Positions 1-64,000 of a stretch of DNA of 64,000 bases are shown here, piece by piece. The notes below the pieces were generated by a model that worked only from the letters and a program-made list of their open reading frames with translations, ran no database searches and was not told where the DNA came from. The stretch covers positions 19,882-83,881 of IMG/VR virus record IMGVR_UViG_3300030109_004085. One strand, given 5' to 3'. Position 1 is the stretch's first letter, and the number at the start of each line of letters is the position of its first letter. A program made the translations under genes and the position numbers. The stretch comes from a virus.

Positions 1-494
1 CCGCCCAAAAGCACCCCCAGAAAAGCTTCAAATGAGAAACCAGCCGAGGAAGCGTTGAAGTGGGCGACAATCTTTGTTAGGGTCTTATAGAAAGTTAGAT
101 AACCTAAAGCTTTTGAAATACGTTCCTTGTCAGTATCTCCAAAGAAACCCTGTTCAAGAAGTTGAACCGGGTCGGTCTGATAGAACTTTGCTAGACCCTC
201 AACTTTGTCTTTTAGGTCATCTCCTGCGATATCATCTAGGAACTGTTCAAGCTGCTTTCTCTGAGGGCTCGGGATATCAGCCCCTCCTTCAACTGTCTGA
301 ACAGAGGACCAGGGAATTTCCGAGATTGGAATATCGGGGACACCATCAAAGGTTAAAGTGATTGCCTCTCTTTGTTCTCTGATTAAGGCTTCGGCTTGTT
401 CTCCACCTACTAATAGACTTAGAACTTCTTTAATTATGCTTTCAGTCTCGTCTTTTTTGGAGTAGAAACTCTCCACCAGTGTATCAATATTCAT
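1..494 (-). CDS. Hypothetical protein, N-terminal part (runs off left edge)
   Basis: This gene starts at the ATG at 494 and stays open to base 1, so about 164 residues of its N-terminal part are visible. It begins MNIDTLVESFY and is acidic and mostly helical in composition. The last visible residues (NASSAGFSFEAFLGVLLGG) resemble a segment I associate with nuclease-like or structural proteins of marine phages, but I cannot name the family. The gene follows the ClpP-like gene by 26 bases on the same strand and probably shares its transcript. The frame is continuous with no stop, so it is very likely real; its function is unknown. Confidence 0.75.
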   Translation of the reverse strand, partial: MNIDTLVESFYSKKDETESIIKEVLSLLVGGEQAEALIREQREAITLTFDGVPDIPISEIPWSSVQTVEGGADIPSPQRKQLEQFLDDIAGDDLKDKVEGLAKFYQTDPVQLLEQGFFGDTDKERISKALGYLTFYKTLTKIVAHFNASSAGFSFEAFLGVLLG

Positions 495-520
495 TTTAAA
501 TCCTCGGGAACTAATACTAA

Positions 521-1165
521 TTAGATGATTTCATCAGCAAGACCCATTTCAATTGCCTCTTCAGCAGAGAAATATTCGTCTATATTCTTAGAAAACATGT
601 TATGAATCTCGCCAACAGAAAGATTGGAGTTCTCGGCAATCACCCGAACCATATTGTCTTCCATTAAGCGCATTTCATCGTGGCTTGCCTTCATATCGGC
701 AGTGGATCCCATACCGCCCGATGAACAACGGTGCAACATAATGCGAACATTGCGCGTCACGAAACGCTTACCCTTTGTTCCCGAGACCAATAAAGGCACG
801 CCAGCAGAGAACACCTTGCCTGTTCCTAGCGTTGCGATATCGCGGCGTCTCTTCACAATATTCATTATGTCAACAACACCGAACATATCGTAGACAGCAC
901 CGCCGCCAGTTGAAATAAGAAAGTGAACGTCCTCTGGGACTTCCTCTCCTTCTTCTAATGGGTTTGGAAAGACCTTCCCTCCGTTTAACTGAACAAGCCC
1001 CATATATAATTCTTGAGTTGATTCCTCATTTAATTCTCCAACCAAGCCAAGGGTATTGGGTTCTTCGCCATCCTGGCCAGCTGCCATCGCTGCCATAACC
1101 ATTGCAGCCTGATGCTCACAGATCTCCTCTTCTTCATCTGGGGTTTCGTTATTGAAAATTAACAT
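521..1165 (-). CDS. ClpP-like serine protease (copy 1)
   Basis: This is a 214-residue protein of the ClpP peptidase fold. The catalytic triad can be read as Ser120 (GKVFSAG), His145 (IMLHR) and Asp196 (NIDEYFSAEEA), and the C-terminal SAEEAIEMGLADEII is the usual ClpP ending. The ISTGGGAVYD segment (85-93) matches the ClpP glycine-rich loop. Residues 1-45 form an acidic extension rich in E and A-M repeats that typical ClpP lacks. ClpP normally assembles into a barrel fed by ClpX or ClpA; no ATPase partner is present in this window, so it may use host unfoldases or act alone, for example in head maturation. A second, divergent ClpP-like gene lies at 5628-6191. The family call is firm; the role is inferred. 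Confidence 0.9.
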   Translation of the reverse strand: MLIFNNETPDEEEEICEHQAAMVMAAMAAGQDGEEPNTLGLVGELNEESTQELYMGLVQLNGGKVFPNPLEEGEEVPEDVHFLISTGGGAVYDMFGVVDIMNIVKRRRDIATLGTGKVFSAGVPLLVSGTKGKRFVTRNVRIMLHRCSSGGMGSTADMKASHDEMRLMEDNMVRVIAENSNLSVGEIHNMFSKNIDEYFSAEEAIEMGLADEII

Positions 1166-1172
1166 TGTTTTC

Positions 1173-1571
1173 CTATTCTCCCTTAAGGGAATTGTTTAAG
1201 AACCGCATAGCACTGTCCCAGTCGTGGAACGGTAACATCGATTTAAAGTGTCGGGGGGCTCTCTTCACTAGCGATACTATAACAGAGTCCTTCCAGTTTG
1301 TCAAGAATTGGTCGTCAACTTTCTGGAACTGACGAATCTGCTCCTCTGTAAAGCCTGCGTCGTGCATCGACTTCGACTTTAATTCCTGCAGGAACGATAA
1401 GTCCTCTACCATCTTTACCAGCATCCATACCACAGAAACAACAGCCTCTTGCACTATTCTCCAAGTATGCACAATCTCCAGAAACCGAGACAAAAACATA
1501 CTCGCGAATACGCCGGCGAAGAAAGCCATCGCAGCGATGGCGGTTAAATCATCTGTTGTTAGTTCTAACAT
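1173..1571 (-). CDS. Small membrane protein, unknown
   Basis: This is a 132-residue protein with two hydrophobic segments near the N-terminus (about residues 11-29 and 40-56), followed by a soluble, basic C-terminal half with no cysteine or known motif. It starts at an ATG 7 bases before the ClpP-like gene begins and lies just downstream of the terminator at 1589-1617, so it and ClpP copy 1 may form a unit. I do not recognise the family. The topology suggests an inner-membrane protein with a cytoplasmic tail. Confidence 0.65.
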   Translation of the reverse strand: MLELTTDDLTAIAAMAFFAGVFASMFLSRFLEIVHTWRIVQEAVVSVVWMLVKMVEDLSFLQELKSKSMHDAGFTEEQIRQFQKVDDQFLTNWKDSVIVSLVKRAPRHFKSMLPFHDWDSAMRFLNNSLKGE

Positions 1572-1588
1572 AATTCATCCAAAATAAA

Positions 1589-1617
1589 AAAAGCTGTGAG
1601 GGTCACTCACAGCTTTT
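1589..1617 (-). terminator. Rho-independent terminator
   Basis: A perfect 12-bp stem (1589-1600 with 1606-1617) encloses a 5-base loop. Read on the minus strand it is followed by a run of T residues (TTTTTTTATTTT). It lies 31 bases after the stop of the acidic protein gene (1648-2358) and would end that transcript. Confidence 0.85.
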
Positions 1618-1647
1618 AGTATACGTTAGGAATTTTGGTTTGTCAAC

Positions 1648-2358
1648 CTATTTCTTAGTGCTAAGAGCCTCCATAAGAATTCTCTTTGCAACTCTCTTCG
1701 TGATGGTCTCCATTAGATCATCACCCATCTCGTCTGCATCAGCTGGCTCGTCTGCCATGGCGTCCATAGCATCTGGGGGCTCGTCTGCATCTGCAACCTC
1801 GTCAGCGTCAATTTCGACTTCCTCACCCATTGCGTCTTCAAGGGCGCGCTCAAGGGCTGAAAGGAAATCATCAACTGAAACCATCTTGCCTGCATCTGCG
1901 GCTGGCTCCTCAGCTGGTGCCTCTATCTCTGCATCTACTTCTAGTTCCTCGTCACCGGCAGCATCTTCCATTTCGGCTGCGTCGACTTCCAACTCTGCAT
2001 GCTCCTCTTCCTCAAGACGATCGGCTGGTCCGCGGCCTCTGCCGTGACCTCTTCGTGCGTCCTGTAGACCTCCACCAGCAGCGTCGGTGCGGACTTCATC
2101 CATCTCGTCTTCATCTCGTGCGTGACGCATCTCGTCAAGATCGTCTTCATCACGGCGCATGCCACGCATGCCCTCTTCCATCTCTTCCTCATCCTCACCG
2201 CGCATGCGCATTCCTCGACCTTCTTCTAGGTCCTCATCAGCGTGCTTCTCTTCGGTAAGACCCTCTACAAAGCCTGGGGTCAAAGGCTCTAGCCTAGCTA
2301 GCTTCATGAACTGGCGAATCTGTGACTCGCTTAAAATTGTTTTATTCTTTTTGGACAT
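1648..2358 (-). CDS. Highly acidic low-complexity phage protein
   Basis: This 236-residue protein is dominated by Asp, Glu, Ala, Met and Arg, with runs such as EEEMEEGMRGMRR and DADEVADADE. Only the two ends look ordered: an N-terminal TILSESQIRQFMKLARLEPL segment and a C-terminal VAKRILMEAL helix. The N-terminal segment resembles short leader helices I associate with structural proteins of marine myoviruses. A CTATTTA motif 41 bases upstream and a strong terminator downstream mark it as a single-gene late unit, consistent with an internal or scaffold-like virion protein. The antisense serine-rich frames over this gene are shadows of its composition. Function is inferred only. Confidence 0.75.
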   Translation of the reverse strand: MSKKNKTILSESQIRQFMKLARLEPLTPGFVEGLTEEKHADEDLEEGRGMRMRGEDEEEMEEGMRGMRRDEDDLDEMRHARDEDEMDEVRTDAAGGGLQDARRGHGRGRGPADRLEEEEHAELEVDAAEMEDAAGDEELEVDAEIEAPAEEPAADAGKMVSVDDFLSALERALEDAMGEEVEIDADEVADADEPPDAMDAMADEPADADEMGDDLMETITKRVAKRILMEALSTKK

Positions 2359-2397
2359 CCTGCAAAACTCCTAACATTATTCGCGAATATGCTATTT

Positions 2398-2640
2398 TTA
2401 AATAGTATTTTGATCTGATAATGTCTTTTTTAATTTAACAAGTGATTCATCGACTAATTGTTTTGCCCTTACAATGCTCACGCCGTGTCGCTCTCCTATC
2501 TGTTTAAGGGTCATAGCGCCGTGTTTATAGACGGCGATATCAGTACAATTTAAATCCTCTTCGTAATCTAAGTGCAACCTGCATTCACTTTGCGAGCAGG
2601 GTACGTGATGTATATAGCATTTGCTGGCACATTCTTTCAT
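2398..2640 (-). CDS. Cys-rich mini-protein with sigma-70 region 4-like HTH
   Basis: This is an 80-residue protein. Residues 1-20 carry Cys and His residues (KECASKCYIHHVPC, then CRLHL), a possible metal-binding knuckle. Residues 43-70 (MTLKQIGERHGVSIVRAKQLVDE) match the pattern of the sigma-70 region 4 helix-turn-helix, which recognises -35 elements. There is no region 2, so it cannot be a full sigma factor; it could be a transcriptional co-factor or small DNA-binding regulator. Its ATG overlaps the stop of the upstream gene (2637-2972) as ATGA, indicating translational coupling. The HTH resemblance is clear; the role in late transcription is only a suggestion. Confidence 0.7.
   Translation of the reverse strand: MKECASKCYIHHVPCSQSECRLHLDYEEDLNCTDIAVYKHGAMTLKQIGERHGVSIVRAKQLVDESLVKLKKTLSDQNTI
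2399..2405 (-). promoter_or_regulatory. Putative late promoter motif
   Basis: ACTATTTAA on the minus strand, 41 bases upstream of the acidic protein ATG at 2358. It overlaps the stop codon of the preceding sigma-like gene. It is one copy of a motif found before at least ten gene units in this window. Confidence 0.5.
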
Positions 2641-2972
2641 AACTCTGGTAAATCCTCTTCTAATATATCGAATATGTTTTCGATGTCTTCTTCAGTTAGC
2701 GCAAGGTCTTGTAACATTTTCTCGCCATCCTCACGCAGTTTGCGAGATTTAGTAACACGCTTTTTAGATTGAACTTTCTTGTTAATTTTGTAGTCGTCAA
2801 GAAACTTCATAAAAAGTTTGTCTTGTGATAGATAAGATTCAACGCAGTATCGAAAGAACTCGCTCTGTGTTTTAATCTCATCGTAGAACAATCTAATCTT
2901 TAAGTTCTCGTGGAGTTTTGAATCCAACGAGAAAGATAATATAGAGTGTCCTTCTGGGTACGATCTTTTCAT
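2637..2972 (-). CDS. Small basic/acidic protein, possible ribbon-helix-helix regulator
   Basis: This is a 111-residue protein with a beta-like start (ILSFSLDSKLHENLK) followed by a helical segment (KTQSEFFRYCVESYLS), an order compatible with a ribbon-helix-helix DNA-binding fold. It continues with a lysine/arginine-rich linker (about 66-83) and an acidic C-terminus (EEDIENIFDILEEDLPEL). It is coupled to the sigma-like gene by a 4-base overlap, and its start overlaps the stop of the IMPDH/GMPR gene. No family can be assigned firmly; a regulatory role is plausible from the neighbour and the charge layout. Confidence 0.6.
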   Translation of the reverse strand: MKRSYPEGHSILSFSLDSKLHENLKIRLFYDEIKTQSEFFRYCVESYLSQDKLFMKFLDDYKINKKVQSKKRVTKSRKLREDGEKMLQDLALTEEDIENIFDILEEDLPEL

Positions 2973-3988
2973 CTCAAGATATGTGTCCCACTCTCAGTCT
3001 GTCCGCTAGAAGTCTGGCGGATAAACCGAGCTTTTGCTTGTAGCTCTGTAATGGTTCGTGCTCCGGAATATGAAAGTCCCGAACGAATGCCGCGGTCTAG
3101 TTCCATTAGTATATCTGCCACTGGACCCTTACAAGGCACTGTCGTTGCAATACCCTCTAATGACGCTGTTCTTCCACGCCACTCGACCTGAGCATCCTTT
3201 GAAGCCATTCCACGGTAAGCCTTAAACTTACCTTCTCTGGTATTGATTATATCCCCAGGAGTCTCATTAGTACCTGACAAGAGAGAACCAAGCATAACGA
3301 AGTCAGCCCCAGCTGCCAAAGCTTTGACAATATCCCCCGAGTTTCGGATTCCCCCGTCAGCAATGATGGGAACGTTCCTGTCTGATCTCGCGCAATCAAT
3401 AATTGTGTGAAGGCCCGGGACACCGTGGCCAGTCTGAACCCTAGTTGAACAAATAGAACCGCCGCCAATATTGCAACGCACACTATCGGCTCCCCAATCG
3501 ACCAAGTCATTATAACCCTCCAAGGTGGCAACATTGCCAGCCATGATATGAACAGAGTCTTTAAGGATCCCACGCAACTCTTGAAGCGCATGCTTCATTA
3601 GTATGTGGTGTCCGTGAGCTACATCAACACAAAGTATATTTGCGCCGTGCCCCACAAGAGCCACTGCTCTTTCTAAATAGTCACCAGACGTTCCTATTGC
3701 TGCGGCGACCGAACTGTCGGGATTCACAAGGTTTGCTATTGAGTGCTCTACTATGTTGACTTGCTCTTCAATAGTGTTGTATCTGTGAACAATAGCCAGC
3801 CCACCTTCGTCAGCCATTGCCACAACCATATCCTTTTCAGACACAGTGTCCATTGGACTGGCAATAATTGGCAATCTAAATTGATTGTCTGATAAGTTTG
3901 AAGTAAGTTTAACTTCGTTCCTGCTTTTAATGTCCGAATACTGCGGGACCAGTAGGACATCATTATAAGTTACTGCTTCTTGTATCAT
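2969..3988 (-). CDS. IMP dehydrogenase / GMP reductase family enzyme
   Basis: This 339-residue TIM-barrel enzyme of the IMPDH/GMPR family keeps the catalytic-cysteine loop ([11 protein letters not shown], Cys180), the phosphate-binding [11 protein letters not shown] segment (about 210-220) and the YRGMASKDA strand (about 258-266). It lacks the CBS-domain insert of ordinary IMPDH. The flap between GMAS and KGP is short and reads TASLEG, closer in length and sequence to GMP reductase (AAEGKT) than to IMPDH, whereas the C-terminal ESGTHIL is IMPDH-like. The two enzymes run opposite reactions: IMPDH oxidises IMP to XMP, and GMPR reduces GMP to IMP. The gene lies in one operon with PurA, dUTPase and ThyX, so it serves nucleotide supply. 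Family call firm; reaction direction open. Confidence 0.88.
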
Positions 3989-4233
3989 TTTATCTTCTCC
4001 AATGCTTCCGTTATTTTACCCCAACAATCTGGGCAAGTCAAGCGAACTCTATCTTCTACTACTGATACTTGCCAAGTCTTAACTGTTTCGTGGTTCCTCA
4101 CAAACGGAATTCCACAAACACAACATTCTTTGGGATGGTCAAGGAAAGCAGCGGTCTGCTTTTCAAGCTTCTTCTGAGCTTCCTTGCGTTCCTTCTTTCT
4201 TTTGTTTGTGTTTACTTTTCTTACCTTTTTCAT
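3985..4233 (-). CDS. Small zinc-ribbon-like protein
   Basis: This is an 82-residue protein. A strongly basic N-terminus (residues 1-26, mostly Lys/Arg/Asn) precedes two cysteine pairs, CCVCG (about 37-41) and CPDC (about 67-70), which look like a four-Cys zinc site. The 4-base overlap with the IMPDH/GMPR gene supports this frame. The first 71 bases overlap the 3' end of the next upstream gene in another frame, and both protein ends there are lysine-rich; no later ATG is available, so the long overlap seems real. Nucleic-acid binding is likely from the composition but unproven. Confidence 0.65.
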   Translation of the reverse strand: MKKVRKVNTNKRKKERKEAQKKLEKQTAAFLDHPKECCVCGIPFVRNHETVKTWQVSVVEDRVRLTCPDCWGKITEALEKIK

Positions 4234-4720
4234 TGATCTTTAAAAACTCTCTGTATTCTTTATTAAGGTTATCATAATATTTCGTTTTGCGCAAGGACTT
4301 ATGTGCATTATTTAACGCTTTTTTGTGCGCGATATTTATCATAAAGTAAGGCGCTTCTGCTCTTGGGTTATACCCCTGCACTTCCACCTCGTCGTTTGGG
4401 TTGAAACAAATACATTTATAATCTTTTAGTCCCAACCTTTTTAAAATTGCATTAACAAAAACCTGAAACGGTTTGGTGTTTTCAGCTGATAACTCGTGTG
4501 GAAGTGCTATCAAAGCACTATCATAATCTGATGCTGCGAAATCTTCAAGAAGATCTTTAATTCCTTTGTCTTCCTCGTGCATCATAACAACCATTAGTTT
4601 ATCTTTAGCCAACTCTGGCGCAGCAAAGGGACAGGTGGCCACATCATTGAACTCTGGTCTCTTCTTATTCAGAACATTGTTAATGTAATCAGCTATTTTT
4701 TGTTTGTACGAACTTGACAT
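4163..4720 (-). CDS. Conserved hypothetical protein (CPFA motif, DUF1415-like)
   Basis: This is a 185-residue protein. The segment TCPFAAPELAKDKLMVVMM (about 29-47) recalls the CPFA start of the DUF1415 family, and a later FNPNDE motif (about 107-112) fits a small alpha/beta protein. The last 30 residues are a lysine-rich tail that overlaps the zinc-ribbon gene start by 71 bases. It sits between the DUF3310-like gene and the zinc-ribbon gene within the nucleotide-metabolism operon. The family resemblance is short and tentative; function is unknown. Confidence 0.6.
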   Translation of the reverse strand: MSSSYKQKIADYINNVLNKKRPEFNDVATCPFAAPELAKDKLMVVMMHEEDKGIKDLLEDFAASDYDSALIALPHELSAENTKPFQVFVNAILKRLGLKDYKCICFNPNDEVEVQGYNPRAEAPYFMINIAHKKALNNAHKSLRKTKYYDNLNKEYREFLKINEKGKKSKHKQKKEGTQGSSEEA

Positions 4721-4910
4721 GACGCTTTAGGTACCACTCCGCTTTCTTTAAATCTTCAATATTATCTTGTGATTTCTTGCCGGCTCTTGAAATGTATTTG
4801 ACGACATTACCAAGATGAAAGTTTAAATCCCACGCTTCAATAACTTTAATTGCTTCGTAAGTGTTGTCCTCGCCGCCATAATGTCCTGGGTGATTTACTT
4901 TTTCAGCCAT
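4689..4910 (-). CDS. DUF3310-like small protein
   Basis: This is a 73-residue protein beginning MAEKVNHPGHYGGED. The NHPxHY start, the YEAIKVIEAW segment and the VVKYISRAGKK..NIEDLKKAEWYLKRH core are characteristic of the DUF3310 (SaV-like) family of phage proteins, often found near nucleotide-metabolism and replication genes. I chose the ATG at 4910 although the frame is open 120 bases further upstream, because the family begins at this Met and the longer reading would lie inside thyX. The start overlaps the thyX stop by 8 bases and the end overlaps the next gene by 32 bases. Its molecular role is unknown. Confidence 0.8.
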   Translation of the reverse strand: MAEKVNHPGHYGGEDNTYEAIKVIEAWDLNFHLGNVVKYISRAGKKSQDNIEDLKKAEWYLKRHVKFVQTKNS

Positions 4911-5628
4911 TATCCCTAATCCTTCTGTAGGCTCCAACTGTCTCAGGGAATAGATCCGTAGCGATCTCCAAGCAAGCCTCAGCAACCTTTTGAATCTCCC
5001 ATTGCGCGCCTTCGTGTGTGCGAAGGTCAACGAACTTCAAGAGGTTAGATAGATTAACTGTGCCATAGTATTCGGTGTAGAGGTTCTGCGGTAGAATTCC
5101 TCTTGCCTGCTCTCGGCAAACGCCGGCTTCAATCATCTTGTTATAAAGAGCGAGACAATCCTTATGATGAACCTGCAGCGCATTGCTAACAGATGTTTTA
5201 TAAAGCTTGTTCTCGCCCGGAATGTAACAACCGATATCAGGATCGATCAACTCTTCGGCGTTTGATGCTTGTCGGTTTGACTTATGCTGTGTTCTGAAAG
5301 CCTTTGGCTCATAGAATCGGAGATCCACATCAGTATACCGCCGGGATATCTCATTATAAGACCAAGTTCGATGACGGTGATGCTGACTACGAATATATAA
5401 AGGTACACAAAGGCGGTAAGTGACAAGGTTATGCTCCAAAGTTGAGGTATGTCTATGTTTGATTAGATAGTTGATCAGCTTCTTATCTTTGTTATCCAGT
5501 TCTTCTTTCTGGACTCCAAATGAAACTCTAGCCGAGTTGACGACGGTAAGGTCAGACCCCATATGTGAAACATAATCAACCTTTCCAATACCGTCGCCGT
5601 ATAAATCAATAGACTTACTGTAACTCAT
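4903..5628 (-). CDS. thyX: Flavin-dependent thymidylate synthase ThyX
   Basis: This is a 241-residue FAD- and folate-dependent thymidylate synthase that methylates dUMP to dTMP. The diagnostic ThyX signature RHRxxSxNExSxRY is present at residues 85-98 (RHRTWSYNEISRRY). The C-terminal ..CREQARGILPQ segment carries the substrate-binding Arg/Gln region usual in the family. Length is normal. It works with the dUTPase two genes upstream, which supplies dUMP, and with the ribonucleotide reductase at 13931-16345. Its ATG directly abuts the ClpP copy 2 stop (shared base 5628), so the operon is translationally tight. High confidence. Confidence 0.97.
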   Translation of the reverse strand: MSYSKSIDLYGDGIGKVDYVSHMGSDLTVVNSARVSFGVQKEELDNKDKKLINYLIKHRHTSTLEHNLVTYRLCVPLYIRSQHHRHRTWSYNEISRRYTDVDLRFYEPKAFRTQHKSNRQASNAEELIDPDIGCYIPGENKLYKTSVSNALQVHHKDCLALYNKMIEAGVCREQARGILPQNLYTEYYGTVNLSNLLKFVDLRTHEGAQWEIQKVAEACLEIATDLFPETVGAYRRIRDNG

Positions 5629-6191
5629 TAAATGATCTCGTCAATCACACCCAACTTAAGAGCTTCTTCCGCGGACATGTACCAATCAATCTTGTTCTTA
5701 AGAATGTCGTTTAACTTCTTCTTAGAGATGTTGGTCTTTTCCAGGGTAATATCCTCTATCATCTTCTGAAGGCGCTTAGTTTCCTTTAACTTCTCCTCCA
5801 TGTCCTGAACCTTACCGATAAAACCGCTAGAGACCTGATGGTAGAGTGGAGTGGCGAGATTGTATGCAAACCTCTTGTGGCCACAGATTAGAATCATGAA
5901 ACCACAAGACATAGCTGCACCAGTTACAATAGTGTGGATTGGAGTTTCAGATCTCTCCATAACCCCGAGCAATCCAAAGCACTGATACACAGCGCCCCCA
6001 TACGAATCAATGTGTAGCTTAATTGGTGCCGCCACGTATTCTAGATCGTGAACGGCATACAACTTCTTCAAGTGAGTATCACTGGCATTAATACCGATGA
6101 TGCTCTGCGTGAGCTTATGCATTGATTCCTGATTAACTTGTTCAGGAAGATACAGATACCGATCCTTTGGCAATGGTAGTGAAGGAGGCAT
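5628..6191 (-). CDS. ClpP-like serine protease (copy 2)
   Basis: This is a 187-residue ClpP-fold protease. The triad reads Ser95 (GAAMSCG), His118 (PLYHQ) and Asp169 (KIDWYMSAEEA), and the IDSYGGAVYQ loop (61-70) is the ClpP glycine-rich strand. Its C-terminus, SAEEALKLGVIDEII, aligns with that of copy 1, but the rest is diverged, so the two are old paralogues or separate acquisitions. Unlike copy 1 it has no acidic N-terminal extension. It lies between dUTPase and thyX with one-base contacts, implying early or middle expression. The substrate is unknown; partnership with host ClpX/ClpA or proteolysis of a host regulator are possible. Confidence 0.9.
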   Translation of the reverse strand: MPPSLPLPKDRYLYLPEQVNQESMHKLTQSIIGINASDTHLKKLYAVHDLEYVAAPIKLHIDSYGGAVYQCFGLLGVMERSETPIHTIVTGAAMSCGFMILICGHKRFAYNLATPLYHQVSSGFIGKVQDMEEKLKETKRLQKMIEDITLEKTNISKKKLNDILKNKIDWYMSAEEALKLGVIDEII

Positions 6192-6655
6192 TACTTACCC
6201 GTGCTCCCTAGCGCACCCTCACCGCGGTTAGAAATGGTAATGGGATGCCAATCATAAATATCTGGATCGTCAGAAGCAACAAACCGAGCGTGGACCACTG
6301 GCACAACGACAGCCTGGGCAATCTTGTCTCCGGGTTCTACAATCTGGAAGTGACTTCCAATATTGTGAAGGTTTACGAAGACCTCACCATCGTAGCCGGA
6401 ATCCACCACGCAAGCTCCAACTAGAAGCTGACGCTTCGCTGCCATACTGGATCGGTTCTTAATCTCCATCATATAGCCGTGCGGGATCGCAAAACGTAGC
6501 CCGGTAGGCAGTAACTTGCTTTCTCCCGGCTCGATGCGTAGGGCACGGACTGCTTTGTCCTCGGGGTTAAATCGCAAGTCTAAACCTGCATCTGACGGGT
6601 TAGACCTCGTCGGGGGTTCCACATTATCGTGAACCATATGGTACTGCAAAATCAT
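6191..6655 (-). CDS. dut: Deoxyuridine triphosphatase (dUTPase)
   Basis: This is a 154-residue trimeric-type dUTPase that hydrolyses dUTP to dUMP and pyrophosphate. All five family motifs are visible: DAGLDL (22-27), NRSSM (67-71), VVDSGYDGEV (83-92, with the catalytic Asp), GDKIAQAVV (109-117) and the C-terminal arm RGEGALGSTG (144-153). The arm has Ala where most family members have Phe or Gly-Phe. The enzyme keeps uracil out of phage DNA and feeds ThyX. It starts 3 bases after the purA stop and its stop shares a base with the ClpP copy 2 start. High confidence. Confidence 0.96.
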   Translation of the reverse strand: MILQYHMVHDNVEPPTRSNPSDAGLDLRFNPEDKAVRALRIEPGESKLLPTGLRFAIPHGYMMEIKNRSSMAAKRQLLVGACVVDSGYDGEVFVNLHNIGSHFQIVEPGDKIAQAVVVPVVHARFVASDDPDIYDWHPITISNRGEGALGSTGK

Positions 6656-6657
6656 TT

Positions 6658-7674
6658 CTAAATCCTTTCTGGTGATTCTGAAAAGACAACTCTAACAGTT
6701 GCCTTGGTGTTGAGGTAACGCTTGATATATTGTTTCCAAGATGTCTCCGTTCCCAACTTAAGCATAATAGCATCATTATCGGAAGAACGCAAGTTCCAAG
6801 TGCGCGCGGAACGCAGAATATCTACTTTATTAATGATTACATCTGTGACACCATTAATATCAACTGCTTTCTTTAGATTCCGAATATTAAGCCAATTGCA
6901 CTGTCTCGGGCGTCCGGTGGTTGCACCGAACTCTTGACCGAGTTGTTGAAGAAGATTAAATACTCTTCCTTCTCCATGGAACTCCTTGGCACCAACATAA
7001 GTGTCGTATGCCTTAGCCACTCCGTATACACGGCGAACAGCCTGCGGCGGGATGCCGTTTAGGAGCGCCCCAGCGGACGTACAGTGGCTTGAAGTAACAT
7101 AAGGGTAGTCTCCCCAGTCAATGTCCAACCCAAAGCCTTGAGCGCCCTCACAGAGGATGATACTGGAACAATCAAATTCCTCATCGGAATCGTACAGTTC
7201 TGTATACAAATCAATTAAGTATGGAGTACCGGCGAGTGCCTCGGAAGCAAGTGTCCCTCTACGATCATACTTATCCCGATAAGCGGGCCCGTTCCCTTGT
7301 TTGGTGGTGCCGAGCGTTGTGTCTTTACCGTCCTCTTCTAAATGAGCATCAGTAATGATGTGAGCGTTGTTTGCAATATAAATCAAACCTTCGGTTTTAA
7401 TTCCGCCATCGTGAAGCATCTGCAGTTCTCTCTGGAACTGATCGATATTCACAACACATCCATTACCGATAATGGACTTTACTCCAAAGAACACCCCGGC
7501 AGGGATATGGTGCGTTACAAACTTAACGCCTTCGTGATAAATGGTATGACCAGCATTGCAGCCGCCGTTAAAGCGAATACAATGAGTGTAGTCCCCATTC
7601 TTCAAAAGGTGATGTGTTACTTTTCCTTTGCCCTCATCACCATAAGACAAACCTACTACGATATCAGCTAACAT
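6658..7674 (-). CDS. purA: Adenylosuccinate synthetase (short, archaeal/phage type)
   Basis: This 338-residue enzyme joins IMP and aspartate using GTP to give adenylosuccinate. Conserved elements include the P-loop GDEGKGK (12-18, with catalytic Asp13), NAGHT (40-44, His43), TTKQGNGPAYRDK (about 123-135), the EGAQG strand and FGATTGRPRQCNWL (about 249-262). It is about 90 residues shorter than E. coli PurA, like archaeal PurA and the PurZ enzymes of 2-aminoadenine phages. As I recall, PurZ has Ser in place of the catalytic Asp; Asp13 here favours ordinary PurA chemistry. It starts 3 bases after the DNA polymerase stop and heads the nucleotide operon. Family firm; substrate specificity inferred. 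Confidence 0.92.
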   Translation of the reverse strand: MLADIVVGLSYGDEGKGKVTHHLLKNGDYTHCIRFNGGCNAGHTIYHEGVKFVTHHIPAGVFFGVKSIIGNGCVVNIDQFQRELQMLHDGGIKTEGLIYIANNAHIITDAHLEEDGKDTTLGTTKQGNGPAYRDKYDRRGTLASEALAGTPYLIDLYTELYDSDEEFDCSSIILCEGAQGFGLDIDWGDYPYVTSSHCTSAGALLNGIPPQAVRRVYGVAKAYDTYVGAKEFHGEGRVFNLLQQLGQEFGATTGRPRQCNWLNIRNLKKAVDINGVTDVIINKVDILRSARTWNLRSSDNDAIMLKLGTETSWKQYIKRYLNTKATVRVVFSESPERI

Positions 7675-7677
7675 TTT

Positions 7678-10600
7678 TTATCCTAACAATCTTAGATTTC
7701 TTTTAATCGATCGAGTTGAAAAACCCCACGCAGGGTCATAATCCAACTTACCCATGTAAGGACGGTTCAGATGAATCCTGTCCTTGCCCTCAACTATACC
7801 CCAACATCGGAACTTTGTCAAGGCAGAATTGGAATCAATTACCTCCACAATCCAATAAGGTTTACCGTTTTTCGTTTTCTTGCGAATGATCTCGCGTGGG
7901 ATAAACCACACAAGCCCCAACTCTGGATCGTAATCCGAAATCGCCGGAATGTAATATTCATCCAGCTTTTGCTGGACCTCCGGAGTTACAACCAACGACA
8001 TAGGAAAGATTCCAGTGATTGTCGTTAGATTCTCGATTTCTTCCGCCGAAGTGAAGTCGCCTTCGTCCTTGTACTTGTCAATGTTTTCATTGAACTTCTT
8101 GCGGTTGTAGACTCTATCGACCGCGACAGCGGACCAATAATGTTTGCGGCCCGTAAAGCGGTCATCCATTAGACTATTCATTGCACCTGAGCGAACCAAG
8201 CAATCCAATGCTTTCTTATTTAGCTTGCTGTATACAATGTCGTCGTGGAATAGAAACTCCTCGATATTCGCGAACGGACGGTTGTCGACAATCTGCTGGA
8301 TCGCTGCGTCACCTAGCCCCTTCAAGCCCGCAAGAGGCTGAATAAGCTTGCGGTCATCATCGGGATCGATCTCCCAAACAAATGATGAGCGGTTTACGTC
8401 TGCCTTCTCGATAAAGAAGCCGTTCTGCTTCGCGATATTAATTGCCTTTTCCTTTCGCTTCTCGGGCTCCTTGTCCAAGAATGAAGCCATCCACTCTACC
8501 GGGTAATAATTCCATAGCCACGCGCATTGGAACGAGATAGCCGAATATGAAATAGCGTGAGACTTGTTGAAGCCATACCCGGAGAAGTATTCAAACCTCT
8601 CCCACATATCCTCGGCTTCGCGTTGGCGAATCCCCTTCTCCACGCAACCGTTGATAAACTTCTGCTTGAGTTGGTTCTTAACTCGTGCTCCCTTACCCGT
8701 TCCCTTCTTCGTTAGCACCTTACGAAGCATATTGCCTTCGTCTAGGCTTAGATCCTTGCCGAGCTTGTGGGCGAGCAATGCAATCTGTTCCTGGAAGATA
8801 AGGAACCCGTAAGTTTCCTCCGTAACATCCTTAATATGATGATTCATGTAATCAATCTCGTCTGCGTTCTCCTTAGCTTGAATATACTGCTCGTGAACAT
8901 TTGCCGATAGAGGACCCGGACGATAAATGGAGGTAATAGCGGAAATGTCAACTAAGCTCTTGGGTTTTACGTTCGAACAGAATTCCTGTGCCCGCCCTTC
9001 GGTAAACTGAAAAATTCCCGCGAAATTGCCCTTCTGAAAAACATTCTTATACACCGCTTGATCGTCAAAATCAATCACGTCCGGATGGAGGTGCTTGTTG
9101 TAGAAAGCCTGAACATCCTTGAATGTCGGCTCTGGAATATTATGATGCCGAACAAGAATGTGACGGACCGCACCTTCGATCATCCGAAGCGTGGAGAGTC
9201 CCAACAAATCAAACTTAATAAACCCGAGCGGTTCCAAGTGACGAAGGTTTTGACCTTCTGCCCACGGAGACTGGCGAACACCACCTGAACTAATAATTGG
9301 CATATGCTCGTTTAGGTCGTCTGCAATCAAAACACCCCCCGCGTGACGGGAGCAGGAACGAACCTGACCCACAAGCGCCTCAACGTGTGTTTTGATATGC
9401 GGATGCTTTACAAGGAACCCGCGGAGGGACGGAGATAGTTCCATAACCTCCTGCCAAGTCGGATTGTATACACCAGCCTTGATACCGTGCTTTGCCTTTG
9501 CAGCAGGCGTTGCCTCAAAGATCATCTGAGAAGTAACTTTGTTTACCTCGATAAACGGAACCCCATAGAACTTTGAAATGTCCTTAATCAGCGACTTCAG
9601 TTGCAGCGTGTTCCAGTTAGAGATCGGAACCACCGAGTTCTTGCCCCATTCGTCCATTAGAAGTTCTTTAAGTTCCATAGGCTCTGCGACATCATAATCA
9701 ATATCGGGGTAATCCGTTGCATCCTTACGAAGGAATCTCTCAAAAAGAAGTCCGTACTTAATAGGATCAATCTGCGTGATTCCAAGAACATAAGCCACCA
9801 GCGAACCCGCAGCAGAGCCGCGGCCAGGACCAGTCAACTGAACTTCGTTTGCCTTGTCTGAGATAGCCTTCATAGTCAAGAAGTATTTACTAAATCCTCG
9901 GTCATCGATAACATCCAACTCCATCTTGAGCCGGTCTGTGTATTCTTTGTTCTCATGCAGATCACGCTGACGCAATCCCTCTAAAGAATAGTTTACCAAA
10001 GCTGAGGTAGCCGTGAACCCTGCTGGAACCACAAAGTCTGGAAGTTTCACGGTCGTGTCCGGGACAAAGTCTTCAACCCGGTTGAAGGCAATGTTATGAG
10101 TCTCAGTGATGGAGTTCATTACCAACTCATCATCATACTCGTGTCCACCGACCTTTGAATAATACTTATAGGCATCCCACATTTGGTTGCCGTTCTTCGG
10201 ATACAGCTCGTATCCAATCTCTTCAACTCCCTCGGGGAGTTCCGTATTGTCCTCGGCCCAAGCAGGAGTTCCCTTGCCAAGCCAGCCAAGCCGCTTGTAC
10301 AACTCTCGGTCCTTCCAGGCTTCGGTGTTTGGATAATGACTATCCGCAGTAGAAATGAGCGTAATATCAAACTCTTTGCATACCTTAATAATATACTGGT
10401 TTAATTCATGTTGCTCTGGAATGTTGTTCCATTGAAGCTCCCCATACCAGCGATCACCGAAGATCTCCACAAAGCGACGACTGGTTTCGCGCATCGCCTC
10501 CATAACAGCTTCGGACCCTTCTTCTCGGTTAGCCCAATAGTTTCCTGCATACGGACCACCCAAACAGGCTGAGGATGCAATCACACCTTCCGAATACTTG

Positions 10601-11118
10601 TCCAGAAGCTTGTAATCCACACGAGGATAACGATAGAAGTTCTCTTCCTTGTAGGACTCAGAGATCAACTTGAATAGATTGTTCAATCCTGTCTGACTCT
10701 GAGCCAGAAGGACCAAATGACGGCGACGATTGATAACAGACTTCACAGCCTTCTTAGAGGCTTCTTCGTCCTCCACGGTCGCACCAGAGGTGTCCCCCGC
10801 CTTGGCCAGCGTCTTAGCTAGTTTAGCGTCTGCCTTGATGCGATCATACTCCTTTTGCCATTCCTCAATAGAAGGTAAGAAATAAGCTTCAACACCAAAG
10901 ATAGGCTTGAAGTCCTTGCCTTCTGCCTTCATCTTCTTCCAATGAAGAAACTGGTGTGAGAACCCATTCATGTTCCCGTGGTCTGTGAGTGCGAGAGCTT
11001 CGCCTCCATTCTCATAGCAGAAATCCATATGCTCATCGGGGTATCCGATAGCATCAAAAATGGAACCCGCCACAGAGTGAGCGTGAAGTCCAACAAAAGG
11101 TATCTTTTTATCCGTCAT
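7678..11118 (-). CDS. dnaE: DNA polymerase III alpha subunit (family C)
   Basis: This is a full-length (1146-residue) bacterial-type replicative polymerase. An N-terminal PHP domain is visible (LHAHS, 11-15; LTDHGN, 44-49). The family C palm carries GPGRGSAAGS (430-439), the first two catalytic aspartates in PDIDYD (471-476) and a third in FDLLGL (Asp637). A helix-hairpin-helix segment follows near residue 890 (GLKGLGDAAI), and a C-terminal part fits the OB/beta-binding region. The PHP motif residues look at least partly retained. Family C polymerases are uncommon in T4-like phages, which normally use family B. A separate family A polymerase is at 23420-24607, so the division of labour is an open question. 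High confidence. Confidence 0.96.
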   Translation of the reverse strand: MTDKKIPFVGLHAHSVAGSIFDAIGYPDEHMDFCYENGGEALALTDHGNMNGFSHQFLHWKKMKAEGKDFKPIFGVEAYFLPSIEEWQKEYDRIKADAKLAKTLAKAGDTSGATVEDEEASKKAVKSVINRRRHLVLLAQSQTGLNNLFKLISESYKEENFYRYPRVDYKLLDKYSEGVIASSACLGGPYAGNYWANREEGSEAVMEAMRETSRRFVEIFGDRWYGELQWNNIPEQHELNQYIIKVCKEFDITLISTADSHYPNTEAWKDRELYKRLGWLGKGTPAWAEDNTELPEGVEEIGYELYPKNGNQMWDAYKYYSKVGGHEYDDELVMNSITETHNIAFNRVEDFVPDTTVKLPDFVVPAGFTATSALVNYSLEGLRQRDLHENKEYTDRLKMELDVIDDRGFSKYFLTMKAISDKANEVQLTGPGRGSAAGSLVAYVLGITQIDPIKYGLLFERFLRKDATDYPDIDYDVAEPMELKELLMDEWGKNSVVPISNWNTLQLKSLIKDISKFYGVPFIEVNKVTSQMIFEATPAAKAKHGIKAGVYNPTWQEVMELSPSLRGFLVKHPHIKTHVEALVGQVRSCSRHAGGVLIADDLNEHMPIISSGGVRQSPWAEGQNLRHLEPLGFIKFDLLGLSTLRMIEGAVRHILVRHHNIPEPTFKDVQAFYNKHLHPDVIDFDDQAVYKNVFQKGNFAGIFQFTEGRAQEFCSNVKPKSLVDISAITSIYRPGPLSANVHEQYIQAKENADEIDYMNHHIKDVTEETYGFLIFQEQIALLAHKLGKDLSLDEGNMLRKVLTKKGTGKGARVKNQLKQKFINGCVEKGIRQREAEDMWERFEYFSGYGFNKSHAISYSAISFQCAWLWNYYPVEWMASFLDKEPEKRKEKAINIAKQNGFFIEKADVNRSSFVWEIDPDDDRKLIQPLAGLKGLGDAAIQQIVDNRPFANIEEFLFHDDIVYSKLNKKALDCLVRSGAMNSLMDDRFTGRKHYWSAVAVDRVYNRKKFNENIDKYKDEGDFTSAEEIENLTTITGIFPMSLVVTPEVQQKLDEYYIPAISDYDPELGLVWFIPREIIRKKTKNGKPYWIVEVIDSNSALTKFRCWGIVEGKDRIHLNRPYMGKLDYDPAWGFSTRSIKRNLRLLG

Positions 11119-11974
11119 TAATTTTTCCTCTTCTGTACATTATCTTTTTAGATGGTCGCTTCATGCGCTTGCCGAGCGGCGACCCTAGTAAATTAGCATA
11201 CCCAGCCCAGGTTGTCAAGTCAAAAAACTCTTCAATCTCTTGATCGTTGCTAGTGGGCCCTCCACCGAACACATCTTCAAGATTATACTTTAGGGACACC
11301 AATCGTTCCTCGGGGGGTAACTTCTCTGTTGGGATGGCCTCTCCATCGGTTGACTTCCAAACCGAAGCATTTGTGGTTATTGTGTGTTTTGCTCTGCGCC
11401 ACTCTTCTGGTTCCATAACAAATGAGATAGGATATCCGTCCCTTACAGTCTTGCCTTTGTGCGAAAAGTAGAATGTTTTCTTTTTTTGCACCTTGGCCCG
11501 ATGTTTAAGTAGTTCTTTTGGGTCCAGCATTCCCAAAGGAAAGGAAACGTAATAAGCAGCCGGTGTTGTCCAGCGCGAGAACATGCGCATAACCCAAAAA
11601 CATACATTTGCGCCATAAATGGTGGACCAAGCGTAGTTGTCGACCCTGTCTCTATGTTTCGGGTGAATAGGAACATAATAAATGGGAACTTCCAAATGAT
11701 TGGGACTGCCCCAGTTTTTGAACGCACCTTGCTCCACAGAACGCATATCTGTCGCGTATTCACCAATGCGATGGCGGATAAGAGGGGCAATGTCGTCGTT
11801 TGCAACAATCCAAATAGAATTGCACCCAACGTGGATGCATTCAAAGATAGCCGATTCCAATGCGGTGTAGTTTGGAGCAACAGGTATAAGAGAAGAGTCC
11901 CATTCCATACCAAACTCGGAGGTCATTCCTGCGACTGGAATAATGCCCGGTAGGTTTTCTTTACTACGGCTCAT
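11108..11974 (-). CDS. Nucleotidyltransferase-like (GT-A fold) protein, degenerate
   Basis: This is a 288-residue protein. Its N-terminal pattern (GIIPVAGMTSEFG, then LIPVAP, then SAIFECIHVGCNSIWIVAND) follows the layout of sugar-nucleotide transferases: a nucleotide loop, a Pro-Val strand, a helix and a beta strand. The usual GGxGTR loop is replaced by AGMTSEFG, so the activity may be altered or lost. Residues 90-170 are aromatic-rich (YYVPIHPKHRDR, VCFWVMRMFSRW). It overlaps the polymerase start by 11 bases and is itself overlapped by the next upstream gene, so it is in the replication transcript. The fold call is moderate; the substrate is unknown. Confidence 0.55.
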   Translation of the reverse strand: MSRSKENLPGIIPVAGMTSEFGMEWDSSLIPVAPNYTALESAIFECIHVGCNSIWIVANDDIAPLIRHRIGEYATDMRSVEQGAFKNWGSPNHLEVPIYYVPIHPKHRDRVDNYAWSTIYGANVCFWVMRMFSRWTTPAAYYVSFPLGMLDPKELLKHRAKVQKKKTFYFSHKGKTVRDGYPISFVMEPEEWRRAKHTITTNASVWKSTDGEAIPTEKLPPEERLVSLKYNLEDVFGGGPTSNDQEIEEFFDLTTWAGYANLLGSPLGKRMKRPSKKIMYRRGKINDG

Positions 11975-12695
11975 GCAGGACTATTCTATCATCCAAATCT
12001 TCTGTTGTCTCGAAATAAAAGTTTCTTTTGCTTATGTGACGGTCGCTATGACTTAACTTTAAGTATTCTTTGTTGTTTCGCTTGAGCTTCATTTGCTTTA
12101 TTTTTCTTTCCAAAAGCAAGCGCACAATGGTGTCGGAATAATCAAAGTTTTTGATGTCTTGGGCGTCAATGATACTTGTTGCTAAAAAGTCCTTGAAATC
12201 TCCGGTTGAATTCCTATCAACTCGGTTGGTTCTTATGGTTCTGAACTCTTTAACGAACGAATCGTGGGGCTTGACGATAATATCGTGCCCTAGCTTGGAA
12301 CCTACTGTAATATCAAAGTAATCTTTAACAATGTAATCGTTAATGGTCTGATCCACGCCATCAAAATAGCAGTTTTCAAGGTCAAAAATATGAAGGAACT
12401 TAAACTCGACTAGAATCTTGGTGTTTCCCTTTGTAATAATCTTTAATTTGTCGTCTTCCATTCCGATAGTTTGAATATCAAACGGAACAGGAAGTTTGGA
12501 TTTCATTCCAAGTTCAAATATGCCGTTATACCAGTTGCTTTTTACATCTTCATAACGAAAGAAATGAACAAAAGGTCTTTGCTCATCATTGACGATTAGG
12601 TGGTAGTTCTTTTTGTTCGCGAATGTAATCGCTTCTTCCCGCCAGCCAATCACAACGTTGGGAAGTTTGATTTGTATAGGTGAAAGCCCAGTCAT
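11964..12695 (-). CDS. Hypothetical protein
   Basis: This is a 243-residue protein without a recognised motif. It is rich in aromatic and charged residues, with alternating strands in the first half (NYHLIVND, TKILVEFKFLHIFDL) and a basic helix near residues 190-210 (ERKIKQMKLKRNNKEY). Its stop overlaps the start of the nucleotidyltransferase-like gene by 11 bases, which suggests translational coupling and perhaps a joint function. The ATG at 12695 is followed by a clean reading frame to the stop. I cannot name a function. Confidence 0.6.
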   Translation of the reverse strand: MTGLSPIQIKLPNVVIGWREEAITFANKKNYHLIVNDEQRPFVHFFRYEDVKSNWYNGIFELGMKSKLPVPFDIQTIGMEDDKLKIITKGNTKILVEFKFLHIFDLENCYFDGVDQTINDYIVKDYFDITVGSKLGHDIIVKPHDSFVKEFRTIRTNRVDRNSTGDFKDFLATSIIDAQDIKNFDYSDTIVRLLLERKIKQMKLKRNNKEYLKLSHSDRHISKRNFYFETTEDLDDRIVLHEP

Positions 12696-12738
12696 ACTAC
12701 TAATGTAGCATAACCGGGCTTACAAGTCAAGTATTATT

Positions 12739-12972
12739 TTATAGAATGTTTTTTAGCGCTTCCTCAAGGAATGCGCGGAGAACATTTATATCTACATTTT
12801 GCTGGGCATCACTGATGGCACTGTCAAGTATCTCAAGAGTTCCGATTTCTGCTTCGTTTCTGCCGTATCTTTCGCCGGCAGTTCGCATATCGGGCTCTTC
12901 CTCTTCGGATACAGCACCAAGCCCCAACTCTTCCTTAATAATCTCTTGTAATCTTGCTTTTGTGATTTTCAT
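12739..12972 (-). CDS. Small protein with N-terminal IIKEE tag (copy 1)
   Basis: This is a 77-residue acidic protein. Residues 1-16 (MKITKARLQEIIKEEL) are almost identical to the start of its upstream neighbour (13293-12985) and similar to the start of the protein at 51617-52060. The remainder (SEEEEPDM..) is helical, ending EALKNIL. The tag contains IKE followed by E, matching the [LI]xE rule of T4 gp21-type prohead proteases, and such a protease is encoded at 52064-52663. I infer that this is an internal head protein targeted to the prohead and trimmed there; direct evidence is lacking. It is transcribed with the neighbour from the motif at 13323. Confidence 0.65.
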   Translation of the reverse strand: MKITKARLQEIIKEELGLGAVSEEEEPDMRTAGERYGRNEAEIGTLEILDSAISDAQQNVDINVLRAFLEEALKNIL

Positions 12973-12984
12973 TTTATGCCCCTA

Positions 12985-13293
12985 CTATAGATTAGCTATA
13001 TATTCATCAAAGAACTTATCACCCATGCTTCGAACGGAGGCAAAATCGGCGCCCATGGCACCTTGTTTTCCGAGAGCTTGATAAATCTTCTTGCCGGAAT
13101 ACTTGGTCGCCTCTACATAGTCATCGTATGGGATACTGTTTGGATCGAGGCCGCGGGCGGCAAGGTACTCATCGTATTCACGCATCTCGTCGCGGTCGAC
13201 AAGAGGAAGTTCCGTCTGTCCTTCAAGTTCCTCGGACACAGCTGCAATCTCTTCCTTAATAATCTCTCTTAGTTTTGCTTTTGTAATTCTCAT
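12985..13293 (-). CDS. Small protein with N-terminal IIKEE tag (copy 2)
   Basis: This is a 102-residue protein beginning MRITKAKLREIIKEEI. I chose the ATG at 13293 because a good Shine-Dalgarno sequence (AAGGAG) lies 9 bases before it and the tag starts there, although the frame is open up to 13560; the longer reading would overlap the GroES-like gene. The body is acidic and helical with a repeated AARGLDPN and YDEY/YDDY flavour, and it has no cysteine. The tag-sharing neighbour downstream suggests a tandem duplication of the tag with different cargo. An internal capsid protein is my inference. Confidence 0.7.
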   Translation of the reverse strand: MRITKAKLREIIKEEIAAVSEELEGQTELPLVDRDEMREYDEYLAARGLDPNSIPYDDYVEATKYSGKKIYQALGKQGAMGADFASVRSMGDKFFDEYIANL

Positions 13294-13322
13294 GGCTTTA
13301 TAATCTCCTTTTGCCGACAACT

Positions 13323-13329
13323 TAAATAG
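13323..13329 (-). promoter_or_regulatory. Putative late promoter motif
   Basis: ACTATTTAA on the minus strand, 30 bases before the ATG of the IIKEE-tag gene at 13293 and between it and the GroES-like gene. It gives the two tag genes their own late-type promoter outside the structural region. Confidence 0.5.
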
Positions 13330-13333
13330 TTGT

Positions 13334-13612
13334 TTAATCGGATAAAATCCCAATAACATGGTTTTCTTTAATGACCGTGAAGGTTTCGCCATTATGGTCA
13401 ATGTCTCGCAACATATGAGCCTCCACAACCAACCGCAGTCCAAATGCCCATAGGACGTTGTTTGAAGTGGTATGAGCTTGTCGTAGCTCCACAACCGCAA
13501 ACGGTGATTCAACAGATCGGTAATCCTGTGGAAGCAAGATTCCGCTGTCTTCTGATTCATTATCCTCTACGGTTCTAACGTAAAGGTAGTTATTTACTGG
13601 TACAAAGTTCAT
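13334..13612 (-). CDS. GroES-like co-chaperonin
   Basis: This is a 92-residue protein of the GroES/T4 gp31 kind. The first strand FVPVNNYLYVRTVE, the mobile-loop-like EDSGILLPQDYRS (about 21-33) and the C-terminal FTVIKENHVIGIL match the Cpn10 layout. The usual hydrophobic tripeptide of the mobile loop appears as ILL (25-27). GroES caps host GroEL, and phage versions help fold the capsid protein. No GroEL is in the window, so host GroEL is the likely partner. It lies 8 bases after the IscA-like gene and in the same operon as the ribonucleotide reductase. The fold call is good despite low sequence conservation. Confidence 0.8.
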   Translation of the reverse strand: MNFVPVNNYLYVRTVEDNESEDSGILLPQDYRSVESPFAVVELRQAHTTSNNVLWAFGLRLVVEAHMLRDIDHNGETFTVIKENHVIGILSD

Positions 13613-13620
13613 TTTATCTC

Positions 13621-13929
13621 CTAGCTAAATGACATTCCGCAGCCACACGTTGAATTGGCGTCGGGGTTTCTAAACACAAATCCATGTTGTTGTAGTCCAG
13701 ATTGGTAATCCACCGTCGTATTCTTCAGTATGTCTGCGCTATGTGGATCAATATACACCTTCACGCCGGGAATGTCAAGCTTAATATCTTCTTCATCTAT
13801 TTCCTCGGTAAAAGCTAAAGTATAAGTGAACCCACTACAACCGCCGCCCACAACAGCAACACGGATGATTTCTTCTTCTTCTACACCTTCCTTCAGATAC
13901 TCCTTTGCGCTCGCTGTAAATTCTATCAT
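13621..13929 (-). CDS. A-type iron-sulfur carrier (IscA/ErpA/HesB family)
   Basis: This is a 102-residue Fe-S scaffold or carrier protein. The three conserved cysteines are present: Cys31 in GGGCSGFTY, and Cys95 and Cys97 in STCGCGMSF. Length and end are typical of the family. It would deliver clusters to apo-proteins in the cytoplasm. The gene follows the ribonucleotide reductase by one base, so the clients may be connected to DNA or nucleotide metabolism. HesB-like genes are known as auxiliary genes in marine phages. High confidence in the family, unknown client. Confidence 0.93.
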   Translation of the reverse strand: MIEFTASAKEYLKEGVEEEEIIRVAVVGGGCSGFTYTLAFTEEIDEEDIKLDIPGVKVYIDPHSADILKNTTVDYQSGLQQHGFVFRNPDANSTCGCGMSFS

Positions 13930-13930
13930 G

Positions 13931-16345
13931 TTATCCGCACTTTGCGTAGCCGCACACCGTGCAAGTCACGCAACCCTCAACATATATTAGGCCATCGGCA
14001 TCACACTCAGGACAAGTCTTTTCAGTTGCTTCTTGTCCATCGGGAATGTAATTCTTAAGGATACGAGCGATACACTTTGAGAACGAGAACATATCAGAGT
14101 CCTTGTCTTTTTGTAATTGCTCTACAACATACTGAATGTTTGCTCCGTGGCGCAGGCCAAGTGAAATCATACGAGTGAAGGCGCTATGGTTTGCGTTGTC
14201 AAATACCTTAACGAGGTCCTTGATGATAACAGTATCACCATTTGTACCGACGCGCAAGTCATAAATAGAATTTACAGTTTTTCGTGGGTTCTTAACAAGA
14301 ACTCCCTTTGCTTTGCCTCTCGGAATCTCGATAAGGTTTGAAAGTCCTCCCATGACCTCGTACGGCTTGTCGCCAAGAAGTCCGACCATAACAACCCACT
14401 TTTCACCCTTAATGGTGGTATGGTGGATATTACACTCCAACTCCAAGGGACGCTTTGGCGCCCGGTGTTGAGGGAATGTCTCTTCCGCTTCTTTATCGTC
14501 CTCGGTCAACAAAACACCAGTTCGGGAACCATCAACATATACAGTGATGCCCTTGAGTCCCATTTCCCAGCCTTGCTGATATAATTTGCCAACAACTTCC
14601 GGGGCGGTGCCCTTTGGAAGGTTGATTGTGGAACTAATAGAATGATCAATAGACTTTTGAATTGCCGCCTGAATGGCCACTCGCTGTGACCAGTCGATAG
14701 AATCGGACTCCACAAAGAAATCTGGAATGTCTTCAGTTTCTAATAATTTAAGATACTCGCGGACATTGTGATGGAACACCTTATATTCCAACCAACGATC
14801 TCCTAGCTCATCTACAAAGTCAGGCGTGACATCTGTCTCATTATGCGACAGTTTGCGGCGGCGAATGTAGTAGTTCTTAAATACGGGCTCCAAACCAGAT
14901 GAAGTCTGTGACATAATAGAAACAGAACCAGTAGGAGCGTTCGTCAGAATAGAAATGTTACGACGACCATGAGTTTGAATTAAAGCCTGTATTTCATCGG
15001 GAAGGCGCTGGATGTAGGCGTTGTTGCTTTCCAGTTCCCAATCAAATACCGGGAATGCTCCACGCTCTTGTGCAAGGTAGCAACTTTCAGTGTAAGCGGT
15101 GTCTCTAACGGTCTCATAGATTTTATCAATCAAAGCCAAAGCCTCGTCTGAGTCATAGGCAAGGTTCATTCGAGCGATAGCGTCTGCAAGACCGTGAGTC
15201 CCAAGACCAGTTCTGCGGCCATTTGCGGCTGCATTATAAAGTTTAGTCCATAGTTCCTTTTCATCATCTGAATCGGCAACGGCGCGGATGTTTTCTAACT
15301 TTTCTAGCTCCAATTCCACAAGGTTGTCTGAAAGTCGCATACCAACAGCCGCTATCTCCTGCAGTTTGTTATAATCAAACACCGCGAGGTCCGTAAAGGG
15401 CTCCAAAACAAGATGCTTGAGATTCAGAGAAATAAGACGACAAGAATCATAAGCAGAAAGTGGGATTTCTCCACAGGGGTTGGTAGTCTTCGTTTGAAAC
15501 TGTGGATAAGAGTGTGCCGGTAGGTTATTGATGATATTATCCCACATAAGAAGTCCGGGCTCTGCCGTCTTAGTGGCTGACTCTACAATGTCGTTCCAAA
15601 GCTCTACGGCGTTGATAGAGCTAATATGCGTTGGAGTCTCGGCATCTACCGGGAAACGAAGTGTAAACTCCTCTCCGTCCCTCACAGCCTCCATAAAGTC
15701 GTCTGTAATCTTTACAGAAACGTTGGCGCCCGTAACCTTAGTCAGATCGTGCTTCATCTTTACAAATTCTTGAATGTCCGGGTGACGAACGTCCATAGAA
15801 ATCATAAGGGCTCCCCGACGACCATTCTGTCCGATCATCCGACAAACGTAAGAATAAAAATCAGCAAAAGACCAAGCCCCAGTTGTAGTGCGAGCAGAGT
15901 TGTTAACGGGAGCACCCTCGGGGCGCAAATCAGAAATATCAAGCCCAACCCCACAACGGCGCTTAAACAAGTTAGCAATGTCTTTGCCAGCATCCATAAT
16001 AGAAGAAATGGAGTCTTTAGGATTCTCCACGACAACGCAGTTAGATAGTGATACATTAACATAATCATTTCCAATCCCCATCATGGGCGAACCCTGTGGG
16101 ACAATATATTTGAAGTCCTTTAAGTAAGAGTAGATTTCTGATTCAGTCGGGTGGTCTCCACCGAACTTTTCTTCCATCCGAGCGAATTCGCTAGCGATGC
16201 GGAGATGCATCTCATCGGGGGTCTTTTCAACATAATTCCCCTTATTGTCGCGAAGACAATATTTCGTCATAAAAACGTTTGTTGCGAGTTCATCGCCATC
16301 AAAATAATCGAGCGTGGCCTCTCTTACTTCACCTTCATTATACAT
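13931..16345 (-). CDS. nrdJ: Ribonucleotide reductase, class II (adenosylcobalamin-dependent)
   Basis: This is an 804-residue reductase that makes deoxyribonucleotides. The active-site loop NPCGEIPL (289-296) holds the thiyl cysteine Cys291 and Glu293; Cys103 (SLSNC) and Cys302 (DSCRLISLNL) are the likely redox pair. The C-terminal CPEC..CxxCGYAKCG cluster (last 30 residues) is the hallmark of monomeric/dimeric B12-dependent NrdJ. There is no accompanying small (NrdB) subunit gene, as expected for class II. It therefore needs host cobalamin, common for marine bacteria. It starts 2 bases downstream of the helicase stop in the replication transcript. High confidence. Confidence 0.95.
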   Translation of the reverse strand: MYNEGEVREATLDYFDGDELATNVFMTKYCLRDNKGNYVEKTPDEMHLRIASEFARMEEKFGGDHPTESEIYSYLKDFKYIVPQGSPMMGIGNDYVNVSLSNCVVVENPKDSISSIMDAGKDIANLFKRRCGVGLDISDLRPEGAPVNNSARTTTGAWSFADFYSYVCRMIGQNGRRGALMISMDVRHPDIQEFVKMKHDLTKVTGANVSVKITDDFMEAVRDGEEFTLRFPVDAETPTHISSINAVELWNDIVESATKTAEPGLLMWDNIINNLPAHSYPQFQTKTTNPCGEIPLSAYDSCRLISLNLKHLVLEPFTDLAVFDYNKLQEIAAVGMRLSDNLVELELEKLENIRAVADSDDEKELWTKLYNAAANGRRTGLGTHGLADAIARMNLAYDSDEALALIDKIYETVRDTAYTESCYLAQERGAFPVFDWELESNNAYIQRLPDEIQALIQTHGRRNISILTNAPTGSVSIMSQTSSGLEPVFKNYYIRRRKLSHNETDVTPDFVDELGDRWLEYKVFHHNVREYLKLLETEDIPDFFVESDSIDWSQRVAIQAAIQKSIDHSISSTINLPKGTAPEVVGKLYQQGWEMGLKGITVYVDGSRTGVLLTEDDKEAEETFPQHRAPKRPLELECNIHHTTIKGEKWVVMVGLLGDKPYEVMGGLSNLIEIPRGKAKGVLVKNPRKTVNSIYDLRVGTNGDTVIIKDLVKVFDNANHSAFTRMISLGLRHGANIQYVVEQLQKDKDSDMFSFSKCIARILKNYIPDGQEATEKTCPECDADGLIYVEGCVTCTVCGYAKCG

Positions 16346-16347
16346 TG

Positions 16348-17736
16348 TTAATTTTCTCCTTTGTTCTTCTTGAAATTCTTGTATTTTTCTGCAAGTGATT
16401 GCTTTTGCTTTTTAGCATTCACTTCCACATTCTCATCCTCCTCAGATGGCTCCAAAACCTTGATACTGACTGTGCTCGTATCCATAAAAATAGGAAATAC
16501 AAGCCCATCAGGTCCATTTCTGTTCTTTGCCACAAAAACCCTTCCACCGTTCGCAACCTTATCATCCACAGTTCTTGAGACTGTGAAAATAAAGTCAGAA
16601 ACAAAACATTTGTTGAACGCTTCGGAGATCGCCTCCATCGTGATAACCTCGGCATTCAAGCCAGACCTGTTAGTCTGTGAAGCCGTCCAGATGGGGCATT
16701 TCACCTCTGCCGCAATACCGCGGAGTTCTTCGTAAATAGTCTCTAGCTCATTTCTCTTCTCTCTTTGAGTACGAACCGGACGAAGCAGATCAGCATAATC
16801 TACGATAATCATATCAACGTTGATATCGCGCATCTTTAACTTTTCAAGGTGCGTCTTAATTGTGTGAGTTGTCGCAGACTTTGTTGGGTATTCCTTAACA
16901 ATAAGGCGACCTTCAATATCCTGGACCTCTTCATAAATCTTCTCTTTGAACGACATAAGATTACCCAAAGGCACCTTCGTCAGACATGAATCATAACGAG
17001 ACGCGATAACCGTATCCTGAAGTTCTAGGGTATAATGAACAACGGTTTTACCAGCCTTTAGTGCTTGCGTGCCAAGGTGAACGAGCACCATTGATTTACC
17101 AGCACCGGTCGGGGCAATAACAACACCAAGCTCCTTCTGTCCCAGACCGCCCTTAGAGATATTATCAATTAGATCCCAACCAGTTGAAATAGGGTTGCGG
17201 AAACGAGGCTTGAAGCGTTCTTCAAAGTCCTTCTTCCAGTCATAACCCTCGTCATTGTTCATACCAAGTCTTAGCGAGTCATTAATAACTTGCGAGATCT
17301 CATCATATGAAGAGTTCTGGAGCAGTCCGATGGACTTGACCATTGCAGACTTGAGATTCTGCTTTTTACAGAAGTCAAGCGACGTATCTTTGATATACTC
17401 TACGTCTGTAAGATTTGCGATTTGTGAGCGTACATAAAACTCACGCACTTGTTTCGCAGTTAGTTCGTTCTCGCCATCTAGATCGGAGCGCAAGATAGTC
17501 TTCATAATATCACGGGATGGGTGGACCCCATACTTCTCGCGATAAGAGAAAACCTTCGTTAAAAAGAGTTTTAGGTAGTTTAACTCCAAAAAGTTAATAT
17601 CAAGGACTTCTTCAATCTGGTCTGCAAATGAACGATCGTCTAGGATCACCATACAAAGCTTTTCTTGAAAGGACTTGCCATACTTTGAAAAGTTGGCGTT
17701 TTCGTTTTTACCGATAATAGTTTGATTCATAGCCAT
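16348..17736 (-). CDS. Replicative DNA helicase (DnaB / T4 gp41 family)
   Basis: This is a 462-residue RecA-fold hexameric helicase that unwinds the fork. The Walker A motif is APTGAGKS (208-215), Walker B is MIIVDYADLL (309-318), and the ISTGWDLID segment (183-191) is the usual start of the motor domain. ASQTNRSG (about 350-357) matches the DnaB glutamine-containing motif. The N-terminal 170 residues are diverged, as in phage gp41 proteins. No primase is encoded in this window. It sits between the 5' nuclease gene and the reductase with 2-3 base spacings. A second ATG at 17730 is a possible alternative start. High confidence. Confidence 0.93.
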   Translation of the reverse strand: MAMNQTIIGKNENANFSKYGKSFQEKLCMVILDDRSFADQIEEVLDINFLELNYLKLFLTKVFSYREKYGVHPSRDIMKTILRSDLDGENELTAKQVREFYVRSQIANLTDVEYIKDTSLDFCKKQNLKSAMVKSIGLLQNSSYDEISQVINDSLRLGMNNDEGYDWKKDFEERFKPRFRNPISTGWDLIDNISKGGLGQKELGVVIAPTGAGKSMVLVHLGTQALKAGKTVVHYTLELQDTVIASRYDSCLTKVPLGNLMSFKEKIYEEVQDIEGRLIVKEYPTKSATTHTIKTHLEKLKMRDINVDMIIVDYADLLRPVRTQREKRNELETIYEELRGIAAEVKCPIWTASQTNRSGLNAEVITMEAISEAFNKCFVSDFIFTVSRTVDDKVANGGRVFVAKNRNGPDGLVFPIFMDTSTVSIKVLEPSEEDENVEVNAKKQKQSLAEKYKNFKKNKGEN

Positions 17737-17739
17737 ATC

Positions 17740-18708
17740 TTACTCTTCTCTCAGTGCTTTGTCAATACAAATTTTGTTCATAGTGCTGTGCAGATCCTCC
17801 CAGTTAAAGACACCAAAGCCATCCTGATTCATCATACGAAGAATCTCGGTTTTGTTGTAATCGTGCTCAAAGTTGTTTAGTGCGTAGTGTACCTTTTCTT
17901 GACTCTGCAACGAGATGGCTGGAGCATACAGTTGCATAAGTTTATAGTTACTTATAACTATGTCTTTGTGCTCTAAAATGTTCGTGAAAAACTTTGCTTT
18001 TGAGTCGATATTCTCGCAAAAATCGAAAACCTCGTGTAAAGTCACATCTTTATCTTCTCTCAGAAAATTAAGATTTTTTGCGATGGACTTAAGACCAGCA
18101 CGAGGAACACCCACAAGATTGTCGGATGCATCGCCAGCGATGGCCCGGGCAAGAGCAAAGTTACGAGGGTGGATATTGAAATCATCAACCACATTTAGCT
18201 TATTATGTACAATCTTCTGAGTGGGACGAAGTAATACGGTTTCGTCGTCACATAGCTGAATGAAGTCCTTATCATTGGACACAATAACTTTCTGCCACCC
18301 ATCATATTGCGAGAGGCGACTGACATAAGAGATAATGTCGTCAGCCTCAATCTCGTCAAAGCGGAACTGAATAACAGGTAATTCATTTAGATACTCGATA
18401 AGTCGTACCTGCTGCCATACCATGTTCTCACGCTGTTGTTCGGGCGTGAGATTATTGGGTCGATTGACCCGAATGGGCTTGCGACCCTCTTTATAATTCT
18501 TGTTTTGTTGTCGACGCTTACGTGAGCCTCCCGGCCCATCCCAGACAATTACAATACTGTCTGGGTTAATATCCCGGCAAAGCTTCTGTAGAATGCCTAG
18601 AAAACCCTTAAGACCACCAATTGGCTGTCCGTGGATCGAAATACTTGGATTTACAATGAAAGCCCTGAAGTAAGCATTCAGAGCATCCACAATCATTACT
18701 CTTTTCAT
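17740..18708 (-). CDS. 5'-3' exonuclease / FEN-like nuclease (T4 RNase H or Pol I N-domain type)
   Basis: This is a 322-residue metal-dependent 5' nuclease. The acidic metal ligands are readable: Asp8 (IVDAL), Asp57 (VWDG), EIEADD (119-124), SNDKD (144-148) and GDASDN (192-197). GVPRAGLKSI (200-209) is the helix-three-turn-helix that binds duplex DNA. Such enzymes remove RNA primers from Okazaki fragments. It is a free-standing version of the Pol I 5' nuclease domain; the matching family A polymerase domain is a separate gene at 23420-24607. High confidence. Confidence 0.92.
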   Translation of the reverse strand: MKRVMIVDALNAYFRAFIVNPSISIHGQPIGGLKGFLGILQKLCRDINPDSIVIVWDGPGGSRKRRQQNKNYKEGRKPIRVNRPNNLTPEQQRENMVWQQVRLIEYLNELPVIQFRFDEIEADDIISYVSRLSQYDGWQKVIVSNDKDFIQLCDDETVLLRPTQKIVHNKLNVVDDFNIHPRNFALARAIAGDASDNLVGVPRAGLKSIAKNLNFLREDKDVTLHEVFDFCENIDSKAKFFTNILEHKDIVISNYKLMQLYAPAISLQSQEKVHYALNNFEHDYNKTEILRMMNQDGFGVFNWEDLHSTMNKICIDKALREE

Positions 18709-18732
18709 TTGTTATCCCCTAACGTAGAAAGC

Positions 18733-18760
18733 GACTGTGAGGTTATGATACCCCACAGCC
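18733..18760 (-). terminator. Hairpin between uvsX and nuclease genes
   Basis: Ten base pairs (two of them G-U in RNA) form between 18733-18742 and 18751-18760 with an 8-base loop, in the 76-base gap upstream of the nuclease gene. The downstream minus-strand sequence is not a clean T run, so it may be an attenuator or processing site rather than a full terminator. Confidence 0.45.
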
Positions 18761-18784
18761 GCCGGTTTGTCAACCCTTATTTAC

Positions 18785-19909
18785 TTATTCTTCTTTATCT
18801 ACGTCGTAGAAATCGCCTGCGTCTCCTTCGCGATTATCAAACTTCTTGATAATCTCCTCATCCATAATCTTAAATACACGATTTCTAAACTTATCATCTT
18901 CCAACTTATCTAACCAATGGGCTGACTGGAACTTTTCTTCTGTGCCATCTGCATAAACTAATGAATACCAAGCTCCTGCTTGCTTCAAATTGTCGGAGAT
19001 CTTGATTGCCTCCAACCAACTTTCCCTATCTTGCACCCCGATGTCTTCTGAGCCCCAAAGAATTTTGAAGGCGCAGTTTCTACCGGCAGTTCCAAATCGT
19101 GACTTCTCCAACTTAACTTTTACTTCTGAACCAATGCGGAAGCCACTTTCATCTACAATAAAGGCAGCCTTTGCCTTTCTTCCTGTCAGCCAAATGCGCA
19201 GGGAGTACACATAATGCATAGACTTGCCGCCCGGAGTGATATAGGGCGTGGTCATAGCAATAATACGCGCATTTGGACCCTGTGGGATATTCGTCTTTAA
19301 CTGATTAAGAACCAAGAACGCAGACTGTGTGTTTGCGATTGGAACCGTCAGCTTTGACATTCCCTTTGATAGAACACGAGCCTTGACGGCCATCGTAGAG
19401 TTCGGGTTGAAATCTCCCTCTACATCTGAGACCGTTGGAGTCAGAGCAAGTGAATCCCAAATGAATAGGGTTCGGGTCGCTCCTGAATCCAAAACTGCCT
19501 CAACAGTCTCAAGAACATGTTCCACGCTCTGTGCCTGAACATAAATAAGGTTTTCTAAATCACATCCCGTACGCTGTAAGAAGCTCGGGTCAATAGCAGA
19601 CTCTGCGTCCATATAAACAACATTCATACCCATCTTCTGGGCGTTTGCAGCAGTCTGCGCAGCCATAAAAGACTTTCCTGTTGCTTCAAGTCCAGCAATC
19701 TCCGTAAACTTGCCGACCGGGATTCCAGCCAACTGTCCTCGGCAAATGATAGAGTCAAGCCAGCGCGAACCGGTTGGAATCCATTCTTTTACCTCAGTTG
19801 GATTTTCTTGATTTAGATTGTGGGCACACTCCACCCCTGAAGTCTTATTAATGAGACTTCGTAGACCGTCAATCGAAATCTTGCCAGCCTTTGATTTACT
19901 CTTCGCCAT
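18785..19909 (-). CDS. RecA/UvsX-family recombinase
   Basis: This is a 374-residue strand-exchange protein. Walker A is GLEATGKS (73-80), the YMDAESAID segment (about 99-107) follows as in UvsX/RecA, and LFIWDSLALTPT (about 148-159) is Walker B. The loop AMTTPYITPGGKSMHYV is the L2-like DNA-binding region. The acidic C-terminus (EGDAGDFYDVDKEE) is typical. It would act in recombination-dependent replication and repair with the gp32-like protein at 21211-21987. The ATG at 19909 overlaps the 3' end of a small membrane-protein gene by 14 bases. High confidence. Confidence 0.94.
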   Translation of the reverse strand: MAKSKSKAGKISIDGLRSLINKTSGVECAHNLNQENPTEVKEWIPTGSRWLDSIICRGQLAGIPVGKFTEIAGLEATGKSFMAAQTAANAQKMGMNVVYMDAESAIDPSFLQRTGCDLENLIYVQAQSVEHVLETVEAVLDSGATRTLFIWDSLALTPTVSDVEGDFNPNSTMAVKARVLSKGMSKLTVPIANTQSAFLVLNQLKTNIPQGPNARIIAMTTPYITPGGKSMHYVYSLRIWLTGRKAKAAFIVDESGFRIGSEVKVKLEKSRFGTAGRNCAFKILWGSEDIGVQDRESWLEAIKISDNLKQAGAWYSLVYADGTEEKFQSAHWLDKLEDDKFRNRVFKIMDEEIIKKFDNREGDAGDFYDVDKEE

Positions 19910-20063
19910 CTTTATTAAACCTTTCTAAGTATTTCTTATACATTTCTTCTGCGAAATCTTTATGCAAAGCCTGAAGGGCTTGCTCAACTTCGTTTAATTG
20001 GCGCCGCAAATCTAACAGATACCAGATTAAAAGCGCTGTCAGAGTTGCGACGACCAATATCAT
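19896..20063 (-). CDS. Very small membrane protein with coiled-coil tail
   Basis: This is a 55-residue protein. Residues 1-17 (MILVVATLTALLIWYLL) are a single transmembrane or signal-anchor segment, followed by a charged heptad-like helix (about 18-50, RRQLNEVEQALQALHKDF). The start at 20063 lies 4 bases after the stop of the lipoprotein gene, with a weak GAGTGA ribosome-binding site, and the stop lies within the first codons of uvsX. The topology, a membrane anchor plus coiled coil next to a small lipoprotein, recalls an inner/outer spanin pair, but it is shorter than known inner spanins. Moderately confident that it is real. Confidence 0.6.
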   Translation of the reverse strand: MILVVATLTALLIWYLLDLRRQLNEVEQALQALHKDFAEEMYKKYLERFNKDGEE

Positions 20064-20067
20064 TTTA

Positions 20068-20241
20068 TCACTCTGCGCTATCGTCGTCGTCTACAGCAGC
20101 CGAATCATCATCATCGGTGGCAGAGTCGTCGTCGTCGTCGGCGTTAGCAAGCGGACAGCCACTTAGGACCACCATTGCAAAGCCCATAATCAAGCTGAGA
20201 AACGCTGTTAGCGCAATTCTATTATTTCGTACGATCATCAT
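20068..20241 (-). CDS. Small lipoprotein with Asp-rich repeats
   Basis: This is a 57-residue protein with a canonical lipoprotein signal: basic MMIVRNNR, a hydrophobic core (about 9-25) and the lipobox LSGC with Cys29. After cleavage the mature part would be only about 29 residues and consists largely of three DDDD(D)SA repeats. The ribosome-binding site AAAGGA precedes the start, and ATG codons at 20241 and 20238 are both possible. Phage lipoproteins of this size act as outer spanins or superinfection-exclusion proteins; the acidic repeats could instead bind divalent cations. It was found by reading the gap between annotated neighbours. Confidence 0.7.
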   Translation of the reverse strand: MMIVRNNRIALTAFLSLIMGFAMVVLSGCPLANADDDDDSATDDDDSAAVDDDDSAE

Positions 20242-20250
20242 ATATCCTTT

Positions 20251-20781
20251 CTAGTCGAACGTTAGGGTGCCGTTTGCAGTCTGGACAGAGACATTAAAGC
20301 CGGACACAAAACTATCTACATCAAAATACTTGAAACGACCGTCAGTGTCAAGCTCTGCGTTAAGAATATCTCCAAAACGAACCTTGACCGCGGTGGAAAT
20401 ATCACAACGGCCGCGCTTGTAGTCATACTGCTCGGTTGAATACTCTAGAGAATACTCTCCCTCGTAGATGGTCTCCACAAGACGTTCAGTAATGAAATCC
20501 TGGAAATACTCCTCTCCTCGCTCATACTCATCAAGCTCATTATTAGCACGCATCTCATTAAGAATATCGTTGCCTTCACTTGGCTCGCCGTAGGTGCTGT
20601 ACACCGGAACACCAGATGCAAGCAGTCCTGCAAGCATACTAGCAGTCGCCGTCTCAGCAACCGAATCAGCAACATACCCATCATTGATATGCCACACATC
20701 ATTACCCTCTGTGAAAGAGAGGGTTACAAAACTATCCTCTGACATCTCCAGCTTCTTTAGCTGGTTAATAAAATCACTCAT
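20251..20781 (-). CDS. Hypothetical acidic protein
   Basis: This is a 176-residue acidic protein with no recognised motif. Residues 36-58 are Ala/Leu/Gly-rich (AETATASMLAGLLASGVPV), residues 65-100 are strongly acidic and helical, and the C-terminal 60 residues look like beta strands ending NVSVQTANGTLTFD. The DYKRGRCDIS segment (about 119-128) holds the only cysteine. It follows the terminator hairpin at 20810-20832 and is the first gene of the unit continuing into the lipoprotein gene. It appears to be a conserved-type phage protein, but I cannot assign a role. Confidence 0.6.
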   Translation of the reverse strand: MSDFINQLKKLEMSEDSFVTLSFTEGNDVWHINDGYVADSVAETATASMLAGLLASGVPVYSTYGEPSEGNDILNEMRANNELDEYERGEEYFQDFITERLVETIYEGEYSLEYSTEQYDYKRGRCDISTAVKVRFGDILNAELDTDGRFKYFDVDSFVSGFNVSVQTANGTLTFD

Positions 20782-20802
20782 TTTAAACTCCCTTTGTTAA
20801 GT

Positions 20803-20839
20803 GAAAAATGGGGCACCTGTAACCCGTGCCCCCCTGCGG
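20803..20839 (-). terminator. Terminator containing duplicated hairpin element (copy A)
   Basis: A 7-bp stem (20810-20816 with 20826-20832) has the loop GGGTTACAG on the minus strand, is preceded by CCGCAGG and is followed by ATTTTTC. It lies after the Hc1-like gene and should end its transcript. The same loop and flank occur at 21060-21090 with a different but still paired stem. Confidence 0.7.
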
Positions 20840-20849
20840 TTGGTAGAGT

Positions 20850-21038
20850 TTACCTAGCGTTCTTAGTCTCTTGGACCTCAACGCGAAGCTCTTGAGCAAG
20901 CGTCTTTACTTCTTGCATAGCCTTGCGAACACGAGTTCCGGCGGCATTGTTTCCAGTGCCGAAGAACTTCTCGTGATCTTCGCGAGTCTGTTCAAGAAGC
21001 GTAATCAGCGTCTCAAGTCGGTTCGTTGTAGTAGTCAT
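20850..21038 (-). CDS. Histone H1-like (Hc1-like) small basic protein
   Basis: This is a 62-residue helical protein. Residues 13-55 (LITLLEQ..., then GNNAAGTRVRKAMQEVKTLAQ) follow the pattern of the N-terminal domain of bacterial histone H1-like Hc1 proteins, including the GNxAAxxRVR core. The long lysine-rich tail of chlamydial Hc1 is absent. Hc1 condenses DNA; a phage version might organise the replicating genome or bind the host nucleoid. It lies between two copies of a structured RNA element and next to the SSB gene. The family resemblance is good; the DNA-binding role is inferred. Confidence 0.7.
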   Translation of the reverse strand: MTTTTNRLETLITLLEQTREDHEKFFGTGNNAAGTRVRKAMQEVKTLAQELRVEVQETKNAR

Positions 21039-21208
21039 AACTCTTCCTTTCTAAATTGTGAGACCCCTGTAACCCCGGGCCTCCCTGCGGAGGGGATGTT
21101 TTCCAATTTTGCCTGAACTGCAAGGACTTGCTTTTCAAGGTATTTTATCATTCTACGGTAAGAATGCAACTCCTTGACAAGAAAGTCTTGTTCTTGCTCC
21201 ATGGACAT
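21035..21208 (-). CDS. Possible 57-residue coiled-coil protein
   Basis: A frame of 57 residues opens at the ATG at 21208, 3 bases after the SSB stop, and ends in an ATGA-type overlap with the Hc1-like gene (TGA at 21035-21037). The first 37 residues are a plausible coiled coil (VKELHSYRRMIKYLEKQVLAVQ); the rest (PSAGRPGVTG) is encoded by the second copy of the hairpin element. There is no clear ribosome-binding site before the start. The tight fit with both neighbours argues for a real gene; the overlap with a structured element argues for caution. Confidence 0.45.
   Translation of the reverse strand: MSMEQEQDFLVKELHSYRRMIKYLEKQVLAVQAKLENIPSAGRPGVTGVSQFRKEEL
21060..21090 (-). repeat. Duplicated hairpin element (copy B)
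   Basis: A 7-bp stem (21060-21066 with 21077-21083, one G-U pair in RNA) has the loop GGGGTTACAG on the minus strand and is preceded by CCGCAGG at 21084-21090. It is the partner of the element at 20810-20839: loop and flank are conserved while the stem bases differ in a compensating way. No T run follows. Confidence 0.6.
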
Positions 21209-21210
21209 TT

Positions 21211-21987
21211 TTACAGAGAACCCAACTCTGCGAATGCGGCATCGACAGAGTTAGTCTCACTGTCGCTGTTCTTATTGCCGTACTTCGTGGTCTCACTGCT
21301 AATCGCCTCTGGATCCTCGACCTGCGAGTTAATAAAATTATCAAGCATCGTTTGGACATCAGAAGTCGACTTGCGCTCAAATAGTCCCCCGAATTCGGGA
21401 ATACCATCAAGAAGCTCAGCGCACTTATCTGGAGTTAAATCCTCACAGAGAGCGGATGAACGTCGTCGTGGGACCAACTTAGTCTGGGGGAACGACGCTC
21501 CTGGGGGCTTACCGTAAGTAAGAGTCAGATCAGTGCCTGCCTCCGTATCGGTAATATCACCGTACTCAGGGTTGAGCACGAGAGAAAGAAGGTTTTCGTA
21601 AGCCATCTTGCCATAACCCCAGATACGAACTCCGAGATTTTCCTCGCCGCGGACCATCACCGGGGAGAAGAAACGCTGACGGACGAAGAGAGACTTCGCA
21701 GTCTTCTTGGAATGTTCGTCGTTGTTGTTTACACCCTCACGCCATAGCTGAGAAGCAAAATCGCACACAGGACAGTCATCACCGAAGTTACGCTTCGGAC
21801 AAAGGAAGCCGCCCTTTTCTACATTGTAATGGAAATGCATTTCCTTGAAGGGGTCTCCATCAGCAGTCGGAACAATACGAATGTCCTGATCACCTTCTGA
21901 AGGCCGCCAGAAAACGGAATCTCCACCTTTTCCCTCACCTCGCAAGGCTGAGAGCTTTTCTCGCATTTTGTCTAGATTAATACCCAT
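21211..21987 (-). CDS. Single-stranded DNA-binding protein (T4 gp32-like)
   Basis: This is a 258-residue gp32-type SSB. The start (GINLDKMREKLSALR) precedes a core with VFWRPSEGDQDIRIVP, typical of gp32 relatives, and a zinc-site-like cluster His51/His53, Cys63, Cys72 and Cys75 (FLCPKRN..DCPVC). The C-terminal 60 residues are acidic and Ser/Asp/Glu-rich, as expected for the partner-binding tail. It coats ssDNA at the fork and should cooperate with the UvsX-like protein, helicase and polymerase. A typical Shine-Dalgarno (AAGGAG) precedes the ATG. Good confidence. Confidence 0.85.
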   Translation of the reverse strand: MGINLDKMREKLSALRGEGKGGDSVFWRPSEGDQDIRIVPTADGDPFKEMHFHYNVEKGGFLCPKRNFGDDCPVCDFASQLWREGVNNNDEHSKKTAKSLFVRQRFFSPVMVRGEENLGVRIWGYGKMAYENLLSLVLNPEYGDITDTEAGTDLTLTYGKPPGASFPQTKLVPRRRSSALCEDLTPDKCAELLDGIPEFGGLFERKSTSDVQTMLDNFINSQVEDPEAISSETTKYGNKNSDSETNSVDAAFAELGSL

Positions 21988-22021
21988 TTTTTAATCTCCT
22001 TATTGTTGGGTTAAAGTACGA

Positions 22022-22888
22022 TCAGCTAATATCCTGATCGTCTAAAAGTTTGTTAATATATTGTACCACAGAGGAATACCGAATGCAATAACAATATTTC
22101 TGCTCGTAACTCGTTCTGAACACACCATACGATACATTCTTCCCCGTGTCAAGCCGAGACTTGACAAAGTTGTTGATTTTTCTGAACAGAGTGCCGTCAT
22201 TCTTCAGGTCGTCCTCTCCAATACCATAGTAGTATACCACGTCCTTCGTGTTTGTCAAGGGATAAAACCACTTTTCCTTATACTGAGTGTAGTCATCGCC
22301 CTCCAGTGTTACTGCGCCTATGGTGCAGATACGCGATAATTCAGACGGAGTGATAAAATTACCAATTACAGGTTCTGAATGTCTAAACACATTAGTCATA
22401 TGAATAATATTTACGATTGCTTGGTTCAGAGTGTCATAATAACCAATAATCGACATATCACCAATGCTTCGCTCAATGTAAGCGTTATTAACCATAATAA
22501 TTTGCTCCAACATACCCGAACGAGCATATTCCTGCAACACAGAGGATACAATTTTCTCTTGCTTCTTCTGAACCTCGGACATAATCGAGAGGTCGCCCTC
22601 AATATACAAAACAGTCAGTCTGTTCTTTTGAAGTTGCTCCAACAGTCGTAGTGAGCCGCCAGAAATCTTACCTGCGCCAGCAATAACAACCAATACATCC
22701 TCATCTTTAAACTTTAGCTTCCTCTTAAGATCCGGGAATGAACTATCGTACTCTTCGTGGTTCTTTTTAGCTTTAATTGTGATATCAGCGTCTGGGTTGG
22801 CATCGATACCATAAGTTTGGTATTGCGGAAACTTTGAGAAAGCCTTCGCTATGTTGCAACCAGCCTTGCCAAGGCCAACCACGATCAT
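22022..22888 (-). CDS. FtsZ/tubulin-superfamily-like protein
   Basis: This is a 288-residue protein beginning MIVVGLGKAGCN. That start matches the FtsZ T1 nucleotide loop (VVGxGGxGCN), YGIDANPDAD (26-35) matches the FtsZ strand ending in NTD, and VIAGAGKISGGS (68-79) aligns with the T4 signature GMGGGTGTG followed by a helix and an LTV strand. VNNAYIERS (about 133-141) corresponds to the ND-R segment. The T7 catalytic loop NxDxxD appears only as GNFITPSEL. The signature is degenerate, so GTPase activity is uncertain. I chose the ATG at 22888 (ATGA overlap with the MazG-like gene) over a GTG at 22900. Tubulin-like proteins in phages and plasmids position DNA. Confidence 0.7.
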   Translation of the reverse strand: MIVVGLGKAGCNIAKAFSKFPQYQTYGIDANPDADITIKAKKNHEEYDSSFPDLKRKLKFKDEDVLVVIAGAGKISGGSLRLLEQLQKNRLTVLYIEGDLSIMSEVQKKQEKIVSSVLQEYARSGMLEQIIMVNNAYIERSIGDMSIIGYYDTLNQAIVNIIHMTNVFRHSEPVIGNFITPSELSRICTIGAVTLEGDDYTQYKEKWFYPLTNTKDVVYYYGIGEDDLKNDGTLFRKINNFVKSRLDTGKNVSYGVFRTSYEQKYCYCIRYSSVVQYINKLLDDQDIS

Positions 22889-23199
22889 TCCTGAACCCAC
22901 TCCAGAAAATATCCCATATCAAAACCACCGCGCTCAATTCGCTTGACAGTAGTAGCCGTCATAATCTGAGAATCTCGGATGCCTTCGCGCTCGCAAATAA
23001 AATGAAGAATTTCCATGATATCGGCTGCTTCTTCGGCACAAGGGTTCTCGATAAATTCCGTCACTTCCTCTTGAAGCTTCTTGAGAGCCGCGGACGTAAG
23101 AGCTTCACCTTCAAGAATTGTGGTTTGGTGAACTTTGCCCGCTTCTTCAATAATCTCTGGAATTCGATCTCGGACAAGCTTGTGATGTAGTGTTTTCAT
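22885..23199 (-). CDS. MazG-like nucleotide pyrophosphohydrolase
   Basis: This is a 104-residue all-alpha NTP pyrophosphohydrolase of the MazG superfamily. It starts with KLVRDRIPEII, typical of the phosphoribosyl-ATP-like house-cleaning subfamily. The metal-binding EExxE motif is at 44-48 (EEVTE), followed by EEAAD (56-60) and IMEIL. It would hydrolyse nucleoside triphosphates to monophosphates and pyrophosphate. In marine phages MazG-like enzymes are linked to nucleotide recycling or alarmone control; in 2-aminoadenine phages a relative (MazZ) supplies dGMP. Its stop overlaps the FtsZ-like start as ATGA. Family confident, substrate open. Confidence 0.83.
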   Translation of the reverse strand: MKTLHHKLVRDRIPEIIEEAGKVHQTTILEGEALTSAALKKLQEEVTEFIENPCAEEAADIMEILHFICEREGIRDSQIMTATTVKRIERGGFDMGYFLEWVQE

Positions 23200-23423
23200 C
23201 GCTGGGCCTCTTCCAACTGAAACTCTTCTTCCTGGTCAACCAAATATTCAAAAATATCTGCCACCGTAAGTTCGGTATAATCGCACCCAAATTTCTCAGC
23301 GCACTCTTCAAATATCTCAATAAGTTGAAGCCTCATAAATCCGGCGACACCATCGACTTTTCGTACGCCATTAACATAATGACTGTGTCTTGGAGGTCTG
23401 ATCTCTCTTACGTTGTCTTTCAT
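23196..23423 (-). CDS. Small acidic hypothetical protein
   Basis: This is a 75-residue protein with a short basic start (REIRPPRHSHYVNG) and an acidic helical C-terminal half (LIEIFEECAEKFGCDYTELTVADIFEYLVDQEEEF). Both ends overlap the neighbouring genes by four bases in ATGA arrangements, so it is translationally coupled between the family A polymerase and the MazG-like gene. No family was recognised. It could be a small polymerase- or NTPase-associated factor, but only position suggests that. Confidence 0.6.
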   Translation of the reverse strand: MKDNVREIRPPRHSHYVNGVRKVDGVAGFMRLQLIEIFEECAEKFGCDYTELTVADIFEYLVDQEEEFQLEEAQR

Positions 23424-24607
23424 AATTTTAATTCCTTCATTGCTCCGAGGTTCCTTCCAGCGGAGACATTCACCTTAAAGTCACCATAGCGGGTTTTTTT
23501 GAACGTGTCAAGCATTTCTACAATTGCTTGTCGTTCGTCATTTGCGAGATCGATGTATACAGCGTCGTGAATAAGAAACGCGATATTGCTTTTCATCCCC
23601 CTCAAAAGCTTAAAAACCTTATATGCCTGCTCATGCACCATATCAATGGTGGTGCTTTGCACAATGTAGTTTAGAGAGCGATGCTCATCTACATTATCCA
23701 TTATTCTACCATAATCAGTCTTGATTTTGAAGCCATTCCAGAACTTATTTCGTACAATATCCTTATTGTAAAGTTGCTCTAACTGCTTGTTTTCATTGGA
23801 AGAATACAACCAAGCGAAAGTCTTGACTTTGGCTTCCTCACGGGTTAATGTATTATTGAATACGCTCTGAACATTCCAATCATGAATGTCATTTTGCGGC
23901 TGTTCTTGCTCGGATAGAGCCAAAAGTACTCTTAACTCTGCGGCGTTGAAGTCAAGTTCCACGAGCCAATCATTGTTCGGCTTAATACATCCGCGAAATT
24001 CCTTGCCCATCGTCAGAATCGGAAAAGACTTAGGCTTTGTCGCAAGTCTGCCGGTTACAGTGCCCCAGGCGTTATAATCACACACCCAACGTGAGTTACG
24101 GAGCCTGTGATGGAAGTTCCGACCCTTTACAGAAGACAAAAGATGCTTGATAGGCTCGATATCGATGTTTAAGTCTCTCGACTCAATGTCCGAGAGCATC
24201 TGAACCAGATTAGACATATGCTCGTAATTCTCAGGACGATCGAAAGTGTCCAAAACGTGCTTTGTGACCTCATTTTTCGCATTCATATAGCGATAAAGGA
24301 AATATTCCGGCAATACGTCATAGAAGCAATTATCGTCCAAGGAAAGGTCAGCAGTTTTGAAGGCTCTCAGACACGATCTAAGCGTGTTTTTGATTTCCTC
24401 CCAGTCAGCCTTCATATCCTCCGGACAAACGTCTGTAATCGACGCTCCGTTGGCGTAGATGCGTGCTATCTCGTAGTTACCTTCACCCAAATGACTGGAA
24501 TATTCCCAAGTGCCACCTTCTGATGGAAGATCCGTCGTAGAGTTTATCTGATTTTTAGCGAAATAGCCAACACAATCGCGCTTGGCGTCTAGAACTTGAA
24601 AAAGCAA
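23420..24607 (-). CDS. Family A DNA polymerase (no recognisable exonuclease domains)
   Basis: This is a 395-residue Pol I-type polymerase core. The TGRLATKP segment (185-192) precedes motif A DFNAAELRVLL (219-229). Motif B keeps the spacing RxxxKxxxFxxxY (Arg256, Lys260, Phe264, Tyr268), and motif C reads IHDAV (346-350). The usual Glu after the catalytic Asp348 of motif C is Ala349, which is odd. The protein lacks a 5' nuclease and shows no proofreading motifs; a separate 5' nuclease is at 17740-18708. The start is TTG at 24607, fixed by an in-frame TAG just upstream and a strong AGGGAGG ribosome-binding site. The phage also has a family C polymerase (7678-11118). Good confidence in family. 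Confidence 0.85.
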   Translation of the reverse strand: MLFQVLDAKRDCVGYFAKNQINSTTDLPSEGGTWEYSSHLGEGNYEIARIYANGASITDVCPEDMKADWEEIKNTLRSCLRAFKTADLSLDDNCFYDVLPEYFLYRYMNAKNEVTKHVLDTFDRPENYEHMSNLVQMLSDIESRDLNIDIEPIKHLLSSVKGRNFHHRLRNSRWVCDYNAWGTVTGRLATKPKSFPILTMGKEFRGCIKPNNDWLVELDFNAAELRVLLALSEQEQPQNDIHDWNVQSVFNNTLTREEAKVKTFAWLYSSNENKQLEQLYNKDIVRNKFWNGFKIKTDYGRIMDNVDEHRSLNYIVQSTTIDMVHEQAYKVFKLLRGMKSNIAFLIHDAVYIDLANDERQAIVEMLDTFKKTRYGDFKVNVSAGRNLGAMKELKL

Positions 24608-24616
24608 GTTACCTCC

Positions 24617-25891
24617 CTAGTAACTGGACTGAATCGCAACAGCGGTTTCAGCCACTGTGTCTACTATATCAGATATTTCTGTCATGTCAAGGGAAGAATT
24701 CAGTTGACCATAATTTTTGGGGTAGATAAAGTTTTTGTAAGTTTCATCAACATACTTAACAATTTTCGCCATGGCCGTTTCTAGGGATGTTTGTGTTTTG
24801 AATATTTCGTAAGCTCTTCTCTTAGTTTTCTTAACAGATGGTCCCTCATAGTTTACCTCTGCATTTCTCAGATCAATGTAAAGATCAATTAGTTCCTTCG
24901 TTGTTAACGTTTGAGAACCTAATTGATCTCTTTGTTTTGTTACTAACTTATCCTTACCGCATGCTTCTTCGTAAAAAGGCTTTCGGTCAATAAACATTTG
25001 ATATGCCCTTTGAATAGAATATTCTAATAAGCTTAAATCAGTTTCACTAGCATCAGAATAAAACGTATTAAAGAAATTTTGTTCTGTAATATCTTCTCCT
25101 TGATTTGTTAGGTAATAATCAATGTAATTTAAAGAAGCATCTGTGAACAAGTCATATGTTAATATCCAAGGCACATACTTGTCAACCAGAAAGCCAAACT
25201 TTTTTGCGGCGCGCGCATAAAACTTAAAATTAGGGTCGTTAATAAACTGATCGTATTTGATTGCATCATTACCGGCATCTTGCTGGGCGATTGCGATCTT
25301 TAAACCGCTGCCAAAAGTTGAGGCGAAAGGAGACAAAACAAAGCTGGTCATGGTTATGGGCATACTTTTAACCATACTTAAAAGATATTTGACATATATA
25401 TGCTTAAAATCTATAAAGTTTCTAATTGGGGATTCGTAAGAAGGAACATAATTGTTGATAAAAGCCTCTATTATCTTGTTAGTGTGTGTGATGTGGGAAG
25501 AAGGCCAATCGATGTAACTAATAACAGCCCTTATATTATACAAAGATGAATTTCCGCCTCTATCAATACAATTTGTCAAATAAGCTGTTTTCATATGCTC
25601 AACAAAATCAGAAAATGCTTTGTTAACAAAGTTTAAACAAAACATGTTTGGCTGCACGCCGTACTCAATTTGAACTATGCTAGACTGCTTGGGTATCACG
25701 ACTGTCTGCTCTTGATTAACTCTACCGTATAAGTTCTTATCATACCAACTATCAAGAGGCTTAACAATATCGTCAGGATAGATAACTTCTTTGTATAATG
25801 AACGTTGAAAAAACTTAGCTCTGGCAGATTGAGAGTTTCTACCTGACGGGTTAGCCATCTCTTCCTCGGTATAATCGTATGTTGTAGTCAT
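24617..25891 (-). CDS. Virion structural protein, probably baseplate-associated
   Basis: This is a 424-residue protein at the end of the tail and baseplate gene run. It is rich in Tyr, Asn and Asp and mostly helical, with no catalytic motif. It follows the hub-like gene by one base (stop at 25893, start at 25891), so both are co-expressed. Segments such as IPKQSSIVQIEYGVQPNMF and YVKYLLSMVKSMPITMTSFV resemble nothing I can name. Position implies a late virion or assembly protein. The next gene in the direction of transcription is the family A polymerase, so this marks the border between late and replication genes. Confidence 0.65.
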   Translation of the reverse strand: MTTTYDYTEEEMANPSGRNSQSARAKFFQRSLYKEVIYPDDIVKPLDSWYDKNLYGRVNQEQTVVIPKQSSIVQIEYGVQPNMFCLNFVNKAFSDFVEHMKTAYLTNCIDRGGNSSLYNIRAVISYIDWPSSHITHTNKIIEAFINNYVPSYESPIRNFIDFKHIYVKYLLSMVKSMPITMTSFVLSPFASTFGSGLKIAIAQQDAGNDAIKYDQFINDPNFKFYARAAKKFGFLVDKYVPWILTYDLFTDASLNYIDYYLTNQGEDITEQNFFNTFYSDASETDLSLLEYSIQRAYQMFIDRKPFYEEACGKDKLVTKQRDQLGSQTLTTKELIDLYIDLRNAEVNYEGPSVKKTKRRAYEIFKTQTSLETAMAKIVKYVDETYKNFIYPKNYGQLNSSLDMTEISDIVDTVAETAVAIQSSY

Positions 25892-25892
25892 A

Positions 25893-28800
25893 TTAATTTC
25901 CCGAGGTCTTGGGGTTCAATACTGTTCGCCCATCATAACGAATTAGTTGTGTAACAGAATTTCCAGCACCCGAAAAGTCGATTCCTTCTTGAAGCGCGTC
26001 AATCGTTACGTTAAACCCGGCAGAAGATATATCGTGTGAAACTTTAGTCACCATATAATAGCCTCCTATGCCCAGTAATCGAGCTAAGTTTGGCAAGCTT
26101 CCTTTTTGCTGCATGCTGCCTGCTCCGATCGCAATGGGATTCACATAAATATATTGTCCATTTTTATGTAAATTGTTACCAATCATTTGAATATTCGCGT
26201 TGTAAAGCTCTCTCAGCTGCAGCGCCGACAGCGCACTCTTTCTTTGGAGGCGTCCTTCACGATAATATGGGATATCGGTTCTATTAAACGATATCTTTTT
26301 GGCAATTCCGCATGCTGCCCCCAGGTAATAATGATAAATCCCTGTATTCAAGTCATCATCATAGTTTCCAGTCATTGGTCTGGAGTCAACAGAATAGAGA
26401 ACAAATGTTGGTATTGTCGGACTTTGGTTTTGAGGCAGAGCAATACAGTCTTTCTTATCGGCTGATTTTTTGGAGGACGCCAATTCTTCTACAGTTGTAA
26501 CTTTGCCGGTAAATGTCTTATCGAAATTAAATATTGAAGTATCAAATCTTAAATTAAAGTTAAGATCTTCAAAACAAGAGGCATTAAAAGCTTTTCCAAT
26601 TAATGAGCTACATACTGTTTTAATAAATCTTAAAACATTATAGTTGTCTACCTGAGGTTTCACAATATTATTGATAAACCACTCTTGGAAGACTTCCAAA
26701 GAAATTGGCATGCTCGCTATATTGGTGGTAAACTTCATTCCCACAAGTCCACGAAATCGCATTGGGTCTATTTGCGACATTTGTCGCAATACTTCAACAT
26801 CTTTGTTGTCCGGACACTGAATCTTGACTGATTCGATCTGGTAAGCCAGGAGCGGATCCAACAACTCAACCTGAGACAGAATTAGTTGAAAACTTCCTCG
26901 GTCACCTTCTTTGTCGACAATAATATCAATATGTTCCAGAACAGCATCTAGCAGATCGCCCAAATAAAAAAATGGAATCTTCAAGTCTGTGTTTGTTTTG
27001 CTCGCGGCTGTCCTCAAATTAAAGTTTGAGACCGCACCTTTAGCCTTGGCTTCTTCAGACAAGACCTCGTCGCTTTCTTCAGATTTACTAATTTCGCTAA
27101 TTTGTTTTGCAGCTGAATCATATATTGCTGCTGCTGCGCCTGAATCAGACTGCGCTTCCCAACCAACTTGATATTCGTTAGACGCCACTCTGGTTGCAGC
27201 TTTCTTTGCTCTTTCCTCAGGTGTCATGTTTTTGAAAAGAATTCTTTCAGAGGCTGGTACCACATAAGTGTATATTTTTTGATCGTTGTACAACTTGTTC
27301 AAGAACCTTTTGTACTTAATCGCTTTGCTTTGCTTTGTGAGCTTAACTTTTTCCTCAAGAAGATCTTCTTTATCTCTTCTCAAATCATTTATCGCATCAT
27401 CTTCTAGTGCTAGCGTTCGATTTTCTGGATCGTACGCATTGGTTCTTTCACTTATTCTTTTATTTTTTTCTTTAAGCTTTTCATTAATCTGTTTTAGTTG
27501 CCGGGACAATTCCGTGCCCCCAGAAAATATGTTTGCTGCTGGGGATCTTGCCAGTCCAGACAATCTTGCTTGGTAGTTTACACTCAGATCAACAGAGCCA
27601 TTTTCATTAAAGTTTAGTTCGTGGGTGGTCAGGGTTAAGTATAGCCCAACTCTTGTCTCGTTGATCGCAGCTTCAAGATTTATCCCGTAGTCCGGTCCCT
27701 TATCTCTAGAGGATTGCAAATCATTTATAATGTTTGAGAAATTTGCTGGCGTTGACCACCCTACGCACGCTTTGATTTCAAAATCTCTTGGATCATACTC
27801 CATCATCGTAGCTTCAAAACATTCTGTCGAGATAGGGGCTGCCGCGGCCTGCTCGTTGAGAGCAGTTCCCCCCCCAGATTTGTTGGATCGTTGCCTTGCA
27901 GACTTGATGATAAGATCTAGATACCCGGGCTTCGCCTGTCCTGCAGCTAGCCCCTGGTTTAACGAGAACAGATCTTGAATTGTTTGGAAATGTAAGTCCA
28001 ATCGGGCGCTTATGTTATTATCAACCTCTGCTGGGTTTACACCATCTAAATTCCAAGAAAACGATTTAATGCCGGCGCCTGGGAATCGACCATAATCATT
28101 ATTCATAATAGCCTGAATGTCCGACGGGTCTATGAAGTTTGGAAATGGTATTTCCTGTTGAAGTGTAGGAATTAACTTATTTTCACCTTCATATTCGACG
28201 CGATATATTTTAATATGTGGCGTTAGTAGAGCGTACACCTCCGGACATAAGTTTAAAAGAGCGTTTACTTCGTCAGTTTTGTCTGCATGATTAATATACG
28301 AAATCAAGTTGCCCGGGAGTGAATTCTTTCCTTGTGTACTGTTATATATCGTGCTGATATTCTCATATTTTTCCACACCACCCGCAATAACGCTATCTTT
28401 ATACTCAGTTAAAACTCTAATGTTTTCCAACAAATAGCACTGATGATCGACTGGCTTCAGGGCTTCTTTCTTCGGTGTTCTAACCACTTTTTTAGTGAAG
28501 GGTGTTCTGACGTCACCCTCATCAGCGCCTAGTATCCCTTCGGCCTGCTTAATATTTTTGTCAACTTCTCCAACAAAATCTAATAAAACTGACTTAAAGA
28601 CTGACCAAGTTACGCTTGGATATAAGGTGGCTATAGAGGTTATTACATCTTCATTCCAACCGTATATAGCTTCGAATATAGGTCCGCGCGCTTGTCGGAC
28701 TTCATCACCGCCATTATAAAATAAAATGTTTCCCGCAAAAGGCTGCCCGGGTCTTTCGTCGTACAATCCGCCGGTAAGACCTCTAAAATCATAACCTTCA

Positions 28801-29732
28801 CTTTCAAGCTCTTCTCTTGTTTTGACTTCAATTGTGCCGGCATTAGACATATATGATATTTCAACATCTGCAGGACCGAAAGTTCCCCCTGCAGGGATAC
28901 CAACAAGCTCAGTGTTTTCTGTTAGTTTTGTAACCTCCCTAGTGGAAGGGGGTATACCGTCTCGAACGGACCCTGGGTTTCTTACAGTCTTCGTCTCGTA
29001 AACTGGCGCGCCGTCTGGTACCATGTACGGGAAGTAGATGGGATTAAGGACGCCCGCAAAACGATCACCTAGTTCAGCCCTATCATCTGGCAGCGAAGTT
29101 GCGCCAAGTTTTACAGGTAAGTTTTCTGTATAATCTTTTGTGAACCACCCTGTTTGATACACAAACAGAAAGAACAAATAAATGCCTTCGCTTTGTAAAT
29201 TTAGTGTCATTCCAGCAGTTGGCCAGTCTAACACTGGCTTGTCTACCGCGCCACCGAGATTGGCAGCTTCAATATTCGCTACATCCTCCCTTGGATTAAG
29301 TCTAGGATCTCGGAAGACTTCATTTGCGTTTTGTAGAATTGTGTACAAAACGGACTTTCCAAGTTCAGTTGTAAAAAGTTTCCTTATCGACTTGTAGGTG
29401 TTAGAAGCAACCGTATTTGTGTGCAGAGTAAATTGGTTTTTTACGAAATTATCATAGGCTTCTTTGGTGTTGTCCACCCGTTTGTATTCCGTAACCTCCT
29501 CACCGGTCTCTTCGTCTGTATAAGTTTCTTTTAAGAACGCAAAATCAGGATCATTCTTATAAGCCTCCAGAAGTGTATTGAGTTTATCAGCCCACACAGC
29601 TGGGTCTACACCCTCGGGGGCAGCCCCACCAGAAGACAAGTATTCATAGACATATGATTGACATATATTTTCTATAATTTTGTTGTTAATCAAAAAATCA
29701 ACTGCTTGTTTAATGTTATTGGGCTGTGTCAT
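25893..29732 (-). CDS. Large baseplate/hub structural protein
   Basis: This is a 1279-residue protein and the longest gene in the window. The N-terminal two thirds are of mixed composition; a charged coiled coil lies around residues 745-825 (RQLKQINEKLKEKNKRIS). The C-terminal segment (GIGGYYMVTKVSHDISSAGFNVTI, in part) resembles the end of tail hub or late-control (gpD/gp27-like) proteins, where a final beta domain reads MVTKVxH. It lies directly after the LysM/gp53-like wedge gene and after the tape-measure region, as expected for the central baseplate. Structural role is likely; the hub assignment is an inference from one motif and position. Confidence 0.65.
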   Translation of the reverse strand: MTQPNNIKQAVDFLINNKIIENICQSYVYEYLSSGGAAPEGVDPAVWADKLNTLLEAYKNDPDFAFLKETYTDEETGEEVTEYKRVDNTKEAYDNFVKNQFTLHTNTVASNTYKSIRKLFTTELGKSVLYTILQNANEVFRDPRLNPREDVANIEAANLGGAVDKPVLDWPTAGMTLNLQSEGIYLFFLFVYQTGWFTKDYTENLPVKLGATSLPDDRAELGDRFAGVLNPIYFPYMVPDGAPVYETKTVRNPGSVRDGIPPSTREVTKLTENTELVGIPAGGTFGPADVEISYMSNAGTIEVKTREELESEGYDFRGLTGGLYDERPGQPFAGNILFYNGGDEVRQARGPIFEAIYGWNEDVITSIATLYPSVTWSVFKSVLLDFVGEVDKNIKQAEGILGADEGDVRTPFTKKVVRTPKKEALKPVDHQCYLLENIRVLTEYKDSVIAGGVEKYENISTIYNSTQGKNSLPGNLISYINHADKTDEVNALLNLCPEVYALLTPHIKIYRVEYEGENKLIPTLQQEIPFPNFIDPSDIQAIMNNDYGRFPGAGIKSFSWNLDGVNPAEVDNNISARLDLHFQTIQDLFSLNQGLAAGQAKPGYLDLIIKSARQRSNKSGGGTALNEQAAAAPISTECFEATMMEYDPRDFEIKACVGWSTPANFSNIINDLQSSRDKGPDYGINLEAAINETRVGLYLTLTTHELNFNENGSVDLSVNYQARLSGLARSPAANIFSGGTELSRQLKQINEKLKEKNKRISERTNAYDPENRTLALEDDAINDLRRDKEDLLEEKVKLTKQSKAIKYKRFLNKLYNDQKIYTYVVPASERILFKNMTPEERAKKAATRVASNEYQVGWEAQSDSGAAAAIYDSAAKQISEISKSEESDEVLSEEAKAKGAVSNFNLRTAASKTNTDLKIPFFYLGDLLDAVLEHIDIIVDKEGDRGSFQLILSQVELLDPLLAYQIESVKIQCPDNKDVEVLRQMSQIDPMRFRGLVGMKFTTNIASMPISLEVFQEWFINNIVKPQVDNYNVLRFIKTVCSSLIGKAFNASCFEDLNFNLRFDTSIFNFDKTFTGKVTTVEELASSKKSADKKDCIALPQNQSPTIPTFVLYSVDSRPMTGNYDDDLNTGIYHYYLGAACGIAKKISFNRTDIPYYREGRLQRKSALSALQLRELYNANIQMIGNNLHKNGQYIYVNPIAIGAGSMQQKGSLPNLARLLGIGGYYMVTKVSHDISSAGFNVTIDALQEGIDFSGAGNSVTQLIRYDGRTVLNPKTSGN

Positions 29733-29735
29733 CCT

Positions 29736-30074
29736 TTATTCCAAAATGTAATTTAATATCTTTTCTAGCGGAGTCGGTATGTAAATAATATCTCCGACAG
29801 TCAGATCAGCTTCGGTTGGTTTTTTGTTATAATGCGCAATAACCCACCAATACTTTGGATTGCCGTAATACTTTGAAGCTAGTTTGTAGTACCTGTCTCC
29901 TACACTCCAGACGTGTTGCACCCTTGTTAGGTTCTTGATTTCATCGACAGTTGGATATTTTATAAATCTAGTTCCATACTGGAAGATTTGTTTGACTCCC
30001 CTGTCTTCAAGAATATTCTCATACTCTTCTAGATTGTTTTTAAGAACTCGTCGGTTATCGTATCTGCTGGTCAT
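29736..30074 (-). CDS. LysM-like baseplate wedge protein (T4 gp53-like)
   Basis: This is a 112-residue protein. The second half is a LysM-type module: VGDRYYKLASKYYGNPKYW (58-76), then WVIAHYNKKP, and a final GDIIYIPTP strand (94-102). This matches small baseplate proteins such as T4 gp53 and the gpX/LysM proteins of other contractile phages. The N-terminal 55 residues form a basic helical lead. It sits between a tail-tube-like protein and the hub-like protein. Good confidence in the fold and in a baseplate location. Confidence 0.8.
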   Translation of the reverse strand: MTSRYDNRRVLKNNLEEYENILEDRGVKQIFQYGTRFIKYPTVDEIKNLTRVQHVWSVGDRYYKLASKYYGNPKYWWVIAHYNKKPTEADLTVGDIIYIPTPLEKILNYILE

Positions 30075-30085
30075 AATATGAATTC

Positions 30086-30919
30086 CTAGGTTTTCTTAGT
30101 AATTTTTTCCTGCTGAGCCTCAGCTTCAGTTTGATTTGTGCCAATTCCGGTCTGCCAAACATCGGCAACCCCGTCGTTATTGAGATCGGGAGTTGTTATC
30201 TGTGGTGGTCCGACGTCTGGATTTGGATATTTGGGGACATAACCACTTGCGCCGGCGTGAGGGAAATTTCCATTTAAGCTGGCAGCCTCGCGCGATTGGT
30301 CAGCCCTTCCAAAAGAGTATGTAACTTTACCATCGGCTCCCTGACCACCTTCTGTCTGTACCCAGCCAGTTAGGTGTGTGTGCAGCACGTTAAACGTCAA
30401 TTGAACATTATGAGATTGATAAACAAAGTCTTTATCTTTATTAGCAAAAAACTGACCCACCTCTATATTTGGAGCATATGTAAAACCATTTAAAAAACCA
30501 ACCAAGTCGCTTCCATCGACTGCGTTTCTTACAAGAGAGTTGAACTTCATTTTCAATAGAGGCGCGGCTTTGAGAACCTGACTATTTTCTCTAGAGGATC
30601 CGCCGGCAACTGGATTAGAATATACAGGATACAAGAACTGAGTTAGTGTATTAAGTCTTGCCTGATTAAGCCTTGCTTCGTTAATATCAGCTGCCACAAC
30701 ATCAAAACTCATTGTTATCACGCGTCCAGTTTTGGCAAAGGTGTATAAATCGTCCATTCGCCCGTATACGGGGGTTCCTTGCCAAGTAGAGGAAAAAGCA
30801 TCAGTAAAGCCTGTAAGCCACGAATGAAACTCAACCTTTTTATTGGTTGGAATATGAGTGATATGAATTAAAAAATTTGAATCATTAAAAAATGTTGGTT
30901 GTTTTACTCTGTCGGCCAT
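30086..30919 (-). CDS. Tail/baseplate protein, possibly tube initiator
   Basis: This is a 277-residue protein. The core (NFLIHITHIPTNKKVEF, TFAKTGRVITMSFDVVAAD, APLLKMKFNSLVRN, GFLNGFTYAPN) has the beta-rich pattern of tail-tube-like and tube-initiator proteins such as T4 gp48/gp54. The C-terminal 70 residues are Gly/Pro/Asn-rich (KYPNPDVGPPQITTPDLNN) with a DLNNDGVADVW stretch that resembles a calcium-binding repeat. It lies between the tape measure and the LysM wedge genes, exactly where a tube-baseplate adaptor is expected. Family call moderate. Confidence 0.65.
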   Translation of the reverse strand: MADRVKQPTFFNDSNFLIHITHIPTNKKVEFHSWLTGFTDAFSSTWQGTPVYGRMDDLYTFAKTGRVITMSFDVVAADINEARLNQARLNTLTQFLYPVYSNPVAGGSSRENSQVLKAAPLLKMKFNSLVRNAVDGSDLVGFLNGFTYAPNIEVGQFFANKDKDFVYQSHNVQLTFNVLHTHLTGWVQTEGGQGADGKVTYSFGRADQSREAASLNGNFPHAGASGYVPKYPNPDVGPPQITTPDLNNDGVADVWQTGIGTNQTEAEAQQEKITKKT

Positions 30920-30931
30920 TTACTTTACCTC

Positions 30932-33130
30932 CTATCCCTCGTAAAATGGGGAAATTGAATTTCTTCCTCTTGTAGAGTTCATAGCTTTGACAACAACATC
31001 ACCTAATTGCTGGTCACCGACCTGAACCTGTACATTCATCGCGTTTTGTATAGCCTCAACAAGGACAGCGGTCTGTTTTTCAACAGATTCCCTAATCGCC
31101 TTATCCAAAGTTCCGTCTGGCTTAGCAGCGACGACGCCGTCAGCGACTCTTTCAAATGTATCTTGGTTGCTGAACTGAACCATTTTTATCTCGCCATCCT
31201 GAATCTTTGTAGCACTGCTAACGCCTGCCGCGCCGCCGATTGCACCTCCAACCAATGCGCCAATTCCAGTACCGATGACGGGTATAAATGATCCGATAGC
31301 AGCACCGGTCAAGGCGCCGGTAGCAACACTGCCGCCAATAGATGTTGCTTGCGCTGCCCCGGTTTGTCCTTTCGATTTAAAATAATCAACACCCTTTGCG
31401 GTGGCGTAACCTGTTGCTCCAGCAGCTAGACCAAATGCGCCTCCGCGGGCGAAGCGACTGAACTTACCGGCTGCGCCGGCAGCTCGTCCAGTTTGGGAAG
31501 CCAAGCCTGACATCTCTCCTGTCGATCTTCTTAGTAAACTAGGCAAACGCATAAAAGGACTAAATAAGAACCCTACAGCTTTGAGTGCAAGCCCTAGACC
31601 CCCCAGCGCCAGGGCTAGTTTCCCAACACCAAACTCTATATCCATAAAGCTGGCTTTGCCTTCATTTACTTTCTGTACAAAATCAGAGAACTTATTTATA
31701 CCCTCAGATACGCTGGTTATTAAAGGAGCAAAAGAAATAATCAGCGAATTGATTGCATCGGTTAGTTTTTCCATTATGGAGCGAGCATCGCCGGCGCGCT
31801 TTGCCAACTCTTCTTGCTGTAGCGCTTGTAGTTGAACTTCTGGATCTAGCTCGTTTAAAGACCTACGAAGAGTATCAACATCAGTTCCCATGGCAGATGC
31901 AAATGCTTTTTGCTCAAACTTGTTCAATTGATCAAATTGAACACCGCCGGCCTCAATAGCTTCTTTAATCATTTCAAGACGGTCAGCCTCAGAGGCGTTC
32001 AACATATCAATGGAGTTAAGGTATGGTCCGCCCAGGATGGCGTTGAGGCGCCCTACAGCTTGTCCTGCGCCTTCAAAGGTATCGAACTTCTCACCAACCA
32101 AGCCAAGCAAAGAATCGACCGACAAGCCCGTAGCCTTTGATTGTCTTTCTAACTGTGCGAACACATCAAACATTTGCTTGCCGTAAAAAGCCAATTTTGG
32201 ACCTGCAGATGCTAAGTCTCCCGCAACTTCTGTTAATGGTTTTCCTATGTCTATCGCCAATGTTGCGGCTTGTCTAGTTAGAAGCTCGGCTTCTTGAGTA
32301 TTCATGTATAAAGACTTTGTTGCTTGATCAAGAATCGTGGCGGTCGTAGTCGCAGAAACGCCAAACTGTTTTAACGTTGCGGTTGTGGCAATGACATTGG
32401 TTCTCTCACTCTCGGAAAGATTTGTAAAATCACGGAAATTAGAAAATAAATCTTGTGCGGCTGCACCGGCATCTTCAACATTTATTCCGTAAGCTGCGAA
32501 GGCTAGTCCAGCATTTGCAATAGAACTTGCGTATTCATTTCCGGCGCCCGTTGACCTCTTAAAGGCAGCGTTTTGCCTATCAAGTTCGAAAGCAAAATTA
32601 ATAGAGTTGCCAATTACCTTTTGGAAAGTTTTTACAAACAAATCTCCTGTTATTACTGCTTTACCAAGACCAGTAACGAATCCAGCTAACCTCCGAGGCG
32701 AGGCGCCAATAGTTTGGAAGAACTTGGCGCCTTCTTTGTCAAGCTTAAGGAAACTGTTAGCTAGGTTGTCAGCTTCGGCTGCACCCTTTTCAAACTCGGC
32801 ATTCAGGTTTTTTGTGCTGCGTTCTAGTTTTTGATTTGAATCCGAAAGTTCTTTGGCGCGCCCAATAGCTTCTTCGTAACCTTCGTTTCCTTCGCCAATA
32901 GCTACAGCTTGTTTCCTGTAAAAGTCAAGTTGCTCTTTTTGATATTTTGAATCCAGAGCTGCAAGTTCTTTTTTGCTTTTAAGAGTTTCTCTTTCTAACT
33001 TGTAAAACTTTTCGGCGGCTTTTCTTTTAGCTTCGATTTGCTCAGGCGTTTGACCACCAGCGGTGCCTTGACCCTGCAATTGTGCCGTGAGTCTGTTAAC
33101 TGCTGCTGTGAGATCTGTAATTTCAGACAT
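30932..33130 (-). CDS. Tail tape measure protein
   Basis: This is a 732-residue protein. The N-terminal 110 residues form long charged coiled coils (KAAEKFYKLERETLKSKKEL and following), the middle is helical and Ala-rich, and residues about 505-650 hold a hydrophobic Gly/Ala region (GTGIGALVGGAIGGAAG) like the membrane-active part of tape measures. By the usual rule of about 0.15 nm per residue it would set a tail near 110 nm, similar to T4. It follows the chaperone genes and precedes tail tip and baseplate genes, the standard order. Good confidence. Confidence 0.88.
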   Translation of the reverse strand: MSEITDLTAAVNRLTAQLQGQGTAGGQTPEQIEAKRKAAEKFYKLERETLKSKKELAALDSKYQKEQLDFYRKQAVAIGEGNEGYEEAIGRAKELSDSNQKLERSTKNLNAEFEKGAAEADNLANSFLKLDKEGAKFFQTIGASPRRLAGFVTGLGKAVITGDLFVKTFQKVIGNSINFAFELDRQNAAFKRSTGAGNEYASSIANAGLAFAAYGINVEDAGAAAQDLFSNFRDFTNLSESERTNVIATTATLKQFGVSATTTATILDQATKSLYMNTQEAELLTRQAATLAIDIGKPLTEVAGDLASAGPKLAFYGKQMFDVFAQLERQSKATGLSVDSLLGLVGEKFDTFEGAGQAVGRLNAILGGPYLNSIDMLNASEADRLEMIKEAIEAGGVQFDQLNKFEQKAFASAMGTDVDTLRRSLNELDPEVQLQALQQEELAKRAGDARSIMEKLTDAINSLIISFAPLITSVSEGINKFSDFVQKVNEGKASFMDIEFGVGKLALALGGLGLALKAVGFLFSPFMRLPSLLRRSTGEMSGLASQTGRAAGAAGKFSRFARGGAFGLAAGATGYATAKGVDYFKSKGQTGAAQATSIGGSVATGALTGAAIGSFIPVIGTGIGALVGGAIGGAAGVSSATKIQDGEIKMVQFSNQDTFERVADGVVAAKPDGTLDKAIRESVEKQTAVLVEAIQNAMNVQVQVGDQQLGDVVVKAMNSTRGRNSISPFYEG

Positions 33131-33141
33131 TGCTTAGCCGC

Positions 33142-33459
33142 CTAGTTCTTAAACGGCCACCGTAAGCCTGTTTCTTTCTCAAATCCAGAGACTGCTCTAT
33201 CTAAGTCTCTTCTGTTCGTCATGGTTCTAGAGTCGCTCAGTCCGTGTCTTATATAAGAATCCATATACCTCTTCTCGCCCCGAAGAGCTTTAAAGAACGA
33301 CTCAATCTGAGCTTGTGTCCCTCTAATAGTGGGGTTAATATTTACGCCGGCGTCATATAAATCCAGCAACAATCGGTTGACCTTATAAGAAAAATCTGTA
33401 TAAAGCCTCTCATTAAGGGACTTATCCGTTAAATCAATAACAATCTCATCTTTGCTCAT
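33142..33459 (-). CDS. Small tail-region hypothetical protein
   Basis: This is a 105-residue mostly helical protein. It starts MSKDEIVIDLTDKSLNERLY and ends ETGLRWPFKN; it has several basic patches (GEKRYMDSYIRHG) and no cysteine. It is the first gene of its unit, with the late promoter motif 21 bases upstream and the frameshift-extension gene ending just before that, and it precedes the tape measure gene by 11 bases. The position suggests a tail assembly factor or tape-measure partner. No homologue recognised. Confidence 0.65.
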   Translation of the reverse strand: MSKDEIVIDLTDKSLNERLYTDFSYKVNRLLLDLYDAGVNINPTIRGTQAQIESFFKALRGEKRYMDSYIRHGLSDSRTMTNRRDLDRAVSGFEKETGLRWPFKN

Positions 33460-33479
33460 GTGGGAACACCTCTTCTAAT

Positions 33480-33486
33480 TAAATAG
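33480..33486 (-). promoter_or_regulatory. Putative late promoter motif
   Basis: ACTATTTAA on the minus strand, 21 bases before the ATG at 33459 and immediately after the terminator at 33502-33520. The terminator-promoter pair separates the tail-assembly gene from the tape-measure unit. Confidence 0.55.
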
Positions 33487-33501
33487 TAGCATAAAGAAAA
33501 A

Positions 33502-33520
33502 GGCGCACTTATCGTGCGCC
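33502..33520 (-). terminator. Rho-independent terminator
   Basis: A perfect 7-bp GC-rich stem (33502-33508 with 33514-33520, loop of 5) is followed on the minus strand by TTTTTCTTT. The stop codon of the frameshift extension (33509-33511) lies in its loop, so the terminator directly ends the tail-assembly unit. Confidence 0.85.
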
Positions 33521-33697
33521 CGACATAGCTTTCTCTTCTGCAGCCTTCTTCTCATCAAAATGTTTTACGAGTCGATCCAAGAACCAGCGCCGTAATCCAG
33601 TGGGAAGCGAATAAGCCTCAGCAAAAGACCAATTTCCATGCTGCTTTAAAATAAAGAACTCTTCGTATAAAGTTGCTTGATAATCAGAGTTTAGGCC
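33509..33697 (-). CDS. Tail assembly protein: +1/-2 frameshift extension
   Basis: A 62-codon reading frame, +1 to the gene at 33684-34538, overlaps its 3' end and runs to a TAA at 33509. Its content looks like real protein: YEEFFILKQHGNWSFAEAYSLP, in part, then LRRWFLDRL and a charged tail. Between the preceding in-frame stop (TAG at about 33736) and this conserved core there is no ATG, GTG or TTG, so it cannot easily be started on its own. A run of seven T residues (33698-33704) joins the two frames. The arrangement is that of the G/GT-type tail assembly chaperones, which express a longer form by ribosomal frameshifting. A homopolymer sequencing error is the main alternative. Confidence 0.7.
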   Translation of the reverse strand, partial: GLNSDYQATLYEEFFILKQHGNWSFAEAYSLPTGLRRWFLDRLVKHFDEKKAAEEKAMSGAR

Positions 33698-34538
33698 AAA
33701 AAAAGTCGATATTAATCGGCACCTCCATTCGCTCTATGTGGGAGCAGTTGTCGCAATTAAAATCGGCTTTTAGTTGAATGTTTGGCATTGCCTCTTCGTA
33801 AGCTTTACGAATTTTTCTTGATAGATTGACTGGAATCTGATTTATGACCTCCTGCAAAGCGCTCGGCTGTGAGATGCCATTAACAGATACAAGGATGTTC
33901 TTCAAAAGTTCTGTAACAGTACCAACTTCCATCTTAAGCTTTCGTCTTCCTTCGACATACTTGCTGATTTTCTGTTCATCATGACCGGTCAGTAATTTGA
34001 TTTCAAAAGTAATCTCTGGGTTATACTCGTTAGCCGTAAGCAAAAAGTTGCCGTTGTCCAGAAGTTGCACATTTTCGAGCAAATTAGATTCTTTAATTTC
34101 TCTCTCTTGTAGAGAAAACTCTTTTTCGTTCAGGTGCCCGCAAGAAGGACAATTTACGCTTGTTCCATACAATGGACCAAAGCCTGTCTCTCGGACGGAC
34201 ATAATAATAGCGTTTTTATCGCCAATCAAAAGCGATGAAGGGTTAATGTTATCATCCACCAAAACAGAGCGCAAAAGCTTATCCATAACGACGCCCTTTT
34301 TAATCAGCGCTTCGGAGGAGAGGATATCTTCCTCTTTTGCTGTCATGTGTTTAATTTCAATTGTTTCTACTTTATGAAGTGGGTGTCCTTCACCATAAAA
34401 CAGTCCCTTACTTGGAAGTTCAACGAACTCCGTTGGGACCGGGAAGGAAAATAAGTTTTGTTGAAATTGTTCTGGTAGTTGCTGTTGTGGTGGCGGGGGC
34501 ACATCAGGCGCCCCTTGTCTGTTTGAATTTCTACTCAA
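33684..34538 (-). CDS. Tail/baseplate assembly protein (gp26-like or tail chaperone), 0-frame
   Basis: This is a 284-residue protein with a Pro/Gln-rich N-terminus (residues 1-33), a conserved-looking core beginning FVELPSKGLFY (about 38-48) and two zinc-knuckle pairs, CPSCG (about 130-134) and CDNC (about 264-267). The core resembles the gp26-type baseplate hub assembly proteins annotated in T4-like marine phages. The start is a TTG at 34538, since an in-frame TGA lies two codons upstream and a GGTGA ribosome-binding site precedes it; the next Met is past the conserved start. The frame ends in DFFWPKL; a T7 run in this ending allows a shift into a 62-residue extension, giving a predicted 342-residue long form. 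Confidence 0.8.
   Translation of the reverse strand: MSRNSNRQGAPDVPPPPQQQLPEQFQQNLFSFPVPTEFVELPSKGLFYGEGHPLHKVETIEIKHMTAKEEDILSSEALIKKGVVMDKLLRSVLVDDNINPSSLLIGDKNAIIMSVRETGFGPLYGTSVNCPSCGHLNEKEFSLQEREIKESNLLENVQLLDNGNFLLTANEYNPEITFEIKLLTGHDEQKISKYVEGRRKLKMEVGTVTELLKNILVSVNGISQPSALQEVINQIPVNLSRKIRKAYEEAMPNIQLKADFNCDNCSHIERMEVPINIDFFWPKL
33696..33707 (-). promoter_or_regulatory. Probable programmed frameshift site
   Basis: On the minus strand the codons read GAC TTT TTT TGG. A Phe-tRNA on the second TTT can re-pair perfectly after a +1 slip (or a -2 slip), and the next codon is then GGC of the extension frame. A -1 slip would meet TAA three codons later. Whether the shift is +1 or -2 cannot be told from sequence. 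Confidence 0.6.
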
Positions 34539-34557
34539 AAATCACCGTCTCTTTCTT

Positions 34558-35133
34558 TTATCGAATGTTTGCTAAAGCTCTAGTTGCTGGACCTACGTCA
34601 TAAGTTGCCCAGTCGTAACGCATCTGGATTGTAATATCTAGAAGTTCCTCGCCTGCGTAATCTAAATCACCGAAAGTTACATTTGTAATAAAAGCATTCT
34701 GCAACTTCCAAGTTCCAAGTGTACCACCTTCTCCAGAAAGCTCGTCAAACTGAACCTGACCAAGCGCTGCTAGCGCAGCCTGCTTGTTCGGCGTTGAGGC
34801 TGGAAGGTTCTGTAGGAAAACATCTTCCTGAACGTCAGGCTTTAGATAACCCATCTGCTGGAGTGCCTGATAAAGAAGCTCGTTACCATCTGGCGAGACG
34901 GAGTTAACAATAGTCGCTGTGCATTCATTCCATGTGACCGCGCCTGGGTAGTAATATGTGTTCCCTAAAAACTTGTGCGATGTCTCGCCAACTGTGTAGG
35001 AGGGCTTTGTAACAGACTTGGCCAAATACTCGGCGTACGCAAAGTCTCCATCCGGCGTGATAAGCTCCGGGAATCTCAAAATAAATCTGTGTTGTCTCTT
35101 AGGTTCTGAAAGTGCGCTTGTCCAAAAGGCCAT
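34558..35133 (-). CDS. Tail tube protein (gp19-like)
   Basis: This is a 191-residue protein. The layout of N-terminal strand (QHRFILRFPEL), the TVGETSHKFLGNTYYYPGAVTW region (about 47-68) and the C-terminal LDYAGEELLDITIQMRYDWATY strand is typical of contractile-tail inner tube subunits of the T4 gp19 family. Such subunits stack as hexamers around the tape measure. It directly follows the sheath gene in transcription, which is the canonical sheath-tube order, and has its own promoter motif at 35161. Good confidence. Confidence 0.87.
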   Translation of the reverse strand: MAFWTSALSEPKRQHRFILRFPELITPDGDFAYAEYLAKSVTKPSYTVGETSHKFLGNTYYYPGAVTWNECTATIVNSVSPDGNELLYQALQQMGYLKPDVQEDVFLQNLPASTPNKQAALAALGQVQFDELSGEGGTLGTWKLQNAFITNVTFGDLDYAGEELLDITIQMRYDWATYDVGPATRALANIR

Positions 35134-35160
35134 TGTTATTATCTCCTGATAGGTCTAAGT

Positions 35161-35167
35161 TAAATAG
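35161..35167 (-). promoter_or_regulatory. Putative late promoter motif
   Basis: ACTATTTAA on the minus strand, 28 bases before the tail tube ATG (35133) and touching the terminator hairpin at 35169-35191. Confidence 0.55.
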
Positions 35168-35168
35168 T

Positions 35169-35191
35169 GTGGGGAGTCGGAACTCCCCCAC
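35169..35191 (-). terminator. Terminator-like hairpin after the sheath gene
   Basis: GTGGGG-AGT (35169-35177) pairs with ACTCCCC(C)AC (35182-35191) around a 4-base loop with one bulge, 7 bases after the sheath stop. The downstream minus-strand sequence is the promoter motif ACTATTTAA rather than a pure T run, so termination may be partial. Confidence 0.55.
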
Positions 35192-35197
35192 TTTTAT

Positions 35198-38035
35198 TTA
35201 ATCGTCAAATGACGCTCCTGTTCTTGTGATATTGAAGTCAATCGCAATGAACTCGATTGCCCGCGTTGGCTTCAAGAAAATCTTCGCATATAGAATGTTT
35301 CTATCTACAAGATCAGGGGTTGTGGTTGTATCATCAAGAATAACTCTGTAATCCGAAAGACCAAAGTTTGTCTTTACATCAGCCAAGAAAGGATCAACTC
35401 GCGATGTGAATCTCGTCCAAGTTGTCTGAATATTTGGATCAAAGAGAATGCCACTGGCAATCTGCGAGATACGCTTCTTGACGAAGATCATTAGTCGTCG
35501 TACGTTAATACGATCCAATGCCGAAGGGGTAACCTGCAGTGTCTTCTGACCGAAGATCACAATACCTTCTGCTGGGAACTTAGCAATTGGGTTAATGTTC
35601 GCAGCGTAGAGGTCATCACGATCCTTTCGGCGCAGCTGGTGTGCAACGTCAACAACTGGAATTCCTGCGGAACCTTCTGTGAGTCCACCGCGGTTGAAAC
35701 CAGCTGGTGCGAACCAAACCTGTGTTCTGCGCTGTGAGCTAGAGAATGTGCCGATGGCCGCGACAGATGGTGGAAGCCATATGAACGAACCATTAATGGT
35801 GTCCCTAGCTCTGACCCATGGGTAGTATGCCGCGCCGTAAGAGGAATTTAGGTTCCTGCTCCGAAGCCCATTGATAAGTGTAGTGATTGTGCTAGCAGTG
35901 TTATTTCTGTTGAGTTCCTCGCCGTCTTCTCTAGGAACGAATGCGTCCGGAAGATCAATAACAGCCATGGCGTCACCACGCTCCTCACAAGTTCTGACCA
36001 AGTGCGTTGTGAGACCGTCTTGAGTCTGAGCCGGGATGGCTGCAAGGTTCATCTCAACCACCTCTGGATCCGCGATAGAGTCGATGGCTCTTCTAATTGA
36101 GAAGAAGGCGTAACTATTATCGTCGGTTGGCGCTGAAGGCATTCCCTTAACGCTAGAGAATGGATCCATCTGAAGGATGTCAACACCGTCGAAGCCACCG
36201 AAAAGTGGAACTGTGAAACGATCGTATCCTTGATCTAGGACGCCTGATACAGCGCCACTCTGAGCGGTCAGGGATGTTTCGGTACCGGAGTTACCTGATC
36301 CGGTCACATATGTCCCATCAGATCCAGAAATATCATCCAAGGTAAATGTTGGGGAAAGAGCACCATTAGTTGGAACCGTGAATCCAACAGCGCCACCTCG
36401 TGGTCTGAACAAGTCAATGGTTGACTTACCAAAAACAGTAGAAGTAGCCGCCTCAGACGTTTGGACACCGAAGTATGCATCTGTTGGGTTAGCCAAGTTT
36501 CCGTCCGACGCGTTAACGCGAAGAACTGGTCTTGGGAACTCAACCGAGGCTGTTACCGAGACGCCGGCAGATGCCTGCGCCGAGGATGACACGACAAAGA
36601 TTGAACCTGACGACGCGGCGACGAGGTCGTTCATCGAGCCCGAGCCGATCGATGCGGAGAGCCAGCTAGCCTGTCGTCCAGCAACATGAGATGAAATATC
36701 AATATACTTAACAATTCCCTGGAATCCGAATGGGAGCAAGCTTGGGTTTGTGTTACCGGCGTCGACATCAGAGTTAATACTAACGTAAACGTAGTCAGAA
36801 TTATTAGCGTAATTACCCTGCTGCCTGTATCTTCGTTCATCCTGGCGCCAGTCCAGATAGGAGTCACCAATCTTGCGACCAATGTAGTTAAGGGAGTTTG
36901 GATTTAGGTTACAGTTATTAAACTGCTCAACCACCCTCACTACATTATCACTGTCGCTTAGGTGCCGAATTACAACCGAGAAAGAGCCGTAAGGATCATC
37001 GTCATTTGTGGAGCGCTTAATATCTTGAATGGATACTTTAAGATTTTTGTTTGTCCAATCACCTGCCTTGCCCCTCGCAACAAACTTAAACAGCTTTGTT
37101 GGCTCAGCCGATGGAGAGAGCTTGCAGCTGATGATGAACGGAGTCTCTGCAGCTTGCGCTTCGTATCTAAAGTCGTCGCCCTCTGTGGTGGAGTTGTTGA
37201 TTCTAACAAAAGCTGCCGCGATGGAAGAATCAGTATCTGTCAAAACATTGGTAAGGTGCCGATCAAATGTCTCGCCTAGGAAGTAATTCTTCTCATTGGC
37301 GGCAGTCGTAATCTCGCCATTTAATAGCTGCGGATTTGTGTTGAGAACCTTTCGAATGTACTTCGAATCATTTTGATTGAAGTTAAATGTAATGGTGTCT
37401 AAAATAGTGCCCGTGCTGTTCTTGATAAGTGCCTTGAATTCTTTCGATGAATTGTTGGTAGAAAGTATAACTAGATCAGAGCCTGTGATCGCCATGCCAG
37501 AGTCAACATAGCGGTTCGTCAAGGTGTCTCTATTCTCAAGAATATTACCACTTAGTTCTAAGCTAACGCTATCCTCAGCGTATACAATGGCGCCTAACGC
37601 ACCTGTCAAGCCCATAGCAGCAGACGACCCGGTTTGGAATACTACGAGTCCCCAGGCTCTTCCGTTTGTTCCACCATCCCAGCCGGCTTCGCCACCGCCC
37701 GACGCATTATCAGTCTCTGCTCCAAGCAAGCGAATGTAAGTTAGAGGAGAACTATTACGAAGATAAGCCTGCGCGGCGTACGCACCATAAGTTGTGGCAG
37801 TTGTGTTTGCGCCCTGGCGCCAAACGTCATCGCCAGAGTTTCCTGGGTTTGGGGTGCCGAAAACATTAACGAACTCTTCAAAAGAACTAACAGTTGTTGG
37901 TCTTAGTGACGGCCCTTTTTCGGCTCGTCCGATGATGACTGGTCCTATACCTGCTGGCGAGGCTGGTAGCTGTGAGTTGTCAATTTCATTGACAAAAACG
38001 CCGGGGGATACAAATCGGTAATTTTTAACTGACAT
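35198..38035 (-). CDS. Tail sheath protein
   Basis: This is a 945-residue contractile sheath protein. The start (YRFVSPGVFVNEIDNSQLP) is the classical sheath N-terminus, PVIIGRAEKGP (31-41) follows, and the C-terminal region (TRFTSRVDPFLADVKTNFG, then DRNILYAKIFLKPTRAIEFIAIDF in part) is the conserved sheath domain. It is much longer than T4 gp18 (about 660), with insertions of low conservation between about 180 and 600 that probably form exposed domains. It precedes the tube gene and has its own promoter motif at 38072. High confidence. Confidence 0.93.
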   Translation of the reverse strand: MSVKNYRFVSPGVFVNEIDNSQLPASPAGIGPVIIGRAEKGPSLRPTTVSSFEEFVNVFGTPNPGNSGDDVWRQGANTTATTYGAYAAQAYLRNSSPLTYIRLLGAETDNASGGGEAGWDGGTNGRAWGLVVFQTGSSAAMGLTGALGAIVYAEDSVSLELSGNILENRDTLTNRYVDSGMAITGSDLVILSTNNSSKEFKALIKNSTGTILDTITFNFNQNDSKYIRKVLNTNPQLLNGEITTAANEKNYFLGETFDRHLTNVLTDTDSSIAAAFVRINNSTTEGDDFRYEAQAAETPFIISCKLSPSAEPTKLFKFVARGKAGDWTNKNLKVSIQDIKRSTNDDDPYGSFSVVIRHLSDSDNVVRVVEQFNNCNLNPNSLNYIGRKIGDSYLDWRQDERRYRQQGNYANNSDYVYVSINSDVDAGNTNPSLLPFGFQGIVKYIDISSHVAGRQASWLSASIGSGSMNDLVAASSGSIFVVSSSAQASAGVSVTASVEFPRPVLRVNASDGNLANPTDAYFGVQTSEAATSTVFGKSTIDLFRPRGGAVGFTVPTNGALSPTFTLDDISGSDGTYVTGSGNSGTETSLTAQSGAVSGVLDQGYDRFTVPLFGGFDGVDILQMDPFSSVKGMPSAPTDDNSYAFFSIRRAIDSIADPEVVEMNLAAIPAQTQDGLTTHLVRTCEERGDAMAVIDLPDAFVPREDGEELNRNNTASTITTLINGLRSRNLNSSYGAAYYPWVRARDTINGSFIWLPPSVAAIGTFSSSQRRTQVWFAPAGFNRGGLTEGSAGIPVVDVAHQLRRKDRDDLYAANINPIAKFPAEGIVIFGQKTLQVTPSALDRINVRRLMIFVKKRISQIASGILFDPNIQTTWTRFTSRVDPFLADVKTNFGLSDYRVILDDTTTTPDLVDRNILYAKIFLKPTRAIEFIAIDFNITRTGASFDD

Positions 38036-38071
38036 TCGTTCGGTTCTCCTACATTGCGAAAATGTTCAAAG

Positions 38072-38078
38072 TAAATAG
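38072..38078 (-). promoter_or_regulatory. Putative late promoter motif
   Basis: CACTATTTAC on the minus strand, 37 bases before the tail sheath ATG at 38035, in a 64-base gap with no hairpin. Confidence 0.45.
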
Positions 38079-38099
38079 TGCTAAGTAGTAGGAATAGAA

Positions 38100-39044
38100 T
38101 TATTCTCTGTAAAATCCGTCCTTTATATTCTCAGGAATATCGCCAAGAATTGTTCTCTCTCGTCCAAGCTTTATGCTAACTGCATTTTCGCGCCGCACAA
38201 TCTTTGGTCTTTCTTGGTTTTCTCCCTCACCAATAAGATAACCAAGAGTTTCAATATTAATATTGGTTTCGTAGTTCCTCTGCTCCATTCCAAGATTAGC
38301 TTGATTAGAGTTGTTTGCAAAACTACCATCAATAAATATTTCGTAATAGTGCCCTTCGGCTTCAATGCGTTTTGGTGTTCTTGAGTTACCTGGAATTGTT
38401 ATAAACGGACGAATTAACTCATTCATTTGCTGCTGATACTCTGTTCTGATAGATATCTCATAGGTTACTTTAATCCAAGTAGGGATAGGGATTGTTATTG
38501 TTTCGTAAACAGCTTTCGCCGTAGACATATTTCTTTTATTGGTATTGAGCATCTTACTAGAGACGTTACCGTCGGCGCCGTATTTTCTATTAGCCTGTGC
38601 ATTCTGGAACTCTGCTGTTTTCTTTTGATTAATCTGTCTGGCAATCGTTATAGTGCCGCCCTTTTCATCATTAATAGGATACAAGTTGGCGAATACAGTG
38701 CCACGAAAGTTGTCTTCTTTCGTCACGCTTGAGCGATTAACAGTGATTAAAGGAAGAATCAATGTTTCTTCTTTATCTCTTAAGTCTTTATTATGTTTTA
38801 TCTGAAAGGCACGCTCGGCTGTAACCCAAAGGACTGGGACTTTCTTGAACCCATCATTGGTATTAGTGAAAAGATTAAGCTCTTCATCAATAAAACTAAG
38901 CATAGCTCTATCAATGGTTTCCAAAGAAGATGGCATAAACTCAATTTCTTGAAGTTTTTTTGCTACATCCTTATCCCCCACATAATCAAATCGCTGAGAT
39001 CTCTTATCTTTTATTTGCTTTTCGGATCTTTTGCTGCGTGACAT
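38100..39044 (-). CDS. Neck / tail completion protein
   Basis: This is a 314-residue protein. A basic N-terminus (RSKRSEKQIKDKRSQRF) is followed by an alpha/beta body. The C-terminal half contains TPKRIEAEGHYYEIFIDGSF and a final LGYLIGEG strand, which resemble neck or tail-terminator proteins of T4-like phages (gp14/gp15-type). It lies between the neck-like protein at 39049-40317 and the tail sheath, the place where the head-tail joining proteins are encoded. The motif match is modest; its role is mainly from position. Confidence 0.6.
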   Translation of the reverse strand: MSRSKRSEKQIKDKRSQRFDYVGDKDVAKKLQEIEFMPSSLETIDRAMLSFIDEELNLFTNTNDGFKKVPVLWVTAERAFQIKHNKDLRDKEETLILPLITVNRSSVTKEDNFRGTVFANLYPINDEKGGTITIARQINQKKTAEFQNAQANRKYGADGNVSSKMLNTNKRNMSTAKAVYETITIPIPTWIKVTYEISIRTEYQQQMNELIRPFITIPGNSRTPKRIEAEGHYYEIFIDGSFANNSNQANLGMEQRNYETNINIETLGYLIGEGENQERPKIVRRENAVSIKLGRERTILGDIPENIKDGFYRE

Positions 39045-39048
39045 TAAA

Positions 39049-40317
39049 CTATCCTACGAATATGCCGGTTGGAATGTTCTCTAGAACCTTCTTAGCGGAG
39101 TCTTGCAGTGATGAATCAACGGTGGCCAGCTTGTCATAGGTAGTATCATCAAGAATAGTTTTAAGTTCCTCTCTCAACTGATCCATTTCAGTTCTGGCTT
39201 GTGATAGTAATTCAGACGCATTTAATGTCACTGATTCACCTGGAATAGGAACAGTGGAAAATTTACCTCTTACCTGTCCGAGTATCTCTTTTGTTAAGGC
39301 CAAGGCAAACCTGCGGATCCATTGTTTACCGATCGCATTAATGTTCTCAAACGGAATATTCTCAAATGGCAGTGTGTTTATGTTGTTAATGCCCTCAGCG
39401 CCCGTGTCACCTCGACCGGTGTCTTCCCAAGGCTCATACTGTCTTTCAATACTGAACTGAACCCAAAACTTTTGTGGCGATGTGTTATCGGGCGTGGGGA
39501 ATATTCTTAGATTATTGTCGTGTATTTCATAAGAGTAGTGCGAGACTCTAACATTCAGAGCATCTTCGTAGGCGATTGCCTGAAGCTTGTTTTGCCAAGT
39601 TGGTACGATCTCAAAGGTTGAATCATCTGCGTACTGTCCGTATGTACGAAGGTTGCCCACAACAGAAAAGCCACCATAGTAGCCGTAGAACCGCCACATT
39701 GCTCGTGGCGTCTTGAAAAACACTTTTCTAATAATAACTCTTTTATCGCCAACTTGCCCGTAGTAAGCAGCAGTTGTATCAGTTGCAGCCGAAGATGAAA
39801 TTAAAGTCTGCAAATCATAATCTTGCTGATCGGTGACTTTGTCAACCGAAGCAGAGTAAATTGGTGTTGTACCGCCGAAACCAGCTTCTGTTGCCAGCCC
39901 TTCCGAAACTCTTCGAACATAGCCATAATCAAACTTTGGATATCGCAAAGCAATATTAGACCCTGAGAGAGAGCTTCCAGATACTATCTGCCCATCTTGA
40001 TCAAAGGAGCCCGTCGTCGCGCCCAAGAGAGATGAAAGAGAATTCTTTGTTTGATATAGATTTACAAGATACGAGTATTCTAGAACAGCCTCCTCATAGG
40101 CTGAATATACTGAGCCCTCTGCCAACTCAATGTCCAGTACATCGCCGCCCAACTTCTTATAGGTATACGCAACCTGATCGGCGGCTCCCGATAGGAAGGC
40201 AGTTGAATTAGCGTAAATAGCAAAAGGTAGTGTAGCTGCCACATTTGCAGCTGCCCCTGTAACGGGAAGAATATTAGCGTTTGAAGTGGAGGCTGGGTTT
40301 AAATTTGGAATTGACAT
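39049..40317 (-). CDS. Neck / head completion protein (gp13-like)
   Basis: This is a 422-residue protein. The C-terminal third (PFENINAIGKQWIRRFALALTKE in part, then LGQVRGKFSTVPIPGESVTLN in part) matches the helical connector region of gp13-type neck proteins, and the middle is beta-rich. The N-terminus is Ala/Thr/Ser-rich. Neck proteins close the packaged head and form the tail docking site. The gene follows the capsid gene after a terminator and promoter pair, the expected T4-like order. Good confidence in a neck role; the numbering by T4 analogy is tentative. Confidence 0.72.
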   Translation of the reverse strand: MSIPNLNPASTSNANILPVTGAAANVAATLPFAIYANSTAFLSGAADQVAYTYKKLGGDVLDIELAEGSVYSAYEEAVLEYSYLVNLYQTKNSLSSLLGATTGSFDQDGQIVSGSSLSGSNIALRYPKFDYGYVRRVSEGLATEAGFGGTTPIYSASVDKVTDQQDYDLQTLISSSAATDTTAAYYGQVGDKRVIIRKVFFKTPRAMWRFYGYYGGFSVVGNLRTYGQYADDSTFEIVPTWQNKLQAIAYEDALNVRVSHYSYEIHDNNLRIFPTPDNTSPQKFWVQFSIERQYEPWEDTGRGDTGAEGINNINTLPFENIPFENINAIGKQWIRRFALALTKEILGQVRGKFSTVPIPGESVTLNASELLSQARTEMDQLREELKTILDDTTYDKLATVDSSLQDSAKKVLENIPTGIFVG

Positions 40318-40344
40318 TAAGGTCCCTCAGATTTTATCTATTAA

Positions 40345-40351
40345 TAAATAG
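40345..40351 (-). promoter_or_regulatory. Putative late promoter motif
   Basis: TCTATTTAT on the minus strand, 28 bases before the neck gene ATG (40317) and directly after the capsid terminator. Confidence 0.5.
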
Positions 40352-40381
40352 AAAGCCCCGCCTCAAAAGAGACGGGGCTTT
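40352..40381 (-). terminator. Rho-independent terminator after major capsid gene
   Basis: A 13-bp stem with one G-T pair (40352-40364 with 40369-40381) and a 4-base loop is followed on the minus strand by TTTCTATTTATT. It lies 28 bases after the capsid stop, so the abundant capsid transcript is insulated from the neck gene. Confidence 0.88.
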
Positions 40382-40409
40382 CATTATTTTGACCTCAAGT
40401 CAGGCTAAA

Positions 40410-42146
40410 TTAGCCTTCGAGACCTCGGCAGATGACCAAGCCGTACATATCTGGACGGACCATCTTCTTGGCGTAACGGGTCATAACACCCTTGCGAGGT
40501 ACGAAGTCCTCTACACCGAAGATAGTAGGTGTGGTCTGTAGTGGCACATAAGGTGCGTATACATAACCGCTCTCAAGGAAACTACTTCCGCGTCGACCCA
40601 CAAGGATCAAGTTACGTGGGAAGTATGGATCGACCATAACGTCGAACTTCTTGGAGAGAGCGCCAACCTTAACGGCACCAATATCACCACGATCAGCATC
40701 AGCAGTCACGTTAGCACGGAAACCAGCTGTGAACTCAAGGATGTTAGCAATCTCTGGGGATGTAACCACAAAGTTTGCAGCACCACGGAGTGTCTTTCTG
40801 TGGATCTGTGCGGAGACGTCGTTGATTGTCTCAACAAGTGTCTCGTACCACTCACTGACGTTACCGGTGAAGTCCTGCGTAACGCTAGAAACAGCACCTG
40901 TCTCGCGATCGAGGAACTGACCTGGGTGACGCGACCAGTAGCGAGTGCCACCGGTGGACAACTTGATAAGGTCCTCAAGGATCTCACGATCGATCTCAAG
41001 GGCGATCTGCTCAGAAAGAATCTGAGTAAGCTCGACCTCGGCATCAAGGTTGTGGTAAGCGTTGAGATCCTGTCCCAACTCTGGAGTCCACTTAGCCTTG
41101 AGCTTCTTAGTGACAGCTGTGACGGCCACTGAGTCGACCTTGATGTCGATCTCTGGAATTGCTTCCTGGTTCTCTAGACCCCACTCAGATGCACCTTCGA
41201 CTGAACCAAGGGCACCACCAACAACAAAGTTATCAGCCAATGGAGCAGCGATGTGCTCGTGACCACCAACGATCGTTGAAAGCGCGGCAAGGTGAGCAGC
41301 AGTTGTTGAAGCAGTCGTAGAAGCGACTGTGACAAGAATCTTGCCCTCATCGACAAACGACTCTCTCTGGAGACGTCGAACCTGAATTGTGTTGACACCA
41401 AGCGACTGTGAAAGTGTAAGTGCAACAAGGTCTTCCAAGTTTACATCTGCAGCAACCAAAGTGGATCTTGGCATTGTAGCAACTACGAACTGTGAACCAG
41501 AAATTAGATCTGGGTCGAAGCGTAGAAGACGATCAGTCTCATAGCCAGCTGTTGGCGTGTTACCAGCGTAAATAGTAAAATCTGGAACACCACCAGCACC
41601 AACGTTACCCGAAGCGACTACAGTAAAGGCCATACCAATTGAACCGGTTGGCGAAGAGTAGCCGTTGTTAAGGGCGTATGGTCCAGTCTCAGCGTTGGCG
41701 TTCGTTAGAAGAACACCACCGGTGATCTGGGCACCAACTCGACCACCACCATAGAGGGACGTGTCAACGGCGTTGGCAAGGCGGTCGCCTGTCGTGTCGC
41801 TGAGTGTTCCACCAAAGGTGAAGTCAAGGAAGAAAATGAGACCCGATGGGAGACTCATTGGCTGAACGCTAACGAGATCGTTGGCGATCAAATTGCCGAA
41901 TACTCGGCGTACTAGTGGGAATGCAACAGCTGCAAAACCCTCTACATCTCCAGCAGCCATGGCGCTGGACTCACGGAGAAGCTCTTTTGCTTGGTTTTCA
42001 AGCAAACGGGCCATACCGTTTCTCTGGGTATCATCGGAAATGCCCTCTAGAAGACCAGTCTGCTCCCACTTAGAAATAAGTGCGGCACCCTCGGTCGAGA
42101 GGTCACGATTGACAATACCTTCAGTCAATCTTTCTACAATAGACAT
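40410..42146 (-). CDS. Major capsid protein (gp23-like)
   Basis: This is a 578-residue HK97-fold capsid protein of the T4 gp23 type. The segment AVAFPLVRRVFGNLIANDL (74-92), then VQPMSLPSGLIFFLDF, is characteristic of gp23 proteins, and the C-terminal PYVPLQTTPTIFGVEDFVPRKGVMTRYAKK region, in part, is likewise typical. Residues 57-59 (LRE) fit the [LI]xE cleavage rule of gp21-type proteases near the position where T4 gp23 loses its first 65 residues. The scaffold gene lies directly before it and a strong terminator after it. High confidence. Confidence 0.94.
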   Translation of the reverse strand: MSIVERLTEGIVNRDLSTEGAALISKWEQTGLLEGISDDTQRNGMARLLENQAKELLRESSAMAAGDVEGFAAVAFPLVRRVFGNLIANDLVSVQPMSLPSGLIFFLDFTFGGTLSDTTGDRLANAVDTSLYGGGRVGAQITGGVLLTNANAETGPYALNNGYSSPTGSIGMAFTVVASGNVGAGGVPDFTIYAGNTPTAGYETDRLLRFDPDLISGSQFVVATMPRSTLVAADVNLEDLVALTLSQSLGVNTIQVRRLQRESFVDEGKILVTVASTTASTTAAHLAALSTIVGGHEHIAAPLADNFVVGGALGSVEGASEWGLENQEAIPEIDIKVDSVAVTAVTKKLKAKWTPELGQDLNAYHNLDAEVELTQILSEQIALEIDREILEDLIKLSTGGTRYWSRHPGQFLDRETGAVSSVTQDFTGNVSEWYETLVETINDVSAQIHRKTLRGAANFVVTSPEIANILEFTAGFRANVTADADRGDIGAVKVGALSKKFDVMVDPYFPRNLILVGRRGSSFLESGYVYAPYVPLQTTPTIFGVEDFVPRKGVMTRYAKKMVRPDMYGLVICRGLEG

Positions 42147-42172
42147 TTTTATATCCTCCTGAATGTTATTGT

Positions 42173-43231
42173 TTATTTATTCAAACCTGCTAAACGCAGC
42201 ATACGACCCATAGATGGGTCCTTAGTTGCCTTGTTGTTTCTCTTAGAATTGATCAAAAGCGATGTAGGTCTTTGAACTGCTTCACGAAGTGTTTGTGGGC
42301 GTGTTCGGGGATCAGCCGATGCCCCCACTGCGTTTTGAATTGTTTCAAAAATCATACTTGCTTCTTCAACAGAATTGGCAGATTGAACAGCTTCGACAAT
42401 TTGTGTTTTTTGTCGCTCATTCAGGGAGGCGCTGCCCAAAGCCTTGTTTTGATAAACAAGCTTGGCGTTATCAAGATTCAGCTTTGTAAGCTGATCCTTT
42501 GCTTCAACAATGAGAGCACGAAGCTCTCTGTTAGATTCTGTAAGTTCGGAGATCTTTGTTTCGTGAAGTTCAACTGGCACAACGTCTGGTGCGGTATCTT
42601 CTTCAATCTCCTCTTCCTCTTCTTCCTCAAGGTGTGCTTCCTTAGCGGCTGCAATGGCATCATTGTTTGCCTGCAGCACGCTATTTTCAGCACCACCGAG
42701 CGAAGAGAAACCTGCTGGAGATGTGTCCATATCCAGGGTTAGTTCTTCTACTAATTCTTTAATAAAGTCTTCGGACAAGTTAAGGTCCTCGTCTTCTTCT
42801 AGTGGCTCGACGGGGGTGGCGCCTAGCTCGGCGGCATCCTCTTCGGCATCGCGGTCTGCCATTTTATCTAGCGGATCGCCTTCTGCTATTTCGTCAGCCA
42901 TTTCTAAAGCGTCGTTGAGGGTATCTTCCTCTACAACTTCATCTTCCTCTTCTAGGCGTGTCTTCAACGCATCAAAGTCGATTTCAACGATTTCGTCTTC
43001 TGGGGCTTCGTCTAGCTCTTCGTTCTGAAAAGCATAGGGAACATCCTCCGTGAACTGTGTTTGAGTCTCATCCACTTCACCCTCTTCTAAATCTTCCTGT
43101 TCTAGTAAAGTATCTAATGCTTTCTTAACTTCGCCAGAATACTTTTCCAATACAACATTCTCAGCATTCTTCAATGCTGCTTCCTTAAGGGCTTTGGCGT
43201 CTACGATCGCCTCTTCTAATAGTGAAGACAT
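42173..43231 (-). CDS. Acidic prohead core / scaffold protein (gp22-like)
   Basis: This is a 352-residue, very acidic helical protein (long runs of D and E, including EEEEEEE) directly before the capsid gene, as T4 gp22 is. The N-terminus LLEEAIVDAKALKEAALKNAE is amphipathic and contains LEE, matching prohead cleavage. The C-terminal 70 residues become basic (RPTSLLINSKRNNKATKDPSMGRML in part), which may bind the capsid shell. I use the ATG at 43231, since GGAG lies 9 bases upstream; the in-frame TTG 15 bases further overlaps this ribosome-binding site. Function inferred from composition and position. Confidence 0.8.
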   Translation of the reverse strand: MSSLLEEAIVDAKALKEAALKNAENVVLEKYSGEVKKALDTLLEQEDLEEGEVDETQTQFTEDVPYAFQNEELDEAPEDEIVEIDFDALKTRLEEEDEVVEEDTLNDALEMADEIAEGDPLDKMADRDAEEDAAELGATPVEPLEEDEDLNLSEDFIKELVEELTLDMDTSPAGFSSLGGAENSVLQANNDAIAAAKEAHLEEEEEEEIEEDTAPDVVPVELHETKISELTESNRELRALIVEAKDQLTKLNLDNAKLVYQNKALGSASLNERQKTQIVEAVQSANSVEEASMIFETIQNAVGASADPRTRPQTLREAVQRPTSLLINSKRNNKATKDPSMGRMLRLAGLNK

Positions 43232-43266
43232 AAAAATTAACTCCAAACACGATAACTCGTCAAAAA

Positions 43267-43273
43267 TAAATAG
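43267..43273 (-). promoter_or_regulatory. Putative late promoter motif
   Basis: CACTATTTAT on the minus strand, 36 bases before the scaffold gene ATG (43231), in a 127-base gap after the appendage gene. Confidence 0.45.
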
Positions 43274-43358
43274 TGTTTTATTTCTCTAAATGACGAAAAC
43301 AGTTTTATTTAAGAAGCGTAAAGTTAGTGCGGTCGACTGTATAACAACAAAAGTTCGA

Positions 43359-44108
43359 TTATGGGGTAGCTGTATACTCGGAGCCGTTAAGTATGACTTT
43401 ATAAAGTCTGTAAGTTTCCTCTGATGCGGAACCAGCAAAGAATGATATTCCGATCGACACAGCGCCTCCTCCCGCATCCCACTGTTTGTCGGTGTCGGAC
43501 CAACTTGGAGTTGCCGCCGTACCGCCTTCGCGGAACGAAACTGTCTGGCTGACGCGCTTTAGACCGACCCACCTTGCTGTAGTTCTAGACACATTCTGAG
43601 TTCCGTTGTGTGTAAGTCCACCGGATGCCCAGGCGCCTATCCCATAGTATTTAGCGTTGGCTGCGTTCCATCTTCCATATCTATGTCCCAGCCAGTGAGC
43701 TTCACCCGTCGCATTGCCGCCGCCAGCCATCAAAGCTATCTCTGTGTTTACATTCTCGGCACTTGCACCTTGGTCAACATATATGGATAGATCAAAATCA
43801 CCCATAAGAAGGTTAGGGTATATAATACGTCCATTGGTTAAGATGCCATTGCCATTAGAAGGTGTTGAGGTGCCTCCGTCTCCCTGATCGAATTTGACAT
43901 TAAATGTAGTGCCATCATCCACCATAGCATTAAAAACTCCATTTGGATCTTTAACAGTCCATCCACTTAGCATCCCGGCGTCTAGCGTAGCTCCATCTGC
44001 GATACTCGACGGGGTTCCAGCTGCAGGAACCTTGGTCTGAGCAACAGCTGTGACATTACTGCCGCCGGACTGTAATAACCAAATACCATTCTCTAATACT
44101 AATGCCAT
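43359..44108 (-). CDS. Virion appendage protein, beta-sandwich type
   Basis: This is a 249-residue protein rich in Gly, Ser, Thr and aromatic residues. The middle (LMGDFDLSIYVDQGAS, EIALMAGGGNATGEAHWLG, RYGRWNAANAKYYG) alternates strands and turns in the way of lectin-like or concanavalin-like jelly rolls seen in tail fibres and head decorations. There is no signal peptide. It follows three fibre-like genes in the same direction. The binding of carbohydrate is a guess; no catalytic residues stand out. Confidence 0.6.
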   Translation of the reverse strand: MALVLENGIWLLQSGGSNVTAVAQTKVPAAGTPSSIADGATLDAGMLSGWTVKDPNGVFNAMVDDGTTFNVKFDQGDGGTSTPSNGNGILTNGRIIYPNLLMGDFDLSIYVDQGASAENVNTEIALMAGGGNATGEAHWLGHRYGRWNAANAKYYGIGAWASGGLTHNGTQNVSRTTARWVGLKRVSQTVSFREGGTAATPSWSDTDKQWDAGGGAVSIGISFFAGSASEETYRLYKVILNGSEYTATP

Positions 44109-44120
44109 CTTATAATACCT

Positions 44121-45809
44121 TTATGTTGTTGAAACAATTCCCCAGCCAAAGCCGCCCTTTGATGAGGAGAATGCTGTTACAGTTAGTGCTCCATAATCAG
44201 TTTGTATCTTGGCCTGTGCGGCGCCATCAATCTTTTGCGAGCCCGAAGGTGATACAACCACATTGTTGGTTGATCCAGAGCCGGCAATGTCTTTAAAAGT
44301 GTAAGTCAAGCCTATGTCAGCATGTGACGCAACCCCAGGAAGAGACCCAGTAATCACAGATCCTGTAGAGTTAACAATATATGTTCGGAAATCACCAGCA
44401 GAAGCACTGAAGTTCATGGTTTGTTCAGCAGAAACACCAAAAGTGACCTTACCTTTGGCAATTAAGCCATTGGAGCCAGATATGTTGCCTCCTTTTGACA
44501 ATGATATAACGGAATTAGTGCCAGCTTGGTCATCAAAAATAGTGATTGGGGCACCGAAGGATTTCACACCTTCAGACGGATTGGCGACAAACTCAACACC
44601 AGATGAAGCAGACAACGTAATACTACCGGCGTCGTGACCCATGACGAAAAAGTCATCACCACCATCTTGCAAAGTTCCTATCGTTCGGACTGTTCCAGAG
44701 CCAACAAATATATCTTCACCGTTAGCAGCCGACGCGGATACCCTCATACCAACTGATGCTGTTAATGATCCAGAAACAAAGACTACATCGCTAGAGGCAG
44801 CACCTAAAATAAGCTCATCAAGTCCATTCTCATCAAGAATGATAAAAGATTTACCACCAGCTTCAATCGATATCGAATCGGAGCCTCTACCAGCCGCGCC
44901 AAACCTGATTCTTGTGTCGGGATCTCCGTTAGAGGCTACATATCCCACGCCTGTACCGGGGCCAACTTTTACTTGACCCTCAATAATCGCATCACTTGTA
45001 AGATTAAGAGTGGTTGAATATAAATTAGAAGCAGAAAGGTTAGAGGATGCTGAAACTTGCGTTGCAGCATTTAATATAATATTAGCTCCATTAATATCTA
45101 AGTTGGTACCGTTATTGGCAATCTTAAAGGTTTCTGTATTGCCATCGAAGAAAATAGATTTTCCAGGTTTTAAGTAGAAGTTTGAGCCTGAGATATTTCC
45201 AGAGCCTGAAATATCGCCAGAGTTGGCTAGCGATATGGCGGTTGTAGTGCCAGCCTGTGTAGTATAAACTTTGATATCAGACCCGAAGGAGCCAACACCT
45301 TCAGACCCACCAATAAGCTCAATACCGGATGAGGCTGATAATGTGACAGCGCCACCGTCGTGACCCATCACAAAGAAGTCGTCGCTGCCATCAATCAAAG
45401 TTCCTATGGTTCGGGCTGTTCCCGAGCCAACAAAAATATCTTGTCCGTCAGCTGCAGAGGCTGAAAGGAATGTGGTGCCTGACATAAAAAGATTTGTGGT
45501 GTCAGAGCTAACCTTGAGGTTGGCAGAGCCCGAGATCTCTCCTGTTATAGGGGAGTCTCTCCTAAATTGAATAGAATACTCAGGACCATCTGCTACGTTA
45601 ACAGCAGACGCCGTGAGTCCTGTTAAATTTGAACCGTCACCATAAAAAGCAGAAGCTGATATATTCACGGATGCCGATAGGGACCCAGAGCCATCCGTGA
45701 TTAGTAAGGCAGAGCCACTAAATGAACCGTTATTATTGAATTGTACTTCTTTATCGTTGCCGCCCGGTGACGTTGTGCCCCCACCCGGTCCGTATACCCA
45801 TCCTGACAT
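44121..45809 (-). CDS. Tail fibre-like protein with internal duplication
   Basis: This is a 562-residue Gly/Ser/Ala-rich fibre-type protein. An approximately 95-residue unit occurs twice: the segments DIFVGSGTARTIGTL (about 125-139) and DIFVGSGTVRTIGTL (about 369-383) are each followed by DDFFVMGHD, TLSASSG and a DQAGT or TQAGT strand. The SFSGSALLITDGSGSLSAS start and FYGDGSNLTGL match the fibre modules common in marine phages. The C-terminus SGSQKIDGAAQAKIQTDYGA is a variant of a module shared with the next two fibre genes. A terminator and promoter precede it. Fibre role likely; receptor unknown. Confidence 0.78.
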   Translation of the reverse strand: MSGWVYGPGGGTTSPGGNDKEVQFNNNGSFSGSALLITDGSGSLSASVNISASAFYGDGSNLTGLTASAVNVADGPEYSIQFRRDSPITGEISGSANLKVSSDTTNLFMSGTTFLSASAADGQDIFVGSGTARTIGTLIDGSDDFFVMGHDGGAVTLSASSGIELIGGSEGVGSFGSDIKVYTTQAGTTTAISLANSGDISGSGNISGSNFYLKPGKSIFFDGNTETFKIANNGTNLDINGANIILNAATQVSASSNLSASNLYSTTLNLTSDAIIEGQVKVGPGTGVGYVASNGDPDTRIRFGAAGRGSDSISIEAGGKSFIILDENGLDELILGAASSDVVFVSGSLTASVGMRVSASAANGEDIFVGSGTVRTIGTLQDGGDDFFVMGHDAGSITLSASSGVEFVANPSEGVKSFGAPITIFDDQAGTNSVISLSKGGNISGSNGLIAKGKVTFGVSAEQTMNFSASAGDFRTYIVNSTGSVITGSLPGVASHADIGLTYTFKDIAGSGSTNNVVVSPSGSQKIDGAAQAKIQTDYGALTVTAFSSSKGGFGWGIVSTT

Positions 45810-45831
45810 ATTAAAACTTCTCCTGCTTCCT

Positions 45832-45838
45832 TAAATAG
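45832..45838 (-). promoter_or_regulatory. Putative late promoter motif
   Basis: ACTATTTAA on the minus strand, 23 bases before the fibre gene ATG (45809) and just after the terminator at 45856-45881. Confidence 0.55.
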
Positions 45839-45855
45839 TTGTCCAAAACTAAAAA

Positions 45856-45881
45856 GGGAGCCCCCCTTTCGGAGGACCCCC
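45856..45881 (-). terminator. Rho-independent terminator between fibre genes
   Basis: An 11-bp stem, including G-U pairs in RNA (45856-45866 with 45871-45881), closes on a GAAA tetraloop and is followed by TTTTTAGTTTT on the minus strand. It ends the transcript of the repeat-rich fibre gene at 45916-47826. Confidence 0.9.
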
Positions 45882-45915
45882 AATTTATTAGCAGGATTAA
45901 CCAGCTAGTTCTAGA

Positions 45916-47826
45916 CTAGACGATTCTCCAAGCGTTTGCTGCAACGTATACCAAAGATATAGCAGCGTATGGGGACTCAAGACTAACGTTGGCTTCGCCA
46001 TCAATTAGGTGAGAACCCTGGCACGCGACTCTAAGGGTACGGGAGTTGGTAATGTTACCAGCCTTGACGTGTACAACATCACCAACAGTTGGTGCTGCTG
46101 GAAGGTCTACGCCTACATTGCCCGCTGAAATGTCAGCGAAGTAGTTGTAACCTTCTGCGAGTACATCGCCATCAGCCTTAAGAGCAACATCGTTACCAGT
46201 AACGCTAAGCTGACCGGAAGCGGCCGAAAGACCGGCTCCTGCCATTAAGCCTACAAGATCAGCCCACTTTTCTTTCTTGGCGTCACCAGTAGCACCGCCA
46301 TCAAGGAACATCACGTAATCGTCAGCAACTGTCATAGCTGCTTCAGTCAACAATGCTGGACCGTCAATGAAGAGGTTATCAACACCGATCTTCTTGAGTG
46401 TTCCACCATCGGAGATCAAAAGCTCATCAGCTGCAGCAAGTCCGTCTAGAGCAAGCTCTGTCTGGGCGCTAATGACGTCGTCGTTAAGCATGGTAGCGTG
46501 GACAGCGTCAGCAGCGATGGATACTACACCAGCGTTTGTCATGGAAATGTCACCAGAAAGCTCGAAAGAACTGTAATCAGATCCGTCAGCAATCATAATG
46601 TGCTTGTTGGTAGCTGCCAATGAATCATCAAAGATGCTCATCATGGAAGGCTCAACAGCGTCAGCAGCGATGGTGAGAGCACCACCGGCAGCAATTGTAG
46701 CATCACCGGAAACCGATGCGTAGATCAAGTTGTCACGAACGTCAGCGAAAGAATCACCCTTCATCAAGCTGTCGTCAGCATCTCGGAAGTAAACCAAGTC
46801 TGCTGCAGCAGCCACTGCGGATGCAACACCGTCAAGACGAACTGTGCCACCAAGCTCAAGCTTGCTGGAACCGGAGATCGCGCCGCCGAACTCGCCAGCG
46901 CCGTCGACTGCAACGGATGCACCCTGGAGCTGACCGGAACCGGAAACTGTCGAGGTAGAGACAAGGCTCTTAGCACTAAGGTCACCATCAGCGTCGACTG
47001 AGAATCCAGTCATTGTGATGGTAGCCATTGTGAGATCGCCAGTGCCGTCTACGTTACGGTAGCCTGAAATGTCCTTGTTGGCATCAACGATAACAGCCTT
47101 GGAAGCAGCAACTGTACCGGCGGTGATACCGTCGACTAAGTTAAGCTCTGCAGCTGTCGAGGTGACGAGTACGCCACCAAGCTTTAGACCGTTAGTCGCA
47201 TCGTGAGATGCAATGTCAAAGTCGTAAGCACCGTCCTTGATTGTGATGTCACCACCACCAGCAAGTGTAATCATGTCACTGATTGAATCTGGACCGATGG
47301 TTGATCCATCGTCCACCTTAAGGCTCTTAAGAGCCGTGTCACCATCAGCGTCGACTGCAAAACCAGTCATTGTGATGGTAGCCATTGTCAGATCTCCGTC
47401 GCCATCGACGTTACGGAAACCGCTAGCGTCTTTGTTAGCGTCTACAACAACTGCCTTAGAAGCAGCAACAGTACCGTTGGTGATGCCGTCGAGCTTCTCC
47501 ATGTCAGCTTCGTTAAGATCGGCAGAACCAATGATGAACGAAGTAGCAGCAGTGACTGAACCACCAAGGAATGTAGCTGAGCCGAACTCAAGCAGAGTTG
47601 AACCAGAGACATTGCGGAAACCGTCAGCGTCACTGTTAGCGTCAACAACAACTGCCTTATTAGCTGATACTGAACCAGCTGTGATGCCGTCAAGCATCTC
47701 AAGCTCAGACTCCGACAATGAAGCGTTACCAATAACAACTTCGAAGCCGGAAGCAAGCTCTACGTTACCCTCTTGAAGAAGGGCACCTGAAAGGATCGCA
47801 GATCCTCTTTGGAATTTATAAGCCAT
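45916..47826 (-). CDS. Tail fibre-like protein with DGITxGxxxAxKAVVVDAN repeats
   Basis: This is a 636-residue Ala/Asp/Gly/Val-rich protein. A motif of about 33 residues recurs at roughly 44-74, 111-141 and 230-260 (LDGITAGSVSANKAVVVDAN and close variants, followed by FRNV or YRNV). The second and third copies continue with DLTMATITMTGF. Such repeats form trimeric beta-helix shafts in marine phage fibres. The C-terminus carries HLIDGEANVSLESPYAAISL, a module shared with the fibre at 47977. It starts after a 150-base gap with an AGGAGG ribosome-binding site and ends at a strong terminator. Fibre role well supported; target unknown. Confidence 0.8.
   Translation of the reverse strand: MAYKFQRGSAILSGALLQEGNVELASGFEVVIGNASLSESELEMLDGITAGSVSANKAVVVDANSDADGFRNVSGSTLLEFGSATFLGGSVTAATSFIIGSADLNEADMEKLDGITNGTVAASKAVVVDANKDASGFRNVDGDGDLTMATITMTGFAVDADGDTALKSLKVDDGSTIGPDSISDMITLAGGGDITIKDGAYDFDIASHDATNGLKLGGVLVTSTAAELNLVDGITAGTVAASKAVIVDANKDISGYRNVDGTGDLTMATITMTGFSVDADGDLSAKSLVSTSTVSGSGQLQGASVAVDGAGEFGGAISGSSKLELGGTVRLDGVASAVAAAADLVYFRDADDSLMKGDSFADVRDNLIYASVSGDATIAAGGALTIAADAVEPSMMSIFDDSLAATNKHIMIADGSDYSSFELSGDISMTNAGVVSIAADAVHATMLNDDVISAQTELALDGLAAADELLISDGGTLKKIGVDNLFIDGPALLTEAAMTVADDYVMFLDGGATGDAKKEKWADLVGLMAGAGLSAASGQLSVTGNDVALKADGDVLAEGYNYFADISAGNVGVDLPAAPTVGDVVHVKAGNITNSRTLRVACQGSHLIDGEANVSLESPYAAISLVYVAANAWRIV
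46980..47700 (-). repeat. Repeats encoding fibre shaft units
   Basis: Within the fibre gene three copies of a unit coding for DGITxGxxAxKAVVVDANxDxxG(F/Y)RNV lie roughly at 47605-47695, 47405-47495 and 47045-47140. The second and third copies also share the following DLTMATITMTGF(A/S)VDADGD block, visible as near-identical DNA around 47330-47400 and 46980-47045. Boundaries are approximate. Confidence 0.7.
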
Positions 47827-47976
47827 TTTTTAAATCCTCCTATGGAAATGACCGAGACTATAATCACAAATTTAGGGTAGCACTACGGAGGAGAAGGAAT
47901 CTAAAATATACCCACATCAGTCTCTTGAAATATATACCAGTTGGACGATTAAGAATCAGAAATATTTTAAATTATT

Positions 47977-49953
47977 TTAATAAATAAACCAGTCGGACCC
48001 ATCGGTGTATAGGAACACCGATCCGTAAGGTGATTCAAGGTATATAGCTGGGGCTCCGTCAATCGTTTGTGATCCTGCTGGGTTAAGAATTACGGAGGTT
48101 GCAGAAGAGGCTTGTCCGGACTCGTCTTTAACAACTAAAGTCTGACCCGCAGAAAAATCTGTGGCATTAAACAATATGTTTGTTGGAACTGCTGATACAC
48201 CAATAATATAATTTCCAGCTGACGCAGTATAACTTGTCGCCACAGACACTCTATTGTGTGCTAAACCGCCATTAACTGTCAGCCTATTGTTGGCAACATT
48301 ATATGACACTTTTGTCGTGCCACTGATTTCATTTGAAATTGGATTGTCAACCCTAAACTGAAGGGCACCAACTGGGCCGTCTCCTGTTGTGATGGCTGAT
48401 GCTGTAACGTTTGTAAGATGTCGCCCATCACCGAAATACAAGCTTGCTGACACAAAGGATGAGCATGTCAGGTTATGCCACAAAGAAGTAGTCGCTGTCA
48501 TTGCACTGGCTGATATAAGAGTTGTTGAGGTTACATTAGCAAACTGACCAGCGCTGGCTGACATCGTGGTTGTCCCATCTTCAGACACATCGCCCAGGCT
48601 AGCGACAACACCGCCGCCATTTGAAATATCATGAATCTCAATTGCGCCGGCGATCTTAAGTGGTGATCCACCAATAAGTGTGCCGGCAATTGAAACATCG
48701 CCGCCGAAGAAAGAGTTGGCTGACGCAGAGAGACCCCCTACAACAGTTAGTTCATGAGATGGGTTAGAGGTTCTAACACCGACTTTACCCGAGCCAGTTA
48801 CGACTAATATATCAGCCGCCGCCGAACTAGAGACTTGCAAAAGATTTTGATTGCCAGAACCTGATATATAAATTCTGGCTGGGATTGGCTCTCCTGCGGC
48901 GCCGTCGCGAAACGCCATATTACCGCTTGAATTCATTTGCCAACGAACCGTGGCACTATCAAAATCATTGTTTTGTGTCTGAAACTTCAGCATACCGTTA
49001 GAGGACTGAATTTGATATTGAGTCGTCTGGTCGGTTTCAAAAAACTGGATCCTTGGACGTAACCCCGTAAAACGAATTGCTGGGCTGGTGTCTACAGAGC
49101 TAGTTCCTATTTCTAGAGTCACATCTGGTGTAAAAGTGTTTACGCCTAGGCGCCCAGAGCCAGTTAGGAAGACTAAGTTACTGTCTCCCGTAAACGCGCC
49201 AGACCCAGACTGCAATTGCACTGCACCAACGATACCGTCGGCAGCTTCGCCGGTCGCGGAGATAGTAAGGGTGCTATTAGGTCCTGCATCAACAAACTCT
49301 ATACCTGTTCCCGCTGCGAGCCTTCTTTCATTTGGTAGCTTGATTTCTGAATTAAGTGTGATGTACGTCGCCTCTAAGGGAGGGTATGGCACCGGTCGCG
49401 GAGCGGGGGATGAAACATCAGACTCTTCCTGCTGTTGCAAGGTAGGTCGATCTATACCGGGGACAATTCTAAACGCGCCATCCCGGGCCCTTACACACTC
49501 GGCGCTAATTTGAAACTTGTGTTCTACCTGTCCAAAATAAAAGCGAGTATCATTGTAGGTTTTAACAATCTCATAGAACACATCGCCATACTGTACAAAG
49601 TCACCGACGCGAACAAAGAGATTCTGATCTTCTACGAGTCTGCGACGATGAAAGTTAACTGTGAGTTTAGTTTGATATTCGTAACCAAACTTAGTATTGG
49701 TCTGTTCATTTTGAACATCGACATATGCAAACACGCGCACCGGTGGCAAGGATACTTTTTCTTTAGCTTCGCCATAAACATCATTGAAGTTTGATTCTTC
49801 TATACTTATGGGATAGTAAGCTATTGTTTGACCAAGAACTCTTTCGGCTAGCTCATCATTAACTTGCTTTACAAGATTACGCTCCTTTTCACCAAAAAAC
49901 ATTGGCGCCGGTGGCGTCTGGGGTCTTGTCCATTTATTTTTTGGATCGGACAT
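47977..49953 (-). CDS. Adaptor-fibre fusion protein
   Basis: This is a 658-residue protein in two parts. Residues 1-170 are a close paralogue of the next upstream protein (49969-50481), by eye about three quarters identical, including RRRLVEDQNLFVR and FYFGQVEHKFQ. Residues 180-658 are a fibre-like region with SSVDTSPAIRFTGLRPRIQF and repeated SASA strands, ending GSQTIDGAPAIYLESPYGSV, the module shared with the fibre at 45916. The N-terminal part probably anchors the fibre to the virion, and the free paralogue may fill other positions of the same ring. Anchoring is inferred from the fusion. Confidence 0.78.
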   Translation of the reverse strand: MSDPKNKWTRPQTPPAPMFFGEKERNLVKQVNDELAERVLGQTIAYYPISIEESNFNDVYGEAKEKVSLPPVRVFAYVDVQNEQTNTKFGYEYQTKLTVNFHRRRLVEDQNLFVRVGDFVQYGDVFYEIVKTYNDTRFYFGQVEHKFQISAECVRARDGAFRIVPGIDRPTLQQQEESDVSSPAPRPVPYPPLEATYITLNSEIKLPNERRLAAGTGIEFVDAGPNSTLTISATGEAADGIVGAVQLQSGSGAFTGDSNLVFLTGSGRLGVNTFTPDVTLEIGTSSVDTSPAIRFTGLRPRIQFFETDQTTQYQIQSSNGMLKFQTQNNDFDSATVRWQMNSSGNMAFRDGAAGEPIPARIYISGSGNQNLLQVSSSAAADILVVTGSGKVGVRTSNPSHELTVVGGLSASANSFFGGDVSIAGTLIGGSPLKIAGAIEIHDISNGGGVVASLGDVSEDGTTTMSASAGQFANVTSTTLISASAMTATTSLWHNLTCSSFVSASLYFGDGRHLTNVTASAITTGDGPVGALQFRVDNPISNEISGTTKVSYNVANNRLTVNGGLAHNRVSVATSYTASAGNYIIGVSAVPTNILFNATDFSAGQTLVVKDESGQASSATSVILNPAGSQTIDGAPAIYLESPYGSVFLYTDGSDWFIY

Positions 49954-49968
49954 TCACTCGTTACTCCT

Positions 49969-50481
49969 TTAAGGTCTTGTAATAGCTTCCTTAACTCTAA
50001 ATAGACCTCTACGAGCGCGAACACACTCAGCACTTACTTGAAATTTGTGCTCTACTTGTCCAAAGTAATATCTTGTATCATTATATGTTTTTACTATTTC
50101 GTAAAATAAGTCGCCATATTGAACAAAATCGCCAGCGCGAACAAAAAGGTTTTGGTCTTCGACCAATCGGCGGCGATTAAAATTAATTGTAAGTTTGGAT
50201 TGATATTCATATCCATACTTTTCATTATCTTGTTCGTTGTCAACAATAACGTACGCAAACACGCGCACGGGCGGAAGCGTAACTTTATCTATTGCTTCGC
50301 CGTATGTTGAATTAAAGTCAGTGTCTTTCATGCTGACAGAATAGTAAGCTACTGACTGACCTACAACACGTTCGGCCAGCTCATCATTAACTTGCTTTAC
50401 AAGGTCACGCTCGTTTTGCCCAAAGAACATTGGGGGCGGGGGCGCATCAGGTTGCGTCCATTTGTTCTTAGGGTCAGACAC
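49969..50481 (-). CDS. Virion adaptor protein (paralogue of the fibre anchor)
   Basis: This is a 170-residue protein homologous along its full length to the N-terminal domain of the following fibre protein. Both begin SDPKNKWT and keep ERxLVKQVNDELAERV, LPPVRVFAYV and GDFVQYGD. The start is GTG at 50481, supported by alignment with the ATG of the paralogue, with no clear ribosome-binding site; it begins 6 bases after the upstream stop, so re-initiation is likely. It is probably a small collar, neck or baseplate ring protein. I do not recognise a named family. Confidence 0.72.
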   Translation of the reverse strand: MSDPKNKWTQPDAPPPPMFFGQNERDLVKQVNDELAERVVGQSVAYYSVSMKDTDFNSTYGEAIDKVTLPPVRVFAYVIVDNEQDNEKYGYEYQSKLTINFNRRRLVEDQNLFVRAGDFVQYGDLFYEIVKTYNDTRYYFGQVEHKFQVSAECVRARRGLFRVKEAITRP

Positions 50482-50487
50482 GGGGCG

Positions 50488-50901
50488 CTACCCCACTGAG
50501 GCGTTAAGGGAGCCAGACCAGTTTGAACCAGACGGTGAAAGAGCAGTGTGGTCAAGTTGATCCGTATTGATAAAGGTCAGCCCAGCAAGAAGACCAAAAG
50601 CATCCACTGAGCCCGTATAGTAAAACTCTGTGACTTTTAGTTCGTATAGCACGGACGATGTCGCCGGAACCACAAACACATTAGTTAGTTCGCTAACTCC
50701 AAGGGAGCTAAAACCGCAGATTAGCTCGTTAGTTTCATCTGTGTTTGTTACCGATATAAACTTGGTCACATTGGGGAACGTGATTTTATGCGGTCCAGCA
50801 CCAGCTGACGCATTGTCGATGGGTCCTTTGACAAAGGGAATACCGGAAACCTGATAGGCTCCTACCAGACCCAGACCCGGCTTATAATTGTATGTTGACA
50901 T
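50488..50901 (-). CDS. Virion structural protein, beta-rich, unknown
   Basis: This is a 137-residue protein rich in Ser, Thr, Val and Gly (KFISVTNTDETNELICGFSSLG in part), suggesting a beta sandwich like head decoration or collar proteins. It is the first gene of the appendage unit with the promoter motif 18 bases upstream and no hairpin before it. A conserved-looking ending SGSNWSGSLNASVG lies 6 bases before the GTG of the adaptor gene. Function unknown. Confidence 0.62.
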   Translation of the reverse strand: MSTYNYKPGLGLVGAYQVSGIPFVKGPIDNASAGAGPHKITFPNVTKFISVTNTDETNELICGFSSLGVSELTNVFVVPATSSVLYELKVTEFYYTGSVDAFGLLAGLTFINTDQLDHTALSPSGSNWSGSLNASVG

Positions 50902-50918
50902 CTATATCTCTCCGTTAT

Positions 50919-50925
50919 TAAATAG
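50919..50925 (-). promoter_or_regulatory. Putative late promoter motif
   Basis: ACTATTTAA on the minus strand, 18 bases before the ATG at 50901, between the bS21 gene and the appendage unit. Confidence 0.5.
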
Positions 50926-50940
50926 TAAAGTAAAACAAGA

Positions 50941-51162
50941 TTACCTAAACAATTTCTCTTGTTCTTTTCTTACTTGCTTCTGTTGCTCACGAATGGCCTT
51001 TTGTTTTTTCAATCGCTTTGTTATAGAAGGCTTAATATAATAATCAGTTTTACTTCTATATTCCTGTACGATTTTTTGTTTCTTACACTTGCGATTAAAC
51101 CTTCTGATTAGCTTTTCGTCGGATTCTCCGCGTCTTTTAGTGACTCTAACATTGACAGGCAT
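50941..51162 (-). CDS. rpsU: Ribosomal protein bS21 homologue
   Basis: This is a 73-residue, strongly basic protein. It starts PVNVRVTKRRGESDEKLIRRFNR, followed by a CKKQKIVQEYR helix and the YYIKPSITKRLKKQKA segment, the complete bS21 pattern (V..ES.E.aLRRF.R.c...gi..E.R.r..YekP...R..k). bS21 sits on the 30S platform near the anti-Shine-Dalgarno and affects start-site selection. Phage-encoded bS21 genes are documented in marine and uncultivated phages and are thought to bias translation. Here it is placed among late structural genes. High confidence in family. Confidence 0.9.
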   Translation of the reverse strand: MPVNVRVTKRRGESDEKLIRRFNRKCKKQKIVQEYRSKTDYYIKPSITKRLKKQKAIREQQKQVRKEQEKLFR

Positions 51163-51166
51163 TTTA

Positions 51167-51616
51167 CTATTTTCTCTCTTTCATTTCATTCATGTGAGCA
51201 TTCCAGTTGTGTCCCACTGATCCAAAAAGGTTGGTAATATCAACTCCAGGGTCTTGTGAAGACTGTCCAGACATCGATGACGCCTGAGACGTTGGTGACT
51301 GCTCGGATGGCGCCGGCGTTGTGCCTTCAAACAAGTCAACGCCGTTATATGCCCCGCCGCCTATAGCAGCCATTAGTTTCTTTTTGTGTTGCTTAAGTTT
51401 ACCCGATTGCTCTTTACTGAATGCATTTGCTTTCATTCTTTCCATAGCAGGTTCCACTTTTGGCTCTGGAGCTTTGGCTTCAATTAAGGTCTGTGAGGAC
51501 ATGCCCTTGACAACCTCGGCAATAACACCGGAAATTAACCCGTCTTCAAGAAGCGATTCCTTAATACATTCCTGAACTATAGGTTTTATTAGTTTTTTGA
51601 ATTCTGATTTTTTCAT
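51167..51616 (-). CDS. Head-region protein with helical N-terminal tag
   Basis: This is a 149-residue protein starting MKKSEFKKLIKPIVQECIKESLLEDGL (in part), which looks like a diverged version of the IIKEE tag of its neighbour and contains IKE and LLE, both compatible with [LI]xE cleavage. A Lys-rich middle (KLKQHKKKLMAAIGG) is followed by a Ser/Gln/Pro-rich linker. It ends one base before the next gene of the head module. I infer a prohead-associated internal protein; there is no catalytic motif. Confidence 0.62.
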   Translation of the reverse strand: MKKSEFKKLIKPIVQECIKESLLEDGLISGVIAEVVKGMSSQTLIEAKAPEPKVEPAMERMKANAFSKEQSGKLKQHKKKLMAAIGGGAYNGVDLFEGTTPAPSEQSPTSQASSMSGQSSQDPGVDITNLFGSVGHNWNAHMNEMKERK

Positions 51617-52060
51617 TTATTCCTCGGCTGCGACACCGGCCAATGTTTCAATGGCTTGTTTAAGAGATACGTTTACTTTGTTGAGATCACCGTAAACTAT
51701 TTGTTGAGCCCTATTGTCATCCAATCCTAGCTTTACAGCGTCAATAAGAGCAGCTTGTAATTCTTTTTGAAATCGAGCTTGAACCTTCTTTATTCTTTTG
51801 CCTAGTGACTTTCTCAACACAACCACTTCTTTATCTTGAGCAGCACCTTTTCTCGCTGCCGCCGCGCGCTCAAGTTCTGCTGCAGCTTCAGGCGCACCAA
51901 GAGCACCAGCAGCTTTGGCGCCTAATTTGGATGCAGCGCTGGCTGCTTTCCCTTTGGCGCTAGCAGCACGAGCCTTAAGTCTATCAAGTAAGCCCTCCTC
52001 AACTGCAGCATCAATTTCTTCTTTAATGATCTTTTTCAATCTTTCTTCTGATATTTTCAT
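51617..52060 (-). CDS. Ala/Lys-rich internal head-type protein with IIKEE tag
   Basis: This is a 147-residue protein. The first 15 residues (MKISEERLKKIIKEE) match the tag of the small proteins at 12739 and 12985. Residues 25-75 are a histone-like Ala/Lys/Arg-rich stretch (RLKARAASAKGKAASAASKLG in part), and the rest is helical. The mixture of a capsid-targeting-like tag with a DNA-binding-like body suggests an internal protein packaged with the genome, similar in concept to T4 internal proteins. It lies 3 bases after the prohead protease gene. Inference, moderately supported. Confidence 0.68.
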   Translation of the reverse strand: MKISEERLKKIIKEEIDAAVEEGLLDRLKARAASAKGKAASAASKLGAKAAGALGAPEAAAELERAAAARKGAAQDKEVVVLRKSLGKRIKKVQARFQKELQAALIDAVKLGLDDNRAQQIVYGDLNKVNVSLKQAIETLAGVAAEE

Positions 52061-52063
52061 TTC

Positions 52064-52663
52064 TTAGTCCCCAGTAATCTCATTCATAAGATTAATAATC
52101 TTGTTATTTTTCTGAACTTGTTCGTTCATTAGCTTGCCTTCTGACAAAGCCATGAAAGCATTTGGGGTTGAAGGCTCGGACACAATGTCAAAACAAATTA
52201 ACTGGAAGTCATCTTCCACAATTGTCTTGCCCATTCTTTCGCTTACGGATCCCATGCCTCGGGAGGAGATGCCGATCTTGACACCCGAATCAACCAGAGC
52301 GCGTAGAATCTGTCCTGACGGCGTGTCAAGAACTTTGCACTTACCCATTACTGATGATCCATCCATCCATACCTCTGTAATCATATGTGACACATTGACA
52401 AGGTTAATAATAGAAGACTCTGGATGGTCAAGCTCGCCTAGGGCGCGGCGATCATCAACAACATCTTTGTATCTTTTTACTTCTCGCTGCAAGACCGGGA
52501 GCGGATACACGCGACCGTTGCCATTCTGTACCTCTGCCTCCTGCAGTTTGCCGGTCAACATCATACCACCATCACGGACAAAGGACTTCTCGGATTCCGT
52601 CAGTAAGTCCTGACAGACGCCGCCTTCGCATAGTTCATAAAATTCTCGTAGTAATTGGGCCAT
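52064..52663 (-). CDS. Prohead core serine protease (T4 gp21-like)
   Basis: This is a 199-residue maturation protease. The conserved blocks AEVQNGNGRVYPLPVL (43-58), GELDHPES (76-83, catalytic His80), VWMDGSSVMGK and GISSRGMGSV (131-140, catalytic Ser133 or Ser134) are those of the T4 gp21 family (Peptidase S80). In T4 this enzyme cleaves scaffold, capsid and internal proteins after [LI]xE. It is encoded between a charged protein and the IIKEE-tagged protein, upstream of scaffold and capsid. High confidence. Confidence 0.93.
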   Translation of the reverse strand: MAQLLREFYELCEGGVCQDLLTESEKSFVRDGGMMLTGKLQEAEVQNGNGRVYPLPVLQREVKRYKDVVDDRRALGELDHPESSIINLVNVSHMITEVWMDGSSVMGKCKVLDTPSGQILRALVDSGVKIGISSRGMGSVSERMGKTIVEDDFQLICFDIVSEPSTPNAFMALSEGKLMNEQVQKNNKIINLMNEITGD

Positions 52664-52665
52664 AA

Positions 52666-53394
52666 TTATTCTTCGTAGGTTGTTCTGTACGCCCGGGTCG
52701 GACCATCGAAATCGCGGTCACGTTCGCGACTCTTACGATCTCTTTCGGCGCGTTCCTTTTCTTTCTGTCCGGCTTCCCACTTATCTAATTGGCGGTTTCG
52801 GATGTCCTGGGCTTTTCTTCTCTTTGCTCGATCTTGCGCACTCGCCCTGTCGCTGGCGGTTTTTTCCTTCTTGCGGGCAGCGCGATCGGCAACCCTCTGG
52901 TCGAGCGCTGCGGTGTCGGCGTCCATGCGGGCACGTTTCTGGCGCGCGTCCTTGCTGTATCCCCGGGGCTTGCCCAGCATAAGGTCGCCCATAAAGTCGT
53001 CAGCACCCTGAACGAAGTCTTTGAATCCCTCTTCGATCTCTTCTTCCTGGTTCCACATTGCCCAAACCTCTGGGTGGTCTTGTTTAAGAAACTGGTAAAT
53101 GTCTTGTTTGCCGGGAGGATTCGTGGCATAGTTGGATCGATCGATTGTACGTGCAGCGCGCGAGTGAGCCCTAGGGTCTTTCTCAAACGCGAGACGCTCT
53201 TCACCAGACGCGTCAAGATCGTCGGCAGCGAGTTCTTCCGCGCTGCGCTCGTCGGCCGGCATTGCCAGATCGATATCTCCATAAAGTCCCTCATCGAGAT
53301 CCTCTTCAAGTCGGGAACCATCATCATTGCGATTCACTGTCTCGTTCAAGAAGTATCTTGGGTCTATTCGTTTTACATTTTTTCTGCGTGCCAT
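52666..53394 (-). CDS. Charged head-module protein, unknown
   Basis: This is a 242-residue protein with an N-terminal KRIDPRYFLNETVNR segment (8-22), an acidic first third, and a C-terminal third made of Lys/Arg/Asp/Glu-rich helices (RAARKKEKTASDRASAQDRAK in part) that would form a single long charged helix. It directly precedes the prohead protease gene, with 2 bases between them, so it may be a scaffold component or an internal protein. Several long antisense frames over it are composition artefacts. No homologue recognised. Confidence 0.65.
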   Translation of the reverse strand: MARRKNVKRIDPRYFLNETVNRNDDGSRLEEDLDEGLYGDIDLAMPADERSAEELAADDLDASGEERLAFEKDPRAHSRAARTIDRSNYATNPPGKQDIYQFLKQDHPEVWAMWNQEEEIEEGFKDFVQGADDFMGDLMLGKPRGYSKDARQKRARMDADTAALDQRVADRAARKKEKTASDRASAQDRAKRRKAQDIRNRQLDKWEAGQKEKERAERDRKSRERDRDFDGPTRAYRTTYEE

Positions 53395-53427
53395 TGTTTT
53401 GGTTCCCTTAAAGTTTAAAAATTTAAC

Positions 53428-53447
53428 GTGGGGGCTTTCACCCCCAC
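53428..53447 (-). terminator. Terminator-like hairpin
   Basis: A perfect 7-bp GC-rich stem (53428-53434 with 53441-53447, 6-base loop) lies 6 bases after the stop of a 16-codon frame. The following minus-strand sequence GTTAAATTTTTAAAC has a delayed T run, so termination is plausible but not certain. Confidence 0.6.
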
Positions 53448-53453
53448 AGATAG

Positions 53454-53504
53454 TCAGCTACCGGAGCAGCAGCGGCGCACGGGCTGGATTTGCCACTTTT
53501 TCAT
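53454..53504 (-). CDS. Possible 16-residue peptide gene
   Basis: A 16-codon frame (MKKWQIQPVRRCCSGS) starts in an ATGA overlap with the end of the DUF1360-like gene. It has an excellent ribosome-binding site (GGGAGGTGA, 4 bases from the ATG) that lies inside the last codons of that gene, and it ends just before the hairpin at 53428-53447. The coupling and the Cys-Cys motif in a basic peptide make it worth noting; chance cannot be excluded at this length. Confidence 0.35.
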   Translation of the reverse strand: MKKWQIQPVRRCCSGS

Positions 53505-53818
53505 GATTCACCTCCCTTATGGACCAGTTTGATCCCGAAATCATTTACCAACATACTCAAAAAGTATGAAGTTCCAGCACTAATACACCCATATAGAAAT
53601 GCATCTACGAGCGTATAGTCAAAATTAAATAGTTCCGTATAGGGACTTATGCCCCACAGAAACACACCAACCCAAAATCCCATACACAAATGGCAGTGGA
53701 ATAAACGACCAAATCCCCACATTGATTTGCAGGGTGGGCGGATCTTATTAAAGATGTGTCCGTGTATAATAATAAATGTCATGCCGTAAGCGGCAAGTAT
53801 AAAATGTAATAGTTCCAC
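53501..53818 (-). CDS. Small membrane protein (DUF1360-like)
   Basis: This is a 105-residue membrane protein with three hydrophobic segments (about 3-20, 42-58 and 70-92). The motif CHLCMGFWVG (about 42-51) is the feature I associate with DUF1360 proteins, common in marine phages. The start is GTG at 53818, 5 bases after the upstream stop and with only a weak ribosome-binding site; an ATG at 53782 is the alternative but would cut the first membrane segment. A TTAAATAGT copy lies inside the gene (53625-53633). Function unknown. Confidence 0.7.
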   Translation of the reverse strand: MELLHFILAAYGMTFIIIHGHIFNKIRPPCKSMWGFGRLFHCHLCMGFWVGVFLWGISPYTELFNFDYTLVDAFLYGCISAGTSYFLSMLVNDFGIKLVHKGGES

Positions 53819-53823
53819 TATCT

Positions 53824-54441
53824 TTATCTTTTCATTTCAATTGATGAAGCATCTGAATTTTTATATTCAGTGTTGCTGTTAATCCAGGTTACCAAATGCT
53901 TGGTCAGGTCAGGGACCTCCATGTCGTCGCCCTGTAGGGCTTGGGCGACAAGCCTTTTGATTTCATCAAAAATGCCTGACTCGTTGTAGTATTTTGCCTC
54001 ATACTCATTGGAGATCAAATCGAGTGTTTCATCGTCAATGCAAAAAACATTTAAAAGTTGTCGAATTTCTTTCTTGCCAGTATCAATCTTTTTGGCGCTT
54101 GACCGTTGAAGTAAGCTACTAATTAGCCCTGCCGTTGCCCCAACAAGACCGGCGATGCCCACTGAGAGCCCGCCAGTTGCCGGGGCAAAGAGAGCACCCG
54201 CGCCGACCAGAACGCCGACAAGCGGTTCGAGATCTTCAAGTCTTGCTTTAAGGGGACTATTAAGTTGTTTTTCAAGCTTATCAATCTCCTTTGCGCGTTG
54301 CTCGTCGTCTTCTATAGTGCCGACCATACTTAAAGCAACGTCTGATAATTTAACATTATTAGTAGGGCAATCTGAATACTCCTGCTCAAGGACGCGACCA
54401 TATGAGCGCCAGCTTTCCATTATGAGTTTCATATCAGACAT
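53824..54441 (-). CDS. Hypothetical protein with LIMESWR N-terminus and Gly-rich hydrophobic core
   Basis: This is a 205-residue protein beginning MSDMKLIMESWRSYGRVLEQE. The LIMESWR lead with IME fits the prohead protease rule and recurs in marine phage proteins as I remember. Residues 73-110 form a Gly/Ala-rich hydrophobic hairpin (LVGVLVGAGALFAPATGGLSVGIAG in part) that could insert into a membrane. Two cysteines flank the core. It lies between two structural-type genes. A packaged protein that inserts into the host membrane on entry is one idea; there is no proof. Confidence 0.6.
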   Translation of the reverse strand: MSDMKLIMESWRSYGRVLEQEYSDCPTNNVKLSDVALSMVGTIEDDEQRAKEIDKLEKQLNSPLKARLEDLEPLVGVLVGAGALFAPATGGLSVGIAGLVGATAGLISSLLQRSSAKKIDTGKKEIRQLLNVFCIDDETLDLISNEYEAKYYNESGIFDEIKRLVAQALQGDDMEVPDLTKHLVTWINSNTEYKNSDASSIEMKR

Positions 54442-54444
54442 AAC

Positions 54445-54951
54445 TTAGTACCGGTTGCGTAGTGGATGATAGTAGTAGCCAGGACGCATTGAGCCCTTTT
54501 CGGCATACTGTGGAACCTCGCCGTATTCGGTGGAGTCGCGGTCGGATGGATGCGTATACATATCTTCCAACTCTCTCTCATACTCGTCGGCAATGCGCTC
54601 GTGCTCAGCCTCGTAGTGAATAAACTCAGCGATTACATAAGTGGCAGCCTGCAAAGGATTAACCTCATCATTTTCAAAAATCTTTCCTTCTAATGAACGG
54701 AATACATTTCCTCCCTGGATGGTGGAACGATCAACAATTCCTTTATCGGCTAGCAACTCCAACAGACGATCCTGATAATCATAGACATCATCCGAGATTG
54801 TCGTCTTAGGCATCGTTGTAACTTTCATTTGCTTCGGCATCACAGCAATATCAATTTTATTGTGATCCATAATAAGAAGCGAACCATCGAGAGCTTTGCG
54901 CGCTTTAAGTTCTACTGTGGCCTGTGGTCCGCCAATCTTGATGCTAATCAT
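54445..54951 (-). CDS. Head-module hypothetical protein
   Basis: This is a 168-residue protein whose N-terminal half is beta-rich (ISIKIGGPQATVELKARKALD), while the C-terminal half is acidic and helical (YEAEHERIADEYERELEDMY) and ends in a Tyr/Arg-rich tail (RPGYYYHPLRNRY). Its start overlaps the stop of the preceding gene by 8 bases. It lies two genes after the portal, suggesting a portal- or head-associated virion component. No family was recognised. Confidence 0.6.
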   Translation of the reverse strand: MISIKIGGPQATVELKARKALDGSLLIMDHNKIDIAVMPKQMKVTTMPKTTISDDVYDYQDRLLELLADKGIVDRSTIQGGNVFRSLEGKIFENDEVNPLQAATYVIAEFIHYEAEHERIADEYERELEDMYTHPSDRDSTEYGEVPQYAEKGSMRPGYYYHPLRNRY

Positions 54952-55756
54952 TTTGAGTTAGTTCCTGTACAAGTTCTTGTGTCTTAAGAATCTTGTTTAG
55001 ATCTTTGTCCGCAAACTCGCGCTTACGGAACTCCTCAAGATACTCGGACACTTCACTTAGTTTTTGCGAAATGAGGGGCTCGTCTGTATTTTGACTCGCG
55101 TCACTAATTAGACCCTTAAGTCTTTGCAATTCTTCGTTCAAGTAAATACGAAGCTCAAACCCGTCATCTGCAAAACTTGTGATATACTGATTGAGCAGAT
55201 CTTTCTGCTCCTTGAGGAGATTTGTGTACTTACTGTTGAACTTCTTAATAAAAGAGTTGTAGGTAAGATTGTCCAGAGATTCCATCTTATTTGACTCGGC
55301 TAGTGTTTGCTCGTTGCTCATCGCATCAACGATTGACTGCTCAAACAGAACCTTGCTTTTTACAGGAGTCTTGGTATTAAAAATAGCGCTGATGGAAGCA
55401 AGTGATTTAAAGTTTGGAACAAAGTTGGACCAGATATCTTTACCCAACTGCTTATTCATTGCAGCAATCATCTGAGACTGTGCATCGAATACCTCACCGG
55501 AATCCAACTTAGAATAAGCTAGCTTTGTTTCCTGAAGCATTCTCTCAGCCACATTAGCCTGGATGTTTCTTGTCTCAAGCAAAATCTTGTAAAGGGTAAG
55601 TTCTTTAGCGAGGGCCGTTTCGTTACCAAAGCCTTCCTTAATAATCGTAAGAACAACTTTCTTTTTGTTGTCGTTCTTGTCAACGATTGCTTTTGTTAGT
55701 TCTCGTGTAAGCGTTTCATAAATAAAGGCTGTATTTCTTTTTTTATTATGCTTCAT
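54944..55756 (-). CDS. Portal-adjacent helical protein, unknown
   Basis: This is a 270-residue, highly helical, charged protein starting MKHNKKRNTAFIYETLTRELTKAIV (in part). The charged heptads continue to the C-terminus (EYLEEFRKREFADKDLNKI), with no cysteine or catalytic motif. Its ATG overlaps the portal stop by 11 bases, so production is coupled to the portal. Proteins of this kind next to the portal in marine myoviruses are usually annotated only as conserved hypothetical. A role in prohead initiation is possible but unproven. Confidence 0.65.
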   Translation of the reverse strand: MKHNKKRNTAFIYETLTRELTKAIVDKNDNKKKVVLTIIKEGFGNETALAKELTLYKILLETRNIQANVAERMLQETKLAYSKLDSGEVFDAQSQMIAAMNKQLGKDIWSNFVPNFKSLASISAIFNTKTPVKSKVLFEQSIVDAMSNEQTLAESNKMESLDNLTYNSFIKKFNSKYTNLLKEQKDLLNQYITSFADDGFELRIYLNEELQRLKGLISDASQNTDEPLISQKLSEVSEYLEEFRKREFADKDLNKILKTQELVQELTQND

Positions 55757-57698
55757 TTTTGTCTTCCTCTTTATTTTCCATTTGGTCTACTAACATACGA
55801 ACTTTATTGGTGTTCTCAAAAAGTGTCTTTTCATCCTTAGTATAAGTAGGTTTGATATTCTCTTCCAGACCAACAAGCGATCTAAAGTCAGGCATACCAA
55901 GTTTGCCAGGGTGAACAGTTCTGGAGGTTGTGCCCATCTCAGGTCCCCGAACCATGCGCTTTAATTCTCTCTTCATTGGTCCTTGTGAATGTCTCGTAGA
56001 AGAGCCTTTTCTCTTATCAACTTTGACAGGCTTGTGCGGGGCGCCTTCGTGTCTTGTAGGATTATCTTCTCTACGTCCCGGGGTGGTTAAGAGAACATCG
56101 TCCTCAGCCTCTCCAGCTTCGCCTCCAAGCTCGTCACCGCCCAAGTCTAGGTCTCCCCCTAGGTCGCCTCCCAAATCGCCGCCCAAATCGCCACCTAAGT
56201 CGCCTCCGAGTCCGCCTTCATCGCCGCCAAGTTCTGCGCCTTCATCGACAACACCCTCTAGAGCTTGCTGGTATTTGCGATCATAAAAAGTCTCGCGCTG
56301 ATTACGAAGGAACTCAGAGTCCGACATACCAAGAATGTTGGCAGCTACCCAACGCTTTGAGAACGTGCCTTCTGGAACTGAAGTGGCAGTTTCGAACTTT
56401 GTCTTCATGTACTCAAGCTGCTGTAGTTCGGCAAGGCGTGAGGGATTGTTCAAAGTAATCTTAAATCCTAAAAGGTCTTGACCTCTGAAGCCTAATGTGT
56501 AAAGATGCACTATCGCCATCTTCTCCAATTCGGAAACCAACGATCTTTGAAGTCTATGAATAGTTCTTGCGAAACGGATATCCTTCTGTGCCAAGGTAGT
56601 TTTATCTTCTGTACCACCTTCAAGGTTGGTAAGATAAGACTGTGGAATCTTAATCGCTGCGAACAACTTATCGCGAAGATACTTAACATCCTCAATGTCG
56701 TCCAAAGACTTGGCGCCAGGGAGCGATACAATCTCTGATCCAACGCCACCACGCATCGGAATAAAGTAATCTTCTTCAAGCGATAGGGGATTGTAGCGAA
56801 GGTCCACTCGACCAGTTGTAGCGTTAACAAGAGAGTTGCGCTTCATCTCCGACTTAACTTTTTCCATATACTGCGGAATGTCTTGTGGCGGAATGTTACC
56901 GACGTCAATCTTAAATACTCGGCGCTCTGGTGCGCGGACAACACGATAGGCGATCATCGCATCCTCAAGAAGTGTAAGCTGTCGCCAAATGCGACGAGCA
57001 GGATCAAGCACTGATGTACCGTATGGTGAATAACGATCGTTGCCAAGAATGCGGAAGTGAGCAACCTGCCAGTTCTCAAAAGTCATTCCAGCGCCATTCC
57101 ACTGATACTGGACGTAGTTTGGATTTGTCTGGTCCTGTCCCTCTAGTCTTTCAACCTCGTTGTTTGGCATGCCGATAAGAGATGTGATGCCCATCTTATC
57201 ATCGATGTCCATATACAGGAAGAAGTCTCCGTACTTACACATCGAACGAGCCCAACCAAAACAGTTGAATTCAATGTTAAGAACGTCATAGAATAGGGAC
57301 TCAAGGATAGTCTTGATTTCGTGGTTAAGACAATCAATATTTAAAAGACGATCATACTCGTTTGATGTAGTCATCTCGTCAGCGTAGATGTCGAGAGCGG
57401 TCGCAATCTCTGGCATGTACTCCATCTGCTCAAAGTCAATGTATCTTTCGGCGCGTCCCTGATTACGAAAAGCAGCCGATGTGAAAAGGTTATAGTTCTG
57501 AGACATGTTTGAATCATGTCTCTTAAACTCCTGTCCTGACATTGAGCGGAAACGATAACGATATTTATCTAGATCTGCTCTTTTTTCTTGTCTGCCAACC
57601 TGCGTGCGGTAGTTAACGACCGGGCCAGATAAAAGTCTGGTCAGTCTTTTGAACAGCGGTGACGCTGGATTTCTTGGGTTGTTTTCTCTTTTAGCCAT
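55746..57698 (-). CDS. Portal vertex protein (gp20-like)
   Basis: This is a 650-residue portal protein. The N-terminus (RLLSGPVVNYRTQVGRQEKR) and the middle blocks (YMPEIATALDIYADEMTT in part, LEDAMIAYRVVRAPERRVFKIDVG in part, and EDYFIPMRGGVGSEIVSLPG in part) are classical gp20 features. The C-terminal 130 residues carry an unusual insert of GGDL repeats followed by a basic segment. The portal forms the dodecameric packaging channel at one vertex. It is followed by a coupled helical protein gene and preceded by the terminase gene 8 bases upstream. High confidence. Confidence 0.94.
   Translation of the reverse strand: MAKRENNPRNPASPLFKRLTRLLSGPVVNYRTQVGRQEKRADLDKYRYRFRSMSGQEFKRHDSNMSQNYNLFTSAAFRNQGRAERYIDFEQMEYMPEIATALDIYADEMTTSNEYDRLLNIDCLNHEIKTILESLFYDVLNIEFNCFGWARSMCKYGDFFLYMDIDDKMGITSLIGMPNNEVERLEGQDQTNPNYVQYQWNGAGMTFENWQVAHFRILGNDRYSPYGTSVLDPARRIWRQLTLLEDAMIAYRVVRAPERRVFKIDVGNIPPQDIPQYMEKVKSEMKRNSLVNATTGRVDLRYNPLSLEEDYFIPMRGGVGSEIVSLPGAKSLDDIEDVKYLRDKLFAAIKIPQSYLTNLEGGTEDKTTLAQKDIRFARTIHRLQRSLVSELEKMAIVHLYTLGFRGQDLLGFKITLNNPSRLAELQQLEYMKTKFETATSVPEGTFSKRWVAANILGMSDSEFLRNQRETFYDRKYQQALEGVVDEGAELGGDEGGLGGDLGGDLGGDLGGDLGGDLDLGGDELGGEAGEAEDDVLLTTPGRREDNPTRHEGAPHKPVKVDKRKGSSTRHSQGPMKRELKRMVRGPEMGTTSRTVHPGKLGMPDFRSLVGLEENIKPTYTKDEKTLFENTNKVRMLVDQMENKEEDKNEA
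56127..56230 (-). repeat. 12-base tandem repeats coding GGDL in the portal
   Basis: Within the portal gene, five consecutive 12-base units with third-position variation encode GGDL, flanked by partial GGDEGGLGGD and DLGGDELGGE units. The repeats make a flexible acidic, glycine-rich stretch in the C-terminal region of the portal protein. Boundaries are approximate. Confidence 0.75.
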
Positions 57699-57706
57699 GT
57701 TTTATC

Positions 57707-59290
57707 CTAGCCCTTTAATAGTCCTATGTATTGTTGCTGAAAATCTACTGCCTGTTTGGCTCTTTCAGACTCTTTTGTAATCTTGTGACCCTGCATTCCA
57801 GGGATTGTTGTAGCAATAGATGTTTTCGCCGTACTTATCGCAGATAAGAATGACTTACTATACTCTACATTCTTTTGACTTTCCACGATCACTGTATCTC
57901 TCACCCAGCACCCAATAGCAAACGACATCGTTAGATCATCGTTATAACTTCTCATCGCCTGTGGTCTTCCATGATGCCAAATAAATGTTTTCATTTCAGA
58001 AAGTAGACGGTTAGAATTAATCGTAATTAGTTTATTTCTCATAAACTCTTCCATTTTCGCTACGATCAGTGGTCTTGTTTTGGAAGAGGTTGTAAAGCCG
58101 GGAATTACGTTTGATTGCCATTGTGCTGTCATGGGGTCGACGTATTGATGGTCACCCTTTGTAGTAAAGTATAAGTTAGGATACCCTTTATCAATCAATT
58201 TTTTAAGTACTGCAAAGCCAATATTATTGTTTTCTATCACTAACATAGGGTTTCCATATTCATTTGCCACATTAGAGAGAATGTCAGCAAAATCATCTGG
58301 TGTTGGTTTACCCACATACTCAGCGACTTGTTCAAGATTTTGTAGTTCTATGATGTGAAAAGCGCTGTTGTCTTTACCATCGCCGCGAGCGACGTCAGCT
58401 ACTATCAGATATGGAAGTTCCGGATTGTATTGTTTCCAGATCCAATAGTTTCTGTCAAATCCAGTGCGGTATTCGGGTGCTGTTATCTTTTCTAGATACC
58501 ATTGAAGATCATCGGGATGGACAACAGTTTCGCCGGAAACGTTGAAGTTGCACTCAAGCTCCTGGGCAATCTGTCGCTTGGACATATTTTTGGTTTCTTT
58601 GTCAAACCACTTCTTGTCGCGGTCGGGGTGAACATCCCACAGCAACGTGGTCATATGAAAGTCGTTCGTTCCGGATTCGGCTTCAACGCAATTCTGATGG
58701 AACCAGTTACCCACACCATTGGGTGTGGATAAAGCGATGCATCGTCCACCTGTGGATAACGTAGGGTAGAGTGCTGTCCACAGATCTTCTAACTTCTCAA
58801 CGTGAGCAGCCTCATCGATGATTAGAAGTGAAAGGGCTTCGGAACGACCAGCGTCCCCCGAGGTTGACGAGCCCTTAATCTGCGAGCCATTTGAAAGCTC
58901 AAACGATGTTCTATTATCAACAATAATATTAGAGATCTGCATCCACTTGGGTAGATTCTTAATGATGGCCTTTACCTTTTTAACAAGGTTTGTTGCCGTC
59001 TGCAATTTCGTTGCGACAACAAGGATATTCTTGTCTTTGTGGAACAGCATCAACCACGCAACATAGGCAGCACTGATGGTAGAAATGCCCAACTGTCGGG
59101 CTTTTAGAATTATATTAAAACGATAATCGCGGAAGTCTTTTAGCAGTTCCTGCTGATAGTCAAACGCTTTGAAAGGAATTAAGCCTTTCTGCGGGTGCGA
59201 AATCCGACAATAGCTTGTAGTAAAATAAACCGGGTCTTTGCCGGCCTTAACAATCTCTTTTAGTATCTCTTGCTTTGTAAGAGCAGCCAT
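57707..59290 (-). CDS. Terminase large subunit (gp17-like)
   Basis: This is a 527-residue packaging motor. The ATPase part has a Walker A-like KARQLGIST (63-71), Walker B LLIIDEAAH (155-163, catalytic Glu) and an ALSTPNG coupling motif (186-192). The nuclease part begins with ADVARGDGKD (298-307, metal-binding Asp) as in gp17. Length is normal for T4-like large terminases, which package headfuls. It lies 2 bases after a protein of unknown role and 8 bases before the portal gene. High confidence. Confidence 0.95.
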   Translation of the reverse strand: MAALTKQEILKEIVKAGKDPVYFTTSYCRISHPQKGLIPFKAFDYQQELLKDFRDYRFNIILKARQLGISTISAAYVAWLMLFHKDKNILVVATKLQTATNLVKKVKAIIKNLPKWMQISNIIVDNRTSFELSNGSQIKGSSTSGDAGRSEALSLLIIDEAAHVEKLEDLWTALYPTLSTGGRCIALSTPNGVGNWFHQNCVEAESGTNDFHMTTLLWDVHPDRDKKWFDKETKNMSKRQIAQELECNFNVSGETVVHPDDLQWYLEKITAPEYRTGFDRNYWIWKQYNPELPYLIVADVARGDGKDNSAFHIIELQNLEQVAEYVGKPTPDDFADILSNVANEYGNPMLVIENNNIGFAVLKKLIDKGYPNLYFTTKGDHQYVDPMTAQWQSNVIPGFTTSSKTRPLIVAKMEEFMRNKLITINSNRLLSEMKTFIWHHGRPQAMRSYNDDLTMSFAIGCWVRDTVIVESQKNVEYSKSFLSAISTAKTSIATTIPGMQGHKITKESERAKQAVDFQQQYIGLLKG

Positions 59291-59291
59291 A

Positions 59292-59834
59292 TTAGACCTT
59301 CACATTTGAAGGCTTTTTGGCTTTGTCTCTCCCTAATGCAAGAAAATCTCTGATTGCTTTATCAAGGCGCTCTTCATCAGAGCCGGCGTTTACCTCGCCA
59401 ACATCAGTCAAGCCGCCGATGCGGTAATCACAATGAGCCTGAACGTCGGTGCGGTAGTTGGAAATACGCTGCACGAGAACATGTGGCTCACCTTCCTTTG
59501 TCAAGGTTAGTGTATCACCCGTGACGGCTTTGTATTCTTTCTTTAGGAAGTTAGCAATATCTTGTAGACGCTGCTCAATCTCACCTTCAAAGCCTTTGTC
59601 TTGGACTTCTTTTAGTCTTGTCTCTGCCTGATAATTAATTCTTAAAATCGGACCGTGGAACTTAACACCAAAACCATCCATGACGCGTCGGTCGTGGATG
59701 TAATGACCGTTTTCTCTTTCGAGTCCGGCTGTGCGCGCCTTGCCATCAGCCTGGAGAGTTGCATCGTGCGCTCCGTCGTAAGCGTTAGCTGCTGCTTGGT
59801 TAATTCCTTTTACAATGTCGTATACTGAAGCCAT
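59292..59834 (-). CDS. Terminase-adjacent protein, unknown
   Basis: This is a 180-residue protein. The start (MASVYDIVKGINQAAANAYDGA) is helical; the centre has a basic RRVMDGFGVKFHGPILRINYQAE segment (in part) and the end is charged (RDKAKKPSNVKV). It is directly upstream of the large terminase with a one-base gap, so it could be the small terminase subunit or a virion protein. There is no helix-turn-helix that I can point to. Function unresolved. Confidence 0.6.
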   Translation of the reverse strand: MASVYDIVKGINQAAANAYDGAHDATLQADGKARTAGLERENGHYIHDRRVMDGFGVKFHGPILRINYQAETRLKEVQDKGFEGEIEQRLQDIANFLKKEYKAVTGDTLTLTKEGEPHVLVQRISNYRTDVQAHCDYRIGGLTDVGEVNAGSDEERLDKAIRDFLALGRDKAKKPSNVKV

Positions 59835-59835
59835 T

Positions 59836-60222
59836 TTATTGTTCCTTATTCGGTCTCCACCCGTTTATCCATCTCTCTTCTCTTCCACCTTCGATATATT
59901 GAACATAGCATTTAAAGCAAGCTTGATACTTGTTCATATATAAATCATCACGAGGATGAAAAGAATATTTGGAACAAACAGGACAAGTCCTATTATGATC
60001 TCTATTAAGTAGTTTTTTGTTTATTAAAAATCCATCTGCTTCTATTTTGTCTTGAGATTCGGCATTCTTGGCAAATTTTTGCTGTTCTTCTACGGACTGT
60101 TGCAGATATTCTTTTTCTTTTTCTTCGTCCCAATAGCGACGTGGATTATGGGTTGCTTCTTCGCCATATTTCTGCGAAATAGCTTTCTCTAGCCTAACAA
60201 TATAGTCTTGCTTGTCACTCAT
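59836..60222 (-). CDS. Small zinc-finger protein near terminase
   Basis: This is a 128-residue charged protein. A four-cysteine site is formed by CPVC (about 80-83) and CFKC (about 102-105), 18 residues apart, with an aromatic-rich surrounding (YSFHPRDDLYMNKYQ). The first 75 residues are a charged coiled coil. Its start overlaps the stop of the secreted protein gene by 4 bases. A DNA-binding role in packaging would fit the position but is only a suggestion. Confidence 0.65.
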   Translation of the reverse strand: MSDKQDYIVRLEKAISQKYGEEATHNPRRYWDEEKEKEYLQQSVEEQQKFAKNAESQDKIEADGFLINKKLLNRDHNRTCPVCSKYSFHPRDDLYMNKYQACFKCYVQYIEGGREERWINGWRPNKEQ

Positions 60223-60683
60223 TGCTTGGCTATCTCCGTTGAAAGCGCAAAAATTCCCAATGAGGTAAGGGTTCCGATACCAAAACCAAGCGCAACCATA
60301 AAAGGTTCGGACCCTGGTCTTTGCTTTGTGACCAACTCCATAAGGCGGTCGATCTCTGCTGCCTTAAGTATCATCATAGACTCATGCTTATCTTTCCAAG
60401 ATTGAATCTCTATATCCTTATAGTCAAGCCGCAAACTAAAGTTTTCTTCTTGAAGCTTTAATTCGTATTCTACACGAACTTCGCACTCTACATCAGAAAA
60501 CCTTTTTTCGTTTAGAACCTTTGCTGCAGCGTCAAGTGATAAGAGTATGCCGTCAAATGGCACAATATCGCCGGCCTCTATGGGCAGTACAACATAATCT
60601 GGATCCGGTGTTTCGTCCGCCAGAGCAAATGCCGGTGTTAGCATTGTTAGCGCTACGAAGGCGCTTAGTAGTTTCTTAGCCAT
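60219..60683 (-). CDS. Exported protein with C-terminal membrane anchor
   Basis: This is a 154-residue protein with a Sec signal peptide (MAKKLLSAFVALTMLTPAFA, likely cleavage after AFA at 20 and no lipobox), a periplasmic part with Cys and a coiled coil (RVEYELKLQEENFSLRLDY in part), and a hydrophobic C-terminal segment (VALGFGIGTLTSLGIFAL, about 130-147). The combination of signal, coiled coil and terminal anchor next to a small holin-like protein suggests a place in an envelope-disruption or lysis system. No enzymatic motif is present. Confidence 0.65.
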   Translation of the reverse strand: MAKKLLSAFVALTMLTPAFALADETPDPDYVVLPIEAGDIVPFDGILLSLDAAAKVLNEKRFSDVECEVRVEYELKLQEENFSLRLDYKDIEIQSWKDKHESMMILKAAEIDRLMELVTKQRPGSEPFMVALGFGIGTLTSLGIFALSTEIAKQ

Positions 60684-61083
60684 TTTCTAATCCAAAAGCG
60701 TCAGCTATTTGCTTTGCCAACTTCTCCGGATCATTATACCCCTCGTCTACAAGCTTTTTAAGTTCTGCTTCTTTTTCTTTATTGAGATTATCACCTCTTT
60801 CTTCTAGCTCGCGCTTCAGTTCTTCTTTTCTTTTGAGATGCTCCTCAAGCCTAAGGTTCTTTTCAGTTACCTCTGTGTTATGAATGTGCGACAGTGTTTC
60901 CATCTCTTGATCGTGTTGATCTCTTTTGGCATCAAGCAGATCCATAACCCGTGCTAGCAGTACGCCGTTACGCAGAAGCGCAGAAGCCATGGCGGCTCCT
61001 ACAAATAGCAACGCTATAACAATCACCCACCAAAACTTTTTAGCCCAAAGCCAAGCTTGTTTTGCAATTAGTTTAAATTTCAT
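60676..61083 (-). CDS. Membrane-anchored coiled-coil protein (possible inner spanin)
   Basis: This is a 135-residue protein. One transmembrane segment (about 16-38, AKKFWWVIVIALLFVGAAMA) is followed by a long charged coiled coil (about 50-108, with KRKEELKRELEER heptads). This is the topology of an inner-membrane spanin, but also of other membrane scaffold proteins. It overlaps the holin-like gene by 4 bases and the exported protein by 8 bases. The three form one tight cassette. No catalytic residues. Confidence 0.6.
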   Translation of the reverse strand: MKFKLIAKQAWLWAKKFWWVIVIALLFVGAAMASALLRNGVLLARVMDLLDAKRDQHDQEMETLSHIHNTEVTEKNLRLEEHLKRKEELKRELEERGDNLNKEKEAELKKLVDEGYNDPEKLAKQIADAFGLENG

Positions 61084-61283
61084 CGGTCACCAAATCCTTT
61101 AAGTTTTGTTACAGCGTCAATAACAGTCTGACCACCAATGTAGACTGTGGTAATTATCACCCAATCGCTTGAAGCCAGATCAGCAAACAATAGTAACGCT
61201 GTCGCGGTTCCCCACGCCAACAACTTTCTGGACACTAGCTTGTCCAAGCCTCTATCTATTATGTGTCGCATTTTCTTAGTCAT
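61080..61283 (-). CDS. Holin-like small membrane protein
   Basis: This is a 67-residue protein with a basic N-terminus (KKMRHIIDRGLDKLVSRK) and two hydrophobic segments (about 21-37 and 42-58), ending in a charged tail. This size and layout suit class II or similar holins that open the inner membrane in lysis. It is the first gene of the minus-strand cassette, with a CTATTTATAG motif 18 bases upstream that also reads as TATAAATA toward the plus-strand J-domain gene. No endolysin is found in the window. Confidence 0.62.
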   Translation of the reverse strand: MTKKMRHIIDRGLDKLVSRKLLAWGTATALLLFADLASSDWVIITTVYIGGQTVIDAVTKLKGFGDR

Positions 61284-61298
61284 CGAATTTACTCCTAC

Positions 61299-61307
61299 TA
61301 TAAATAG
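61299..61307. promoter_or_regulatory. Divergent late-type promoter motif
   Basis: The 38-base gap between the holin-like gene and the J-domain gene contains CTATAAATAG on the plus strand, which reads CTATTTATAG on the minus strand. The plus reading holds TATAAATA, the T4 late -10 consensus, 16 bases before the J-domain ATG; the minus reading fits the CTATTTA motif used elsewhere. A single near-palindrome could serve both directions. Confidence 0.55.
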
Positions 61308-61321
61308 GTTCTTGCATTATT

Positions 61322-62059
61322 ATGTCTAAACGCACCAAGCTTAAATTTAAGAAAATGTTGAAGAAAGCTGAGTTTGTGCATGCTGACTTAGAGTATCACG
61401 AGGAGTTGGTTTCTGAAGCAAGGGCAGGTTTTAACGAAGCTTTTCTTGAAAGGTTAGCCCGGCTGGACAAATTACAAAGAAGGGCATGGGACAGGCATCT
61501 AAAGAAACTGAATAATGAAAAAGCAAAGCAGCTCCTTGAGCAGGCTGAAAAGGAACAGAAGGAAAGATTAGAGCCCGTACAGGCAGATCTGCCCGCCAAT
61601 GTAGCAGAACAGAATAAAGAAGTCTTTATGGATGGCGAAACGGGCGAAGAGTTTTACATGAACCCTGATGAAATAGAACAAAACGATGACAATAAATTAG
61701 GTGTGATTAAAAAGCTTTATCGCAAAATTGCCAACGAAACACACCCCGATAAGTTAGTGGCCTCGGGCTTCTCTCTCGGAGAATCACAAAGAAAACAAGA
61801 GATCTTCAAGAAAGCCAAAGAAGCTTACGAAAGAGACAACTGGTATACTCTGTATTCTATAGCCATCGACCTTGGAATATCTCCTGGGGATATTGATGAT
61901 AAGCACATCGATTGGATTGAAGAAGACATTAAATTTACGATGGGACGTATTTCCAAAATAGGTCAACTGTTCGTATGGGTCTGGTATACGTCAACCGATG
62001 AAGTTAAAGAGAGAGTAATGGACCAATACTTTAACCAAGTATACAATTGGCCGAAATAA
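61322..62059 (+). CDS. J-domain (DnaJ-like) co-chaperone protein
   Basis: This is a 245-residue protein and the only supported plus-strand gene. Residues 127-172 carry the J-domain core: a basic KKLYRKIANE helix, the invariant HPD at 141-143 (ETHPDKL) and a following QRKQEIFKKAKEAYE helix. The first 90 residues are a Lys/Glu-rich coiled coil and residues 100-125 are acidic; the C-terminal 60 residues hold several Trp. J-domains activate Hsp70 (DnaK) ATPase. It may recruit host DnaK to phage proteins during assembly or replication. The HPD and both helices are clear; the target is unknown. Confidence 0.88.
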   Translation: MSKRTKLKFKKMLKKAEFVHADLEYHEELVSEARAGFNEAFLERLARLDKLQRRAWDRHLKKLNNEKAKQLLEQAEKEQKERLEPVQADLPANVAEQNKEVFMDGETGEEFYMNPDEIEQNDDNKLGVIKKLYRKIANETHPDKLVASGFSLGESQRKQEIFKKAKEAYERDNWYTLYSIAIDLGISPGDIDDKHIDWIEEDIKFTMGRISKIGQLFVWVWYTSTDEVKERVMDQYFNQVYNWPK

Positions 62060-62061
62060 AA

Positions 62062-62124
62062 CTAATTCTTCTTCTTTTTAAAAGCTAAGCCGCTAAAAAG
62101 CGCTTCCCAAAATGCTGAACTCAT
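62062..62124 (-). CDS. Possible 20-residue peptide gene
   Basis: A 20-codon frame (MSSAFWEALFSGLAFKKKKN) begins in an ATGA overlap with the end of the gp46-like gene, with AGGA 9 bases upstream, and stops just 2 bases from the end of the convergent J-domain gene. A hydrophobic helix plus a polylysine tail suggests a membrane-associated peptide. Similar tiny FWEALF peptides occur, as I remember, in other myoviruses. Too short to be sure. Confidence 0.4.
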   Translation of the reverse strand: MSSAFWEALFSGLAFKKKKN

Positions 62125-64000
62125 TGGTTTATCCTCGCATAACCGTTAGTCTTATCTATTGTGATCTCTGTATCGACAATGTCTTTCAGAGAATCCAAGT
62201 GAGAAATAAGTATAACTGTTTTGAAATACGTTTTAACTAGGTCAAGCATACGAATAAAGCCCTCCATATTTTCAGCGTCTAGAGCAGTTCCGGGTTCATC
62301 AAGTATAAAGATGTTCCCCTTCGGCAACGACGACACAGAAAGCAACGCCAAGCGTATACCCATTGAAGCCAAAGTCTTCTCAGCACCAGAGCCCATCTCA
62401 ATGGGGCGAGCTTCAAAATTGGGGTGCTTAATAAGAACATCTAACTTGTTGCCATCCTCTTGGAAGAAGACTTCAAAGTCAACGATGTTTGAGATTGTCT
62501 TTGCTATCTCCTCATTGATGACTGGTAAGCGTCTTTTGATAATATGATAGGCGATGCCATTGGAATGCATGCAGCGCATAAACAAATCGTAAGCTGCGAA
62601 CTCTGCTCGGATATCAAGTAACTCTTGCTTCTTTTCTTTGAGAGTTTCCACCTTCTGCTCAAGCGATCCAATCGTTCTATTATGCACAGACAGTCCTTCC
62701 TCAAAGACTTCAATACCTTTTTTGTTGGCTTCTATCTTATCAGAAATCTCGTCTCGCGAGACGATAAGGTTTTCAATGTTTTGGATAGCTTCCTTGTTAT
62801 CTTCATACAGAGCGATCTTTTCATTAGTCTCAACTAACTCAGCCGACATTGTTTTAATCTTAGCGAACAATTTCTCAATTGATACCTTGTTATCGCGCTT
62901 TTCAATCTCAATACCGTTCTTCGCAATAATTGTTTCATTGTACCTATCAATTAATTCAACCATCTCTGCCGAGTTAACTGACACAACCTTCTTTTTGTAA
63001 CCCTTGGCTTCCTCGATCTTCTCGATGATTGTTTTTTCAAGGATCGGTAGATCCAGCGAAGCTGAGTGTGCATCAGTAATAAACTTACAGGAAGTCACAA
63101 AAGCGTCACCACAAGGAACCTCGTCAAGAAGATTCAGCTTCTTGGCCATTGTTTTATAATCGTTGTCCATAATCCGGGCACGGTTTACAGTCTCATCGTA
63201 ACGCTGTTTAAAATCGTCGTACTGCTTCTTCTCTTCTAATAATTCTTCAATGTTAATCGTCGTTAGGAAATCATCATAAGTTTTTAGCTTCCCATCGAAC
63301 TGAACTATCTCTTGCTTTAATTCGCTGATATTGTCCTTTGTGTCTTGAATATTAGTGGTTAGTTGCTTTCTTTTCTCGACCAACTTCTTGATGTTTAGAC
63401 GCTCAGTTGGGATAGAATCGATCTGCTCAGTCAAATCATTATACACTTGCTCGTTTTCAACCAACTGTAGGCGTATAGCATCACAGTTCTTAGTGTCGGC
63501 TAGTAGTTCTTTCTGAGCTTCTTCACTATGAACCTCAGCAATTGCGATGTCTTTATCATAATCTGCGTCACCGACGCGTCGAAGAACAGCTTTCAAGTCA
63601 GCTGAGTCTTCTTTTGCTAACTTAAACTTCTTCTCAAAGATCTCTAAATCCAAGAACTTAGCTAGGATCTCTTTACGTTTTGTGGATCCTTCCTTAATAA
63701 AGCTCAAAGAATCAAGCTGACTAGCCATTGACGTCAATAAAAAGTCCTCAATTGTGCCAAACTGCTTGCGAATATTAGCATCAGTTTCATTGCGCGTCGT
63801 GCCGTTAAGGCTCAAATCGTTGTCTTGTGTAAAGTCTAAGAAGGTCCTGGCCTCATTAGTCTCTACGCCTTTAAGGCGCTTTATATACTTCTCCGATTTT
63901 CTCTCGATTGTATAGGTCTTTTCACCAATTTGAAGGTCAATCGTGCCAATACAGTTCTTCTTGTTTTGATTAATAATATTGTAATTCTTGCGTTCGTTCT
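62121..64000 (-). CDS. Recombination ATPase, SMC/Rad50-like (gp46-like), C-terminal part
   Basis: The gene enters from the right edge and ends at 62121; about 626 codons are visible and the frame stays open to base 64000, so the true start lies outside. The C-terminal part has the ABC signature MGSGAEKTLASMG and Walker B NIFILDEPGTALDAEN, followed by an ILISHLDSL switch. Long coiled coils flank a PCGDAFVTSCKF segment (two Cys, a possible zinc-hook equivalent). In T4 the gp46/gp47 complex resects DNA ends for recombination-dependent replication. The nuclease partner is not in the window. High confidence; 5' end missing. Confidence 0.9.
   Translation of the reverse strand, partial: NERKNYNIINQNKKNCIGTIDLQIGEKTYTIERKSEKYIKRLKGVETNEARTFLDFTQDNDLSLNGTTRNETDANIRKQFGTIEDFLLTSMASQLDSLSFIKEGSTKRKEILAKFLDLEIFEKKFKLAKEDSADLKAVLRRVGDADYDKDIAIAEVHSEEAQKELLADTKNCDAIRLQLVENEQVYNDLTEQIDSIPTERLNIKKLVEKRKQLTTNIQDTKDNISELKQEIVQFDGKLKTYDDFLTTINIEELLEEKKQYDDFKQRYDETVNRARIMDNDYKTMAKKLNLLDEVPCGDAFVTSCKFITDAHSASLDLPILEKTIIEKIEEAKGYKKKVVSVNSAEMVELIDRYNETIIAKNGIEIEKRDNKVSIEKLFAKIKTMSAELVETNEKIALYEDNKEAIQNIENLIVSRDEISDKIEANKKGIEVFEEGLSVHNRTIGSLEQKVETLKEKKQELLDIRAEFAAYDLFMRCMHSNGIAYHIIKRRLPVINEEIAKTISNIVDFEVFFQEDGNKLDVLIKHPNFEARPIEMGSGAEKTLASMGIRLALLSVSSLPKGNIFILDEPGTALDAENMEGFIRMLDLVKTYFKTVILISHLDSLKDIVDTEITIDKTNGYARINQ

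Follow-up and report, generated by a model that had tools for sequence, protein, structure and literature searches.

A putative T4-type tail assembly chaperone gene with a predicted +1 ribosomal frameshift, and its relation to T4 gp26 and gp51

A viral DNA fragment from IMG/VR carries a gp26-like gene that very probably gives rise to two chaperone forms, a short one of 284 aa and a long one of 342 aa, through a +1 slip at a run of T residues. The fragment (hereafter the window) is a stretch of 64,000 nucleotides, positions 19,882 to 83,881 of record IMGVR_UViG_3300030109_004085. The majority of ribosomes would end at the TGA stop codon of the gene and yield the short form. In a minority, with UGG in the A site, the P-site tRNA-Phe would shift from UUU to the overlapping UUU one base forward. 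These ribosomes would continue in the +1 frame and add 62 residues at the C-terminus, the tail of the long form. If the pair works as lambda gpG/gpGT does, the short part would serve as a coat for the tape measure protein, and tail-tube subunits would be brought in by the tail of the long form.

The window gene, its reading frames and its neighbours

The gene has 284 codons and a TTG start, and its 3' end reads GAC TTT TTT TGG CCT AAA CTC TGA, which gives the zero-frame product the C-terminus IDFFWPKL. The run of seven Ts lies at 33698-33704 on the minus strand; the surrounding features are listed in Table 1. Past this run the +1 frame reads GLNSDYQATLYEEFFILKQHGNWSFAEAYSLPTGLRRWFLDRLVKHFDEKKAAEEKAMSGAR and reaches its stop at 33509. 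This frame is already open before the run, and ATG, GTG and TTG are absent from it before the core of the tail. A +1 fusion joins 280 zero-frame residues to 62 residues of the tail. An earlier sequence-only reading of this DNA had given the positions of the gene, the T run and the tail, the 62-codon frame lacking a start codon before its core and the long form of 342 residues; all of these were confirmed on the sequence, the last for the +1 shift.

Table 1. Features at and around the predicted frameshift, in window coordinates
Feature	Position	Strand	Basis
Zero-frame gene, short form (TAC-N), 284 aa, gp26-like	33684..34538	-	PF12322, phrog_150, AlphaFold2
Predicted slip site, TTT TTT TGG	33696..33704	-	sequence and variants across clusters
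P-site UUU	33699-33701	-	
Zero-frame A-site UGG	33696-33698	-	
Re-paired UUU (predicted)	33698-33700	-	
C-terminal tail after +1 slip (TAC-C), 62 codons and stop	33509..33697	-	+1-frame pN/pS, tail homology
Predicted long form (TAC-NC), 342 aa	33509..34538	-	inferred from +1 shift
Tail tube protein, upstream neighbour	34558..35133	-	phrog_4542 tail tube, E 1.3e-18
105-aa ORF between chaperone and probable tape measure	33142..33459	-	no family match below E 0.1
Probable tape measure protein, 732 aa	30932..33130	-	position; PHROG matches weak only

The 284-aa product is matched by PF12322 (T4_baseplate; E 4.5e-14, 53.1 bits, cut-off 24.5) and by phrog_150 (baseplate hub; E 3.7e-14). PF12322 matched no other gene in the 83.9 kb of the record, a sequence that may be incomplete. 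An AlphaFold2 model of the short form (pLDDT 88.8) matched T4-like baseplate hub assembly proteins in a fold search of a viral library. Sequence and fold searches of the PDB returned no significant relative, the HK97 tail chaperone 2ob9 appearing as a fold match at rank 11 only (E 2.8), and NCBIfam matches were noise only.

The tail tube gene lies directly upstream of the gp26-like gene, which is followed by one small ORF and then by the probable tape measure gene. The small ORF found no match below E 0.1 in a Pfam/PHROG-type family search. The 732-aa protein is taken as the probable tape measure because an annotated tape measure gene follows the chaperone homologue at the same position in Flavobacterium phage immuto and Listeria phage LIS04. 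A 112-aa protein at 29736-30074 on the minus strand looks, by eye, like a LysM-containing baseplate protein of the T4 gp53 kind.

The window gene very probably belongs to a T4-type phage with a contractile tail and encodes its tail assembly chaperone, the chaperone role being the predicted part. The sequence-only reading had placed a tail-assembly gene in a T4-like context, which agrees with the PF12322 match and the location between the tail tube and probable tape measure genes. It had also invoked the logic of lambda G/GT, and an overlapping frame pair does lie between these two neighbours, the tape measure being assigned by position. Its mention of a gp26-like partner needs a correction of wording: the window gene itself encodes the gp26-like protein and does not stand beside one. 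A possible link of the tail (33509-33697, minus strand) to small proteins of contractile injection systems was considered, on account of a sub-threshold match to Pfam DUF6760 (E 0.074, 9-45 in register with 8-44), and set aside. A search with the DUF6760 profile gave no match in the window's genome and only sub-threshold matches in control genomes.

Frame conservation and the slip site among homologues

Homologues were drawn from IMG/VR and phage records, which provided 265 loci whose gene end could be read, and were clustered at 90% nucleotide identity. Of these loci, 254, corresponding to 150 clusters, have an open +1 frame for the tail. This common arrangement agrees with the earlier proposal of a slip other than -1, and it is the outcome of the homologue alignment that had been suggested as a check on whether the two frames are conserved and equally separated. 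A second frame is also open in 32 of the 254 loci, and the tail sequence is still +1 in those inspected. On bacterial MAG contigs (bins mostly Flavobacteriales), the +1 arrangement holds for all eight relatives in which the gene end is readable. The RM378 and SP-15 genes, used as scan queries, matched nothing beyond themselves. Only when read in the +1 frame does the tail show purifying selection: pN/pS in this frame is 0.24, 0.35 and 0.26 in three groups, against more than 1.1 in the other two frames. Among the three, the window's own group has 0.24 against 2.2 and 1.2.

The point at which ribosomes would enter the tail is narrowly bounded. In the homologues the nearest +1-frame stop lies 5 nt upstream of the P-site codon and the zero-frame stop 9-18 nt past the start of the A-site codon, which leaves about 17 nt spanning the T run as the stretch where entry must take place. 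In-frame TTT TTT Tnn occurs at two sites only in the 54 window genes, one of which is the slip site. The 9-mer TTTTTTTGG is found once in the 64 kb against 1.96 expected in shuffles, which is not beyond chance alone, and the case therefore rests on comparison with homologues.

The slip site was classified in 145 clusters, with outlying isolates treated separately. TTT TTT TGG is present in 108 clusters (followed by CCT in 106, CCA in 1 and AAT in 1), and the remainder hold only slip-compatible variants, namely TTT CTT TGG CCT (23 clusters), TTC TTT TGG CCT (6), CTT TTT TGG CCT (3), TTT TTT TAC CCT (2), TTT CTA TGG CCT (2) and TTT CTT TAC CCT (1). The immuto group has CUU-U at this site. Almost every cluster has UUU or CUU as the codon preceding the A site, and none has UUC; UUC accounts for 24.5% of the Phe codons elsewhere in the gene, although the clusters are related and the absence of UUC carries no formal probability. 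Directly past the slip site, the +1-frame residues FFGL are conserved. A MAG-derived locus (L293, near 5735) has eight Ts with TTC in place of TGG (AAC TTT TTT TTC CCT) and the same +1 tail.

A +1 move of the P-site tRNA on UUU-U, CUU-U or UUU-C fits 145 of 145 classified clusters. The outlying isolates SP-15 (TTT TTT CAC), GXN1 (TTC TTT CGT), BRock (CTG TTT CGC), LIS04 (TTT TTT AGT) and LR756508 (AAC TTT CTA) also have sites that permit it. The direction had previously been given as "+1 (or -2)", and of these two the homologues favour +1. Were the ribosome instead to slip by -2, the same fusion would result with a long form of 343 aa, and by pairing alone the window's seven Ts permit it. However, the same slip would set tRNA-Phe on UCU in the TTC TTT TGG homologues and would find no sensible re-pairing at TTT CTA TGG and UUU-C sites, yet the tail frame is unchanged in all of them, and this route is very improbable.

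We give equally little credence to the tail as a separate small protein, made by re-initiation or by coupled initiation close to where the first gene stops. Many homologues do have a start-like codon somewhere in the +1 frame, and in two exceptional loci inside or beside the +1 branch, L273 and L278, the tail lies in the -1 frame and appears to start from an ATG of its own, 2 and 5 nt past the stop of the first gene. In each of these the gp26-like gene match spans 1501-2205 with the tail just beyond it, and the slip codons are lost in L273. Homologues with their own start codon had been named beforehand as a refuting case; they do exist, but only as these two loci, which are probably natural conversions from a frameshift to a separate tail gene. 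Against independent initiation as the general arrangement, 39 of the 145 clusters, the window among them, show no ATG, GTG or TTG upstream of the core in the +1 frame, and both the slip codons and the FFGL residues are conserved. In the other clusters, start-like codons of the +1 frame stand at no shared position.

The seven-T homopolymer of the window might also invite slippage of RNA polymerase, with mixed mRNAs of which a part would encode the fusion; this is extremely unlikely, as runs of just 3 or 4 Ts (TTTCTTTGG, TTCTTTTGG and TTTCTATGG) keep the same frame relation. A miscounted seven-base homopolymer in an intact fused gene, conceivable for a metagenome-derived contig, is ruled out for practical purposes because the same frame break recurs in 254 of 265 loci, isolates immuto, Mel-JY01, RM378 and SP-15 included, and in 8/8 MAG contigs, with the tail selected in that frame only.

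The homologue comparison revealed no clear excess of stimulatory RNA structure upstream or downstream of the predicted +1 slip site, and no Shine-Dalgarno stimulator upstream of it (20 SD-like motifs observed, 17.3 expected). Influenza PA-X is made by a +1 slip at UUU-C, and the prfB gene of release factor 2 slips at CUU-U. The P-site slip on YUU-U, predicted in the window, is alike in prfB; however, prfB has UGA in the A site and an upstream Shine-Dalgarno element, whereas the window has UGG (Trp) and no such element.

T4 gp26 and gp51 and the -1 relatives

T4 gp26 and gp51 both match PF12322, so that the N-domain family is common to T4 and the window. The C-terminus of gp26, LKEFFELL, falls at the same place as the IDFFWPKL end of the window product, and gp51 runs on for about 50 residues beyond this gp26-type end. 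Using hhalign, the tails of the +1 group matched the tails of -1 relatives with a probability of 96.8, and the latter matched the gp51 tails with 97.0. The +1 and -1 tails pooled gave 95.7 against the gp51 tails, with column-shuffled controls at or below 4.9; the direct comparison of +1 tails with gp51 tails was weaker, at 27.5. T4 gp26 is the counterpart of the short form alone, and gp51 that of the short form plus a homologous tail. T4 has two paralogous genes for this, whereas the window has one gene with a +1 tail, and its record shows no further PF12322 match.

Kyanoviridae, Ackermannviridae, PhiW-14, the KVP40-like VH1_2019 and ZPAH1 have a -1 tail, which in most cases follows T TTT TTC. 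Domain order, homologous tail and position of the T-rich site are alike in the -1 branch (Kyanoviridae, Ackermannviridae, KVP40-like) and the window. The two differ in the shift, which is -1 and mostly after T TTT TTC in the former and would be +1 at UUU-U before GG in the window branch. In a tree of the common domain, a supported branch (100/99) separates the -1 groups and T4 gp26/gp51 from the +1 genes. Two further loci, L089 and L091 (Stenotrophomonas phage CM1 and LR756511), have a -1 tail behind T-rich runs; their N-domains group with the +1 genes in the tree, on long branches that make the placement unsure.

Given +1, -1 and two-gene arrangements in the PF12322 family, one chaperone family would therefore provide the same short and long pair in three ways. 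It is likely that a large T4-type chaperone branch, carried by phages of several bacterial phyla, shifts +1 at a compact UUU-U/CUU-U-before-GG or UUU-C site with no recognisable stimulator, while T4 uses two genes and the sister branch shifts -1. The shift would then have changed direction within the family and the product pair been kept.

Known frameshift systems and meaning of the +1 branch

Across long-tailed phages, frameshifting of the lambda G/GT type has been reported as a conserved feature, "except T4" (PMC5009743). Lambda and the window both place a short form and a frameshifted long form (predicted in the window) between the tail tube and tape measure genes. However, lambda gpG/gpGT slips -1 on a heptameric slippery site whereas the window tail is +1, and the likeness drawn here is one of arrangement. 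Other +1 cases include HSTV-2, considered a likely tail-chaperone example (PMC5009743), Listeria phage PSA, as cited in PMC9024508, and the HF1-like haloviruses, for which a tail-chaperone slip was proposed at TTT-CGC (PMC7230728). These share the +1 direction with the window branch, and the BRock site resembles the HF1 TTT-CGC. They are other viruses, and neither UUU-U before UGG nor the gp26/gp51 family is described for them.

Within T4-like phages, two tail-chaperone genes, one short and one long, are attributed to Vladimirov et al. (2022) where that study is cited in PMC10885494, and poly-T -1 signals in the tail-chaperone genes are credited to the same study in PMC12846349. Our literature search, in which Vladimirov et al. 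(2022) was represented by these citing papers, found no published description of the +1 branch. T4-type tail chaperones as such are thus already published, and the +1 branch appears, as far as these sources go, to be a new variant within them.

The predicted long form is missed or mis-started in public phage records of the +1 group. The tail is annotated as a short, late-start hypothetical protein in the records of immuto (L082:4833-4943), SP-15 (L086:4755-4874) and BRock (L087:4761-4943), and the long form is therefore missed there.

The +1 sites form a natural series with no obvious stimulator that would be useful for studies of +1 slippage in bacteria. T4, named in a review as the exception to tail-chaperone frameshifting (PMC5009743), may now be seen with gp26/gp51 as one of three solutions. 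With +1, -1 and two-gene versions in one family, why and how the direction of a frameshift changes becomes a question that can be asked.
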